Assembly: GCA_012976225.1 (NCBI GenBank)
Contig: JAAVVG010000003.1
Span: 868,001 to 932,000, forward strand
Length of the DNA stretch: 64,000 bases
Direction of reading: 5' to 3'
From: Golubevia sp. BC0850
Taxonomy: Eukaryota; Basidiomycota; Exobasidiomycetes; Golubeviales; Golubeviaceae
The notes beneath the pieces are model-generated. The model did not search any database and was not told the origin of the DNA. It saw only the letters and a program-made list of their open reading frames with translations. The position numbers and the translations under genes are program-made. Shown in pieces: positions 1 to 64,000 of the stretch; position 1 is the stretch's first letter; every line of letters begins with the position of its first letter.

Positions 1-1435
1 CACTATGTTCGAGATACGTAGAAGGACCAAAGATGACTGTATCTCGCTTGCCAGGTTTCGGTTTCTGAGGAGCTCCAATTTGCCTCTGAGATAAGGCTGA
101 TAGCTTTCCGGAGTGAGAAGAAAAGCCGACGTTTGCTGGAGCATGTCGCTGCTTGACAAGATGAGATACGTAGATCTTTTCCGGCACTTGAATGTGATCA
201 TCGTCTGTAGCGCTTGTGAGCTGCGAGGGCAAGAAAGAGGAAGAGAGAGATGAATCAGTTGAAGCTCGGAGGAAATGTGCGAGTGCGCATCAGAGGGAGT
301 TGATGGATTAATGCTCACATCTACATTTCGATGTTTGTTCAGCCTCGCCAGCCTCTCGAAAGGCGTTTCGATGTTCTCTGCGGGAATGTAACCCACTTCC
401 TGAGTTCGGAGAACTCGAACCAGCCACCTGAGAAGGTTAGGGAGTCAAAAGAAAACCGCAATGAGTCATTTGGTCAACGACTAGAGTTGGGGACCTTGAA
501 CCGAATTGTCTGATGACTCTAGGGATCAACTCACCAATAGGAATTGGAATCATCCAAAAGAGTCAGACTATTTCCCTTATGAACAGTCGCCTGACCTTCC
601 ACCGTTGCTATGAAATTGTGCAAAGCATAAACCAGATCAAAATCGATGTTCTCATCAGGTATACTCGGAGAGGAAGACATGTCATCATCGTCGATCTCTT
701 CTTCCTCCTCCTCATCTTCCTCCTCATCATATATTCCTTCATCTTCGTCGGATCCGACTTGTTCATTCTGTCCTTGGACAGCTCCTCGTCTTCCAATTGG
801 ATTCAGACGAGTGTCTCCATCTGAATCGGAATCCTCATACTGTTTGAAGGCGAGAGGGGTTGGGAAGGAGTGTCAGGAGAGGGAGAGGAAGTGGTGGAGA
901 AGTTGTAGCTCCTCCTTCTTTCTCAGAGCCAGCTCATTTGAATCAGCACTTCGATTAATCAAGCCCTTCTGTGCCTTTCCAGCTCTCCCCCTTCCTCCTT
1001 ATGAGTAATCCAGAGAGAATGGTGGGACGGGATCTGTATGCCCAACTCTACCTCCTCTACTCCTCTCCAAGACTGAACACTCACCTGCTCGTTCACATTA
1101 TAGACGTCATTGGATTCACTAGCAGTCATGCTCGCAGCAGTAGCTTTAGCTCCAGCACTAGCACTGCCAGATTTGAGCCTCCTCTGAGCAGAAGCATAGA
1201 CATCTACTCCGTCCTCATCTGAACTGAACCCTCCCTGATCCCCTCCATTGTCGTCATTGGCGTCGTCGAATTGAGAGTTGGATGTGGATGTAGTCATGTT
1301 TGAAGCAGAAGTTGAAGCAGATGCAGATGCTCTGGCTTGAGCTGAAGCTCTTGCTTGTTGAGAGGCAGTTGGAGCTCGAGAGGCAGTTGGACCGACATTG
1401 ACATCCACAGTCAGAGCTGGTCTCACTTGAGCCAT
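1..1435 (-). CDS. tea4: Tea4/Bud14-like SH3 polarity protein, partial at the left edge
   Basis: Exons read 1435-1085, 839-535, 427-319 and 220-1, and the frame runs open off the left edge. The protein starts with a Ser/Ala-rich disordered stretch of about 115 residues. A very acidic segment follows, then an SH3 domain at about residues 185-245 with VYALHNF, EGQA, LLDDSNSYWWLV and GYIPAENIE. After it come ERLARLNKHRNVD and, across an intron, TSATDDDHIQVPEK, the block that follows the SH3 domain in fungal Bud14/Tea4/Wsh3 proteins. In yeasts this family recruits PP1 phosphatase to cell tips or bud sites and links microtubules or formins to polarity. The PP1-binding part would lie beyond the edge. 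The first intron (840-1084) is long for this locus. Family identity is firm from the SH3 block; the start at 1435 is the first ATG of the open frame. Confidence 0.88.
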
Positions 1436-2562
1436 CCTTTGGCGGAGAGAGTAGAAGGTTGGTGTCTAGGTGAATTGAAAGTGGAATGCTGAGGTTAAAC
1501 AGATATTAGAAGGCGTTTTTGAGGTTGAGCGAGAAGATTGAGCTTCCGCAACTTAGATTGCTGATGAGTAGAACTTCGAGAACGTCGTCTAGTCGTGAGT
1601 TGAGTTGAATTGAGTGGATGACTATGTAGTTCGGTCGTTTCAGCAATCCAGTGCTTGAATTAGATTTCGGTTCAGGAAGAAGAGGAAAGGAGTTGAGGAA
1701 GAAGTTGGATGGAGGTCAAGGAGCGATCAGAAAGATGAGGCAAAGAAAGAAAGTTCGACCTGAGTTTGAGCTGAAGCGCTGGAAGGGGATAACAACGCGT
1801 TCAATTTCTGTATCTTCCTGCTTTTTCTTGGATCTCTTATTTCTTTCGGACTGGAGTAGAAGACCAGGTTCTCGCTGGAAGGAGGGATGAGCAGCGATCT
1901 CTGACTGTGAGGTCTCCTCCAGGGCGCCTTTGCTATTCTAATCCCTTCATACATACCGATTCTCCCCTTCTAAGTGAGAGTTCATCTGAAACATTTGCTT
2001 GGATAGGGCTGATCTAGAAGGTCAAAAAGTCTTCAGAGTGTCTTCGGAGTCTCCGTTCATTTCGCTGTTCGTATGTTACAGTCTCCCGATTGTGCCTTCA
2101 GGGAGCTTGAATTGGTCGAGAGCTCGATCATACACGGTCAGAGTAGGAGAAGAAGATCTTAGATGTTATATCTACTGTAAGGAGGGAGATTACATCGGAT
2201 TGGACTCATTCCAAATGATCTCCAGGCGTCGCCAGCGCCTGCGTATCTTCCACTTTTAGACCTTCCCCGCTTCAAGTCCACCCGCCCTTTACCAAGAATC
2301 GCGATAGAACGAGTCCAAATATCTGTCTGTCTCAGGGTAGCTCTCCGGGAAAAGCCCGAGAGAAGCAATTTACTAAGACTCGTCTCCATCCAACCGAACA
2401 AATCTGTGTTCACAACGGGGAGGGCTCACTTAAAGCTCTGACCAGCACAGTCCAAACATACGTGAAGAATTGAAAGAGAAGCTGCGATTCAGAACGATGC
2501 GTATGTATTGGGCCAAGAGCGGTTACAAGGTGATTGAGAGATTTCTTTAAGGTCGTCCATCT
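1436..2562. other. Intergenic region upstream of the Tea4-like gene
   Basis: About 1.1 kb lies between the start of the Tea4-like gene and the stop of the transcription factor gene. It should hold the promoter and 5' leader of the former. I see no credible gene, RNA or repeat; the short open frames on both strands have no recognisable content. Confidence 0.6.
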
Positions 2563-4710
2563 TCAACTCCAGAGTCCACTTGACGTTCTACTTCCACCTT
2601 CAAGTCCAACAGTAGATGTCGTAGAGATCCATTCGCAAAGTTGATCTGGATCCAAATCCTCCAATTTCTGATCTCCGAATTGATGCGGATCCAAGAGGAG
2701 TTCATCCAAGTTCGAAAAGTTGCTAGCAGAACCGAACTCCGGATTGGCACCAGGATATCTAAGATTCTTTCTTGAAATGAAGTGAGCTTCCAATCTTCTC
2801 TGAGAACCGTCTACCGTTTCTCTCAACTTTGAAACCAAGACAGGAGTGTCTGCATTGCATTCTCCAGCCGAAAGAACTCCTTGAATGAGAATGTCTGGCG
2901 ATTTGATAACTTGATCAAACAGAGAGTCTCCAGCCCTTTCTTGCATCATTCTCTGGAGTTTGGTTACTCCCCAGATGATGAAAGAAGTCAGACAATTTCG
3001 ATTGACTGAAACATTTCCTCTTAGAAGTCCTCGTCGCATTGATTCTCTGGATACTGCACCGGTTCTTTTTAACGAGAGAGGGGAAAGATAGAAAACAAAA
3101 ATCAATTCCTTTGACAATCGAATTCAAGTTCTCTTTTAATGAACTCACCTCCAAAAAGCTGACATCAAAGCTTGATCCAACCTAAATTTCGTAGCAGCGA
3201 TTTCCCAAGAATCCAAAGTTCCATCATTTTTTAATCCAAAGTCGTTCACAATTCTTTCCGACGATACCAGAAAATCATTTTGCATAAGATCATTGGCAAC
3301 AATCTCGATTAAATTAGAATAATCTTCGCTTCCAGGAAGTATCGATCCATGGATCAGTTCCAAGTTCAAAAGACTACCTTCGTCGACATTAAATCCGGAA
3401 CCTCTTTTCTGAACTTTTCCAGCCTCGAGGAGAAGAGAACGTGGGATTCCATTTCTTCATCAGAGGACACCATTTGATTGAGGTCAAAGACCAGGCTGCT
3501 CCTTGATGACCTCGAATGATAGGATTTCTCCCTTGTCTCTGGAAATCCTCTCCCGGAAGACTAAACCTAATTGAAGCTGTAATTGAAATTTTGAAGGATA
3601 TGCTGGAGATGAAGGAGTTAGAGCTCCGGAACCTGCTATTGCTATGGCTAGTAAAAGGAGGTCGGAGATTGGCAGGTCGTAGGAGTCAAAGGTTTCTCGG
3701 AGGTCTATTGGAAGGGAAGGTGAAGGTTGGAGTTGGGAATTTAAATAATTCTGATATCTGAAAGTGAAAAGGTGCTGAGGTACTATTGGTTGATGAGGTG
3801 AAATCCAAGTAAAATAAGCTGCGATGCTGGCTGAGAATCCAGCAGGGAAAGGGTTAGCGCTGACATATAGGAGAGCTGGACAGGGGATGTCTCGACTCTC
3901 CATCGATTGCTCACCATCTAAAACATCCTTCGTCAATCCAGGAACAGCTAATAACTCTTCCCTGATAGAAATTGAGCAAGAAGAAAGGGAATATGAAAGG
4001 AATTCGGTTGAGGTGTGAAGATACTGGTGCAAACGGATGGTATCTGAAGGATCATTGATCAAGAAAGGACCCTTCTTCGTTGATGATGATGATTCTGAGG
4101 AATTTGGAGATTGGTTTGAAGGATCCTGTCTTTCTATTACTGTTTTGATGACCTTTCCTTTACGAGTTTTGGCTGCGAGAGATGAAAGAGAAGAGAAAGA
4201 GGTCAGAACGCAAACAATAGCTTATGTCTGTCGCCAGGGCTTATCAATCGCTCTGTAAGATGAGATGGTGCTTCCACTGACCTGGTATTTGAGAACAGAT
4301 GCAATCCAAACCTCGAGAAGTGCAACCGCTGCATGCTACTTGGGCATCGAACTCGGAGAAGTCTTCTAGATTCAAGCTTTGATTGTTCGATCTTCTTCTG
4401 GACATAAGCTTTTCCTTTCGATTAGATTTTAGCTGCAGAAGTTGGAAGAGGGTAAAATGGAGAGACAGTGAAGTCAGTCAAAGATTCATCACTCAGAGTC
4501 GGTTCGGGAAGGGAAGGAGAGAAAGGTAAAGCCACAAAGAGCAAAGTTGAACTCGTTCCTTCTAGTCACTGGGAGTAAATTCAGAGAGGAAAAGCTAAGC
4601 TGAACTGAATGTCCATTGATGAAATAGTTGTTGTTACTGACCTTGTGCAAACGACAGACGTCGCAGCTTGAGTAAAGTTCTCTTTTCGGTTGCTTGTTTG
4701 TTGGAGTCAT
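2563..4710 (-). CDS. Zn2Cys6-type (zinc-cluster) transcription factor, atypical
   Basis: Five exons (4710-4642, 4432-4282, 4172-3511, 3408-3149, 3046-2563) join in phase to give about 541 residues. The N-terminus has CDVCRLHK, the first half of a fungal zinc cluster. After an intron comes ACSGCTSRGLDC, the second half, followed by a basic KTRKGK linker and a long region resembling the fungal transcription-factor middle homology domain. Such proteins bind DNA in the nucleus as pathway-specific regulators; the target here is unknown. Oddity: with the best splice site the third zinc ligand is missing. The expected cysteine position carries Phe in EFDAQ, and an extra lysine/arginine-rich stretch of about 27 residues sits between the halves. 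The junction 3510/3409 uses a GTCATC donor and is the least certain. An in-frame ATG at 4833 is an alternative start. Confidence 0.7.
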
Positions 4711-5149
4711 GGTGCAGAGTTGAGGGTCACTGACGGATGTAGCAGATTCCTTGAAGAAAAGATCGACGAGAAGGATGTGCGTTTTGGAGATGCGTTTTGG
4801 AAAGAAGAAGGAAACCCTGTAAGGCGCCAACACAAGAGACGCCCTTGTCAGACCCCTACCACTGTCAACCTCAAATTGATTCTTTCATTCCCTCTTCGCT
4901 ACCATAGATAGACGCTGCAAAAAAGAGGCCAGAGTGGAGATTGGATCGATTGCGAATTTTATGACTTTGTGTTGGTACTACAAATGAAGGAAACTGAAAT
5001 AATAAGAATGAAATACAAAAGACAATGCAGGGAGGATTTTGGAGAGATGAATGGCAAAGAGACACTTATTGAAGTCTACTGAAAGACTGAAAGACTCGGC
5101 AGGAGCGAGGACATTGAAGAAGAGAGAGAGAGAGAAGAGAACTTCAACT
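4711..5149. other. Spacer upstream of the transcription factor gene
   Basis: About 440 bp between the regulator start and the stop of the next minus-strand gene. It contains a short GA-rich run near 5118-5134 and no supported gene. Confidence 0.55.
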
Positions 5150-6039
5150 CTAGGTCGAATCTTTATGACTCTCCCTCAGTTTCTCCTGTAGCTCTCTCAT
5201 CTGTCGAGTGAAGTCACTCTGCTTCATATCATCTTCCTCCTTTTTCTGTCTGGACCTGTCCCTGTCAGCGTTTCGCCTTGCAGCCTTCATTGTATCTTGG
5301 GCTCTCTGCTGTCTTTCTTGCTGCGCTCTTTCAAATGCCCCATTGGTCCTCGTTGATGCGTTCTTGGAAGGATAAGGATTCGGAATATCATGAGGTTCCG
5401 ATGGATCTACGTCTGCATTGACTGAGAAGGGAATGGCAGAGGGTAAGGAGAGGAGTGACAGAGAAAGAGAGGACAAGATCAGATTGAGCTAAATCACATT
5501 GGCTCAGACGTGGTTCTGTTGGTTACTTCTCTCTCGAATCAGTCATGCAGAGTAAAGGAAGGTTGAACAGCTTCCCAAGCGGCTTGAGAGTCGGATGATG
5601 TCCATCTCATTTGCTGACTTCTTCTCTCTCCACCTCTCTACCCTGTCCTTCTATCCAAGAGGCCGCTTGACAGAGATCATCGTTCGATTCTATTGGATCC
5701 AGGACTACTTACATTGCTTCTGCCATGCTTCCCTCGCCTGATCCGTCAATCCCCTGTCCTGTGGATCCAAAGGATTCGAGTATTTCGGTACAGGTTTCCC
5801 ATTGATTCGATGAGGAATGTGATCTACTTCATGAATCATCCTATCCACCAGAGAGAAGAATACCGGAGAAGCTGCCAGCTACGGAAGGGAAAGAAAGGTT
5901 AATTGCTGAGCAAGCTTGCTTAGGATGAGACAGATTGAGATTGGCTGCTTCTACTTACCCTTCTTGTTAGTGCTTGAGTAAGAGCTGGCGCGATGACTGT
6001 CGCTAACATCCTAACGAGGAAAGGTGGAACAGGAGCCAT
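5150..6039 (-). CDS. Small conserved-looking protein of unknown function
   Basis: Three exons (6039-5959, 5878-5713, 5421-5150) join in phase to give 172 residues. I do not recognise the family. The first 40 residues are hydrophobic and basic with few acids (MAPVPPFLVRMLATVIAPAL, then TRR), which could be a membrane anchor or organelle-targeting segment. The middle contains EVDHIPHRINGKPVPKY. The last 70 residues are highly charged and Arg/Lys/Glu/Gln-rich and probably form a coiled coil. The layout would suit a small mitochondrial protein, but nothing proves it. Clean splice phases and the conserved-looking middle segment argue that it is a real gene. An in-frame ATG at 6111 would add 24 residues. 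Confidence 0.65.
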
Positions 6040-6573
6040 TCGTAGGAGAGATTCAAAGTTGTGAAGTGGTGGAGGAAGAGTATCGCAAGTCCAGCGATGA
6101 GAGTATCGCAAGTCGCAACTGTGTCGCAGCCTACTCCATCCCTTTGGGCACGTCTCTCTTCTACTTGGCCTATTGGCCGATTCGAATTTTCTCCGATCGC
6201 CATTTGATTTCAGTTTAGTTTATTCTGCTACCGCTGTCTGTGCGGTTTTGTGGTAGTTCTCGACAAACTTTTCCCTCATGCTCTCGCCACCTCCTCATCG
6301 ATTGTCCTTCACATCCTCCTCAGTCGTCATCTCCCTCGTCATTGTTGATCACTTCTAGTTGCGAGCTATTAGCTTAACTCCTAGAGAAGAGGACTCACCA
6401 GAAAGGTTCATAAACTCCACTCCCTGACGAATTTTGATTCCACTCCCCTCCACCCGCCTTTCGAGTTATATCCCTCTCTCTTCGCACTTGATAGCGGAAA
6501 GCCAAGTCCTTAATATTCGATTCTCGAAGCTTTTAAAACATCCGACCCAATCTCAAACTTTAAGGAGGACAAG
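6040..6573. promoter_or_regulatory. Divergent intergenic region
   Basis: These 534 bp separate the starts of two divergently transcribed genes and must hold both promoters. Pyrimidine-rich tracts occur near 6260-6350 and 6440-6490. I see no clear TATA box. Confidence 0.5.
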
Positions 6574-9451
6574 ATGTCACAGGACCCATCCAATCCTTCC
6601 ACGCTTCCCATCGCAATCCTGGGTCCGTTCTCAATAGGAGCAGTGGTGGGAGAGATCACTTCCTCAATTCAGGAAATCAACTGGAGTCGAGATCCCACCA
6701 AGAAAACCCCTCAGATGATCAAGACTTGGGCAGAATTTCTCTCAAAGGTGTTGACATTAGGCTCCTTGTCAGTGTTCTTGACTTTCACTTCGAGAGACTG
6801 GAGTTCTTCGGGTTGTAGAGCTTTCCCTAGGATCATAAGTTCTTTAATTGCCCTATCGATTTCTGTCTCTCTCCTAGTCCTCCTTTTGAGGTGAGTTCCT
6901 CCTCCCATGGTTCTGTGACGAGTGCGCGAATAGGTGTTGACAGTGATTCTTTCCCCACCTAGTCTACCGGCTCTGGAAATCAAAAGCAGAAAACCTTTCT
7001 TACTTCTGCTTTCAGGTCTCTTCCTATCCTTCGCTGCTATGCTAACGAGCTCTGTAATTGCATGGGATGCTTTTCACGGTTCTGGTACTTGCTCCACTCG
7101 AGTTAGCAGATGGTTCGGCATATTCTACGCTGTACCTCTGGTCCTCGCAGTCCTTCCATCGGCAGTTCTCTTGGTACTCCAAGTAGGGAGTGCTCAAGAA
7201 GCACCAAGAGAGGCGTCAAGTACTTTTACGCAGCCATCTCAACCGCCCGCTCTTCAGGCCTTCGCGCAAGCTAGAGCCGCGACTCGTGGAGACCGAGACC
7301 TCAGCTTTCTTAAGTTGACCAAGAACAATTTCAAACAAGAGAAGAGAAGAAGGCGGAGCCTCCTGTGTGCTTTAGCATATCATGTCGTCGTCATTTTAAC
7401 TCTGTGAGTAGACCCGGTTTCCTCAGGCGAAGAACTTAGTCCTGACGAGTTTCTATTCTCTACTAGGGTTATCGGGTCAATTCTATCATTCGGAGGCTTG
7501 TACGAGTCCCAGGAACTGGATCTGGCGTACTTACCTCTGGCGCTGTCCGTCGTCTCAATCTCGTCTTGGAGATCGCACAAGTTACTCAACATCGACCTCA
7601 ATTCCACCCCCGCATCGTCCCGTCGGAGCAGCTCCCTTCCTCTACCATTGGAAACAGAGAAGACTTTGGAGATTCCAGGACGGTCCAGCTCACATCGACC
7701 AGGGACAGCTTCTTCTGAAGCGTCTCGTCAAGGATTCACTCTTCTTCCGGGAAGAGCCTTGATCCATCAACTCAGTAAAGCTTCTTTAAGATCTGTTAGA
7801 TCTCAAAAGATGGATGGCTCGAGCCTAAGAAGAAAGATGTTTGGTAGCATCAGCTCCAGAGCCCCTACGACGACGAAACTTAATGATACCTCAAGTACCA
7901 ATCATGACTCTAGCAACGAAGACAATCCTATCAGAGAGCCACCAGAACTACAGGTCAATCTTCCTAGATCAGCACATATCCAGGAGAACATCATTGAGCC
8001 TTCCCTCATGTCAGCACTTCGAGCTCAAGACTCTTCCCCTGGTTCGCCAAGTCTGCAAGGTTTGACATCTCCAACTAGAAGAAATAGGAAGATCAGCAAC
8101 TCCACTTCTCCTGGCAGCTATTCTCGTGGAACTAGTGACGAGACCGACCGTGGCGAGAACGGTGGTGAAATCGAATCTCAAAATTCCCCTCCTGCTACCC
8201 AAAAACCATCGGAAGCTGCTCAACCTCAACTCACACCGCCTCTGGAATGCGACTCTTCCAAAGATCTCTCTCTAATGCCGCAGTCTACTTTTGACGACTC
8301 AGGACCTTCTCCTTCAAGTGATGGAAATGCCCTCTCTCTTCACACGGCCCCCTCAACCCCTTATCCAAGCATAGACAATCTGAGTGCAATGAGAAGAGAG
8401 CATCTGTTGAAAGAAGAGGCCGAAATTGAAAAGATCATGAGAGAAGCCAAGACTGGTCTCTCTATCAACCTGAGTGACCACGAAGAGAGGAAGCCTGAAT
8501 GGGCTATTCAGGAAGAGAAACGGATTGGTGAGTGGAGAGACGCTCAACGAACTCGAACGGCTTCTGACCATTTCATCTCCTCTTTCTTTCCTTCTTTCAA
8601 TCCTTAGAGAAAATCAGCAGATCGTTGGCTGGAGTGCCAATCGAAGATGTGGAACCTTCCGTATTGAGTGAGATTCTGGACGACAGAGGGTTTCCTCGTC
8701 AAGTCTTAACAGGAGGCGCTGAACCATCAAAAGAAGAGCTCTTGTGAGTGCTTTCCCAGACGACCGTCACTACTGGAACATTTTTTAGACTTCTGACCAA
8801 AACTTTGTTCACATTCGACCCTGCAGCGAAAAAGCCCTTTCAGCAGTGGATGACTCCTCTTCGGTCGAAGGCAGCTCTTTCCTCCCACAAGTTGCCCCGT
8901 CCACCGAAATTTCCAACTCTTCTTCTTTTGGAATGAACGAGATCTCCAACAATCCTCGTCTCAACTCGAGATTGAAGCAGGTTCTTGACCTGGAAAAGCC
9001 CAGAGAGAATCCATGGCAATCAGCTGCCATCGCTTCTTCTTCTCAAGTCAACCTCTCCAAAGAAGATTCAACTGAAAGCATGAAAGCAGTTGCTGCAGGG
9101 AGCGATAGACTGAGTCCCTCTCAAGATCCAGACAGTGGATCGATCAGTCCACGTTCTGGGAAGAGTGGAAGCGGTGGAAGTGGTCCTAGAATCGCCTCTG
9201 GCTTGCCGCCTCATCAACTTCAACACAAAATTTCCGCTTTGAGTGCTGCTAGTGGTGGAAGAAGGGGTAGAGCTACAACTGTCTCTTCAAACAATTCATC
9301 GGTCGGAAGCTCTGCGAATGGAGCCGGAAGACACGCCAGAGCAAGGTAAGTTTCTTAGCTTTCTCCTCAAGCCTCAAGGCCTTGTGACTGACCTCTCCCT
9401 TTCCACAATCGCACCTTTCGAAACAGTTTTGACACTTTCGGTCACCATTAG
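6574..9451 (+). CDS. Multi-pass membrane protein with long disordered tail, unknown function
   Basis: Six exons (6574-6890, 6963-7403, 7467-8527, 8608-8743, 8827-9345, 9427-9451) give 832 residues with every junction in phase. The first 290 residues hold about six or seven hydrophobic segments, among them VLTLGSLSVFLTF, IISSLIALSISVSLLVLLL, FLLLLSGLFLSFAAML and FYAVPLVLAVLPSAVLLVL. The remaining 540 residues are Ser/Pro/Glu-rich and look disordered, with a short helical patch (REHLLKEEAEIEKIMREAK). The last exon encodes only SFDTFGHH. No family is recognised and no enzymatic motif is seen. The topology (short N-terminus, membrane bundle, long cytosolic tail rich in possible phosphosites) would suit a regulated plasma-membrane or endomembrane sensor or scaffold, but that is a guess. 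Its stop lies 295 bp from the convergent MutY gene. Confidence 0.75.
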
Positions 9452-9746
9452 TCATCTTTCCATTATGATTTCCATCACCAAGGAGCTTCTCTGAAATAAG
9501 ACTTTTTCAATAACATGTTCGTGCTTTCCCTCTTCAAATGTCGCTCATTCTAATCTCATTTCTACCGTCGCTTTTTTTTCGCCTGCTACCCAAACGCTTT
9601 GTTTTCGCTTTCCATTTTGGCAATTGAACGACCACGTTCTTTCCTTCCTTCACGCACTTTCTGTATATTCATCAAAATAAATCGATCGAAATGAATAAGA
9701 AGCTACACATTGAAAGACGAAGGATCTTAACAGTTAATTCTCCCGA

Positions 9747-12203
9747 CTACTTTTTCGAGTTTCCCTTCCCCTTTCCTTTACCATTACCGGACAAAGCTAC
9801 TCCCTCTTGGCCTTTTCTGCTCAATTCCCAAGCTTTGCGCATCCCAGTCCCACAACTCTCTACTTCGACCTCTTCCGCAGGTATCCACTTCCATTTCTTG
9901 TCCTCTGCTTCCTCTTCATCTTCCACACCTTCTTCTTGGTCCGCTTCCCCATCTGAGTCATCTTCGATTCTGAATTTGTGGACGTGCATGTTTAATTTGA
10001 GATGACTGAAGACGTGAGGGACGTTGCCGATTTCACCTTCGTAAACCACTCTTGACCTTGAAGGTTTATCATCTGCTTCAGTATCCTTCTTTCGTTCCGA
10101 GCTGTAGAGATGATTGGATCTGTGTCTGACCAATTTCTTGACGAAGGCTAAAGAGACCTGTTTCCTTGATTTGATTGTGGAATCGTTTTCTGAAGGTAAT
10201 GTTGCAGTTGGCATTTCCCAAAGACTAGCCAGTAAACCCTTATCTGGCCTCTGCTCCAACAAAAATCTACTTGTACTTGCAATGTTGGTTTGTTTTGAAG
10301 GGGAAGAGCCTTCGTCTTGCTTCATCTTCTTCTGGGATCTTGGGATCTCCTCCTCATCCTTGCGAAACCCCTTCTTCTCAATAACACATACGACACACTC
10401 TTCTTCTCTGGCTTTCTTCTTTGGGATCTTCAACGGGAATCTCTTGATGTGAGTCTCGATCATCTCTTTGGCCTTCTCGTTCTTGATCGAACGATCCTTC
10501 TCAGCTTCTTTGGAGACGGTCTTTTGATCTGGAGTTCTTGTGAATGCGAAAGAGGTTAGAAGCGACTGTTGTCCTTTTGGCTTGACGTTAGACTTCTTCT
10601 TCGTTTCTTTTGAAGTTGAAAGACTCTTCTTGCTAGTAGAAGCTTTTTGATTAGATTCTGCTCCATCTTCCTCCACCTCTAGAGCCAGCTCGAAGGGTTC
10701 ACAGATTTCACAGAGGTCTTCGATGTCAGGAATTGACTTGGTCTCTTGGGAAGTAGAGGCTTCGGCAGGTTGAAGTAATCCAGCTTTGGTTGCTAGAAGT
10801 CTGCCTTCGGCGTAAGCTCTACAGCTTGACTGAATTGGACAGCTCTCGCAAAGCGGCTTCGGAGTGCACACCGTACTGTGATCAGAGGGTGAGAAAGTCA
10901 GTCGACGCTGAGGTGCTGAGGAAGGAACGCCAGGACCAGCATCGTTGCCCAAACTCACCTTCCAAGCTCCATTAGAGCCTGATTCCACTTTCCAGGAAAG
11001 CTACTCCTTTTGACTTTCCCATCCTCTCCAAGAGTCTTGATCCCATCTTCGGAGATCTTGTTCTCTGCAGCACTTCTGACTAGAGTGTCTGCTACACTCC
11101 AAAGGATGTCAGTCGTAGTCTTGGCCTGAGAGTTTACAAATAGACCTAATTGTCTCGAAAGAACTCGAATGACGTTTCCATCAAGAAGAGGGACGGCGTG
11201 GCCAAAAACGATTGAAGAGATTGCTCCTGGGAGGGGACAAAATTGTAAAAGAGAGTTAGACTCGTTCGGAACGATTTCATGTTTCAGGTTTCTGATTCAA
11301 ACAGTGGAGAAACTGTTCATATTTCTGATTCAGATAGTGGGGAAACTCACCAGCAGTGTATCGTCCGACACCTGGCACCTCTTTCTCCAGCAACTCAGGA
11401 GTCTCCGGCAATAGTCCACCCATCTCTTCGTCACTGGTAATCTTCTGAGCGGCTTCCAAGATTCTAGTGGCTCTAGAGTAGTATCCTAGACCTTTCCAGC
11501 AAGCCAATACGTCTTCCTTCTCGGAGTTAGCTAGAGCTTGAATAGTAGGAAACTTGATCATCCATTTCTTGAAGTATTCACAGACCGTGGAGACCCTGGT
11601 CTGTTGAAGCATAATTTCGGATATCCATACTTCGTAAGCTCGTTTCGAGAGCAGAGCGCGAAGCTGGTTCGGTTCGGAGATGCTGCCTGGTTCGATGAAA
11701 TCCTTCCTCCATGGCATATCTCGGCTGGACTCTACACCAGCGAACCAAGAGAATAGAGCATTTTGAGATGGTGTATCTAGTAAGCCAGGTCGGTGATAAG
11801 AAGAGCTGTGTGATCTAGCTGGCGGTAGAGATGGGCTTGAGAATTGAGAGGCTGCTTCCAGCCAAGGTAACGAAACGTAGGATATGACTGCCTTCGCTCC
11901 CTTCTTCGCTTTCATTGGCTTGGAAGAAGAAGTGGGCCTTGTTGATGGTTTCTTCGGAGAGACACTGGAGGATTTTGGGGTGCGTTTCTTCCCGATCTGG
12001 ATGCCTTCTTCCTCTTCTTCCTCTTCGTCTGCTTCGTTCTCAGAGATGCCTGCAATTTCAGAGTCTTCCGAATGATGCTCTTCACCTTGATCCTCGAAAT
12101 CTGAGCCTTGATCACTGTCGTTTGCAATTTTTCGCTTTGAAGATGAAGGCATTGGTGTGGATGAGGTGGGAAGGAAGGGAAGAGGGAAAGAAGTTGCTGA
12201 CAT
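9747..12203 (-). CDS. myh1: Adenine DNA glycosylase (MutY/MUTYH)
   Basis: Three exons (12203-11351, 11226-10959, 10875-9747) give 749 residues. The enzyme removes adenine mispaired with 8-oxoguanine in base-excision repair. Visible signatures are SEIMLQQTRV with the catalytic Glu, the helix-hairpin-helix VPGVGRYTAGA, PLLDGNVIRVLSR with the catalytic Asp, a four-cysteine Fe-S loop, and a C-terminal NUDIX-like domain with EQRPDKGLLASLWEMP that reads 8-oxoG. The N-terminal 130 residues are acidic and basic low complexity and may carry nuclear targeting. The Fe-S loop reads C-x5-C-x2-C-x5-C, one residue shorter than the usual x6 first spacing. A Lys/Ser/Glu-rich insert of about 120 residues separates the glycosylase from the NUDIX part. 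An in-frame start at 12275 is possible. The gene sits in tandem 137 bp below the HyuB stop. Confidence 0.93.
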
Positions 12204-12339
12204 GATGGGACGCGTTTGACCACGTCGCGAGAAGAAAGTGGCCGATCTGGTCTCGTTCAAAAGGAGTTCACACACAAGCTCCTTACTTAGGATCGAAAAT
12301 GGAAGTTTTTTTTATTCATTGAGTAGTTGACAGAATTTC

Positions 12340-14873
12340 TCAAGAAGAAGAAGCAGCCAAACTTCCCCGGTCCGCGAGAGATCCCTTTAGATTTGAACCA
12401 ACTAATTCTACCTGTCTTCCAGATCGAGCTGACCCATCTCCTCCGTCTGGTTTACCCCATCCTCCTCCTCCTGGCGTGTGAATTTGAATACGATCGCCTC
12501 GACCCATCTTGGTTGTTGTCTGTCGAAGAGACCAGAGCGAAAGTCAGTAACTCCCGGATTCAAAGATCAACTAGCAACTACTCAAAATGACTCACCTTTC
12601 CCCCAAGATTGATGACTCTAGGTGGCTGAGAATTCGCCTGTCCTTTCTCTGTAATCAGCAAGTCTCCATCTTTCTCTCGACGTTGCTTGACCCAAAGATT
12701 GATTCCACACTTTGCTTCTCCTCCGCCTTCAAGACCCCAAGGATGATAGACTCGTCGTTCACTCAAGATCGAGACTTGAATCTCAGGACTCAAGAACTCG
12801 ATCTCTCGTAAGACTCCATCACCACCTCTGAACTTTCCAATCCCTCCGCTCTCGTCTCGAAGAGAGAATTCTCGAACCAAGACCGGATATCGTCGCTCCA
12901 TGATCTCTGGATCTGTGATTCGAGTGTTCGTCATATGAGTGTGAACACCTGGGGAAAGGAGAGGAAGGGGGAAAAGGTCAGATTTCAGACTTCAAATGGC
13001 TGCTGGTCTTTGAGCGACGAACTCACCACTCGTTCCATGCCAAGATGGTCCAGCACCAGAACCACCAGCGATAGTTTCATAGTAGCCGAATCCTTCTTTG
13101 GTGTTCCCGTGCTCGTCAGTCCCCCCGAGACCGAACGTAAGACTGGAGAGTGGGAAGGAGAAATTTGTGTCAGCGAACGTCCCCTGAAAAGAGGCGACGT
13201 ACATCTCGGCCCTAGAGACATCCCATGTCCATCTTCCTCGAGTATTCACTTGTTGGTGTCTCCTTGACTCGCAGCCGCAGCTTTGAAAGCTTTGAGAACA
13301 ACGTCAGTGATTCTCTGCGAAGTCAGAACGTTACCTCCTACGACAGCGGCTGTATCAGAAGGATCCAAGAGACTGCCATTAGGAATCTTGATGTCGATGG
13401 GGAGTAGACATCCTTGATTCAAAGGAATGTCTCCGGCGACCATCGAACGTAAGCAGTAGATGATGGCAGAGGCTGAGACGCTCTTTGGGCAGTTGAAATT
13501 AGCGTGAACCTCTGGACCTGTTCCCTGAGAGAGGAGAGGAGAGGAGAGAAGGGAAGGAAGAAGACAAGCTGGTCAGCCGCTCTTTCCCAGAATCTCATCT
13601 GGCTCCTATCTCCACCTCTTCAGATGCCAGAGGCGGAATTGAGCACCAAACGTTTCGACGCTCACCTCAAAGTCAAAGACAGCTGATCCCTTCTCGGCAT
13701 CGATGCTGATTCTCAGCTCGATTGGAGTTCCATCATCCATGTAATCGATTGCGTGTAACTGATTAGTTCCTTGATCCTTAGCGACATGTTTCAGTAGGTT
13801 TCTAACAGCTAACTCTGCATTTTCTCGAATGAAAACCATATACTGCTGAACGGTTTCCAAGCTCCATTCTTCAATCAAAGATTGAATCAAATTGATACCT
13901 TTTTGATTTGCAGCGATTTGAGCTTGAAGATCCGATTCAACATCTCTCAAACATCTAGTTCCAGAGCAACCTGGATACTTTGAAGGATCTTGACAAAGAT
14001 GTTTTAAAAGTCCTTTACGATCGTAACTGCCTTCTTTGACGATCTTGAAGGATTTAATTTGAGCACCTTCTTCGTATAAGGATTTTGAAGTTGGTGGCAT
14101 TGATCCTGGAAGAATCCCTCCGATATCAGCATGATGTCCTCGACTTGCTGTGAAGAAAATGATCTCATCTTTACCTTGTGAGAAAACTGGGGTGATGCAA
14201 GTGATGTCTGGTAGATGAGAACCTCCAGCTGCTGGGTGATTGGCTAGAACCACATCTCCTCTTTTGAAACCTTGATTGTCTTGTGTCTTGAGGTATTCGA
14301 TTTGGTATTTAACTGCGAAAGACATTGATCCAAGATGGACTGGAAGATGAGGTGCGTTGGCGACTAGAGAACCATCTGGAGAGAAGAGAGCACAGGAGAA
14401 GTCGAGTCTGAGGGAGAGTAGAGAGAGAGGGAGATAAGAGGGCATGTTCAGCCGAAAAGCCCACTGTAGGTCTGAGGTATAGCTCTAGACTGATCGAGTC
14501 TTACCTCTCTTTGATGTTGGTAGAGATAGAAGTCTATCAGGAGAGCGGACGAGAAGGGAGGAGTGAGGAGAGGACAGCTTCTATCAGCAATGGGACACTA
14601 TCACTTGACGCCTCTTAGAGATTGAGAACAAGTTAAAGTCTAATATCATCTATGATTTATCTTTGACTCGTCACTATGTGCTTCCTCTAATGGCGAGATC
14701 TCTGTCTCATTGTTGCTTCAAATAAGCCAACCTCTATAATCTCCATCTTCCCTCAGCCTCATCACTTGGCTCACCTGTTGAAGAGACCTTCCCATAGCTT
14801 CTGCAATAGCCATAAATCTCTGACCGAATAGGCTCAGTAGAATGGGATCCGCTTGCTTAGTATCAGAGCTCAT
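12340..14873 (-). CDS. Stand-alone HyuB-type hydantoinase B / 5-oxoprolinase C-terminal half
   Basis: Seven exons (14873-14775, 14533-14505, 14407-13666, 13524-13250, 13142-13027, 12948-12596, 12519-12340) close in phase to give about 597 residues. Signatures of the HyuB half include [78 protein letters not shown] and the terminal [11 protein letters not shown]. In full eukaryotic 5-oxoprolinase an ATP-using HyuA half precedes this region in one chain. Here the ATG sits right at the HyuB boundary and the divergent gene begins 103 bp upstream, so HyuA is absent from the locus. The protein may pair with a HyuA encoded elsewhere, or act on another cyclic amide. One exon is only 29 nt, and the first intron is 241 bp. 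Confidence 0.9.
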
Positions 14874-14976
14874 CTTGACTGATGGTTACAAGGGGTAGAG
14901 GATGGAGGATCAGAAGAAGGTCTCCCGATAAGCTTCCTTCTCTTCCTTCTCTCCCTCTTCTTCCCCCAACCAAACG
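14874..14976. promoter_or_regulatory. 103-bp bidirectional promoter
   Basis: Only 103 bp separate the start codons of the HyuB gene (minus) and the PsuG-PfkB gene (plus). The half next to the plus gene is a C/T-rich tract typical of fungal core promoters and leaders. Both 5' leaders and both initiation regions must fit here or overlap, so co-regulation of the pair is likely. Confidence 0.7.
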
Positions 14977-17633
14977 ATGTTCTGCAGTCTAATTCGAAGC
15001 AATTTATCAACCCGATCTTCCCTCAAAGCTTCTTCAATTCTCAGTAAACTTCCATCCTCAATCGTCCTTCACGAAACAATTCTAGATGCACTTCATTCCA
15101 AGCAACCGATTGTAGCCTTAGAATCGACCATCATCACTCACGGTTTACCTTCAAATGACGATTCCGCTCTTCCAACAAACTTAAAATGCGCTTTAGATTT
15201 AGAAAAGACAGTTAGAGAGAATGGAGGAGTACCTGCAACGATAGCTCTCTTAGATGGGAAAGCTCACGTAGGATTGAATCAAGACCAACTCAAAAGATTA
15301 GCTGCTTCTCCTCATGAATCAACTATCAAACCTATAAAAGTTGGAGAGAGAGATATTTCAAATATACTGGCAATGGGGAAAGGTGTGGTGGGTGGAACTA
15401 CCGTTAGTGCTACTCTCTTCTTGGCTGCTCAGATTGGAGCTTCTGCTTTTGCTACTGGTGGATTGGGAGGGGTTCATAGGGGAGCTGAAACTTGTGAGTG
15501 TTGAATAGAAGAAGTAGAGAAATGATGAGGGAGGAATCAAGATGTTGACACATAGAATGATGGAAGCACAGAGCTACCTATCAGCTACTCTCATAACCTC
15601 TGATTAACCAAAGGTTTCTCTTCCTTCGATTTCAGCTATGGACATCTCTGCAGATCTCACTGCTCTATCTCGACATCCAGTTCCAATCTTCTGTTCAGGA
15701 GCCAAATCCATCCTAGACATTCCAAGAACGTTAGAATACCTAGAAACTCTAGGAGTTCCAGTTTCAACTTTTTCAAAATCAGGTCATTTCCCAGCTTTCT
15801 ACACTTCCTCTTCTGGTTGTAAAGTGAATCAAATCGATTCGATTTCTCAAGCTGCTAGAATCATTTTGGAACAAGAAAGACTTTATAAAGGATTTTCTTC
15901 TACCTCTCCAAGTCATGTCTTTGGAGTTCCAATTCCATCAAGTTTTGAAAAAGAAGGTTTGGAGATTCAAAAAGCTGTTGAAAGAGCTGTGGAAGAATCA
16001 AAGGAAAATGGAATGGATAAAAAAGGAAAGGAAGTTACTCCTTGGTTATTACAGAGAGTTAATGAAATGACTGGAAGTAAGTCTTTGAAATCGAATTTGG
16101 CTTTGATTTTGAATAACACCAAGGTTGCAAGTCAAGTTGTGGTTGAAGTTGAAAATTTAAGAAAGGAATGGGATCAAGAGAATGGGAGGCAGAGTTTTAG
16201 AGGAGTGGATTTCAATAGGGTTGAAGTGAGTTCTTGATCTCTGAAAGACCTTTGTATCTTGAATACTTTGACAAAAAGCGAAATGGTAAACCTTTTCTTT
16301 CATTCTTTCTTCTTCTTTTGGTCATTATTCTTTGCACCTTTTCAAGATCAAGCAGTCAGAAAGTCAACAAGGGAGGATCCTAGTTTTTGGTTTGGCCGCC
16401 GTAGATTTAACATCCCAATTTCAAAAGCTCGATTCCCAGACCAAATCTTTCGATGAAGCTACTACTTATCCTGGAAAAGTAAGGATGGCACTCGGTGGAG
16501 TAGGGAGGAACGTAGCTGAGGCTTCTCATCGACTACTTCATTCGTCAGCTCTGGGGAAACCTATCACCACGCTCGTAGCGCCTATAGGAACTGACCATTT
16601 TTTCTCTGAGGTACTAAGATTAGGTCTTCTGACCAAAGGAATGAGAATCGACGGACTTTTTGAATTACAGTCTCTGGAAGAAGAGAGGAATGCAACTCCG
16701 GTTTGCTCTTTACTTCTGAATTCTGATGGAGATCTTATCAATGGAGTGGCTGATATGAATGCCTCTGAAGGTTTGAATCCCAACATCGTTTCTGAAACAT
16801 TTGAAAAACTTCAAGTTCAAGATTCTAGGTTGACTGTTGTTATGGATGGAAATTTGAGTGTCGAGAGTATGGTTCAAATCTTGAAAGAGGTTTCTAGGCT
16901 TCGAGAGAGTGAGTGATACAAAAACGGTAGATGATAAGCATCCCTTTTCTGGTGATTGATTATTTCTCGATTCTTTTTGCCTTCTCCAGTTGGTCGACCT
17001 CCGATTCTCCTTTTCGAACCGACTTCACTCTCAAAATCCTCAAGACTTTTAAAGGCCTTCTCAAAGCTACCTTCTTCTATCAAATCCAGAGATTCTCTTT
17101 TAACGCTTTCAACTCCCAATGAAATCGAGCTTTTGAGACTCTACGAACATGCTCAATCAGTTGAATTGATTTCAAGTTCAAGCTGCAAACTCTCATCCGA
17201 AAAAGAAAAAGAACTCAAGCAACAAGCAATCGCTTTCAACCTCAAGATTAAAACCCTAGAAGCAGCAGAGATCCTATCTAAATCTGGATTTTTAGGATCA
17301 TTAATCTTGGTCAAGCTAGGTTCTAGAGGCGTCTTGTCGGTTCGAAGGCTTGGAAACCAAGAGGTTGAATTCAAACTTCACCCAATTCCAAAGGTTTTAC
17401 CAACGGATTCCGAGTTGAATACCACTGGAGCTGGTGATTCTTTTGCAGGTGCAGTCCTAGGATCTGCTCATTTGATTGGTAGTTCACCTTCAGAATGGGA
17501 TCAAGGTCTGCTGGAAGGAGTCGTTAGAATTGGACAGAAAGCTTCTGCGCTCACTTTGTTGAGTAGTGAAGCTGTTTCTGAGGAGATTGAAAGTCTGGGA
17601 GGTGAATTGAAGGAGCTGTGTCAAATGTTTTAG
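14977..17633 (+). CDS. Fused pseudouridine-5'-phosphate glycosidase and PfkB-family kinase
   Basis: Four exons (14977-15493, 15636-16225, 16347-16908, 16990-17633) give 770 residues. Residues about 30-345 match PsuG (indigoidine synthase A-like): VALESTIITHGLP, GVPATIALLDGKAHVG, GKGVVGGTTVSATLFLAAQ, FATGGLGGVHRGAE and SMDISADLT. Residues about 375-770 match the PfkB sugar/nucleoside kinases: RILVFGLAAVDL, ALGGVGRNVAEA and the catalytic NTTGAGDSFAGA. Together they would phosphorylate pseudouridine and split pseudouridine 5'-phosphate to uracil and ribose 5-phosphate. Such fusions occur in eukaryotes. The first 28 residues are Ser/Leu/Arg-rich without acids and look like a mitochondrial presequence. 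It shares a 103-bp promoter with the HyuB gene. Confidence 0.92.
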
Positions 17634-17901
17634 TCCCCTTTTCATTCAATTCATTCTTTGAAGTCATGCATGAAACGGGTCAGAGGGAAAGTCGTGATGG
17701 ATCGCAAACTCATTCTTCTCTTCTATTGCGATAAATTCAGATTGAGAGGTGAAAAGGAACAGGTGTCTACAGGGGGGGGGGGCGAATCAACTTTTTGGTA
17801 GTTTCATGTATGCGAACATATAGATGGGAAGTACAAAATTGACAGTTTGATCAAACTTTTGAGTTGAGGTTTATGTTTCTCCCTAGCTTCTTCATTTTGC
17901 T
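17634..17901. other. Convergent spacer with a G homopolymer
   Basis: 268 bp between two convergent stops. It holds a run of about 11 G at 17772-17782 and must contain both transcript ends. No gene is seen. Confidence 0.6.
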
Positions 17902-20900
17902 TTATTTCGAGTCTTTGTTTGCAACTTCCCAACCCTTCCCATTCTTCTCATCCTCCAACCTCTCCCTCTCTTCAACTTCCTCCATTTCTTTAGCTTTGCT
18001 ACTCCAAGGACCTTCTCCGAAAGCGACGTCCAACGCTGACCAAACGTTATGAACGTAATGAACTTTCAGGGCTTCCAACACCACTTCTGGTACGTCAGCT
18101 TCAACATTTGGTCGATTTTGAGCTGGTAAAATGACTTGAGAGATTCCGGCTCTGTGAGCTGCCAGGAGCTTTTCTTTGAGTCCTCCTACAGGAAGGACTA
18201 AGAATGAAAAAAAGTGGGAAGAAAAGAGACAAAGATTCAATTTAGTGTTTGAAGAAGGAACCTCAACCTCTCTTATCAAACGAGATACTCACCAAGACCT
18301 CTGAGAGAAACTTCACCAGTCATAGCCAGATCACTAGGTAACCTCTTCTCAGTGAGCAAAGAAACCAGACTGGTAACAAAAGCAACTCCAGCTGAAGGCC
18401 CCTCTTTGCCGATAGCACCTTCAGGCATATGGAGATGGATTTCATTCTTGCTCAAAGGACTAGTAGGTAAACTTTCCTTATCAGCTTTAGCTTCATCGTC
18501 TTGAGGACTAGCGATTCCTAATTCCTTGGCATTAGATTTCATCCAACTCAAAGCGACAGAAGCACTTTCTTTGATGACGTCACCTAATTTACCAGTTAAT
18601 CTTAGAGAACCTCCATTCTTGGAAGGAACCAGGGCAGTTTCAACAGGCATTAAAGAACCAGAACCATTTCCTAACCAACCTAAACCAGTTGAAACACCAG
18701 CTGGAGTTGAGCCTCTTGAGAACATTCGATCCTTTGCGAAAGAAGGTGGTCCTAGATAGTGTCGTAGAGATGGGATGGTGATGTCGACTTTGACTGAAGA
18801 GGGAACGTCTAGAGGAGCTCTTGGAGAGGTTGTGGTCTTTGGAGATGTTGAAGATGGATCTTTTGGATCGGCTGATTCTGGAGATGAAGATGCAGGGGTG
18901 GAAGAAGTGGAATCCGAAATTGGTGTTGTAGGTGGGATTACTGATTGAGTATTGCTCTCACTTCCACCAGCTGCTGAATTTGAGGTTTCACTCTTGTCGC
19001 TTGTGACAGAGTCGGTTAAAGTTTCGGAAGTGGTATCCAAAGCTTTTGGAGCGTTTTCTCCCTTCTCAGGTTCAGGGAAGACGGTCTCTCCGTGGTCTCT
19101 GACGATCTCGAAAGCAATCTTTCTGTACACCTTTTCTAACAATTTTCTCAAACCTCTGACTCCAGATTCTCTGGCATGATGTCTGATTAAGAATTCAATA
19201 GTTTCATCTGGTAGATTGACGTTTGCGTTCTGTAAACCACTTGCTTCTTTGGCTTGAGGAGCTAGATAATCTTTGGCGATGTTTCTCTTCTCATCAGCAG
19301 TGTAACTTGAGACTTCCATAACTTCCATTCGATCTAAAAGTGGTTGAGGGATAGTTTCCAGTGAATTAGCAGTACAGACGAAAAGAACTCTTGAAAGATC
19401 GACTGGAACATCCATATAGTGATCCAAGAAACTTCCATTCTGTTCTGGATCTAACATTTCAAGTAGAGCAGAGGAAGGATCTCCATTGTGACCTCTTCCA
19501 ATCTTGTCCACTTCATCGATAAGGATTAATGGATTTTCAGTTGCCACTTTCTTTAATGCCTGAATAGCCTTTCCTGGCATGGCACCAACGTAAGTTCTTC
19601 GATGACCTTTAATTTCTGCAACGTCGGATAGTCCACCAACTGAGAACCTAAAGAATTGTCTCTCGATAGCTCTAGCGATAGATTTTCCAATCGAAGTTTT
19701 TCCAACTCCAGGAGGTCCAACCAGGCAGATGATTTTTCCTTCTACCTTTCCTCTTAATTTCCCGACAGCTAAGAATTCCAGAATTCGATCTTTGACGTCT
19801 TTCAAACCATAATGATCTTCATCTAAAACTTTAGTAGCATGAGCAATGGAATAGTTCTCAGCAGAATGAACTCCCCAAGGAATGTTAGTTAACCATTCCA
19901 GGTAACCTCTGGTAACATTGAATTCACTAGCAGAAGGTTCAAGTCCTTGAAGTTTGTTGAGTTCTTCATCGAATACCTTTCTAACTCCTTCAGGCATATT
20001 CAAACTACTGATCTTTTCCTTGAATTTCTCAACCAGTTTATCTTTTCCATCAGTTTCCATTCCTAATTCTTTCTTGATTCCTTTCAGTTGTTCCATTAAA
20101 AAGTATTCCCTTTGTCTCTTTTGGATCTTAGACTCAACATCCTTCGAAATCTTAGATTGTAATTGAGCATTCATTAGTTCTTTCTTGAGGACTAGAAGAG
20201 CTTTCTGTAACCTGTCTTCTACGTTTAAAGCTTCTAAAACTGCTTGAAGTTCACCTACTTCCCCTGAAGAAACAGCAGCAGCGAAATCGGCCAACTTATC
20301 AGGTTCATCAAAGACATTTCCAGCTCCTTGAGAGATTCCGAAGTTAGTAATCTGATCTCTGAAAAGTGGATTTAAAGTTGCGATATCTTTGAAGACTGAG
20401 ATTAATTCCGATTTGACAGCTCTGATGACTGCTCCTTCTTTGTTGTACTCTTCGGTGCTTAGATTAGAGACGTTAACCAGAGAGACAGCATAATCTTGAA
20501 GGAAAGATGTCTGGAAAGGTGCAGAGTGCTTGGGCTCTGAGGAAGAAGTGATGCCTTCAGAAGTGATAGTTCCTTCTTCTGTTGCTTGAGTCTCTGTCTT
20601 GATGACCTGACTCTCAGTCTCGGTAGAAGTGGAAGTTGAATCTTGAGTTGGAGGGGTTGAAGCTGAGCTTTCAGAAGAAGCGGCATCGATAGGCTTTGGA
20701 GCAGGAGGAGTTGGAGTATCCAAAGTAGCAGGCCAAGGTTCCAATCCACCACTTGGAGTGATGAGCTCATCAATACTGATCCTCCTATGAGGATAAAGTA
20801 CAGCCGTAATCCCTTCTTCCTCTTCTTCTTCCTTTTCTTTCTCCTTTTCTTTTCCATCCTTGTCTTTCTCTATTGCCACCGACTCTTTCTTCTTATCCTT

Positions 20901-21812
20901 CTTTGATCCAGGTCCATTAATCCCACCACTCTGAGCTGAAAAAACATTTGTAATCTGACAGAAAACACCAGTTCTATGAACTTTTGATAAATCTGTGATA
21001 ACATCTGAATCATCTTCTTCATCTCTTAAAAGGAATGCACCTACATAAGGTTGACCTCTTTTCATAGATTCTCTGATAGCAGCGCAGACTGCTGGGTTCT
21101 TGATTACCACTGCTTTGTAGAATCCTGGGAACAAGGGTCTACGAGTGATTGGCAACGCTAGAACTTGAGGATAGACTGATGGAACTGTTTGTTTGGTTAA
21201 GGAATTTGAAGATCCACTTGAAGAGGAAGAACCTCCAGTTGTTGAGGAGGATGAGGATGATGAAGTGACTGACGATTTTGAACCTGATTTACTAGATTCC
21301 TCCTCCTTTTCAACATCTTTCTTTTCATTCTTCTTTGAATCTTCTTCAGTTGGGGTAGTTGGTTTGCCTGAATCTTGCTTTTCGATTGGCTTGTCACCAT
21401 CTTTTGCCTGCATTGACTTATCCCCTTCTTGCTCTTCTTCCTTCAGATGATCCTGATCTGATTCCTCTCCAAAATTGAACTTCCTTGGAGATCTAGGTTG
21501 GTGCAAAGTTGAGGAGATTGAGAGATATCGTTGACTGGAAGGAATGGGAATGACTGAAGATGGGATTGAGGAAGATTGTAAGGTTGAGTAGATTGATTTG
21601 GTTGAAGAATAAGAATGAGTGGACCTCGGCCATGGTTCAGGTTTGATGACTGAATTCAGTAAGATTGAATTTGAGGAGTTGGAGGAGTTTGAGGAAGTGG
21701 AAGCTAATCGATTGGATGATGACGCAGCTGAGGTGGTGGAGGAGTAAGGCTGTCGTAGAGAAGAATTAGAGATAGACCACCTCCTGGCAGTCAATCGGAT
21801 GGCTGGAATCAT
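17902..21812 (-). CDS. PIM1: Mitochondrial ATP-dependent Lon protease
   Basis: Two exons (21812-18293, 18197-17902) give 1271 residues, longer than typical Pim1. The N-terminus is Ser/Arg-rich with few acids, as in mitochondrial presequences. A disordered Lys/Glu and Ser stretch extends to about residue 210, then the Lon substrate domain begins ([17 protein letters not shown]). The AAA+ module carries Walker [10 protein letters not shown] near residue 699 and Walker [12 protein letters not shown]. The protease domain has the catalytic Ser in [10 protein letters not shown] near 1140 and the Lys in [16 protein letters not shown] just inside exon 2. A Ser/Thr/Pro-rich insert of about 90 residues (about 915-1005) separates the ATPase lid from the protease domain. 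Lon degrades oxidised and misfolded matrix proteins and helps maintain mtDNA. A TATA-like element lies 126 bp upstream. Confidence 0.96.
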
Positions 21813-21937
21813 GAAGTGACCAATTCAATGGAAGTTATCAGAGCTGGGGCAGAAGGGAGAGAAGGGGGAAGATGGAGATCGGGTGTAAGCAAAGGGAGCA
21901 AGCAGATTAGATCAGAGGCAGAGTAAGTGCTGATGCT

Positions 21938-21944
21938 TTTATAA
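21938..21944 (-). promoter_or_regulatory. TATA-like box upstream of the Lon gene
   Basis: TATAAAA on the minus strand, about 126 bp before the Lon start codon. The spacing resembles the TATA elements of two other genes in the window. Confidence 0.45.
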
Positions 21945-23077
21945 GCTATGCTCACCTTGGGATAATAGAGGAATGGAAATGAGAATAAGAAAGCCAAATA
22001 AAGATGAGAATAGAAGAAGATAAACAAGAAGAAAGAATTGCTCAAGGGTGCTTGGATGACAAGAAGAAAGGGAAGCAAGCTCAAAGCTCTGCTCAGCTCG
22101 CGCTTGGAGAGTGTACGTCAGCACAAAGAGCTCCGTGGCTGCTTAGTGCTTAGTCATTCTTTTCCTCCAAGCTGAGATCTGCAACTCCAAACGAATTGGA
22201 AAGACTTTAGATTCACACTTTAAAGTTCCAAGAAAAGTCCGAGAAGGCGAAAACGGTAGAACCATGAGGCAAACAATTCCCTCCCCTCCGATGGATAGAG
22301 AGAACTACAGCTAGATGACTCTTTTGCAATGCTGAAGGTGGACTCGGTTAGTTTTCGAAAGGCTTAAGCTCGCAGTTTAACATAATAGGTTCTGTCGGAA
22401 GGTCGGAGACCAATAAAGAGGAAATTCTTCCCTAAGACGAGTCCCACGCACAGTGTCCCCCCCCCCTTTTTTTTCTCTTTCTACTCCGCTACTCACACCC
22501 CCTCAAGAACGTAAGAAACTTGGGCCCTAATCCCTATGTGTACCACTAGGTACTCAAACCTTGAACCTGAAAAGGAAGAACACACTTTCTTCTTCCTTCG
22601 ATCAACAAGCGAAGACCTGAAGCAGGTGGAAAGTTTTCAAACCCACCACTCATCTACCCTTTATAGAATTTGATCTGAGTCCCAGTTCACATGCATATCG
22701 AAGGCCAACTCTTTCGAGGTCGGAGGAAAGTCATTGAAGAAAAGAGGTCTTTGCCGGACAACGACTCGCCTCAACAAAATCACTCCCAAGGATGCGGTTC
22801 CAACTATTTTCAGATGTTTCAACTGACGAATCACCAGGCTGCAAGGTTTCAGCTCCCAAACCAGAGGAACGGCCGACCAATGGAAGGTGAGGTCTTCCAA
22901 TTCACCCTTGACCCACGTATGGGTTGAGGGTATCTCTAACCCTCTGCCCATAGCTCCCGTAGCCAGCAGTAGACAGACACGAGGGTTCGACTCCTGCTCA
23001 ACTCAGTCAACCCCTTTATTCTATGCATGGACATCTGGGTTACTATTCATAGGGTTAATGATAGGAGACTGAAGTGG
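21945..23077. other. Long divergent intergenic region
   Basis: About 1.1 kb of the 1.4-kb gap between the divergent Lon and ATPase genes. It contains a C10T8 homopolymer block near 22457-22474. A tRNA-like patch at 22921-23004 has a B-box-like GGTTCGACTCC at 22984-22994 but no A box (see findings). No protein gene is supported. Confidence 0.5.
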
Positions 23078-23084
23078 TATAAAA
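23078..23084 (+). promoter_or_regulatory. TATA box of the P-type ATPase gene
   Basis: TATAAAA lies 143 bp before the start codon and is followed by a CT-rich leader (23100-23220). This is the layout of a strong fungal promoter with a short 5' leader. Confidence 0.6.
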
Positions 23085-23220
23085 GGAGGTTTCCCCTTTT
23101 CGAAGTTGCAGCACTCTCTACTTTTTCAGTCTCTCTCTTCCTCCTTTACCTCTCAAAACTTTCTTCAAGTCCTCTTTTCTATTTTCAACTGATCATTTGA
23201 CTTTTTTCTTCAATTTCAAG

Positions 23221-26200
23221 ATGGAAGGTAAAGAGAACTTCGACACCTCTACGGACTCACACGAGTTCGAAGATCAAGAAAAGAATTCACCTCCAACCCA
23301 AATGAACGCTTTGACTTATCAACCTTCAAACATGATTCAAACTCCAACTGACAGAGAGAAACAACTAAGAAGGGAGAGAACTTTAGAGAGAACTTACTCA
23401 GTTTCAGGTTCTATCTCTAGAGCTAGAGCTCCAATCAAAGCCAAAGTAGCTGCTGAATTTCGTACTTTAAGTATCAACTTGACCGAAAATCGTATCAATG
23501 AAAAGGTTTCTAAGAATTCAAAGAAGGTTACCAAAGGTGAGCTTCCATCGTCTTCTCAACTGTCGCGTCTCTCTTTCACCGTCAACTATTACTCACACGA
23601 CTCCCCAAAACGACTCCCTCTCACAGAAATCTACGACTTGGACTGGCACGAAATCACATCTTCCGAAGCTCTCACTCGTCTAGGAACCTCTGTCTCTCAA
23701 GGATTGGATGACAATCAAGTGAAGAGAAGACAAGCTCAAGACGGTCCAAATTCGTTTTCAAAGCCTCCGAATCGCTGGGCTAGGAAAATCTTTGGCTACG
23801 TTTTTGGTGGATTTGGATCTTTGCTTCTAGGTGGAAGCATCATTTGTTTCATCGCTTGGAAACCATTGGGGAATCCTAGTGAGTACAGAGAAAGAACTCG
23901 TGTCGCTGGATCTCTAGCCTGAAGTGGTGACAGTGAAGTGTGAATGAAGCTCTCTCTTCTCGACTAATAAACGCTTCGTCTCTACTTTCCTTTTTTCTAA
24001 CTCTCCACAGATCCTCAAGTATCGAACCTTGCTCTGGCCATCATCCTCCTAGCCGTCGTTCTATTCCAAGCTTTCTTCAATGCTTACCAAGACTTTTCAA
24101 CTTCAAAAGTGATGGAATCAGTAGGAAACATGCTACCTCAACAAGTCTTGGTGATAAGGAACTCAACTCAAGAAACAATTCCAGCTCAACAAGTGGTCAC
24201 CGGTGACATCATACTCTTATCTATGGGATCGAAAATGGCAGCAGACATGAAGATACTGGAGCTAGAAGGAGATCTCAAATTCGATAGGTCGGTCTTGACC
24301 GGTGAGAGTGATCCTCTCAATGCTTCAATCGACAAGACCGACGACAACTACTTGGAGACCAGGAACGTGATTATGGCTGGAACTCATTGTGTCAGTGGAT
24401 CTGGATTAGCGGTTGTTACTGCTACTGGAGATAGGACGGTCTTTGGTAGATTAGCCAAAGCTTCCTCTGCTCCAAAAGCAGGCAAGACTACCTTAGAACG
24501 CGAAGTATTCTTGTTCATCACTATCATCGCTGGTCTAGCTGCTACTTTGGTGGTCATCTGTGCTGTCATCTGGGCGACGTTCCTCCAACGAAAGCATCCA
24601 GAATTCATGAGTGTCTCAGCTCTCCTGGTCAATGTGAGTGCATGAAAGTAGCGTGTGGGATTATTCAAATCAAACAAGGTCTTACTGACTCTTTCTTCTT
24701 CACGCTTCCTAGCTGGTCTCCATCGGCGTTGCTTTCATTCCCGAAGGTCTACCAATCGCCGTTACTCTATCTTTGACCGTCATAGCAAACAAGATGAGGA
24801 AGGTCAAAGTCTTAGCTCGTTCCCTGGCTGTGGTTGAAACTTTGGGTTCCGTCAACGTGGTATGCTCGGACAAGACTGGAACATTGACAGCAAATCGGAT
24901 GTTCGCTCGAACTCTAGGTGTCTTTGGCTTGACTTCTTCTCCTCAAGATGCAATAGGTCACATTAATCTAGGGTCTCCAGTCGGGAACGCCTTCAAGCAA
25001 CTTCAATTTGTGGCTGCAGTCTGCAATGCTGCTACTTTCGACAAGGCGGATGAAAAACTCCCTTTGAACGAAAGAAGGATCTATGGCGATGCTACTGATA
25101 GCGCTATTCTGAGAGTAGCCGAGGAGATTCATGGTCTTTCGAAAGCTCAGGAAGGATGGGAAAAGAAATACCAATTGCCTTTTAATTCAAAGGTTAGTCA
25201 TGTTCCCTTTTCGATGATTGAAGTGTTCAGTTCTCATTTCTATCCTACTTTCCCAACTCTTCACAGAACAAGTTCATGCTCAAGCTCATCAAGAACACCG
25301 ACAGTTTGGAACTAGAAGGCTCACTTTCAGAATCAGAGATCTCAACTTTCTCAGCCAACGACGCCATTCTTCTATCGAAAGGAGCTCCAGACATTCTGCT
25401 GGACAGATGTACTTCCATCTTAGATGCTTCTGGTCACGTATTGGAGCTCACCGCAGATCGCAAAGCGCAATTCTCAGCTACTCAACGCAAATGGGCTGCA
25501 GAAGGTCAACGAGTTCTTTTGCTTTGTCGAAAAGTCATTCCAGCTTCTTCCACTCGAGTCAACCTGGATACTATCACCGACCTTCAAGCCATCGAACTCA
25601 ACACTGGACTCACCGCTGTAGGTCTAATCGGAATTGTCGATCCACCTAGGGCCGATACATTTTCAACAGTTCAGACAATTAGAAGAGCGGGAGCAAGATT
25701 CTTCATGGTAACAGGAGACTTCGAACTGACCGCCGTCGCTGTGAGTAAAACTTTCGATCGATCGTCTCTGGAACTTAGGAGTAGTGGAGCTAACCCTTCT
25801 CAAATGATCTGCTTTTCTTAAACTCCTCCAGATCGCTCGTCAATGTGGAATCATTACTGCCTCTAAAGTCCACGGCTTCTCCGACCTCCAATCCATCGAT
25901 CTTCCAATCTACGACGTCTACGCCGATAACGACAATAGAGAAAAGGTCGCCTTGTCTCTCACTGGAAAGGACATCATGAAAATGGAAGTTTCAGATTGGG
26001 AAACCGCCACCAGGTTCGATGAGATTTGCTTCTCTCGTACCTCTCCAGATCAGAAGCTTCGTATCGTCAAGGAGTTCCAAGCTAGGGAAGGAATTGTCGC
26101 GATGACTGGAGACGGAGTGAATGATGCACCTTCACTAAAGCAGGCCGATGTAGGAGTTGCGATGGGGTCGGGATCGGAAGTTGCAATGGAAGCTTCGGAT

Positions 26201-27278
26201 CTGGTTCTTTTGGGAGATTTCTCTTCCATCGTCGATGCTCTGCTCCTTGGAAGACTCTGCTTCATGAACCTCCAGAAGAGTTGTCTTTACCTTCTTCCAG
26301 CCGGTTCTTGGGCTGAATTATGGGCAGTTCTACTCTCCTTCTTCTTCGGTCTACCTCAAATTCTATCTAACCTACAGGTGAGCTCTTGGGAACTGTGTCA
26401 CCTAGGAGAGGTCGCACTTTATTTTAGTTCAATAGTTTAATTTCAGGGTAGCTCCTTGGTGATGGAAAGCTGGGGGATACAAATGCTCCGACTCTGAAAT
26501 GCTGACGCTATGCATTTCTCTTTCTCATTCTCTTCAAACCAGATGATCTTCATCTGCTGCTTGACTGATTTAGTTCCTTCGCTGGCTCTTACTCAAGAAA
26601 AAGCGGAAGCTGATCTTCTGACTCGTAAGCCAAGGAACGTGAAGAAAGATCACATCATCTCATGGAAACTACTTTTGCATGCCTATCTTCTGGTTGGAAC
26701 TCCAATCACGGTCTGTGCAAGTTCTCTTGCCTTCTTCCATATGCAACGTCAAGGGATTCCATTTTCTAACATGTGGCTCAAGTATGGAGGAGGATCGATT
26801 CAAACTTCCAACCCAGATTACTTCAACGAGATCCTCTACCAAGCCAATGCCATCTACTTCTTTACTTTGGTTATCATGCAATGGGGTAATTTACTTTCAA
26901 TCCGTACCAGAACTCTTTCATCAATTTTCCAGCAAGTTCCTCTGGGAAATCCAAAGACCTCGAATTGGACTTTGTTCCCTGCCATGGCTTGGTCTCTGAT
27001 CGTAGCCGTAGTGTTGAGCTAGTGAGTCGTCGGTCTTTCTTGTTCGCCAGTAATCTCTTCCCATCAGCTATTGACCCTTCTTCTTTTACACACACACACT
27101 CTCTCTCTCTGTTTCCAGCATCCCTGGTCTTCAAGACGTCTTCTTGACTCGCGGAGTCGACGTCGAATACTTCTTTATTCCCTTAGCTCTGGGAGTCGGA
27201 ATGCTGTTCTTGGACGAAACCAGAAAGTTTTTCGTCAGAAGATATCCAAAAGGACTCGTAGCCAGAATTTCCTGGTAA
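23221..27278 (+). CDS. P-type alkali-cation ATPase (ACU / Na+,K+-ATPase-like, type II)
   Basis: Eight exons (23221-23536, 23627-23878, 24011-24633, 24713-25192, 25267-25740, 25832-26377, 26543-27021, 27119-27278) give 1109 residues, all in phase. P-type hallmarks are the actuator motif VLTGESDP, the phosphorylation site CSDKTGTLT with the catalytic Asp, KGAPD in the nucleotide domain and the hinge TGDGVNDAPSLK. The M4 ion-site helix reads FIPEGLPIAVT, the N-terminus has LDWHEI, and the end is KGLVARISW, which fits fungal ACU and Na+,K+-ATPase-like pumps rather than ENA or PMA pumps. The likely job is uptake or exchange of Na+ or K+ at the plasma membrane; ion choice cannot be read from sequence alone. 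The last intron carries an AC/CT microsatellite (about 27089-27110). Confidence 0.92.
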
Positions 27279-28039
27279 TCCACACATCTCTCTACGCTTT
27301 TCGCTCACCATCCCCTCCAAACTTACGAAAATGTACATGACACCAAGATTGTGAATAATGATGAATGTCTTCTCTTAGAGTAAACTTCTTCCAAAATGTT
27401 GATTGCTTTGCACGCAGTCGGAGAGGCACTCTTATCCATGCTCAGGAGTACATGTATGACATGGGGGATTGTGATTGGTCGATCTCGGATTTTAGATTCC
27501 ATTAATTGATACCTCCTTCCAGTAAGGTTTCCAAAGCATTCTTTTAGGTTGCACGAGAAGTCCATGTCGCTTGAATTTTCGTGTCGATTTCGACAGGAGG
27601 ACTGGATCCGCGATCTATGTAACGACCCTCTCGCAAGGAACTGAGATGGTAGAGAGAAAGAAACGACGTTGGATCAAGAAGACAGAAGAGAACAAGCTGA
27701 ATTTGAATTCTAGAGTCGTGTTTGTTCTTGAGGGGTACAGCGCTACAGGAATCTAGAAACAGAACTTGGATTTGGAAGGTCGGAAACAGAAGAGGCGATG
27801 TTCCTTTGCAACTAGTTTGTCGAATCTTCTGCTTTGTTGAGGTTTCTGGGTGGAGTTGAGAAGAACGGCTGATTCTGTCGCAAAAAAGAGACGAAGGTGT
27901 CAGATATCAGGGAGAGGTCGTTCGTACTGCCGCAAGATCAAGTCAAAGATGCGTTCAACGTACAACTTGCCTGTTCTGAAATCTCTACTCCTTCTGTACT
28001 TCCAATAGCCCAGCTTGATAACTCGCTTCCATCTCTTCA
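27279..28039. other. Convergent spacer between the ATPase and the F-box pseudogene
   Basis: About 760 bp holding the ATPase 3' region and sequence below the F-box relic. A short frame near 27571-27756 has no recognisable content. No gene is supported. Confidence 0.5.
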
Positions 28040-29324
28040 TCAGAAAGTCAAAGTCTTGATTTCTCCATCTACTTCTGAATTTTCCCTTAAAGTCTCATCT
28101 CTTCTCTCCTTAAATTCCATCAGATCTGTAATGCCTAAGCTGAACTTGCCATAAAAGCAAACTTCATTCAACAAAGGGCAAGGAAGTTTTCCGAGTCCAT
28201 TGGGTTGATCTCCGCGGTTGATCCGTTGAAGAATTTGATCGATTTTGGGAAGAATATACTCTTCTCCTAGCAGAAATCGAACTTGGATTTCTTCCAGAGT
28301 AGGACATGATCTGAGAACGTGTGGAATATGATCTAGCTCGTCGTTTCGTTGACCTTCTTCTTCTTCAACATCTAGTTCTGGATCCATTCCTAGTATATCC
28401 ATGTCACTTTGAGTCTGACAATCGAATATCATGCTCAACACCTCCAGAATTCCGAGATTGGCTTCAGGGACGAGTGAAGCGCTGTTCAAGTCGGCACGAA
28501 GGCGCCAAAGAGATGGGAAGCTCCAATTTGAGAAGAGAGATTGATTTCCAAAGACGGGTAAATATAATTCTAATAAATGAGGAAATGTAATAGCAGAGCT
28601 CACTTGATCATCATTTTTCCAAAGATCCTCTCCTCTGTTAACATCTCCAAATCTAATGACTCTAAGGCATCTTTCATGACGACCAAAGCTCCGTTAAAGA
28701 TTCTCTAGATTCGATTTTCTCCACCTCCAACTTCATAATTCCAGCTAACGATGGAAGCTCTTGAGGTTGAATTTCACCAAGCCTCTCAACGTATAATCCA
28801 GCCAATAGAGGAACCGAGGGATAGATCAACCGGCGAAGATATGATTTCTAGATCCTTGAACTCATTAATATCTGGACCCTCTGGAGGTTGATGTCCCTCA
28901 AACTCGAAGTTGGTCGTGGAAAGAACCTCTAAACAAGGGAGATGGACTCTTGCAAACTCTCTAGTTTTGGCATTGAGACTTGATTGTTGGGTGATGTGGA
29001 GGACTCTCGTCACCGTTCCAGTCATTGTTCCATCTTTGAACACATTGAACAGGTCTTCTAGTCTTCCTTCTGGCACTGAAAGATTGATGCCTACGGAAGT
29101 AGCTCTTCCACTTGACAATCTGAAGCAGCGTCTGAGGCATTCGATAGCAATCTCCAGATTTACGGAAGATGGAATTCGACCTTCTCCCAAAAGCTCTTGT
29201 TTCCCTCTAGGATTTCCCTCCATCGCCTGCAAGTTGCAAGTCCGAGATCTCGTTGCTCCGGAGACAGGATCTTGAAGAGATCTAGAAGGAATTCTCCTGG
29301 CATGTGCTGAATTGGAGAACTCAT
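28040..29324 (-). pseudogene. Decayed F-box / leucine-rich-repeat protein gene
   Basis: The reading starts well at 29324 with a clear F-box (PGEFLLDLFKILSPEQRDL, then CRRWREIL and SFW). After that the sensible protein sequence hops between frames. The hops fall near 29168 (after KVEFHL, resuming at NLEIAIECLRRCF), near 28830 (resuming at LRRLIYPSVPLLAGLYVERL), near 28700 (resuming at NGALVVMKDALESLDLEML) and near 28605 (resuming at SSAITFPHLLELYLP). The gaps are too short to be introns and each is explained by a one-base change. The downstream part ends at 28040. F-box proteins recruit substrates to SCF ubiquitin ligases, and such families expand and decay quickly in fungi. Neighbouring genes are intact, so general sequencing error is less likely, but error within this stretch is not excluded. 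Confidence 0.68.
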
Positions 29325-29848
29325 GGTTTGGGATAGAGAAGAGAAGAACGAAATGTTAGTTAAGCTGTTTAGCAACCAGTCACCATGTCCAGTGACGTCT
29401 AGACATAAGATACCTTTTTTCTGATCTTGCTGAAGGCGAGAAGATCTTTGGAGTTGGATGAGAAGGAAAGGAGCGAGAGCAGCCCAGCTCGCGAGAAGTC
29501 GTCATCTTTTCTCCAGTCCTCGAACAGATTCAACTTTCACTGTCCGTTTCGCAAAACAAACAGAGACCTCTGGATCTTTCAAGCAGGCAGCAGGCAGTCT
29601 AGTGAATAGTACAAAGAAGAAGATAAAGGTGAGAGAAGAAAAATGAGAGATCCTTGAAGGACTTATAAGAGAACGAGAGAGACACCCGAGATAAAATACA
29701 AGTTTGGGGAAATAAGGCAACAGTGGCGAGAAAGTGAGTTCAAAAGAAGGAGAGTGTGAAAGAGAGGCGAGAAACAGAGGGGGGAGGGTATTGAGAAAGA
29801 AGAGCTTTGGAGAAGGGTGAGGAAGAACAAATTAAAGAATGGAAGCCC
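29325..29848. other. Spacer between MCM3 and the F-box pseudogene
   Basis: About 520 bp, purine-rich on the plus strand (GAGA-type tracts near 29630-29810). It holds the MCM3 3' end and the old promoter of the F-box relic. No gene is supported. Confidence 0.5.
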
Positions 29849-33065
<3,217 letters not shown>

Positions 33066-33674
33066 CTTGTTTGGAGGGTTGGAGGGAGGATGAGGAGGGG
33101 AGAGAGTCGCGTTAACGTGTAGAGTTTGAGATCGCGGCGTGGCAAGGCTGGCTGCGCGGCTGTTCAAAAGAGTAGATCATCAATCGGTTTCATCATGAGA
33201 GTGAACCAGGAAAGAGTTGAGAGATTATGCGACCTGGTGTATCTAGTATAGGCCAAGTCGATTCTTGAACTTGAACCTCTTTCTCCAATCTGATTTCGAG
33301 TGGCCAACCTCGAATCTCACCTTTTGCCAAAGAACAAACAAAAGACTCTAGTGATATCTTATGCCTTCGTTCTTCTTGACACACATAACTCCACAACCCG
33401 AGCTTCACAAAAGATGAAGTCAATTCTAGTGTAAGAAGATAGAGGATGTTCCGCGAAGTGTCATGTTACTACATGACGATTCCTTCGTTTTGTTCTCAAC
33501 TCGTGCTTTCCCTCTCCCCAGTTTCCATAGGCCCAGGCAAGGAAGGTTTGACCCCTGTCCTTCCAGACATCCTGCCGTTCACGTAATTCTGCGAAGAGGT
33601 GGGGGGTCGAGAGATGGAGATAGGAAGTTTTCATCAGACTTCAAGGTTAAACCAAACGGCTGAAACTGAAAGTC
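33066..33674. other. Intergenic region between MCM3 and MTC1
   Basis: About 610 bp that holds the MCM3 promoter and the MTC1 3' region. A 76-codon minus-strand frame (33193-33423) has no recognisable features. No gene is supported. Confidence 0.5.
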
Positions 33675-35661
33675 TTACCCCTGGAGGAGATGCACGAAAT
33701 TTTGCTAGAAGACAACGAGACGAAAGAAAGTAAGAAAGTACTCACTTGACCAATGACGGACAAAGCTCCTTGAAGAACGTCAACCAAAGCTTGTTCAACC
33801 CAAACATTCTGTTCGAATGGTATGTCCACTAACCCAAGATGAACAAGATTTTGGAGAAAACCAAAAAAAGGCAAAGAAAGTCAGAAATTGTTTTCATACA
33901 TTCTCAACTTCACTTCTCCAGAGGATCAAGAGTACTCACTCCAACTTCTAGGTAAACTCTGACTCAAAGTTTCATGTTTCAAACCATTCCCAGGATCTTG
34001 TAACAGAATGATGAAGAACGTATTCTCATTCTTTTTCTCAGAGCCTTTCTCTTCTTTCGAAGACCAAGGGAAATCCGAAATAACAGGTTGAATCCTAACA
34101 AAGACTGGACAATTTTTGACTGGAAGAGTTAGGCTTGAAGAAGGATTCTCCTCAGTTTGAGATTGACTTGAAGTAGTCGAATAAGTTTTAATGAGAGAAG
34201 AAATTTCGGCCTAGAGAACAAAGTCATAAAAGGAGAAAGACAGAGAGAAGTTAACCCATCGACAATCCTACTCCTACTCTCCAGTTCAATTCTCATGTAA
34301 AGACTCATCGAAACTCAAGATATCGAAAGAACTTACCTCAGCCAACCTTCTGCCCTCCTCAAATCCTTCAACTGCATTCAAATCTCTTTCATCTTCTCCA
34401 TCTTCTTTCGGTCTTTCTCCTCCACCCACACCCTTCTCCGGAGCTTTATTCACAACCAATTGTCCTCCAATTCCACCTGTACCTTCATCTCCTCCTTTGA
34501 TGGAAGAATGATGAGCTTCCATAACCGATGTTAAAACTCTAAAGACTACGTCTGAAATCCCATCATAACCTTTTAAATCGTGTGACAAAGTGACTTGAAG
34601 TACTTCGTGGGAAGAAATTGGAGGTGCAACTGCGTTTAAAAGATCTGTTAAACCTTTTTTGGTTTGAGAGGTTAGGTTGGAACCTGGAGAGAGGAGGAAA
34701 GAAGAGGGTGTCAGATCTGAGAGGTCGAAGAGATGGGATTAAGAATACATCTTCTCAAGGAGAAACATCTCATCTACTTTAAACAATCTTTAAAATTCAG
34801 TTCTGATTCGAAGAGTAGTCAAGTAAAAGGGAAGCATAGCTTGAATCCTTCCAACCTCCTATCTCCAACCCCCCTCATCTTCCACTCACCCAATTTCTCC
34901 AATCCACCCTCAGCTACCAATCCTTTCAAGCCTTGAGCAAAAGCCCAACCTCTCCTACTAATCTCCTTCCTCAAAATCTCTGCCGTTTCCCTCGCTCTCT
35001 CTTGTTCTTCATGAGTGGAATTGACGATAGGTAAGGTTGGATCGGAAGCAACTTGTTCTTGTCCAGTTGAAGTCGATCGAGACTGTTCTGTAGATTGTTT
35101 ACCCTGCTGTTGAAGTTGTTCATAAGCGGAAGTAGCTTCAGCAGCTCTACGTTCTAATTCTAGTTTTGCTTGATCTGCTAAACGAGTGGCTGAAGACCAG
35201 ACTGAACCACCCCATCCACCCCATCCTCCTGTGTTGGTATTTGTACTTGTAGCTGGAGAAGATGAAGATGAAGGTTCAGCTGCGGTCACTGGAGTTGGAG
35301 TGGTTGAAGGTTGAGTTGAAGGTTGAGTTGAAGGTTGAGTTGAAGGTTGAGTTGATGGTTGAGTAGTAATAGAAGTAGTAGAAGTAGTGGAAGTAGATTC
35401 AGGTTTGATTTGATTCACCAATTTTGGAGTGGAAGTTGATCTTCTTTGTTGAACCAAAGAATCTAAATCGTCCAATAAAGATTGAGCATCAGCTGCCGAA
35501 TTTGAAGTGGTTTGAGTTACATCCTTGGTAACATCGGTTGAAGCTGAAGAGGTCTCCTCCTTCTCGGTTGAATCTTTGGTTGAATTACTTGGAACCAAAT
35601 TATCCAAATCTGATAGGAATGATTCGACATCATTGGCTTTGGATGATTTCTTAGGTGCCAT
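33675..35661 (-). CDS. MTC1: MTC1-like protein (maintenance of telomere capping 1 / DUF5427)
   Basis: Five exons (35661-34890, 34683-34337, 34210-33940, 33828-33746, 33704-33675) give 500 residues. The N-terminus has two similar motifs, ESFLSDLDNLV and QSLLDDLDSLV. A Ser/Thr/Pro-rich linker includes a TQPS tandem repeat. Then comes GGWGGWGGSVWSSATRLAD, the hallmark of this family, a coiled segment and a folded C-terminal domain (LTDLLNAVAPPISSHEVLQV, ILLQDPGNGLKHETLSQSLP, VWVEQALVDVLQGAL). Yeast Mtc1 is a cytosolic or COPI-vesicle-associated protein found by genetic interaction with the telomere-capping mutant cdc13. The last exon is 30 nt long. Confidence 0.85.
35304..35363. repeat. 12-nt tandem repeat in MTC1
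   Basis: Five copies of a 12-nt unit (TTGAAGGTTGAG on the plus strand; the last copy has one change) encode a TQPS repeat in the disordered linker. The length is a multiple of three, so copy-number change would keep the frame. Confidence 0.9.
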
Positions 35662-35870
35662 CGCTGCGTTGCGTTACTGATAGAGTTGCTGGGAGAGAGA
35701 TGTGTAGATTGTTATCAATCACTTGTGTTTTCTTTCACTCTTCCACCAGCTCCAGCTCCAGCTCATCCCACTCGATCTTCCTTCTCCATCCTTCGATCTG
35801 GTAAACTAATCAAGCACAGCTGGTTCTTATCTTCAATCCTCAATCCTTGGTCTAGGCTCGACTTACAAGG
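35662..35870. promoter_or_regulatory. Divergent promoter of MTC1 and a sugar transporter
   Basis: 209 bp between two divergent start codons, with CT-rich tracts toward the transporter. Both promoters must lie here. Confidence 0.5.
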
Positions 35871-37830
35871 ATGCCAGCCAGTTCAAGTTCAAGCCATCAA
35901 GGATCAACCACAGCAACTGCAACTACAACACCTACCAGCTTCCTTTACTTTTTAATCTGTTGGGTTGTCCTAGCAGCCTTCAATTATGGTTTCGGTATCT
36001 CAGAACTGAATCCATTACAATCAGTCATCTCCTGTAAAGATGTCATTCACTTCTTTGTAACCACCTTTCAACAGAATTCCACTTCCACTTCCACTCCCAC
36101 CTCCAATCCCAATCCTCTACCTTCTTGCATTCCAATGACTGACGCTCAATTCGGCGCCATCACGTGAGTTCGAAAGATCCCTTCAAATCTTTATTCGATG
36201 CTTGGAGACTGAGAAGCCAGCCCCTTCTCTCTACAATCCCACAGAGCTCTATTCACTCTAGGAGGTCTCGTCACCTCTCTCCTGACCTCTCCGATCTCAT
36301 CTCGATTCTCTCTTGGTCCAAAATCATTATTGTTGATTTCTTCAACTCTAACAGCTTTGGGTGGAGGACTTCAATCTATGGCAGGTGGGATTGTAACCTT
36401 AGGTTTTGGCAGAGCAATTTCCGGAGCAGGAGCAGGAGTTGGAGTGGTCACAGTTCCTAGATATCTTAGGTGAGTTAATTTGATTTGATAATAGGGCAAT
36501 TGAAAAGGGAGTAGGAAGAAGTTGGCTGAACAAAGCAAGGAGAAAGGGACCTTTCATTGATGTCCTTATCTTTTCTCCCCAATCAGTGACATCTCACCTC
36601 CCTCCCTAAGAGGTTCAATTGGAGTCCTGAATCAACTTGCAATCGTATTTGGAATTCTAACAGGACAATCTTTAGGAGTTTCATCTTTAGGTTCTAACCC
36701 TACAATCGAAACTTCTTGGTACTTGAGTTGGAGAGCTGTACCTTTGATTTCTTCTTTGGTGGCTTTAATTCAGTTGATCACTGGCTTAACAATTGCAGTA
36801 GATCCTCCAAGTTGGATTCGACAATCAGGTCATCTTCAAAAATTAGACAAGAAGGACATTGAATCGAAAGTCAAGAAAGTAGAGAGCAGATTATGGAGTC
36901 GGTCTCCTTCTAGAAACGGCAACGGCGAAGAAGAAGTTGGATTATTAGAAAACGAGAATGAAAACGGAATTGACGAGAATTCTGGGACAAGAGAAACTTC
37001 AACTCAACTTACGATTTCGGAACTTCTTTCGATTTCATTTGGAGAGAAGAGTGAAGGTTATGATGGATCATCAAACAATCCTTATAAGAAAGGTTTGTCA
37101 ATGATCTTGTTCACTCAAATCTTTCAACAATTAGGAGGGGTCAACGCTGTTCTGTACTTCTCAACTGGGATCTTGACAAATGTACTCTCTGACGGGAAGA
37201 ATGGAGGTTTTGCGATTGGAGCGAAAGAAGTTGGGGTTGTCATCACAGTGAGTACCATTGACGTAAGGTGAAATAAGGAACAATGGAGATTAGAATGATG
37301 CAGAAGCCATATGGCGACTCACCAAAGCTGACTTGACAATCAAATCTCCTTCACCCTCACAGATAGTCAACGTCCTAATGACCTTCCCACCAATCTTTCT
37401 AATCCCAGAAAATCGACTGGGTCGGAAATCACTCCTACTCCTCTCTTTATCAACAATGACAATCTCTTCTTTTTTCCTTTCGATTTCCATTTTAACCTCT
37501 TCTTCAATCCTCTCTTCAATCTTCATCATCTTCTTCGTTGCTGGTTTCTCAATCGGTTTAGGCCCAATTCCATTCCTGATCTTACCAGAATTGATTCCTC
37601 AAGATGCAATCAACGCTGCTTCGTCTCTTGGAATAGGTTTGAATTGGACCGCTAACTTTTTTTTGGCTTTGGGTTTTTTACCGTTGAAGAACCTCTTTAA
37701 GGAATGGGATCGAATGGATGGTGGATCCGTCTTTTTTTGCTTCACTTTGATCAATTCTTTTAGTTTTTGGGGAATTTGGAAGTTTTATAGATATGAGGAG
37801 AGGAGTGAGAGGAGGGTGAGAGTGGATTAA
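35871..37830 (+). CDS. MFS sugar transporter, Vps73/GLUT-like
   Basis: Four exons (35871-36163, 36245-36469, 36587-37247, 37363-37830) give 548 residues with about 12 membrane segments. Sugar-porter signatures are GFGRAISGAGAGVGVVTVPRY, the cytosolic ISPPSLRGSIGVLNQ block, QIFQQLGGVNAVLYFSTGI in TM7, ENRLGRKS, and FLILPELIPQDAINAASSLG in the C-half. The N-terminal tail is Ser/Thr-rich, and the central loop is unusually long and acidic (SRNGNGEEEVGLLENENENG). The general layout resembles fungal Vps73-type and animal GLUT-type carriers, so a vacuolar or endosomal hexose carrier is possible. Substrate and location are not decided by the sequence. The gene is not a close relative of the next transporter and differs from it in exon structure. 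Confidence 0.87.
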
Positions 37831-38657
37831 AATCTCACCGAGATGAAAAAGGGGGGGGTATATTGAACCTCTTGGTAGTCTCTGTTCTCTCCTCAAGTAT
37901 GTTCCGGACCACCTCAACTGTAAATAGAACTAAATAGCTTCAATCTTATCGAGAATGCTTGCGGGTCGAATGTGTGTGGCGAAACATCCTCGCTCGAACG
38001 ACCATCTACCCAACTTACCCTGTCCTCAGCGCCTCAACAATCTCCTGTGCTTCTCTCCTTATATTTCCTCCTTTCTCCCTCTCTCTCTGATCTCTCCTTC
38101 CGTTCTGCCTCCCAGGGTGCAGGGAACTGGGCTGAAGAAGGTGACATCATCTCGGCTCTCCGCTCCATCGGCTTGGGCTGAGTTCCATCGTTTGACTGTT
38201 CGTACTTCGAACCACAGTACTTTACGCATTGATCCCTTTGGATCGTGGGACAAAGATAACTCCTTCAATGATTCATCAACGATGGCTTGATGTAGAAGAT
38301 AAGAAGAGTTTGAAGGGAAGGAGGGGTGGCGTAGGGGAATGAGAAGGGGAGTGAGATTCGGCTGAGACCACCTCAACCGCAGGTCCATAAATCCGCAGGC
38401 AAATGGGGAGAGGAATCGATCCAACCCAGGAACATTTTAGCTCCAAAGCCATGCGATCTTCATTCCTCCAGTATTTTCAAAACAGGATAAAAAGGCAACA
38501 CCTTCAAAAAATCTTTCCGTCTTCTCTTTTCCCCAGATCTTCTTCTTCCTCTTCCATCTGTTCCCCCACAACTTTCGAACCTACCCCGCAACTGACAATA
38601 CCATCTTCTCAAGAACTCGTTGATCAGCATCTGAACAAGCAGAATCAAAGCTCCAGG
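37831..38657. other. Spacer upstream of the second transporter
   Basis: About 830 bp. A run of 8 G lies at 37851-37858, just after the first transporter stop. A frame in phase with the downstream gene begins at 38403, so a longer N-terminus is possible. I see nothing else. Confidence 0.5.
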
Positions 38658-41600
38658 ATGAGTGACGAGAAAAAATTGTCACCCACCTCTTCCAATGAAA
38701 AGAACAATGTGAACTTTCAGACTCAAGATGTCGTTTCTCCAAACAAGGAGGACCATAGAGTGAGTTGAGCTGAGAGAGAGAGTTGAGATGCTGCGAGACG
38801 CCTCTGACCACTTCTGTTACTCAACTTTGACTTTTTCACTGCGTCTACCCAGCCGAATCTAAGTAACAATGCGAATGCGAAGCTAGCTAATCCTCTAGCC
38901 GGATTGAGCAAGGAAGAGCTCATTAGAGGTGCTTCGGAGTTCTGCGACTCCCATGATCTGCAGGAATACAAGGAAGATATGATCAAAGGTGCCTTGGTTG
39001 CTCAGGTGAGTTCCTCAGCTTTGATGTGTTCTTTGGGGACGGGCTTTGATGAGAGAGAGAGAGAGACGGTAGATAGCGAAGGTTGAAGGAAAGAAGCAGA
39101 TGAAGAGAGCCTAACAGAAAGAACAACAAAGCACACCCACCCCCTTTCCTCCCTCGCTGAACCACCCCTCCCCCTTCTTTCCATGATGCTTTAGAACCCG
39201 ATGAACTTCGAGATCGTCAATGAATTGTCTGAGGAAGAGAAGGAGGTTCTTAGGCGTGAGGTGACTCACCGATGGGACCAAGTGAGTAAAGTATGAATGA
39301 AAGGAGTTATTCGACTTCTTTTTCTGACTTCTCTTTTCCCATTCTCTCTTTAGCCTAGAATGCTCTACTTCATGACTATCATGTGCTCAATAGCAGCTGC
39401 TGTTCAAGGTATGGACGAGGCTGTAATCAACGGAGCCTTGTTGCAATTGTAAGTCCTTCACTGCGTTCTCATAAATAGAGCCTATCATGGGCTTCCCAAA
39501 GACCTTCAACAGTAAGAGGCTCTTCACCTCTTGAAGATCTCCATCACCACTGTCATTTCCTTCAAATCCGAACTAACTCCATTGTCTTCTTCTTTCCAGC
39601 CCTTACCAATTTGGCATCGCCGGTCTCGACGGAGACGGAGACAAGGACAGTTGGATCAAAGGGCTTCTAGGATCTGCTCCTTATCTAGCTTGTGCCTTCC
39701 TTGGATGTTGGTTAACAGAACCTTTGAATAGGTTTTTTGGAAGAAGGGGGACTATCTTCATCACTGCTACCCTCTCTTGTCTCAGTTGCTTCTGGCAAGG
39801 GGTCACAAGCAGTTGGCAACATCTCTTCGTTGCTCGTCTTGTGCTTGGATTGGGAATTGGCCCAAAATCGGCGACAGTACCTATGTATGCCGGCAAGTAT
39901 CGATCTAACATTCGGAATGATCTGTAAAGAACAAAGGCTAACCTTCATTCTTGTCTCTCTCAAATTTCTCTTCTAATCCTCCAGCCGAGTGTGCTCCACC
40001 TCTGATTAGAGGTGCTTTGGTCATGCAATGGCAAACATGGACAGCTTTCGGTATCATGTTGGGATACGTGAGGTGAGTTTATTGACTCTTAGAGGAACGA
40101 GAACGAAGGAACAGACGTTATTGACTGATCGTTTGCTCTTGATGCTCCTGATTCTCCCAGCTGCTTGATCTTCTACCAAATCCCCTTCGCCGACTTCACG
40201 AACGAAAAAAATATGCCTAAGGAAGTTAACTTCTACTACAAAGTCAATGGGATTAAAGGTCTCTCCTGGAGGTTTATGTTAGCGTCTGCTGGGTTGCCTG
40301 CCATCTTCGTCGCTGGTAAGTTTTCAGCCTGATCGCCTGATCTCTGACCCTGTGATGACTGACTCTTTCATTTCCCTCTGTTTCCATCGTTCTAGCCCAA
40401 GTGTACTTGTGTCCTGAATCACCTAGGCGAGTCTCACTTTCTCTTTCTCGTGACCTACGCACTCTAACTAACGTTTCCCTCCACAACTCAACCTCATGAT
40501 CTCTGTGCCCTAGATGGTTGATGAAGAAGAACAAGTATCCTCAAGCTCTAAATTCCTTCATTCGTCTAAGAAACTCAAGAGTTCAAGCTTGCAGAGATCT
40601 CTACTTCGCTCACTGCTTGTTAGTCGAGGAGAACCAAATCACCAGAGGAAAGTTCCCTTTCCTGGAGCTCTTCACTATCCCAAGAAACGCAAGAGCAACT
40701 CTAGCTTCGACTATCAACATGTTCGGTCAGCAGGTATGTGTAATGTTTAAGCTCCTAGAGAAGGAGAGAGTGAGCTGGGGTGAGGTTCAGCTTTTGGCAC
40801 TCACACGTTCTCCCTCTCTTTCTTTTCCTCTCTATTCGACCAGTTCTGTGGTGTAAACGTTATCGCATACTACTCAAGTTCCGTTCTCTCAGAAGCAGGT
40901 CTCAGTGATCTCAAAGCTCTGCTCGGTTCCTTCGGATTTGGGGCTTTAAATTTCCTTTTCGCGATCCCAGCTTGGTACACTATCGACACTTTTGGAAGGA
41001 GAAACCTACTTTTATTCACTTATCCGTTCCTTGCCATCTTCCTTCTGATGACTGGATTCAGTTTCTGTGAGTTCGAGAGTCTTTTCGGGGGCAGAGATGA
41101 GCATCAATTCTTTTGCGCTTGCTCGGGAGACATCTTCCCTCAGTCTCATTAGATCATGTCACTGATCGACTGCTTCTGCTTTCACTTGTCTTCTTCATCG
41201 CAGTCGTTCCTGAAGGAAACGGCCGTGTCGCTGTCGTCTTGACTGGAATTTATCTCTACGCCTGCTTCTACTCTCCAGGAATGGGCCCCGTTCCTTTCAC
41301 CTACTCAGCAGAGGCTTTCCCACTCTACATTAGAGAAAGTGGGTGCAATGGCTACTTGTCGAGTCAAAGTAGAACGTGACGCGAGCCTAGATCTGACTTT
41401 GCTGCTTTCTTCTCCCACCAGTTGGAATGTCGTACGCCACCGCCGTACTTTGGTTCTTCAACGCCGTCCTTTCTATCACTTTCTTCCGTCTAGAAATTGC
41501 ATTCACTCCTCAAGGAGGTAAGTATCTTTGGAGGAAGAGGTCTTGAGGCATCCTCGACCAGTCTCTCATCTCTCTCCCCTTCTCACTTCTTCCTTTCAGC

Positions 41601-41995
41601 CTTCGGATGGTACGCGGCTTGGGTGAGTGTCAGAAGAGCTGATCCCTTTGATAGGGACAACTCAACATCGTCTCCTTCTGACTCAAATCTCTTCCTCGTC
41701 TCCATGCTCTCCGCTCTGCCCTTCCTTCCCTTCTCGTGCCATCTCCTTCAAACAGTGCGTCGCGCTCTGGTTTATGGTATATTTCCTGATGCCCGAGACT
41801 ATGCAGCTTTCATTGGAAGAATTGGATCAAGTTTTCTCAGTTCCAACAATGAAGCACGCCCGTTATCAAGCCAAGTCGGCTCCTCACTTCTTCAAGAAGT
41901 ACGTTCTCCGTCAACGTATCGCAGACAGAGAACCTCTTTACGAGGTAGATCCCTCAATGACGAAGACGGCTATGCCTATGGGAGGAGCAGCTTGA
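38658..41995 (+). CDS. MFS sugar/polyol transporter with 14 exons
   Basis: Fourteen exons (38658-38759, 38853-39005, 39195-39281, 39354-39448, 39600-39892, 39985-40072, 40161-40315, 40396-40426, 40514-40733, 40844-41066, 41204-41338, 41422-41517, 41600-41622, 41756-41995) close in phase to 646 residues. The sequence belongs to a fungal sugar-porter clade with [80 protein letters not shown] and a SLEELDQVF tail. These carriers move sugars or polyols across the plasma membrane, probably with protons. Exons 8 and 13 are only 31 and 23 nt. Introns 5 and 7 start with GC (GCAAGT, GCGAGT), and intron 11 has a weak GTGGGT donor. An in-frame upstream ATG at 38403 would add 85 residues. Confidence 0.9.
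39893..39984 (+). other. GC-AG intron
   Basis: Donor GCAAGT, acceptor CCAG. Using it restores AAECAP in phase, as expected for this transporter clade; no GT donor nearby does so. Confidence 0.85.
40427..40513 (+). other. GC-AG intron
   Basis: Donor GCGAGT, acceptor CTAG. It joins PESPR to WLMKK in phase. The nearest GT would break the frame. Confidence 0.85.
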
Positions 41996-43182
41996 TCTTC
42001 TTGATTCAGTGTCGTGTCCCGTCCTTTTGTCGATTTTGTATTCTGACGTCTAGCAAAGCAATAATGATAGCTCTCTCAAATTTGTAAATCTATCTCTGAT
42101 TTAATGAAAAGACTTCATTCGAACTGATCGGCAAGAGATCTTCACTGATGCTTAATCGAAGCAAGCTATTAGGAAAGTCGACTGCATCGCAATGATCTTA
42201 CAAAGTAGGGTTTCTACGGCGCACTTCTCTCTTGGAAACCGAGAGAGTTCGAGTGTCTTGATCCTATCTCCAATTAAAGAGTGGAATGGAGAAGAAGCGA
42301 GAGTGGACTATGGAGATTGAAAATTGTGGGAGTCGTTCTCTCTCGTCTCTCTTCTCTATCCTCTTTTCTCTTTTCTTTTTAACTCTCTCAACTCTCTTTT
42401 CACATGTAAGCCATAACAACCCAACCTCATGATCACTCTAAAATCCAACTACGTTCCGTCCCACTTCGAATCGCACTTCTATCCTCATTCCATCCACCTG
42501 ATCCGATACAGGTCTCACCGTTCAATGGCCGTGTCACCATATCCAACCTGATTCATCGACTCGATCTGAAAACTCATCTCTCAAATAAAGCTCCTTGAGA
42601 TGAGCTTGGTTCTAACTGATGAAACAGTTCTTTTGGACAGCGGGATGCTGGGTGAACTGTGAGAACTGGCAATCAGATGCTTGGGAGGTTAGATTCGAAG
42701 GAAGAACTCTTCAAAAAAAACGCATACACTTTCTGGATTTTCAACTTATCAAGATCTGATCTTCACTTCAACTAATCTTATGTACCTTGCCTTACTACAA
42801 CCAGTCTCAAAAGTCAAACCTGAGGTGAGTGATGAGAAGAGTCGAGCGCAGGCTTCAAAGTCCGATATTCGACAAAAGAGACTAGGAAAGATTCTCAAGA
42901 ACCTGATTCTTTGGCTTATAACTCGCACGTCTGAACACCATCTTGCAAGACTTCAGCAGGGGAGCCCGACTTGCTTCACTGTGCGTCTCCTCTGCCTTTC
43001 CGTGTTCGAACTTTTTCTGATGTTCCTTCTTAAGATCTTGGAAGGACTGAAACTCAACAGATCTCAAGGTCTTTCCATTCTGGAGGAAACGAGCGCCGCT
43101 CTGAGTCGCAGTCGCTCAGTTCAAAGGGTGGCTCTCCTTCTTATCCTGCTGCCAGCTGCCACCGCTCATCGAATCTTTCATC
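41996..43182. other. Intergenic region upstream of SDS22
   Basis: About 1.2 kb with CT-rich tracts (42340-42400) and an A-rich run near 42713. The open frame running into the SDS22 start has no recognisable content. No gene is supported. Confidence 0.5.
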
Positions 43183-45288
43183 ATGACTTCCAACGAACCT
43201 GAAGCAAGCTCAACGGAACTTGGAACTTCCTCGTCAACGCTTCCTTCAGCTTTGACGTCAGCCTTGGCCTCAACTTCCATTTCCAATGATTCTACAACTC
43301 CAAAACCTCAAAAGAAAGTCCAAGTTGTAGGTCAACCTCCTCGTCCACCTCCAGTGATACAAGTGGAGGAGATTGACTCTGATGATAGTGACTTAGAGGG
43401 AGATCCTGTTAACGGGAAAGGCAAAGCTAATGGCAAGGCTAAGGCGGAAGAAGAAGAGGGTGAAGATATTGATGATGAGAAAGATGAGAAACCTAGAGTC
43501 AAACAGGAAGGTGACGTAGACGATGAAGACCTACTGGCTAGCTATGATGGGACTGAAGATGTGAGTGTCATACAATTGCGTCGTTGAAGATGGAGATTAG
43601 AAGGAGATAAGAGGTGGGGTGGGTAGAAGCCTCTGTCAGGCTTCGTCCGCTGCCTCTCTTTACAATCAAGAGAAAGAGATTTCTATTTCTCTTTTCTGGT
43701 AGATTCACGTTTGAGGAGGAGTGACCTCAGCTTGAACGAAGCAGGAGACAGAGGTACAGAACCCACTTTCCCTCGAAGTCTCCCCCTCCAGCCTGGCTCA
43801 TCCCTGGACATCGAAGACTTGATTTCCATTCACGAAATCAGTATTTCAGAAATTCCAGAAAGCCAACTTTCCCGGAACTTATCTATCCGCCTTGCTGAAC
43901 ACCATCCTCTTCCAAACTTCCTTCCTCCAGGTCATTGATCTCTCTCATCTTCGTCTGACAACTAGATCTCTTCGTGCTTTAGGGCTTCCAAGATTCTCGA
44001 ATTCTCTCAAACGTCTATGTCTTCGACAGAATGAGATTTCGAAACTCAGTTCAAAGGACATCGGAACGCTGAAGGAATTGGTGGATTTAGATCTCTATGA
44101 CAATTCTTTGGAGAAAACCTATGGAGAGGTTTTGAAAGGCTGTGTGAAATTGGAGTGAGTTGATATAAGCTATTTCAGGCCCTCATACTTGGTTTGAAAG
44201 TAGGACTTCAGCCTCTTGATACCATCTGTGCTCGATGCTGATCTATTCCCTCTCTTTCTGCGCCTATATCTCATAGGTCTCTAGATCTTTCCTTTAATTC
44301 CATCAAACATATTTCTTCGATATCTCATCTATCTAATTGCTCGGTGATCTACTTCGTTCAGAATAAAATCTCCAAGGTTAGAGAAGGAGATTTGGCTTCC
44401 CCTCTCGGAGACGTTTTGACGAGTTTAGAACTTGGCGGGAATCGATTGAGGGTGAGTTCTGGATCTCTGAAAGCTCTTCTGATTGGAACAGACTCTTGGA
44501 AGGCAAAATGAAGAACTGAGGTAGCGATTCTCTTAGCAAGGCGATGAGAATCGACGGCATTGAATGATGGCACTGAACTCATTTCTGTCTTTTTCTCCCC
44601 TATTCTAGTCAATCGAAAATATTGGACACCTCCATCGTTTGGAAGAGCTTTGGCTCGGAAAGAACAAAATCACAAAGTTAGAGGTGAGCTTCCCAACTTA
44701 TTCACCCGTATACCGTATTTCAAATTTCCCCAGCTCACCTTTTCTCTTTTACCTCCAGAACATATCCACCCTTTCATCTCTTCGAGTTCTCTCTATTCAA
44801 TCCAACAGATTGACCACACTCTCGGACTCGGGATTATCAGAATTGAAGAACCTGGAGGAACTATACGTCAGTCACAATGGTTTAACAAAGATCGAAGGAT
44901 TGGAAGGGTGTACGAAGCTCAAGACCTTAGACATCGGTGCGAACAAGGTGGAGAAGATCGAAGGGATCTCTCATTTGAAGGATTTGGAAGAGTTCTGGGT
45001 GAGTACTTCAACTGCAGATGCGTTTTTCTAGCCTCCTTTGTTAGGTTTTCCCTCCCTTTCTGAACCTCATTTCGACTCGATCACTCTTTCGTGTTACAGG
45101 CAAATGACAATCAAATCCCAAACATCCTCGATTTGGAACCTCAGCTTGGGCCTAATCAGTGTCCGAAATTGGAAACTGTTTATTTGGAAGGCAACCCGCT
45201 CCAGAAGGCTGAGGGAGCTGCTTACAGGCGCAAAGTGAAACTCTCTTTACCACAGTTGGTGCAGATCGACGCTACTATGGTTAGATAG
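43183..45288 (+). CDS. SDS22: SDS22, PP1 regulatory subunit with leucine-rich repeats
   Basis: Six exons (43183-43560, 43931-44154, 44277-44451, 44609-44683, 44759-44998, 45100-45288) give 426 residues. The first 126 residues are disordered and then acidic. From VIDLSHLRL onward come about ten to twelve SDS22-type leucine-rich repeats with the family blocks SLKRLCLRQNEI, LVDLDLYDNSLE, LEELWLGKNKITKLE, LSIQSNRLT, LEELYVSHNGLTKIEGLE and LEEFWANDNQI. The LRR cap reads LETVYLEGNPLQK, then YRRKVKLSLPQLVQIDATMVR. Sds22 binds the PP1 catalytic subunit in the nucleus and cytosol, and supports its maturation and mitotic function. The first intron is 370 bp, long for this locus, and contains a 75-codon open frame that I do not regard as coding. 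Confidence 0.95.
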
Positions 45289-45569
45289 GAACGAAGAAGA
45301 GAGAGAAGAAGGCAAAGGGGAGGGAGAGATGAGAGGTGGTGTGTTTTCGGTTCCGTTACACCTTTGTACTTTGCATTATTGAAATCCTTCTGATCTGACT
45401 GTATGAAATCGAAGTGTTCTAAAAAGAGAGTGGGAATTGCGGGAGGGGCTGTACAAGTGCAGAGACTAAACACAGCATCCTTTCTTCCCGATCGAATCCT
45501 ACTTGCACAAACTTCTGATCGCCACAATTGAATCCCTCTACATATCTGCGACCCAAGCCAATAGAGCAA

Positions 45570-46833
45570 ATGTCCCGAGATCCATATCACGACTTTGTTT
45601 CAGATCTTCGATCTTCACTTTCTTCAGCCAAATCACTTTCCTCAACCTATCGATCGCTTCTGTCTTCAACCTCAAATTCAACCTCAAGGAATCAGGCAGA
45701 CTCTTTGAGAGCAAGTCACGATAGACTTCTAGATTCAATAGAAGGATTGAAACAAGATGTGATGGACGTGAAACAGAGTGTAGAGGTCGTCGAACGAGCA
45801 GGACCAGAGAGGTTTGGAGTCGACTTCACTGAATTGAACAGGAGGAAGAAATTCGTGGAGGAATGTGAGAGGGAAGTCGAGGTGAGTGATGAGAGACAAA
45901 TGATAATTCAAGTCAGATTCTCCAGTCTTTCAGGCAAAGAGAGAGAGAGAGAGGAAGCGGGGCGGAGAGCATGAGGTGGATGATGTGGAAGTAGAGAAAG
46001 CTAATCATCGACAAATGCCGCCCCTCTCTTGCCTCGAAAAACCCCCTAATCTTACGACAGCAACTGGAACGGATAGCTGCGTCTACTTCGACAGAGCGGA
46101 AAGAGAATGGCAAAGGCGGATTCACTTCGTTGGACATGGATAGAGGTAGAGATGATGAGGAAGATACCAATGAAGCTTTCGAGAGGGAGCAACAGCAGGT
46201 GAGTGCTTTCGTTTGATTTCAAATTTACCTCAAGCGGGCAAGACGATCTTCTAAACAGAGAAGAGAGCAAGAGAGGAACGAGGGTTACCATGTCCAGTCT
46301 ATCTCATCTTTAAATTCCCCCCCCCCTCACCTCACTACCTGGTCTTTGTCCTTCTCTTTTACATGACTCCATCAAATCAATCTCTCAAAGATGCTAATGA
46401 CTCAGCAAGACACAACTTTAGAGCGAATAGGAACAACCATCAACTCGTTGAAGAATCAAGCTGGGATGTTAGGAAATGAAATTTCTGAACAGGTGGAATT
46501 GATCAACACCTTCGACTCTGAAGTTGATGAAAGCCAATCTAGGCTTGGTAGGGCTAGGAAAAGAATGGACGATCTGATCAGGTTGGGAGAGGAAAGGACG
46601 GGAGGTTGGTGTGTCTGGCTGCTGATCTTGGTGAGTTGGAGCGAATCTTCCTCGATATGACTGCTATGTTACTTCAGTTTTCTTTTTTTAAAGCTAAGAT
46701 CCGACTTTCAAGTCTTAGCTCGATCGTTCCTTTCAAGTGATGACTAATTACCGAAGGTGATTATCACCTCGCCTCTTTTTGACTCTACCCACAGGTCCTA
46801 TTCATCCTTTTGATCCTTGTATTCCTCATCTAA
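45570..46833 (+). CDS. Syntaxin-6/Tlg1-like Qc-SNARE
   Basis: Four exons (45570-45881, 46061-46198, 46391-46630, 46795-46833) give 242 residues. The N-terminus (MSRDPYHDFVSDLRSSLSSA) looks like the three-helix domain of syntaxin-6 family SNAREs. A SNARE motif (QQDTTLERIGTTINSLKNQA, with the zero-layer Gln in NEISEQVELI) is followed by a C-terminal tail anchor WCVWLLILVLFILLILVFLI. Proteins of this family act in fusion at the trans-Golgi and endosomes. The last exon encodes only the 12 final membrane residues. Exon 3 follows an AAAG acceptor, less usual but in phase. Tlg1 versus another Qc type such as Syn8 is not settled by eye. Confidence 0.88.
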
Positions 46834-47311
46834 TGAATCAAATGGTCCCAACCCGTCTATATCTTGCTTTGCATATGGAATTCAAAGCTTTGGCGTTCCC
46901 AAGAAAAGATCGCCAAGCTGAAAGAGTCCGATTCGTCCGTCTAATCCACTGAACAGAGCTTTCCGGAGCGTTCATTACACCTTACATCTTTCTGCATCAC
47001 CTTAAGCTAGTAAACGCCAGGGATCAGAGGACAGAGAGAAAGCGAAGCACACTTCACAACGAGAGAGAGAGAGAGAGATAACGCGAGAAAGGGTAGTTCT
47101 TTATTCAAGAAGCTGACGGAAGTACAAATGAAATAGTTCTAGATGACAGGGAAACCAGAAGTAAGGAGTGTGGGAGTGGTATGGCGAATAGGAAAATAGG
47201 AGATGTAGAAGCGAAGAGGGTTAAACGATGCCAAGAGAGGTATGAACAGGGAGAGACGCAGCAAGAAGAGGACCTCCTGACTGTAGGGGCGATAGAAAGT
47301 GAGACCGTTCC
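46834..47311. other. Convergent spacer with a GA microsatellite
   Basis: About 480 bp between convergent stops. It contains (GA)9 at 47061-47078. No gene is seen. Confidence 0.55.
47061..47078. repeat. (GA)9 microsatellite
   Basis: A perfect dinucleotide run in the spacer between the SNARE and the secreted-protein gene. Confidence 0.95.
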
Positions 47312-47940
47312 TCAGTTGTAACCATCTGGTAGATATAAGGCTGGGGCACCAAGGGCAAGGATGTTACAGTTGTTGATGAAGGCTGTGAAAGAGAGAGATG
47401 AGGATAGGTTGAGAAGGGGTGAGCGGCTGGCGACAAGACAAAGAGAGGGCACTGAGATAACTCACCTTGCTTGGCTCCTGGTCCCTTGGCCTTGCAGAAA
47501 CGAGTCTTGACGCTGCATGTGTAGGATCCGCTAAGAGAGTAAAGGCAGGAGATGAGGGAAGAATCAGTGCCAAGTTCGACGAGGTAAAGCAGGAATATAA
47601 GACTCACTCTTTTGGGTAGACTGGCTCATCGTCATCTTGGAGGTAGATGTGACATGATCCTAGGTGCTTGTCAGTCTTTGAGGAGTGCAGGGAGTACTCG
47701 AAGTTCTTTCCAGAGAAGGTTGGGAGCTTGAGTCCGAGAATGCGACGCTCTGAAAAGGGGAAGATTGAGAAAGGGAGAGACGGAGCAAAGTGAGTAAGGT
47801 GCGCAATGAAATAGACGATACAGGATTGAAACAAAACATTGACACACACCTAGATCAGATTCTCCAGCTTGTTCAGTGGAGGGAGCAGCAGCGACGAAGG
47901 CGACGAAGGCAAGGGAGAGGATGGATTTGATGGCGACCAT
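47312..47940 (-). CDS. Small secreted cysteine-containing protein
   Basis: Four exons (47940-47850, 47749-47608, 47530-47466, 47382-47312) give 122 residues. The first 19 residues are a clear signal peptide (MVAIKSILSLAFVAFVAAA) with a hydrophobic core and small residues at the cleavage site. The mature part of about 100 residues has four cysteines (SCHIYL, YTCSVKTRFCKAK, NNCNIL), enough for two disulfides, and no recognised domain. A TATA-like box 127 bp upstream suggests regulated, possibly strong, expression. Size and features fit the loose class of small secreted proteins that includes effectors and surface proteins; nothing shows which. Four exons in such a short gene, all closing in phase, support it as real. 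Confidence 0.78.
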
Positions 47941-49159
47941 GTTTGTGATTTGAGAGTTTCCTTTAAAGAGAAGAGGAGAGTAGAGCAAGAAAAAGAGATC
48001 AAACAGATGAGAGAGAGAGTTTTGTGGATGAGGTGAATAGCAGAATGCAAAGCGAAATGGCTCAGCTTTTATACCCTTTCGGGCTCATCCCTTGCTTCTT
48101 TCAACCGTCCCGTGTTTCTTGCTCAATCAGCCAAAATCGCTTGTACAAAAAGAAGGAATTCGACGTGAGCAAAGGTAAAGTTCTGGAAAAGAAGGCTGTC
48201 AATGCACATCGCCCCCTGCTTCGTTGCTTGTTTCCCCTTCCTCCTGCCAGATGCCAGTCCCGAAACTGTCTCTACCCCTGAGAGAAATTTTCATTCTCCC
48301 CCTGAGGCATGCGGGCGGGTTCCTTGAGCCTATACACAAAGACATGCTAGCAGAATGTTTCAGAAGGTTTGTTGAAACTTTTTGCGGGACCGGTGAAGGC
48401 ACTTTAGGGGGAGAAAAGAGGAGAAAGGAGAAAAAGCTTCCCTCGGGATTTTCACTAGCGTCTCACATGTCAGAGGGGTTTGAAAAGGAAGCAGCAAAAA
48501 GAGGAGAGGGCGTAATATCTGCGCTTCGCTTGTCCCCCTGAATCTCCTTTCGGCTTCCCTGACTCGGGCTGAGATTTAAGGTTGTGGAGCAAGGGGTTGC
48601 TTAATCTGGAATCTGGAAAGCCTCTTCGAGAAGCGCGAGGAGATTGATTTCTTGATTGTTTGGCAATTCGTCGGACTCTCTCGAACTTTTGGGGATTCCC
48701 AAAAACAGAATATTGTGAGAGAGCAAACAACCAAGCATCAAGGAGTTTGACGGAACGAGGCGAGAAGGTCCCGTTACGCGTCCAGCAAGTTGAATGATTC
48801 CGCATCCAGGTGAGCTCACAAGTTGCCACCATTCAAGCATTCCTCTCTTCATTTCGCTTGATCGAGGTCTGTATATGTAACCCAAACAAATCTTGTTTAA
48901 TTTTCTGGGTCGTCTGACTGGTTGACACACGACTGTGATATAACCGACAGACTGGCACGCAGCGTATTGGTCTTGCTTATCTCGCTACAGTACTTTTCAT
49001 CCTTTGGAAATCCGGCTTTCACCAAGACCCCTGCTGGAAGGAGACAAGCAATGTTTTCGACTCAATGCAGATACAAACGAAGTGAATCCAAGTTGGCCGA
49101 AAGAAGTATAGAGACACATGGGACAGAGCGAAGAAGAGGAAAGTGAAGGTGGCCTTCAT
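47941..49159. other. Intergenic region upstream of the secreted-protein gene
   Basis: About 1.2 kb between the secreted-protein start and the SLY1 stop. Apart from the TATA-like box at 48067-48073 I see no regulatory signature. Open frames of 105 and 120 codons (48224-48541 plus, 48470-48832 minus) overlap each other and have no recognisable content. Confidence 0.5.
48067..48073 (-). promoter_or_regulatory. TATA box of the small secreted-protein gene
   Basis: TATAAAA on the minus strand, 127 bp upstream of the start codon. Confidence 0.5.
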
Positions 49160-52100
49160 CTAGTTTCCTAAGCCGCCCAAGGCCTTGACAAACGCTTCTG
49201 GAGTAAGAATCTCTGTACTTCCATAGCTGATCTTCCTATCCTGAACTCCGGGCGTCATTTGAGTTCTCGCAGAGTATTCCATCAAATTGGTGTATTCCAC
49301 GTAACCGCCACCCCCGACCACGAAGACGATGGCTTCGTTGAAACTCTGTCTAGCAGGAGCGCTGGTAGCTCCAGCCCTACCTCTTGGAGCCTTGGGATCG
49401 AAGTGGAGATAGTGATCTGTCTCTTGCAAGGCTTGACTAGAAGAAGAAGTTGGATCCATGAGAGATGAAACCAATCTCGTAATTGTTAGATCTTTCTGGG
49501 CTGGAAGAAAATTCTTGACTCCTGCTACAAGATTGTCTAGACCTGAATCTTTGAGTCTGTCTGTCAACTGGAGAAGAGGCACGTTCGAGGACAAGGCGGT
49601 GTCGAAAATGGAGAGTCAGAAAGGAAACGATCTACGTGGGAGGGAATCTTCGGGAAACTCACCCTACTACTTAGAGAGCTGAAACCTCTGAATAGCTCTC
49701 CTCCAGCAGGCTGGGGTGCAGGAGCTGAAGCTAGCATGGTCATTCGCGTAAGTTCTCTAACCCTGGGAGTGAAGAAACAGAGGGAGGACGAAAGAGGTGA
49801 GTAAAGGGTGGGGCCACGAAGTCTAATTCTAGCTGAACTCCTTTGAGGCTCACTTCTTCACATAGTTGAGAGCTTTTGATCCTTCCTCGCTTAGGCCAGT
49901 AGAGGTCAAGGCCTTCTCGCACTCAGCCATGTCAGCAGGAGCCAGAGCGTTGTCCGGAGCTGAGAGGTAGTAGATGAGGTAGAGTCGCAGCTTGTCGCCA
50001 ACTGACTCTAGAGCTGGATCTTTGAGCGTCTCCAAGAGAGTCGCTTTTGGCTAGAGTCGAAAGGAAGAGTGAGGCGTGGAGGGTCAACTGGCAGTTCTTT
50101 TGAGATTCAAAGTGTCCAGAACTGGGAAGACTCACCAGTCTAGCAATTCCTTCCTCGAGTTGAAACAGAGTGTCTAGACCTCTGGTCTTGATGCCTTGAA
50201 GTAAAGCAGTAGCGATGTTCATGTGAGCATCGATGGTCTGTTTTCTAGCAGTCAGTTCCGGCAGAGCTGTGATGGCTTGCTTCAAGTGAGTTGCATTTGA
50301 TGACATGTCTAGTTGACCAACATCGTCCATAGATGAGATTCCAGTAGACCTCGTGATTTCTGCAGCATCTGACTTATACCTGTTAATCGAGTGAGACAAT
50401 TTGAAAGAGTATCGAAGGGGACCCAGATCAGCAACAGACTGGGCAAAGCCTCAGACGCGAATACATGTAGGAAAAATTCCTGATACTCCCCGGCCACTTA
50501 CAAGAGCCGTCCGAAGAAGAACCCGAGGCCTGGGAGAATCTGCTTTTGAGAACTCACCTGTTGAGCTCAGCATCGATATCTTCAGCAACTTGAGGGAAAG
50601 GAGTTGATGAATTCTTTGCCCAAAAGAAATCTTTAGCATCTAGATCGTAACTTCTATTCTGTTTGATTCCATGTTCCGTACTTTCCACAGAAACTCTATT
50701 CAATTTCATGTCCAAAACATCTTGAACCAAAGCTTGGTAAGTCCACGAATGAGCTAGCATTGGCACCAGATCTATGTTTCGATCGAGGATGATTAGGACT
50801 GATGCAGACGAGAGAGGAGGGATAGAGGTGAGCAAGGAACCCGATTTCGACTTCAAGGAAGGGTGACGCCAAGGCACTCACTTGGTCGATTGACCCCCCA
50901 AGCACCTCCTCCCACTCCGCCATCTCCTGTGAACAGGTTTGATCCAGCCCTACTGGCAGACAAGTGTTCTCTGATCTTGGAATCTAACTTTCGAGCGACT
51001 AGTTCTGCTGCGTTTCCTCCAGGAGAACGAATGATCGGTAGCGTTCCTGTGAGGGGAAAGTGAAATTATTCATGAAGGTCAGTAAAGACTCGGGTAGAAA
51101 ACAAGGGATATCGGATCTCATTATGAAGCGTAGAATAGCTTGAGCTTCCAAAGTTGGAGGTTGGAGATTCAGGAGGTGCTGCAACTTGGTTCGCATTCAA
51201 CCCGTCTTTCCTTCTCTCCCTATTGCTGGTCATTCTGACATTATCCAAGTTGAACCAAACCCTACATGGATTCACACTCGGCACGATCGTGGTCTCGAAA
51301 TACTCACCCATGGTGGCCAAAGTAGAGAACAATCCTTTAGCGATCCTATCGGTTTCCAATTCCACATCTTTCTCTTCACTCCTCGGATGATTCAGCCTCT
51401 GGTAGGTAGTATACACCTCTTCAGTTTTGCTCGCCTCTTCTTTCCCAGTTCCGTTCGTTGTCGCAGTGATTGCATTTGAAGCGTGAGGATCTGGAGGACC
51501 AGGAAGTAACTCGAACAGACCGTTCTCCAGAACCACGAAGTCTAGATATTGATCAAAGATCTCTTTGACAGCATCTCCTGTTCCATCTCTAGCAACTTGA
51601 GATGCAAATTCTTCTAGTAATGGTCGAGGTAAGGTGGAAGTAAGATTAAGATGAATGGAGGAATAAAGAGATTTGGATAGATCTTGGGCTACTCTTTGGA
51701 GGTTTGCTGAAGTGGGCTCTATGAAGTAGATAGCTGGAACGTCTGGGAGGGAAGGTCTATCTGAGTGTAATTGACTGGATAATTGAAAAGGGAGATAGAT
51801 AGGATGAGCGTGGCCAAATCATAATTCATGCCACTGACTTCCACCTCCAGCTTTCAACTGCAACGTTGCTTCCGTTCTATTTCTCGCACTATTCTTGAGT
51901 GAATTAGATGACTCACAGATGTAAAGTGATACCTGCATCCCTCAAATCCTGAACCTTTAACGAGGTACTCAAGATCTTCTGACTGACTTTATCCAAGATT
52001 AGAAGTTTCCAAACCGGAGGACCACTGGGGATGATCAGCTGAGGTTCAGCTTCGGATTGATTTGGGGTTGCTGCACCTGAAGAAGAGGATTGATTCTGAC

Positions 52101-52284
52101 CACTTGCTATCCTCTGACTTGTTGAAGAACTTGGTCGAGTGGGTGGAGCTGAAGATGATACATTGGCGTTGCTGGAATGTCCGTTCGTTGCTGCTGAATT
52201 AGAAGTGGCGCTTGATTCCACCGGTGCGTTTAGGTTGAGTAAAGTGAGCAAGGATTGAATTTGGGATTGTCGTAATGAGCTCAT
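49160..52284 (-). CDS. SLY1: SLY1, Sec1/Munc18 protein of ER-Golgi traffic
   Basis: Eight exons (52284-51917, 51774-51308, 51046-50882, 50798-50558, 50379-50136, 50050-49854, 49762-49663, 49567-49160) give 729 residues. The protein binds syntaxin-5/Sed5-type SNARE bundles and drives ER-Golgi and intra-Golgi fusion. Visible blocks are [114 protein letters not shown] and the near-terminal [11 protein letters not shown], typical of Sly1 rather than Sec1 or Vps45. An N-terminal insert of about 70 residues, rich in Ser, Asn and Ala, follows the first helix and is probably disordered. Confidence 0.95.
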
Positions 52285-53057
52285 TTTGATGACAATCTAC
52301 AGTGGTGCTGGTCTTTCGAAAGCGAGCGATAGGCTTCGACATCCTCGACCCTCTTTCTCTAGATAGAGCAAAATGAGCACGCCTCCATAGTTTCCATCTT
52401 CCCTTCTTTCTCCTTCTTCTCGGATTCCGAAACTCTCTTCAAAGCTCAACACTAAAGCAATTCCGCCAGTCTGGACTTGTCTGCCGCCGGTCGAAGTGGG
52501 TAGTTCATCCAGCAGCCAGCACGAAGTTTTGACAGCGGCTTGGAACTGCAGCCAGTCCAGTCTCAGATCTCAGCTCCAGTCTTTTCAATTTAGTCCAGTT
52601 CTTGAATCCAGTCGCCTGATTTTGATCTGAGAATCTCATTTCTGGCTCATTTCATTAAGCTAGTTCAAACTCAGTTTAGCGAAGCCAGGGAGGTATTTAA
52701 ACCAACAGGGTTGGGAAGTCGACTTTCTTCTTTTCCCCCTCTCTCATATCAAGAACTTCTCTCTCTCTCTCTCTGTTCTCCTCTTCTCCAAGATCAGATT
52801 GTTTTCGAGGTATCCTCAATTCCTCAGGCCTTCCTACTAGGCTCTCCGAATTCCGTCTCGTTATCGTCTCTTCAATCGTTCGAAGTTGATCTTCTTACTG
52901 CACTCACCTTTCTCGAATCTGCCAAGTCTCCACTTTCAATTTTGACCTTCTAATTCCAAGTTCTCCTCCATAGATCAGCTTTGATAGCTCAATCAATTAT
53001 CCTTTAATTCGACATCCATCCGGTCTCCAATTTCAAGCCTCCACTTCTTCTCTAATT
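52285..53057. promoter_or_regulatory. Divergent promoter region, SLY1 and chitin deacetylase
   Basis: About 770 bp. On the chitin deacetylase side a TATTTAAA element lies near 52692. It is followed by a strongly CT-rich stretch including a (CT)n run near 52762-52774, consistent with a long 5' leader. No gene is supported. Confidence 0.5.
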
Positions 53058-54214
53058 ATGCTGTTTTCTTCCAGTCCTCTCTTTCTCTCTTTAATATTTT
53101 CTTTCGTTTCTTCAAAAGCTCTGAGTCTCCCGGCTCCAGAACCAGCCAAGCAAGCACTGCCGCCTCTACCAAACGCCATCATCGCAGATCTTCAAACTCG
53201 ATTGACAGAAAAATTCACTGTTGTCACGCACGGGCCGAAGAAAGAGCATCTGGGAACATTAACTGATTGTGATGTTCCAAAAAGTGTCGCCTTCAACTAT
53301 GATGACGGCGTTTACAAGTGGGCGTCTGAGCTCGACGATTTGTTCAAACCTTTCAAAGGAGGTGAGTCTGGAGCTTTTCTCTAGCGCCCCATTTTGTTCG
53401 GAGCTCTCTGACGATTTGTCTGTTGTTCCCAACTCCCTGTTTCTCAGCTTATACCAAATTCATCAACGGGGCCAATTGGATGCCATGCATCTATGACCAA
53501 GAGGAAGTTGATTCTCTCCGAGCCAGCTACGCTGCTGGTGCTTTGATCGGCTCTCACACTTGGTCTCATGCTGATTTGAACACTTTGGTGAGTTTTCTCA
53601 TCAGATGTATTCAACCGCGATTCAGATTTAATCGAGGTCGACTCCCTCGGAGCTCTTGCTTACTCACCTCGATTTTTCTCCTTGATTTCTCAGACGCACG
53701 ACCAAATCGATCAAGAAATCGAGGCCATCGAGATCGCTCTCTACAAGATCCTAGGAATCGTTCCGAGAATTCTTCGCCCACCTTACGGTTCGTGCAATGA
53801 TGCATGTGCCGCCTACATCAACAAAAGGCATGGTGAGTAAACCCGAACTCCCCTGCTCAAAGAGTGCTCTCGCTGACGGTTTGCGCTCTTCTCCCCCTCC
53901 CAGGATACGTGGTCGTGAATTGGTCCGTAGACAGTGCAGACTCGATGGGAGCAACTCCAGACGCTTCAATCGCAACTCTAACTGCACAAGCAGCCAACTA
54001 TCCGGCACCAGTTCTACCTTTGATGCACGAGACCTATCAATCCTCAGTGGAACAAGTCTCGCCGGCCGTCGTACCTATCTTCAAAAAAGCTGGGTATGAG
54101 TTGATGACCGTGGCCGAATGCTTGAAGGAGAGTCCTTACAAACTAGTTGGAAAGCCTCAGAAAAGGGATGAAACCTGGACTTGTTCAGGCGCTTTGCCTT
54201 ACAAGGGAATGTGA
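53058..54214 (+). CDS. Secreted chitin deacetylase (carbohydrate esterase family 4)
   Basis: Four exons (53058-53361, 53448-53587, 53694-53832, 53904-54214) give 297 residues. A hydrophobic N-terminus (LFLSLIFSFVSSKALSLP) is a signal peptide. The NodB catalytic motifs are present in order: AFNYDDGVY with the two acidic residues, SHTWSH with both metal-binding His, RPPYGSCN, NWSVDSADS, and LMHET with the final His. The enzyme removes acetyl groups from chitin at the cell wall to give chitosan, which strengthens the wall and can reduce recognition by host chitin receptors. The C-terminal KRDETWTCSG block resembles fungal Cda tails. No GPI-anchor signal or chitin-binding domain is seen, so a soluble or wall-trapped enzyme is likely. 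Confidence 0.94.
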
Positions 54215-54416
54215 TACTTCTGTAGACACCTTTCAAATTGCCGACCGCCCTCTCTTAGCACCTTTTTCTTCAGTGTCACTTTACTCTCTTGCTTAATACT
54301 CATCTTCAGTCCTTCTCTTTAATCTCGATGTCTTCGCTGCAAAGAGCTTCAACCTCTCGCTGTCTCACACAGATTATTTCGGGGATAAGTCTGATTCCGT
54401 TACACTTCGGCGCCTT

Positions 54417-54641
54417 CAGAAAAACGCTTAGGAGAAGCGTCAGAGCGATGGTGGAGAACTTTGCTGAGGGAAAGAAGAATGGCGACATCCCTGTGCCTCC
54501 AACCGCGATTAACCCTTGCAAGAAGCTATCGAGAGTCACTTTAACAGTTCTTCAAGTAAGGTTTGATTCGGTTGCCTTTCTGTACTTTCGCGCCTGGACT
54601 TCGAAATGTAGATTCGTTCGTTGGAACAGCAACGGTGCGAA
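54417..54641 (+). repeat. Inverted, diverged copy of the acyl-CoA synthetase 3' end plus spacer
   Basis: Read on the plus strand this segment matches the minus strand of 59368-59613 at roughly nine bases in ten by eye, with one deletion of about 15-20 nt. It encodes remnants of the synthetase C-terminus ([13 protein letters not shown], then EGKKNGD). Similarity continues past the synthetase stop through most of the spacer to the VPS3-like gene. There is no upstream coding part, so it is a fragment without function. It lies just downstream of the chitin deacetylase gene, in a convergent spacer. Confidence 0.9.
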
Positions 54642-55041
54642 GGCTCCCCCTCCGAGCTTCTTTGAGCGAACGCTGAATCTAGCAAGGAAAAAGGGACAGA
54701 GGGAGAGCTCTTCGAATAGAATCACTCCATTCGAAAACCAAGATGCTCGTTCAAGAATTCCGACGTCGTCACAAGCCGTGACTTTGTTCCCTCTCTCCTT
54801 CTTTCCATTTCTTCAACCTCCATCTACTTCGGCCGCCTCGAATTCATACTGAGCTCTACTCGCGATAAATCCAGCAAATTCAGTCTTAGTTCTCAGTCCT
54901 TTGGAAGTATGGCTGAATGCTTGAGGGTGCAGAGTCCGAGAGAGAGAGTCAAAGATCATCTGACATCTCACACACAAATGCACAGATATTCTGTGCGAGG
55001 CGGGGGTAGAAGTCATTGAACGAGAAGAACGGATACAGGGC
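54642..55041. other. Spacer below the VPS3-like gene
   Basis: 400 bp between the inverted copy and the VPS3-like stop, in a convergent arrangement. No gene or signal is recognised. Confidence 0.5.
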
Positions 55042-58000
55042 CTAAGATACATTTTGGAGGGTTTCATCAGCTAGGTCGGCGGGCTTGACAAGTTCTTTGT
55101 CAAGTTTGACCTTCGGTTGATCGACATTGCCTCCTAGACCCGCTGTCTCCTTATCGTTAAAGTTTACCTCGTACACCGTATTTGTCTCTTCAGCTTCACC
55201 AGATCTTTCTTCATCATCTCCCTCATCTTCATCCTCTTGAAGAATCCCTCCAAGAGCTCTCGTCTTGGCGAAGCTCTGCTCATGGATCTCCAGATTCTGA
55301 GCCAAAGCTAGAGCGGAAACGATTTGATTTTCTTGCCTTTCATGCATGGACCTTCTGAGAGATCTAGAGAGGAATGTTTCGAGAGTAGAAACTGACCATT
55401 CGGGTGGAACTAGAGATAAAACGTCGAGAGGTTGAAGATGTAAAGCCTGAGTATTCAAGAGATGAGCTGTTGCAATCTGGAAGTGCTGGCTATTGAGAGA
55501 TGGAATAAAGGGGGAAGCAAAAGACAGTAATTCATATCAGTCCGATCCTCGAAGGGAAAGGTCAGTCGAAATAGTTTGGGAAAACTCACTCCTTGCCGTT
55601 TTCCATGTAAACCTGCAGCAAGGTTTTAAGCAACTTCTGTTTCTCATCAGCGGTAATTTTGAGTCCCGATCCATTCTCTTGAGGTGTTTCCTGCTCAAGC
55701 TTATTCTTCGACAGAGTAGCCTTTCCTCCCCTGGATACCAGAGTGGCATACATCTTGAGTCCGTGATCTTGAGCGACAGCTTCAGCTAGCATAGGAGATA
55801 GAACAGCTCCAGATTGAGAGCAGTAAGCTTCAGAAGAATTGGCGTCCCGTAAAGAGAGAGCTAGAAGAGAAAGCGCTTCTTTGTGTTGTCCGAGCTGCGA
55901 TAGAAGCGGCGGTGAAGAGTCAGCACAATCAAAACCCCACCCACCAAACGCTCGTCTGCTCCACCGGAAAGTTTCGAAGATCTTCAACTCACCTTCCCCA
56001 AGAGGATCGACTTCTCATAAGCAAGCAGATCGTTTCCTTCAATTTTCTTGAGAATACTGTCCACATCAAAAGCATTCGAACCTTGAAGAGTCATACTCAG
56101 CTTCAGTCTCTCCAGAGCGACTTTGGACACGGAGGACGCTGAGTCTTGAACCTGACGTTTGGCTTGGGTAGTGAGGCTGAGCTTCTGTTCGGCGGGTGCA
56201 GCTGAGGAAGCGTGCAGAGCTAGATGAGCCACGAAAGACTCTGCGTAATGACCCTGAGAATAGTCTCGTTCTAAAACAAATAAAGGAGATGGGAATACCC
56301 GAGTCAAAAAACGAACCCTCAATAAAGAATACATTGTCTTCGACCCGACCAATACCCTCGAAGAACTCACCAATTTCAAGCATCGCTTTTCTCGTTTCCT
56401 CGTCCTTCAATCCTCCCAACACTCTGTTCAGCAGTAGTTCCACCAACTCTGCGTGAAGGTCGGGAACTTGCTGCTTTCTAGAAAGTACCATGTGCTCCAA
56501 GAACGCTTCAGCGGCGCCAGGATCTACTCCTCGGAGCCGATTTAGAGTAGCAGTGTGATCCTCTGTCGAATTGATGGAACTTTGAGGTTGTTGAGTAGGA
56601 CGCTTTGAGGTCTTGCGAGTGAGAATCTTGACTCCTCTCTCGGCATCTCTTTGAGTGACCCAGATTCCGTATCGATTCAAGAGTCCCGAGTCGTCACATT
56701 TCTCCAAAACCTTGACCACTTCTTCCAAGTTCTCTTCAGGATCAGGCTCGAAGTCGACGTCTAACAGCTCACCGTCGATTAATCTGGAGAGAAAGAAGTG
56801 AGTGCAACGCGAGTCAGACCGAGATCGATATAGAAAACAGTAGATACAGTCGTGTCTCTTACTTACTTGGTCCAAATTTCCAACATGTCTTCCCATCTTC
56901 CTTCCTTCTCGTACCACTTCGCCAGTGCGTTGTATCTTCCCTTTTCTTTGAGAAAAGGTTCCAGAATTTCCATATCGCACTTCGAGCCTTTGCTGATCAG
57001 CAAACTGGCCAGAAGCTCTCCGAAGGGATGGGCGGCGACAGTAAATCTGCTGAGGTCTCCTACGCTCAGATCCGGACCTTCTCCCGAGATCTCTGGTTCG
57101 TCGGAATCTCTGTCGAGAGAGAGAATCTTGGCCAAGGAGGTTTCGAGTAGAGGCAAAAGATCTGCTGGAGTTGAAGAAGAAGTTCGAGAGGCATCTAAGA
57201 CTCTTCTCACCATTTCCCTAGATCTTCGGGAGAGAAGTCTTTTGAGTCGCAAGATTGAAGGGTTAGTCTTCACGTCCAGCGCAGGCGCATAGTTGAGACT
57301 CAGATTTCGTAGAACTGTCGCGAAACAGTGGAGAAATGGAGATGAGATTGAGTCTTCTCAAATCGTCCTCACGAACGAGACAAGGCCAAAACTCACTCAT
57401 TTCTTCAGCACTCTCCCATTCGCTGACTTCTTTCTTTAACCCATTAGGAACCTTCATCTTGAGATTAGTGCCGGAAGCGTCGGTCTTTGCATCCCAGATC
57501 TCTGGAAGCATTCTCAGAACTTCTCTGAAGTCGGATTCAGCCTTGATGTAGTGTCTAGCAGCTCTTGCGAATCTCAAAGCCTTGAGATGATGAAGAGCAA
57601 TGACGTGGTGGAAGTATAGCAAAGCCGGCGGCTGATTGCACCGGGTAAGGGAAGAAAGGAGTGAAGGTCAGCTTTCAGAACTCACCTCCCAGGCAATTTT
57701 TTTTTGCATCACTCACCCGCTCCTCGTCGATGCCGGCTTCCATCTCCTCTGACCCGACCAGCCTCTCCAATTCCTCCCAATTCTCTCTTCTCAGAAGCCT
57801 TCCAGCTTTGATCGTGAAGCTTGGTTGGCAGATTGCTTGAACTACATTCCTACCAGCCAATAAAACTCTAGCAGGGGTGGTCGAAGCTCCCACTTTCTTC
57901 TCCTCTTCCTCACGTCCATCTTCAACTCCGTCTGTTCGCTTGAAGTGGTCTACAATAACTATCTTGAGATTTGCTTCTCCTCCCCCATCGTCCATTCCTA

Positions 58001-59316
58001 TCCTGGTGACGTTCGTACCAGAGCTTAGTGAGCGAGGTTCCAATAGATCTGGCAGCTGAATGACTTGTCTTCTTGAAAGACTCAAATCTTCGAGAGATAA
58101 GTCGTGAACCTCCAAAGTGTTGTCTCTGAGAAGCGAGATAAGGTTCGGAGAGTCGTAGGCTAAAGATCTAGGATGACTTCTCCATTCCAAGAGCTTGGGA
58201 GAAGGCTCTCCAGAAGGAGTGATGAAGACTCCTAGCGTCATGTCTGTTGAATGACTTGTGATCAGGAATTCGCACCCTCCGCCGCTAGTTGATGGTATTG
58301 AGACTATAGAGGGCTTCACTTGAGCAGTTGGGCTGTCAGTGACTTGAGAGATTGGTAGACCCAGTGGGATTAATTGAGAAGTCGAGAGGTTCAGAAGAGA
58401 ATAGGTCGAGGTGTCGCTGAAGAGCAGCGTGTCCCCATAACGTCTTGAGAGGGTGACTCCATTTGCAATAGGCATTTCCTGGTACAGTTGGTAGGATGAG
58501 TCGATCAAAAGAGTGAGTCTCACTGGCAGCAAGAGAAAAGCCTCTGAACCTTCCTCAATCCTTCGACCTGGACACCTGAACCTTGCTCCCTCTTCACCTG
58601 ACGTCGTCTTGTAGCTCAGAACTCACCTTGATCAGACCCCAGCCCTCCTTCCCACACTTCAAAAGCAGCACACTTCTTCTCTTGACCACACAGAGCGAGA
58701 CCATGCCCTGGCCATCTGTGCCGCCTTGCTTGAGGATCTCTTCATCGTCTAGGACTACAGACGCAACTCCCTTGATCCTTGGGAAAGAAGAAGATGAACT
58801 GGAGTCCAGTGATATGAAATCAGGCAGAGAGTAGAATGTGATTGCAGATTCTGTAAGGAGAGGGAGAGGAACTTTAGGACTGATTGTGGTTCTGCCAGTT
58901 GCGACCCGAGTTCCTGCTCACCACATTGTACCACAGCCAGATCCACCTTTTCTAAGAGCAGGATTCTTTCAACTGGCTTGTTAGACGACGAGATGGAACG
59001 GGTGTGAAGCAGCGAAAATTGATTCGGCTGGAGGAGAGGAAGAGTTAGAGGAAGAATGAGAAGGTGCCATCGAATTGCTTTGAAGTGCCTCTCTACTGCA
59101 TATGATACTTACATCGGTTGAGGAACCTTGATTGCTTAAGCTATAAACGTGAACCTGGCCATCACTTGATCCCAGATAGAGGTGATTGACTGAACCTTCG
59201 ATGGATCTGACGGCTCTGGCTGTGGCAGCTGGAGAAGTTGGATTGAATGAATCCAAGTTTGGCAGAGCTGGGAACAGCAAAGGCTGGAGGATGTAGGGTG
59301 AATTGCTTTCATCCAT
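55042..59316 (-). CDS. VPS3: VPS3/TGFBRAP1-like CORVET subunit
   Basis: Ten exons (59316-59113, 59027-58922, 58850-58627, 58478-57717, 57631-57397, 57314-56867, 56783-56371, 56270-55993, 55894-55590, 55489-55042) close in phase to 1140 residues. The N-terminal third is a CNH (citron homology) beta-propeller (HLYLGSSDGQVHVYSL, WGLIK joined to EMPIANGVTLSRRYGD). The rest is helical, like Vps39-type tethers (LLYFHHVIALHHLKALRFA, YNALAKWYEKEGRWEDMLEI). The C-terminal block PLDVLSLVPPEWSVSTLETF, then RRSMHERQENQIV, is closer to TGFBRAP1/Vps3 than to Vps39. The product should tether early endosomes via Rab5. The acidic tail ends in a disordered stretch. An inverted repeat brackets the whole gene. 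Confidence 0.86.
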
Positions 59317-59367
59317 TTTTGAAGTAGAAGGGAAGGTTGTGGCGAGAAGCAAGAAGAAACGCCTCGC

Positions 59368-59613
59368 AAGTCGCACCAGTGCTGTTCCAACGAACAGATT
59401 TACATTTCAAGGTCAAGACGGAAAAGTACAAAAAGGAAAGCGAATCAAAGCTTACTTGAAGAACCGTTAAAGTGACTCTCGATAGCTTCTTTGCAAAGGT
59501 TAATCACGTCCATGTCTTCCACGGTTGGAGGCACGGGGACGTCGCCGTTCTTCTTTCCCTCAGCAGAGTTCTCCACCATCGCTCTGACGCTTCTTCTAAG
59601 CGTTTTGCCTGAT
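59368..59613 (-). repeat. Source copy of the inverted duplication
   Basis: This block covers the last 56 codons of the acyl-CoA synthetase gene and most of the spacer up to the VPS3-like gene. Its reverse complement recurs at 54417-54641. It lies inside an intact gene, so it is taken as the original. Confidence 0.88.
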
Positions 59614-62600
59614 CTAGTTTTGGGTAATTTGGATACCAGAACTAATCCGGAGAGTTGAGCGATAGGCCCAAGCTCCTCTCGAACGTGTTTGTTGATGGCA
59701 GCGAGAATCTCTCTCGACTTGGGGTCATTCGAAGACGAGGCAGCTTGGCCAGTTGAGACGACTGAAGCAGATGGTACCAGTAAGGCGAAAGGTGCTTGAC
59801 CTTTCATCTTGTCGGGGGCACCCACCACGCAGCACTGAACGAAGGGTAGGGGCAAGGGGAAGGACAGGTCAGCTTCTGCGAACCTCTGGTACGCGCAGCC
59901 TGCGGCCAAATCTACACTTTGATTTGTACCCTCTTGGAACTTTACTCTGCCCGCCTCGTTACTACGCTCGTGTCTCACTAGAACCGCACGGAGAACTCGT
60001 CCTTCCTTCGCTTCCCCCGCCACCCCTCCCCTTTTTCTTTATCTCTACACCAAGAGGCCCCAACATCACCTTAAAAGTTTATTCAATTCAACTCAATTCA
60101 ATTCCTCCCCTTTCTCTTTTCTGAACCGCTAGCGAGAGGCAATCTCTCTACTTCCGACACTCACCTCAATGACGTTTGCATTGTCAGTTACGATCTGTTC
60201 GATCAAGTTCGAAGAAAGTCGATGAGCCGAAACGTTGATGATATCATCGCTTCTGGCGAGAATGGTGATGTATCCATCTTCGTCAACGACAGCTTGATCT
60301 CCAGTCTCGAACCAATCTCCCTTGCCTTCGAAGCGCTCCATGTAAGCTTTATGGAATCCTTTTGGATTCTTCCATAGTCCACCAAGAGCACTTGGAGCCA
60401 GTGGGGTCTTGATCACTAAACTTCCCATTTCACCTTGCTTGACTTCCTTTCCATCGTCATTTACGATTCTGACGTCCATTCCAGGCATGGCTAGACCAGC
60501 GGATCCAGGTCTTGGGACGAGATGGCCGTGGGCTGTTGACAGAGAAAGACCAGTGATGAGATTTCCGATCTCTGTTGACCAGTAATTGTCGATTACGACA
60601 GCGTTCGGAGCACACAACTCTTTCAAGAGTCTTGCGAAAGATGAAACCAGCTGTGGTTCTGATCTCTCTCCAGCGAGGAACAAGGCTCTCAAGGTCTTGA
60701 GATTGACAGCAGGGTTTCTCATGAGGTTAGCCTCTGGATCTTGACCTTTGACAGCTCTTAGAGCGGTAGGAGCAGTGAACAAGTGGGTGACTAGTAAGAG
60801 AAGAAAAGGCGAGAAGTTGGAGAAGTTGGAGAAGTTAAACAAGTGTATGAGTAGCGACTTCCTGGCACCGCGACTGAGACTCACCACCAAGAGAAGAGAT
60901 TGTTCTCCAAAGAATTCCGGCATCTGGAAGGATTGGCTTTCCTTCAAAGATTACAGTAGAGGCTCCGAGCAAGAGAGGTCCATAGAGCTGGGCGAGGTAA
61001 AGAGAGGGAGAGACCGGAAAGACAAAGGTGAGAACTAGATCCTCTTCACTCTCTCGAATCTCGATTCTTCGTGCTCTTCGCCACTCACGATGTAGGAATG
61101 TCCGACCACCCATCCCAAATCCGAACTAAGATCGAAGACAGAGAGACAAGATCAGTTCGAGGTCTCCCCGTTCTCTTCTTCTTCGTCGACCCATGTTACT
61201 CACCCACAAAGCATGATGTCGTCTTTCTGCATTCCAAACACATGCTCAATCGAATATCTCAAAGAGACAGCATGACCTCCTGTCAATCTGACAACTCCCT
61301 TTGGAGCACCAGTGGTTCCAGAAGTATCTGTTCAATGGAACAGAGGTTGAGAAGAAGAGATCAGCAAACGTCAGGCAAGCTTGCCAATCGAGAGTACTCT
61401 TTACTCACAGAGAGTGTAGGCCGGCTCTTCGCTTGCCACTGGAACGCATTCCCAGCACTTGCTTCTTCCACCGACACCTCTTCTAGTGAGATCCATCTCA
61501 GTCTCCCAGTCGAACTCTGGGATTCCACCAGGACCTTTTCCTCCATCTGGAGCTAGTTCGGGTGGAGTATGACCTTTGATAGTATGTCTCTTTAAGAAGA
61601 GTAGACCTTTGGAAGGCTTGTGTTTTGAGATCTTCAGAGCTCCATCTACGAGAGGCTTGTACTCTACAGGTCCTTTTGGTTCGATTCCACAGCTGGCAGA
61701 AATCACGAAGGTACAACCTGAGTCTTCGATTCTCTTGGCCAACTCCTTAGAAGCAAATCCTCCAAACACGACAGAATGGACGGCCCCTGAGAAGAGTTGG
61801 AGGGAAGGGGAAAGAATGTCGATTAAAAGAGAGCAGCAGGATCTGTTAGCTTCATCAGGTCTTCAACTCGCCTATTCTTGCACAAGCTAGCATACTGAAG
61901 GCAGCTTCTGGACACATTGGAGAGTAGATTACAACAGTGTCACCTGGGGAAAAGTGAGGAAGATTAGAGACAGGTGTCAATGAAATTGAGTCAAACTTGG
62001 GAAAACAGAGAATTCCCAACTCACCCTTCTTGACTCCTTTGGATTGGAGCACTCCCGCCAAGGTTTGGACTTGTTCAAGAGCTTCCCCGTAAGTGATGGC
62101 CTTGTATTGGTTGGTCTGGAAAGACATCGGAGAAACATGATGGAAGGCGATCCTCTTTGACAAAAAAGGGTCAGGAGCGATGTCTGATCGAGACAAAGAA
62201 AGTCAGGGTGGAGAGTCAGAGAAGAGTTGGGTACTCAGAAGGAGTCAAAGATCGAGCAGACAAACTCACGGGGTGTACTTGGGCTTGCTGTGACTGGCTG
62301 GGAGTAAGGACTCAATCCAGCGTAGACATGTCGATCCAGGCAGTTGAAGCAGGTGTTCACTGTAACATGATGGAAAAGATCAAAAGTCAGCTTCATGCCA
62401 TTCTGCTTTCTCTAAATCGTTGACTCTCTCCATTGCCATGGTTCAAAGTACCATCGAAGATTTTGGTCTTGGGTTCAGTTTCACTTTTTACTTTGAGAAG
62501 GCATAGGACACAGCAGTCCAAGTTAGAAGCTTCCGAGTCTTCCTGTAGCACCTCCAACCTCCATCTTCGATCTTTCTTTCGCCCTCCCATCTCCCAACTA

Positions 62601-62836
62601 CCTTGTCAAATGTTTCTTTGAGATCTAAAGATTTGGTCAGGTCAAATGGGGTACTCACTCTCTGCGTTTGGGAACCATCCTCCTTTCTCCACGTATTCCT
62701 TGTTCTGTCTGTCACTCTTCCCGAATGCGACAGTGGGCTGTTTGTGCCAGGAGATCTGACGTGCAGCCTGTAGCCAGAAATCATCTCTCGATTGAAGAGA
62801 TTGGTCGTGAATTGCTTTCTGAGGGTTGGAAGTCAT
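59445..62836 (-). CDS. Acyl-CoA synthetase, propionyl/acetyl-CoA synthetase (PrpE/ACSS3) type
   Basis: Ten exons (62836-62659, 62359-62270, 62183-62025, 61943-61872, 61786-61409, 61327-61204, 61125-61089, 60987-60885, 60790-60165, 59834-59445) give 718 residues. The enzyme activates a short-chain acid with ATP and CoA. Motifs are [24 protein letters not shown], the P-loop [42 protein letters not shown] and the catalytic Lys in [11 protein letters not shown]. Propionate-type enzymes share this pattern; the true substrate is open. Intron 4 is a GC-AG intron, exon 7 is 37 nt, and the last intron is 330 bp. The frame stays open upstream to 63130, adding 98 residues rich in Ser, Leu and Arg ([12 protein letters not shown]), so a longer, mitochondria-targeted form is plausible. 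The 3' end is duplicated in inverted orientation near 54.5 kb. Confidence 0.92.
61787..61871 (-). other. GC-AG intron
   Basis: Donor GCGAGT on the minus strand, acceptor CTCAG. It joins ACARIG to [10 protein letters not shown] in phase, as expected in this enzyme family. Confidence 0.82.
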
Positions 62837-63425
62837 GATTCTAGAGCTGGTTGAGATGTCTCGTTTCGAGATTGAAGTCAGAGGGAGTCCAAAGCGAGTG
62901 CACTTGGCTGATAGGTAGCGCGAATAAGAAGAAGAGAGGAGAATGTTGAGCGTTAAGAGTTGAGAAAGTTGAGCCGTTGAGGTTTCTTGGGGAGGTTTGG
63001 ATTGGAGAGAGTACAAGAAACAATCGTTTTTGTGGGGAATGCTTGAAGTGGTGGAGGGAATTAGTACCCGCCATCTCCTGAGCAGCAACAATTGAGGAGC
63101 AGAAGAATCTGAAATAATTTGAATCATCATTATAGCTACGATACAATTTTGTTAACTTCGTGCTGGGAATCGGAGAAAAGAAGGTAAGAGAAGGACAAGA
63201 GAGGCGAGGACAGAGAGGCGCTAGGTAGTTGGAAGCTTGATAAGACACGAAAGGTAGACGAGAGGGAAAAAGTAGAAGGTAGTAAGGGAAGGCGGTTAGC
63301 ACAGAAGAATGTTGGCGAGAAGATCGAGAAGTGGGACCGGAAGCATGAGAGTGGCCAGGGAAGGCTTGCTTGATGTCCATGCAGAAACCCTGACCAGTCC
63401 TTCCCCTAATTGAATATTTGAAGAT
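62837..63425. other. Spacer upstream of the synthetase
   Basis: About 590 bp between the synthetase start and the CBS-PB1 stop. The proximal 294 bp are open in frame with the synthetase and may encode its targeting peptide. The rest shows no gene. Confidence 0.5.
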
Positions 63426-64000
63426 TTAGTAACGAGCTGGTCCTCCTCCACCTCTGGTAGCGAGAACTCCAACCAAGACTGCGACCCCTAGGAAACCAAT
63501 AGCAGCGGGCAGAGCCAAGTCCTTCGGAATGACTCCCATAATCAAGTCATCTTCTTTCTTGGAAGAGGAAGATGAAGTAGACCTCTTGTTCTTCCTAGCT
63601 TCCGCCTTCATAGCTTCGTCTCCTCCAACCAAAGCCTCATCATCCTTCTCTTCTTCCTCCTTGACAGATTGAAGTTGAGCCTCTACAGCTTCCCTCTGTT
63701 TCTTCTTGCTTGAAGCAGCATTGTTAGCGGCGTTGTTGAGAGCGGTCTGAGCATTTGAGAGGTCCGTTTGATTCCTTGCTGAGACTTCCTCCCAAGTCTT
63801 TCCTCCTTGAAGTAAGACGACAACTCTATCTCTTCCTTGCTTGCGAGCTACCTTGACTGCGTCGTTCACGTCTCCATCAGCTGTGATCAACACCAAGTCG
63901 TCATCATCATCGGTGTAAGCTAGATTGAAGTCGTCGGGATCAGCAACAGCTGTGCTATGTCCATTGGTAGCTGGTTCACCTTCTTCTCCAGTTGGTTGAG
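63426..64000 (-). CDS. CBS-PB1 domain protein, C-terminal part
   Basis: The frame is open from the right edge to the stop at 63426, giving about 190 residues of the C-terminus. It contains the end of a PB1 domain (FNLAYTDDDDDLVLITADGD, followed by VNDAVKVARKQ). A Lys/Glu-rich coiled-coil linker (KKKQREAVEAQLQSVKEEEE) follows, then a C-terminal membrane segment (DLALPAAIGFLGVAVLVGVL) and a short Gly-rich tail. Fungal proteins with paired CBS domains, a PB1 domain and a tail anchor have this end. CBS pairs bind adenosine nucleotides and PB1 domains mediate pairing with other PB1 proteins. The CBS part would lie beyond the window, so the full assignment is an inference from the C-terminal layout. 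Confidence 0.75.
   Translation of the reverse strand, partial: QPTGEEGEPATNGHSTAVADPDDFNLAYTDDDDDLVLITADGDVNDAVKVARKQGRDRVVVLLQGGKTWEEVSARNQTDLSNAQTALNNAANNAASSKKKQREAVEAQLQSVKEEEEKDDEALVGGDEAMKAEARKNKRSTSSSSSKKEDDLIMGVIPKDLALPAAIGFLGVAVLVGVLATRGGGGPARY

What the first reader, a model, noticed from the sequence alone, without database searches (positions are those of the whole stretch)
54417..59613. Inverted duplication bracketing the VPS3-like gene: likely scar of a local inversion
The 225-bp block 54417-54641 is the reverse complement of 59368-59613 (the acyl-CoA synthetase C-terminus plus its spacer), with about nine in ten bases shared and one 15-20-nt deletion. The two arms flank exactly one gene, 55042-59316. 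Inverted duplications at both ends of a segment are the known signature of an inversion created by staggered breaks. The alternative is an ectopic gene-fragment insertion. The divergence suggests that it is not recent, yet homology extends through non-coding spacer, so it is a DNA-level copy and not a retrocopy.
Basis: partly seen in the sequence, partly recalled or inferred. Interest (0 to 1): 0.72.

Follow-up and report, generated by a model that had tools for sequence, protein, structure and literature searches.

The report
Old inverted gene-end copy beside VPS3
A 220-base piece from the end of a metabolic gene sits a second time, flipped and decayed, on the far side of the neighbouring gene; it is an ordinary scar of a past DNA rearrangement, probably a flip of one gene or a repair copy.

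Summary
The inverted pair is real. Window 54421-54640 (+) matches 59606-59371 (-) at 197 of 220 aligned bases, with a 15-nt and a 1-nt gap in the left arm; no third place was found in the 25.77-Mb genome. The right arm is the end of a PrpE/acetyl-CoA-synthetase-like gene (ending -SKL) plus 74 bp of spacer, up to 54 bp from the start codon of a VPS3-like gene. The left arm is a frameshifted dead copy. Similarity stops near both edges; no poly(A) run or target-site duplication was found. So it is most likely a DNA-level inverted duplication bracketing one gene. A one-gene inversion with staggered ends is slightly preferred, because the 128-bp synthetase-VPS3 gap is shorter than any tandem gap a crude gene finder gave at four of five settings; but that finder never separated this pair. 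An inverted repair copy is nearly as likely. No fungal relatives are held, so the decisive test could not be run. In 294 kb of the same contig one other local pair (>=100 bp, >=80%) exists: 3260 bp, one mismatch, also inverted, 4810 bp apart. Known kind of scar.

The parts
54421..54640 (+). Arm A: decayed inverted copy of the synthetase end and its spacer; 15-nt and 1-nt gaps shift the frame
59371..59606 (-). Arm B: last codons of the synthetase (KTLRRS...SSSKL*), stop at 59447-59445, then 74 bp of spacer
   Evidence: the protein aligns with 5gxd to query residue 588 of 601
55042..59316 (-). The single gene between the arms: VPS3-like, 12 exons in my model, 1095 aa, Vps39_1 domain
59445..62127 (-). 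PrpE/acetyl-CoA-synthetase-like gene, source of the block; start codon uncertain (62127 scores best of those tried); the long models splice past the 59445 stop, which is taken from the open frame
53058..54214 (+). Polysaccharide-deacetylase-like gene left of arm A (Pfam hit on one exon only, 20 bits, below the 23.1 cut-off)
54215..54420 (.). Outer flank of arm A, 206 bp; query 54213-54420 found only its own place in the genome
54641..55041 (.). Inner flank of arm A, 401 bp, up to the VPS3 stop codon; found only its own place in the genome
59317..59370 (.). 54 bp between arm B and the VPS3 start codon, the other inner flank

Best explanation
Shown: a 220-bp inverted copy of the synthetase end lies on the other side of VPS3; arm B keeps an intact end of the gene and arm A has decayed. 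Inferred: one event made it, an inversion of the one-gene segment. The right end was cut in staggered fashion inside the synthetase end, so that after filling-in the overhang was kept by the synthetase and also carried to the far side by the flipped VPS3 segment. Before it, VPS3 would have lain on the + strand downstream of the deacetylase-like gene and convergent with the synthetase. The pair has no present function in this reading.
For: Edges: 2-7 of 20 identical bases per step outside, 15-20 of 20 inside in the steps shown; no significant homology beyond. Flanks matched nowhere else. Gap from the synthetase stop to the VPS3 ATG of 128 bp, against 0 of 28 tandem gaps that short and 0 of 27, 31, 35 and 38 at four settings, as if VPS3 had been brought there. 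Implied ancestral gaps: about 260 bp (tandem) and 475 bp (convergent; 6 of 21 convergent gaps are that short or shorter). A published staggered-break inversion left duplicated fragments of 380 and 128 bp, and truncated copies decay while functional ones are preserved (passages of PMC5080602). Small inversions 'could be common' in yeasts (passage of PMC6168568 citing Seoighe 2000); frequent inversions are proposed for filamentous ascomycetes (passages of PMC3219968).
Against: The break would lie 54 bp from the VPS3 start codon and would remove its old promoter. The implied ancestral tandem gap of about 260 bp is itself in the low tail (<=262 bp: 0 of 27, 1 of 31, 3 of 35, 2 of 38). My gene finder joins close tandem genes: this pair is wholly fused at three of five settings and its last synthetase exon is joined to the VPS3 start at the other two, so short gaps are under-counted and the pair itself never enters the list; at the over-split setting 6 of 43 gaps are <=128 bp. 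If the two genes were one transcription unit, the gap argument would lose force. Score-dependent hints of homology beyond the edges exist; if homology into the VPS3 5' end were real, a simple inversion would be excluded. No outgroup.
Confidence: 0.46

Rival explanations
1. Inverted copy-and-paste: during repair or replication the machinery switched template, copied 220 bp of the synthetase end about 5 kb away in inverse orientation and joined it into the interval between the deacetylase-like gene and VPS3. VPS3 never moved.
For: Needs no promoter change; the target is the interval between two convergent 3' ends, 607 bp before the insertion (10 of 21 convergent gaps are <=609 bp). In the youngest C. 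elegans cohort most same-chromosome duplicates are adjacent and inverted, though not in older cohorts, and in humans the excess is not significant (77 inverse, 66 direct; passages of PMC4546093). A second, young inverted pair about 230 kb away carries a whole predicted gene in each arm, so local inverted duplication recurs here. Inverted duplicates at inversion ends may be repair footprints (passage of PMC7584159).
Against: Requires that the 128-bp synthetase-VPS3 tandem gap existed beforehand, which looks unusual here at four of five settings.
Confidence: 0.43
2. Retrocopy: a 5'-truncated reverse-transcribed synthetase mRNA inserted near VPS3.
For: The copy is 5'-truncated and ends 74 bp after the stop, which could be 3' UTR; intron loss cannot be tested in the copied part.
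Against: No poly(A) run (longest 5 A in the 60 bp downstream) and no target-site duplication (longest shared string 4 nt, reached by 4524 of 5000 random pairs); lands 5 kb from its source.
Confidence: 0.04
3. The pair is the conserved core of a longer old inverted duplication (synthetase end to VPS3 start) kept alike by gene conversion.
For: Left flank: 4 of 1000 or, over 50 bp, 27 of 1000 shuffles, 3 of 2077 to 486 of 2065 null windows by span and scoring, 1, 1 and 0 of 852 in register (that null set was not cleared of the locus itself). Right flank: 4 of 1000 or 732 of 1000 shuffles by span, 14 of 2065 to 1804 of 2074, 15 and 1 of 320. Coding part differs at 9/146, spacer at 14/74 (Fisher p 0.005).
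Against: Anchored pair-HMM: left 84-142 of 2749 null windows do as well, right 1263-1466 of 1932, joint 0.16-0.22 (it punishes a long gap heavily). Protein-level test: 674 of 1914 (VPS3 start) and 1417 of 2762 (synthetase) null windows do as well.
Confidence: 0.04

Closest known systems
[quoted passage not shown] Drosophila subobscura O4/O8 and D. mojavensis 2h/2q (PMC5080602, PMC3355041: passages seen)
   Same: Single-copy, non-repetitive segment, which may include a truncated gene, duplicated inversely at both ends; the functional copy is preserved and the truncated one decays
   Different: Here the segment between is one gene of about 4.3 kb, and the uninverted state is not known
Local inverted gene duplicates as described for C. 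elegans (PMC4546093, passages seen; the primary work is recalled, not read)
   Same: Same chromosome, close by, inverse orientation
   Different: The inverted excess there is in the youngest pairs; ours is 0.22 substitutions per site apart in the spacer
Foldback inverted duplications of yeast (PMC10622511, passages seen)
   Same: Inverse orientation, DNA-level
   Different: Those start at short inverted repeats with spacers such as 6 or 35 bp and extend to the chromosome end; here 4730 bp lie between two short arms

Membership tests
[quoted passage not shown]
Inversion by staggered breaks | The segment between is inverted relative to the ancestral order | not testable with these tools
   no fungal relatives held; searches returned no fungal locus
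Inversion by staggered breaks | Duplicates absent from the uninverted arrangement | not testable with these tools
   no population or relative data
Retrocopy | Poly(A) remnant and target-site duplication | tested here: not met
Retrocopy | Loss of introns | tested here: inconclusive
   the block lies in the last exon and spacer; the only intron-like stretch in it (59455-59382) is present in both arms, but it is not known to be an intron
Transposable element with inverted ends | Many copies in the genome | tested here: not met
   2 places found
Foldback palindromic inverted duplication | Arms adjoining or separated by a short spacer | tested here: not met
   4730 bp between arms

The most novel reading that the evidence does not exclude
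This fungus repeatedly makes inverted duplications at a near-fixed distance: the only two local pairs (<20 kb apart) of >=100 bp and >=80% identity in 294 kb are both inverted, with 4730 and 4810 bp between arms, one old and one with a single mismatch in 3260 bp. A process with a preferred reach of about 4.8 kb could be a standing source of one- or two-gene flips and new gene copies. Against it: only two cases, and at a looser cut-off inverted and direct local pairs are equal (6 of 12 in 264 kb).
Probability: 0.05. Interest if true: 0.6.

Novelty: new member of a known kind. Interest (0 to 1): 0.3.

Why it matters
Taken alone it is a small fossil of genome rearrangement. It would show how a vacuolar-trafficking gene can come to lie 128 bp behind another gene. 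With the young pair on the same contig it offers an old and a fresh example of possibly one process, so that inversion against copy-insertion could be settled by comparing a few related genomes.

Tried and rejected
Flank homology: the first alignments suggested degraded homology beyond both edges under some scorings, which would have excluded the inversion. Stricter tests against genome windows did not support it, so I treat it as unproven.

Relatives: two viral-contig scans and one genome-contig scan, each with one exon frame as query, gave 0, 0 and 2 loci, the last two bacterial. A 5.8S rRNA search, meant to help name the organism, found none in the assembly.

Repeat-directed C-to-T mutation: differences do not pile up as C-to-T in one arm (8 C/T and 5 T/C), so no such signature is seen; 23 differences are few.

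RNA silencing by the inverted pair: 14 exact 21-mers are shared (of 200 and 216), but no Piwi-domain match was found in the own genome (its control rang in 1 of 14 genomes; the same kind of search found 19 septin matches). The RdRP search is uninformative because its control rang nowhere.

Literature: nine paper searches and passages of seven papers; I claim nothing about absence from print.

Full report
The window lies at C33:868001-932000 of an unnamed 25.77-Mb genome in 64 contigs; intron-rich genes and gene content suggest a fungus (my inference).

Observation. The pair is 54421-54640 (+) against 59606-59371 (-): 197 of 220 aligned bases identical, one 15-nt and one 1-nt gap in the left arm. 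The alignment score is 299 against a maximum of 29 in 300 base shuffles. In the whole genome only the two arms were matched.

What the arms are. Arm B is the end of an AMP-binding enzyme (PF13193 and PF00501) closest in the PDB to 5gxd, an AMP-dependent synthetase, and then to acetyl-CoA synthetases. The last residues are SSSKL, which reads as a peroxisomal targeting signal (recalled, not tested). After the stop, which ends at 59445, there are 74 bp of spacer inside the arm and 54 bp more to the ATG of the VPS3-like gene at 59316. Of nine differences in the coding part, six would be replacements and three silent when put into the B codons; arm A also lacks 15 nt and is frameshifted by a 1-nt gap: a dead copy as far as the synthetase goes. 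The spacer part differs at 14 of 74 sites and the coding part at 9 of 146 (Fisher p 0.005), which fits a constrained arm B, though the contrast is somewhat larger than I expected from a neutral arm A.

Edges. In 20-nt steps identity falls from 15-20 of 20 within the arms (steps shown) to 2-7 of 20 outside. Alignments beyond the edges looked notable under some scorings and not under others (left 3 of 2077 to 486 of 2065 null windows as good, right 14 of 2065 to 1804 of 2074). An anchored pair-HMM test did not support them (left: 84-142 of 2749; right: 1263-1466 of 1932; joint 0.16-0.22), nor did a protein-level test. The right edge may be off by a few bases. This matters: homology into the VPS3 start would exclude a simple inversion.

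Mechanism. Retrocopying is unlikely. A transposable element is not suggested by copy number. Two DNA-level routes remain: a one-gene inversion with staggered ends, or an inverted repair copy. A crude gene finder on 294 kb (pairs with a gene model under 300 coding bases dropped, under 400) gave tandem stop-to-ATG gaps with a median of 852 bp and a minimum of 285 bp (28 pairs); the synthetase-VPS3 gap is 128 bp, and 0 of 27, 31, 35 and 38 tandem gaps are so short at four settings. This leans towards VPS3 having been brought there. But the finder joins close genes: it fuses this pair at three of five settings and joins the last synthetase exon to the VPS3 start at the other two, and at an over-split setting 6 of 43 gaps are as short. 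So the lean is slight. Against the inversion stands the cut 54 bp from the VPS3 start. I put inversion at 0.46 and inverted insertion at 0.43.

A second case. Self-comparison of C33:678001-972000 lists 12 pairs at E <= 1e-6; 6 lie less than 20 kb apart (4 inverted, 2 direct), and 2 of these are >=100 bp and >=80% identical: the present pair and a 3260-bp pair with one mismatch (C33:682018-685277 / 690088-693347), 4810 bp apart, also inverted. A looser search of 264 kb gave 12 local pairs, 6 inverted, so there is no general excess of inverted pairs. The arms of the young pair hold a whole predicted three-exon gene, so that copy is DNA-level if the introns are real; between them lie a leucine-rich-repeat gene (LRR_9; I recall U2A' as its likely name) and a septin gene. 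The two arms are the only places found for that block. Two cases cannot establish a preferred spacing, and an assembly error in the young pair was not excluded.

Known kinds. Inverted duplicates of single-copy DNA at inversion ends are described in Drosophila (passages of PMC5080602 and PMC3355041), with the warning that they may be repair footprints (passage of PMC7584159). In C. elegans the youngest same-chromosome gene duplicates are mostly adjacent and inverted (passage of PMC4546093). The finding is a new member of a known kind.

Noticed in passing
C33:682018-685277 and 690088-693347 (L023, L022): 3260-bp inverted pair with one mismatch, 4810 bp apart, bracketing a leucine-rich-repeat (LRR_9) gene and a septin gene.
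   Followed up: partly
window 59382-59455: A GTAAGC...CAG intron-like stretch (GTAAG and CAG also kept in arm A) whose removal would drop the SKL end and run the synthetase frame in frame into the VPS3 start codon; the gene finder joins across it in some form at all five settings.
   Followed up: partly
window 54289-54852 (+): A 187-codon open frame (TTG start) runs through arm A and beyond despite the frameshift; no Pfam match at E<=0.001.
   Followed up: no
window 42490-42677; C33:741720-741988; C33:781533-781805: Dispersed repeat of about 180-270 bp at 81-84% identity, three copies in the surveyed stretch.
   Followed up: no
window 47029-48433 and C33:962217-963811: Inverted similar stretches in three pieces, 72-89% identical, about 46 kb apart.
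   Followed up: no
window 9469-9506 and 26431-26468: 38-nt inverted match, 87% identical.
   Followed up: no
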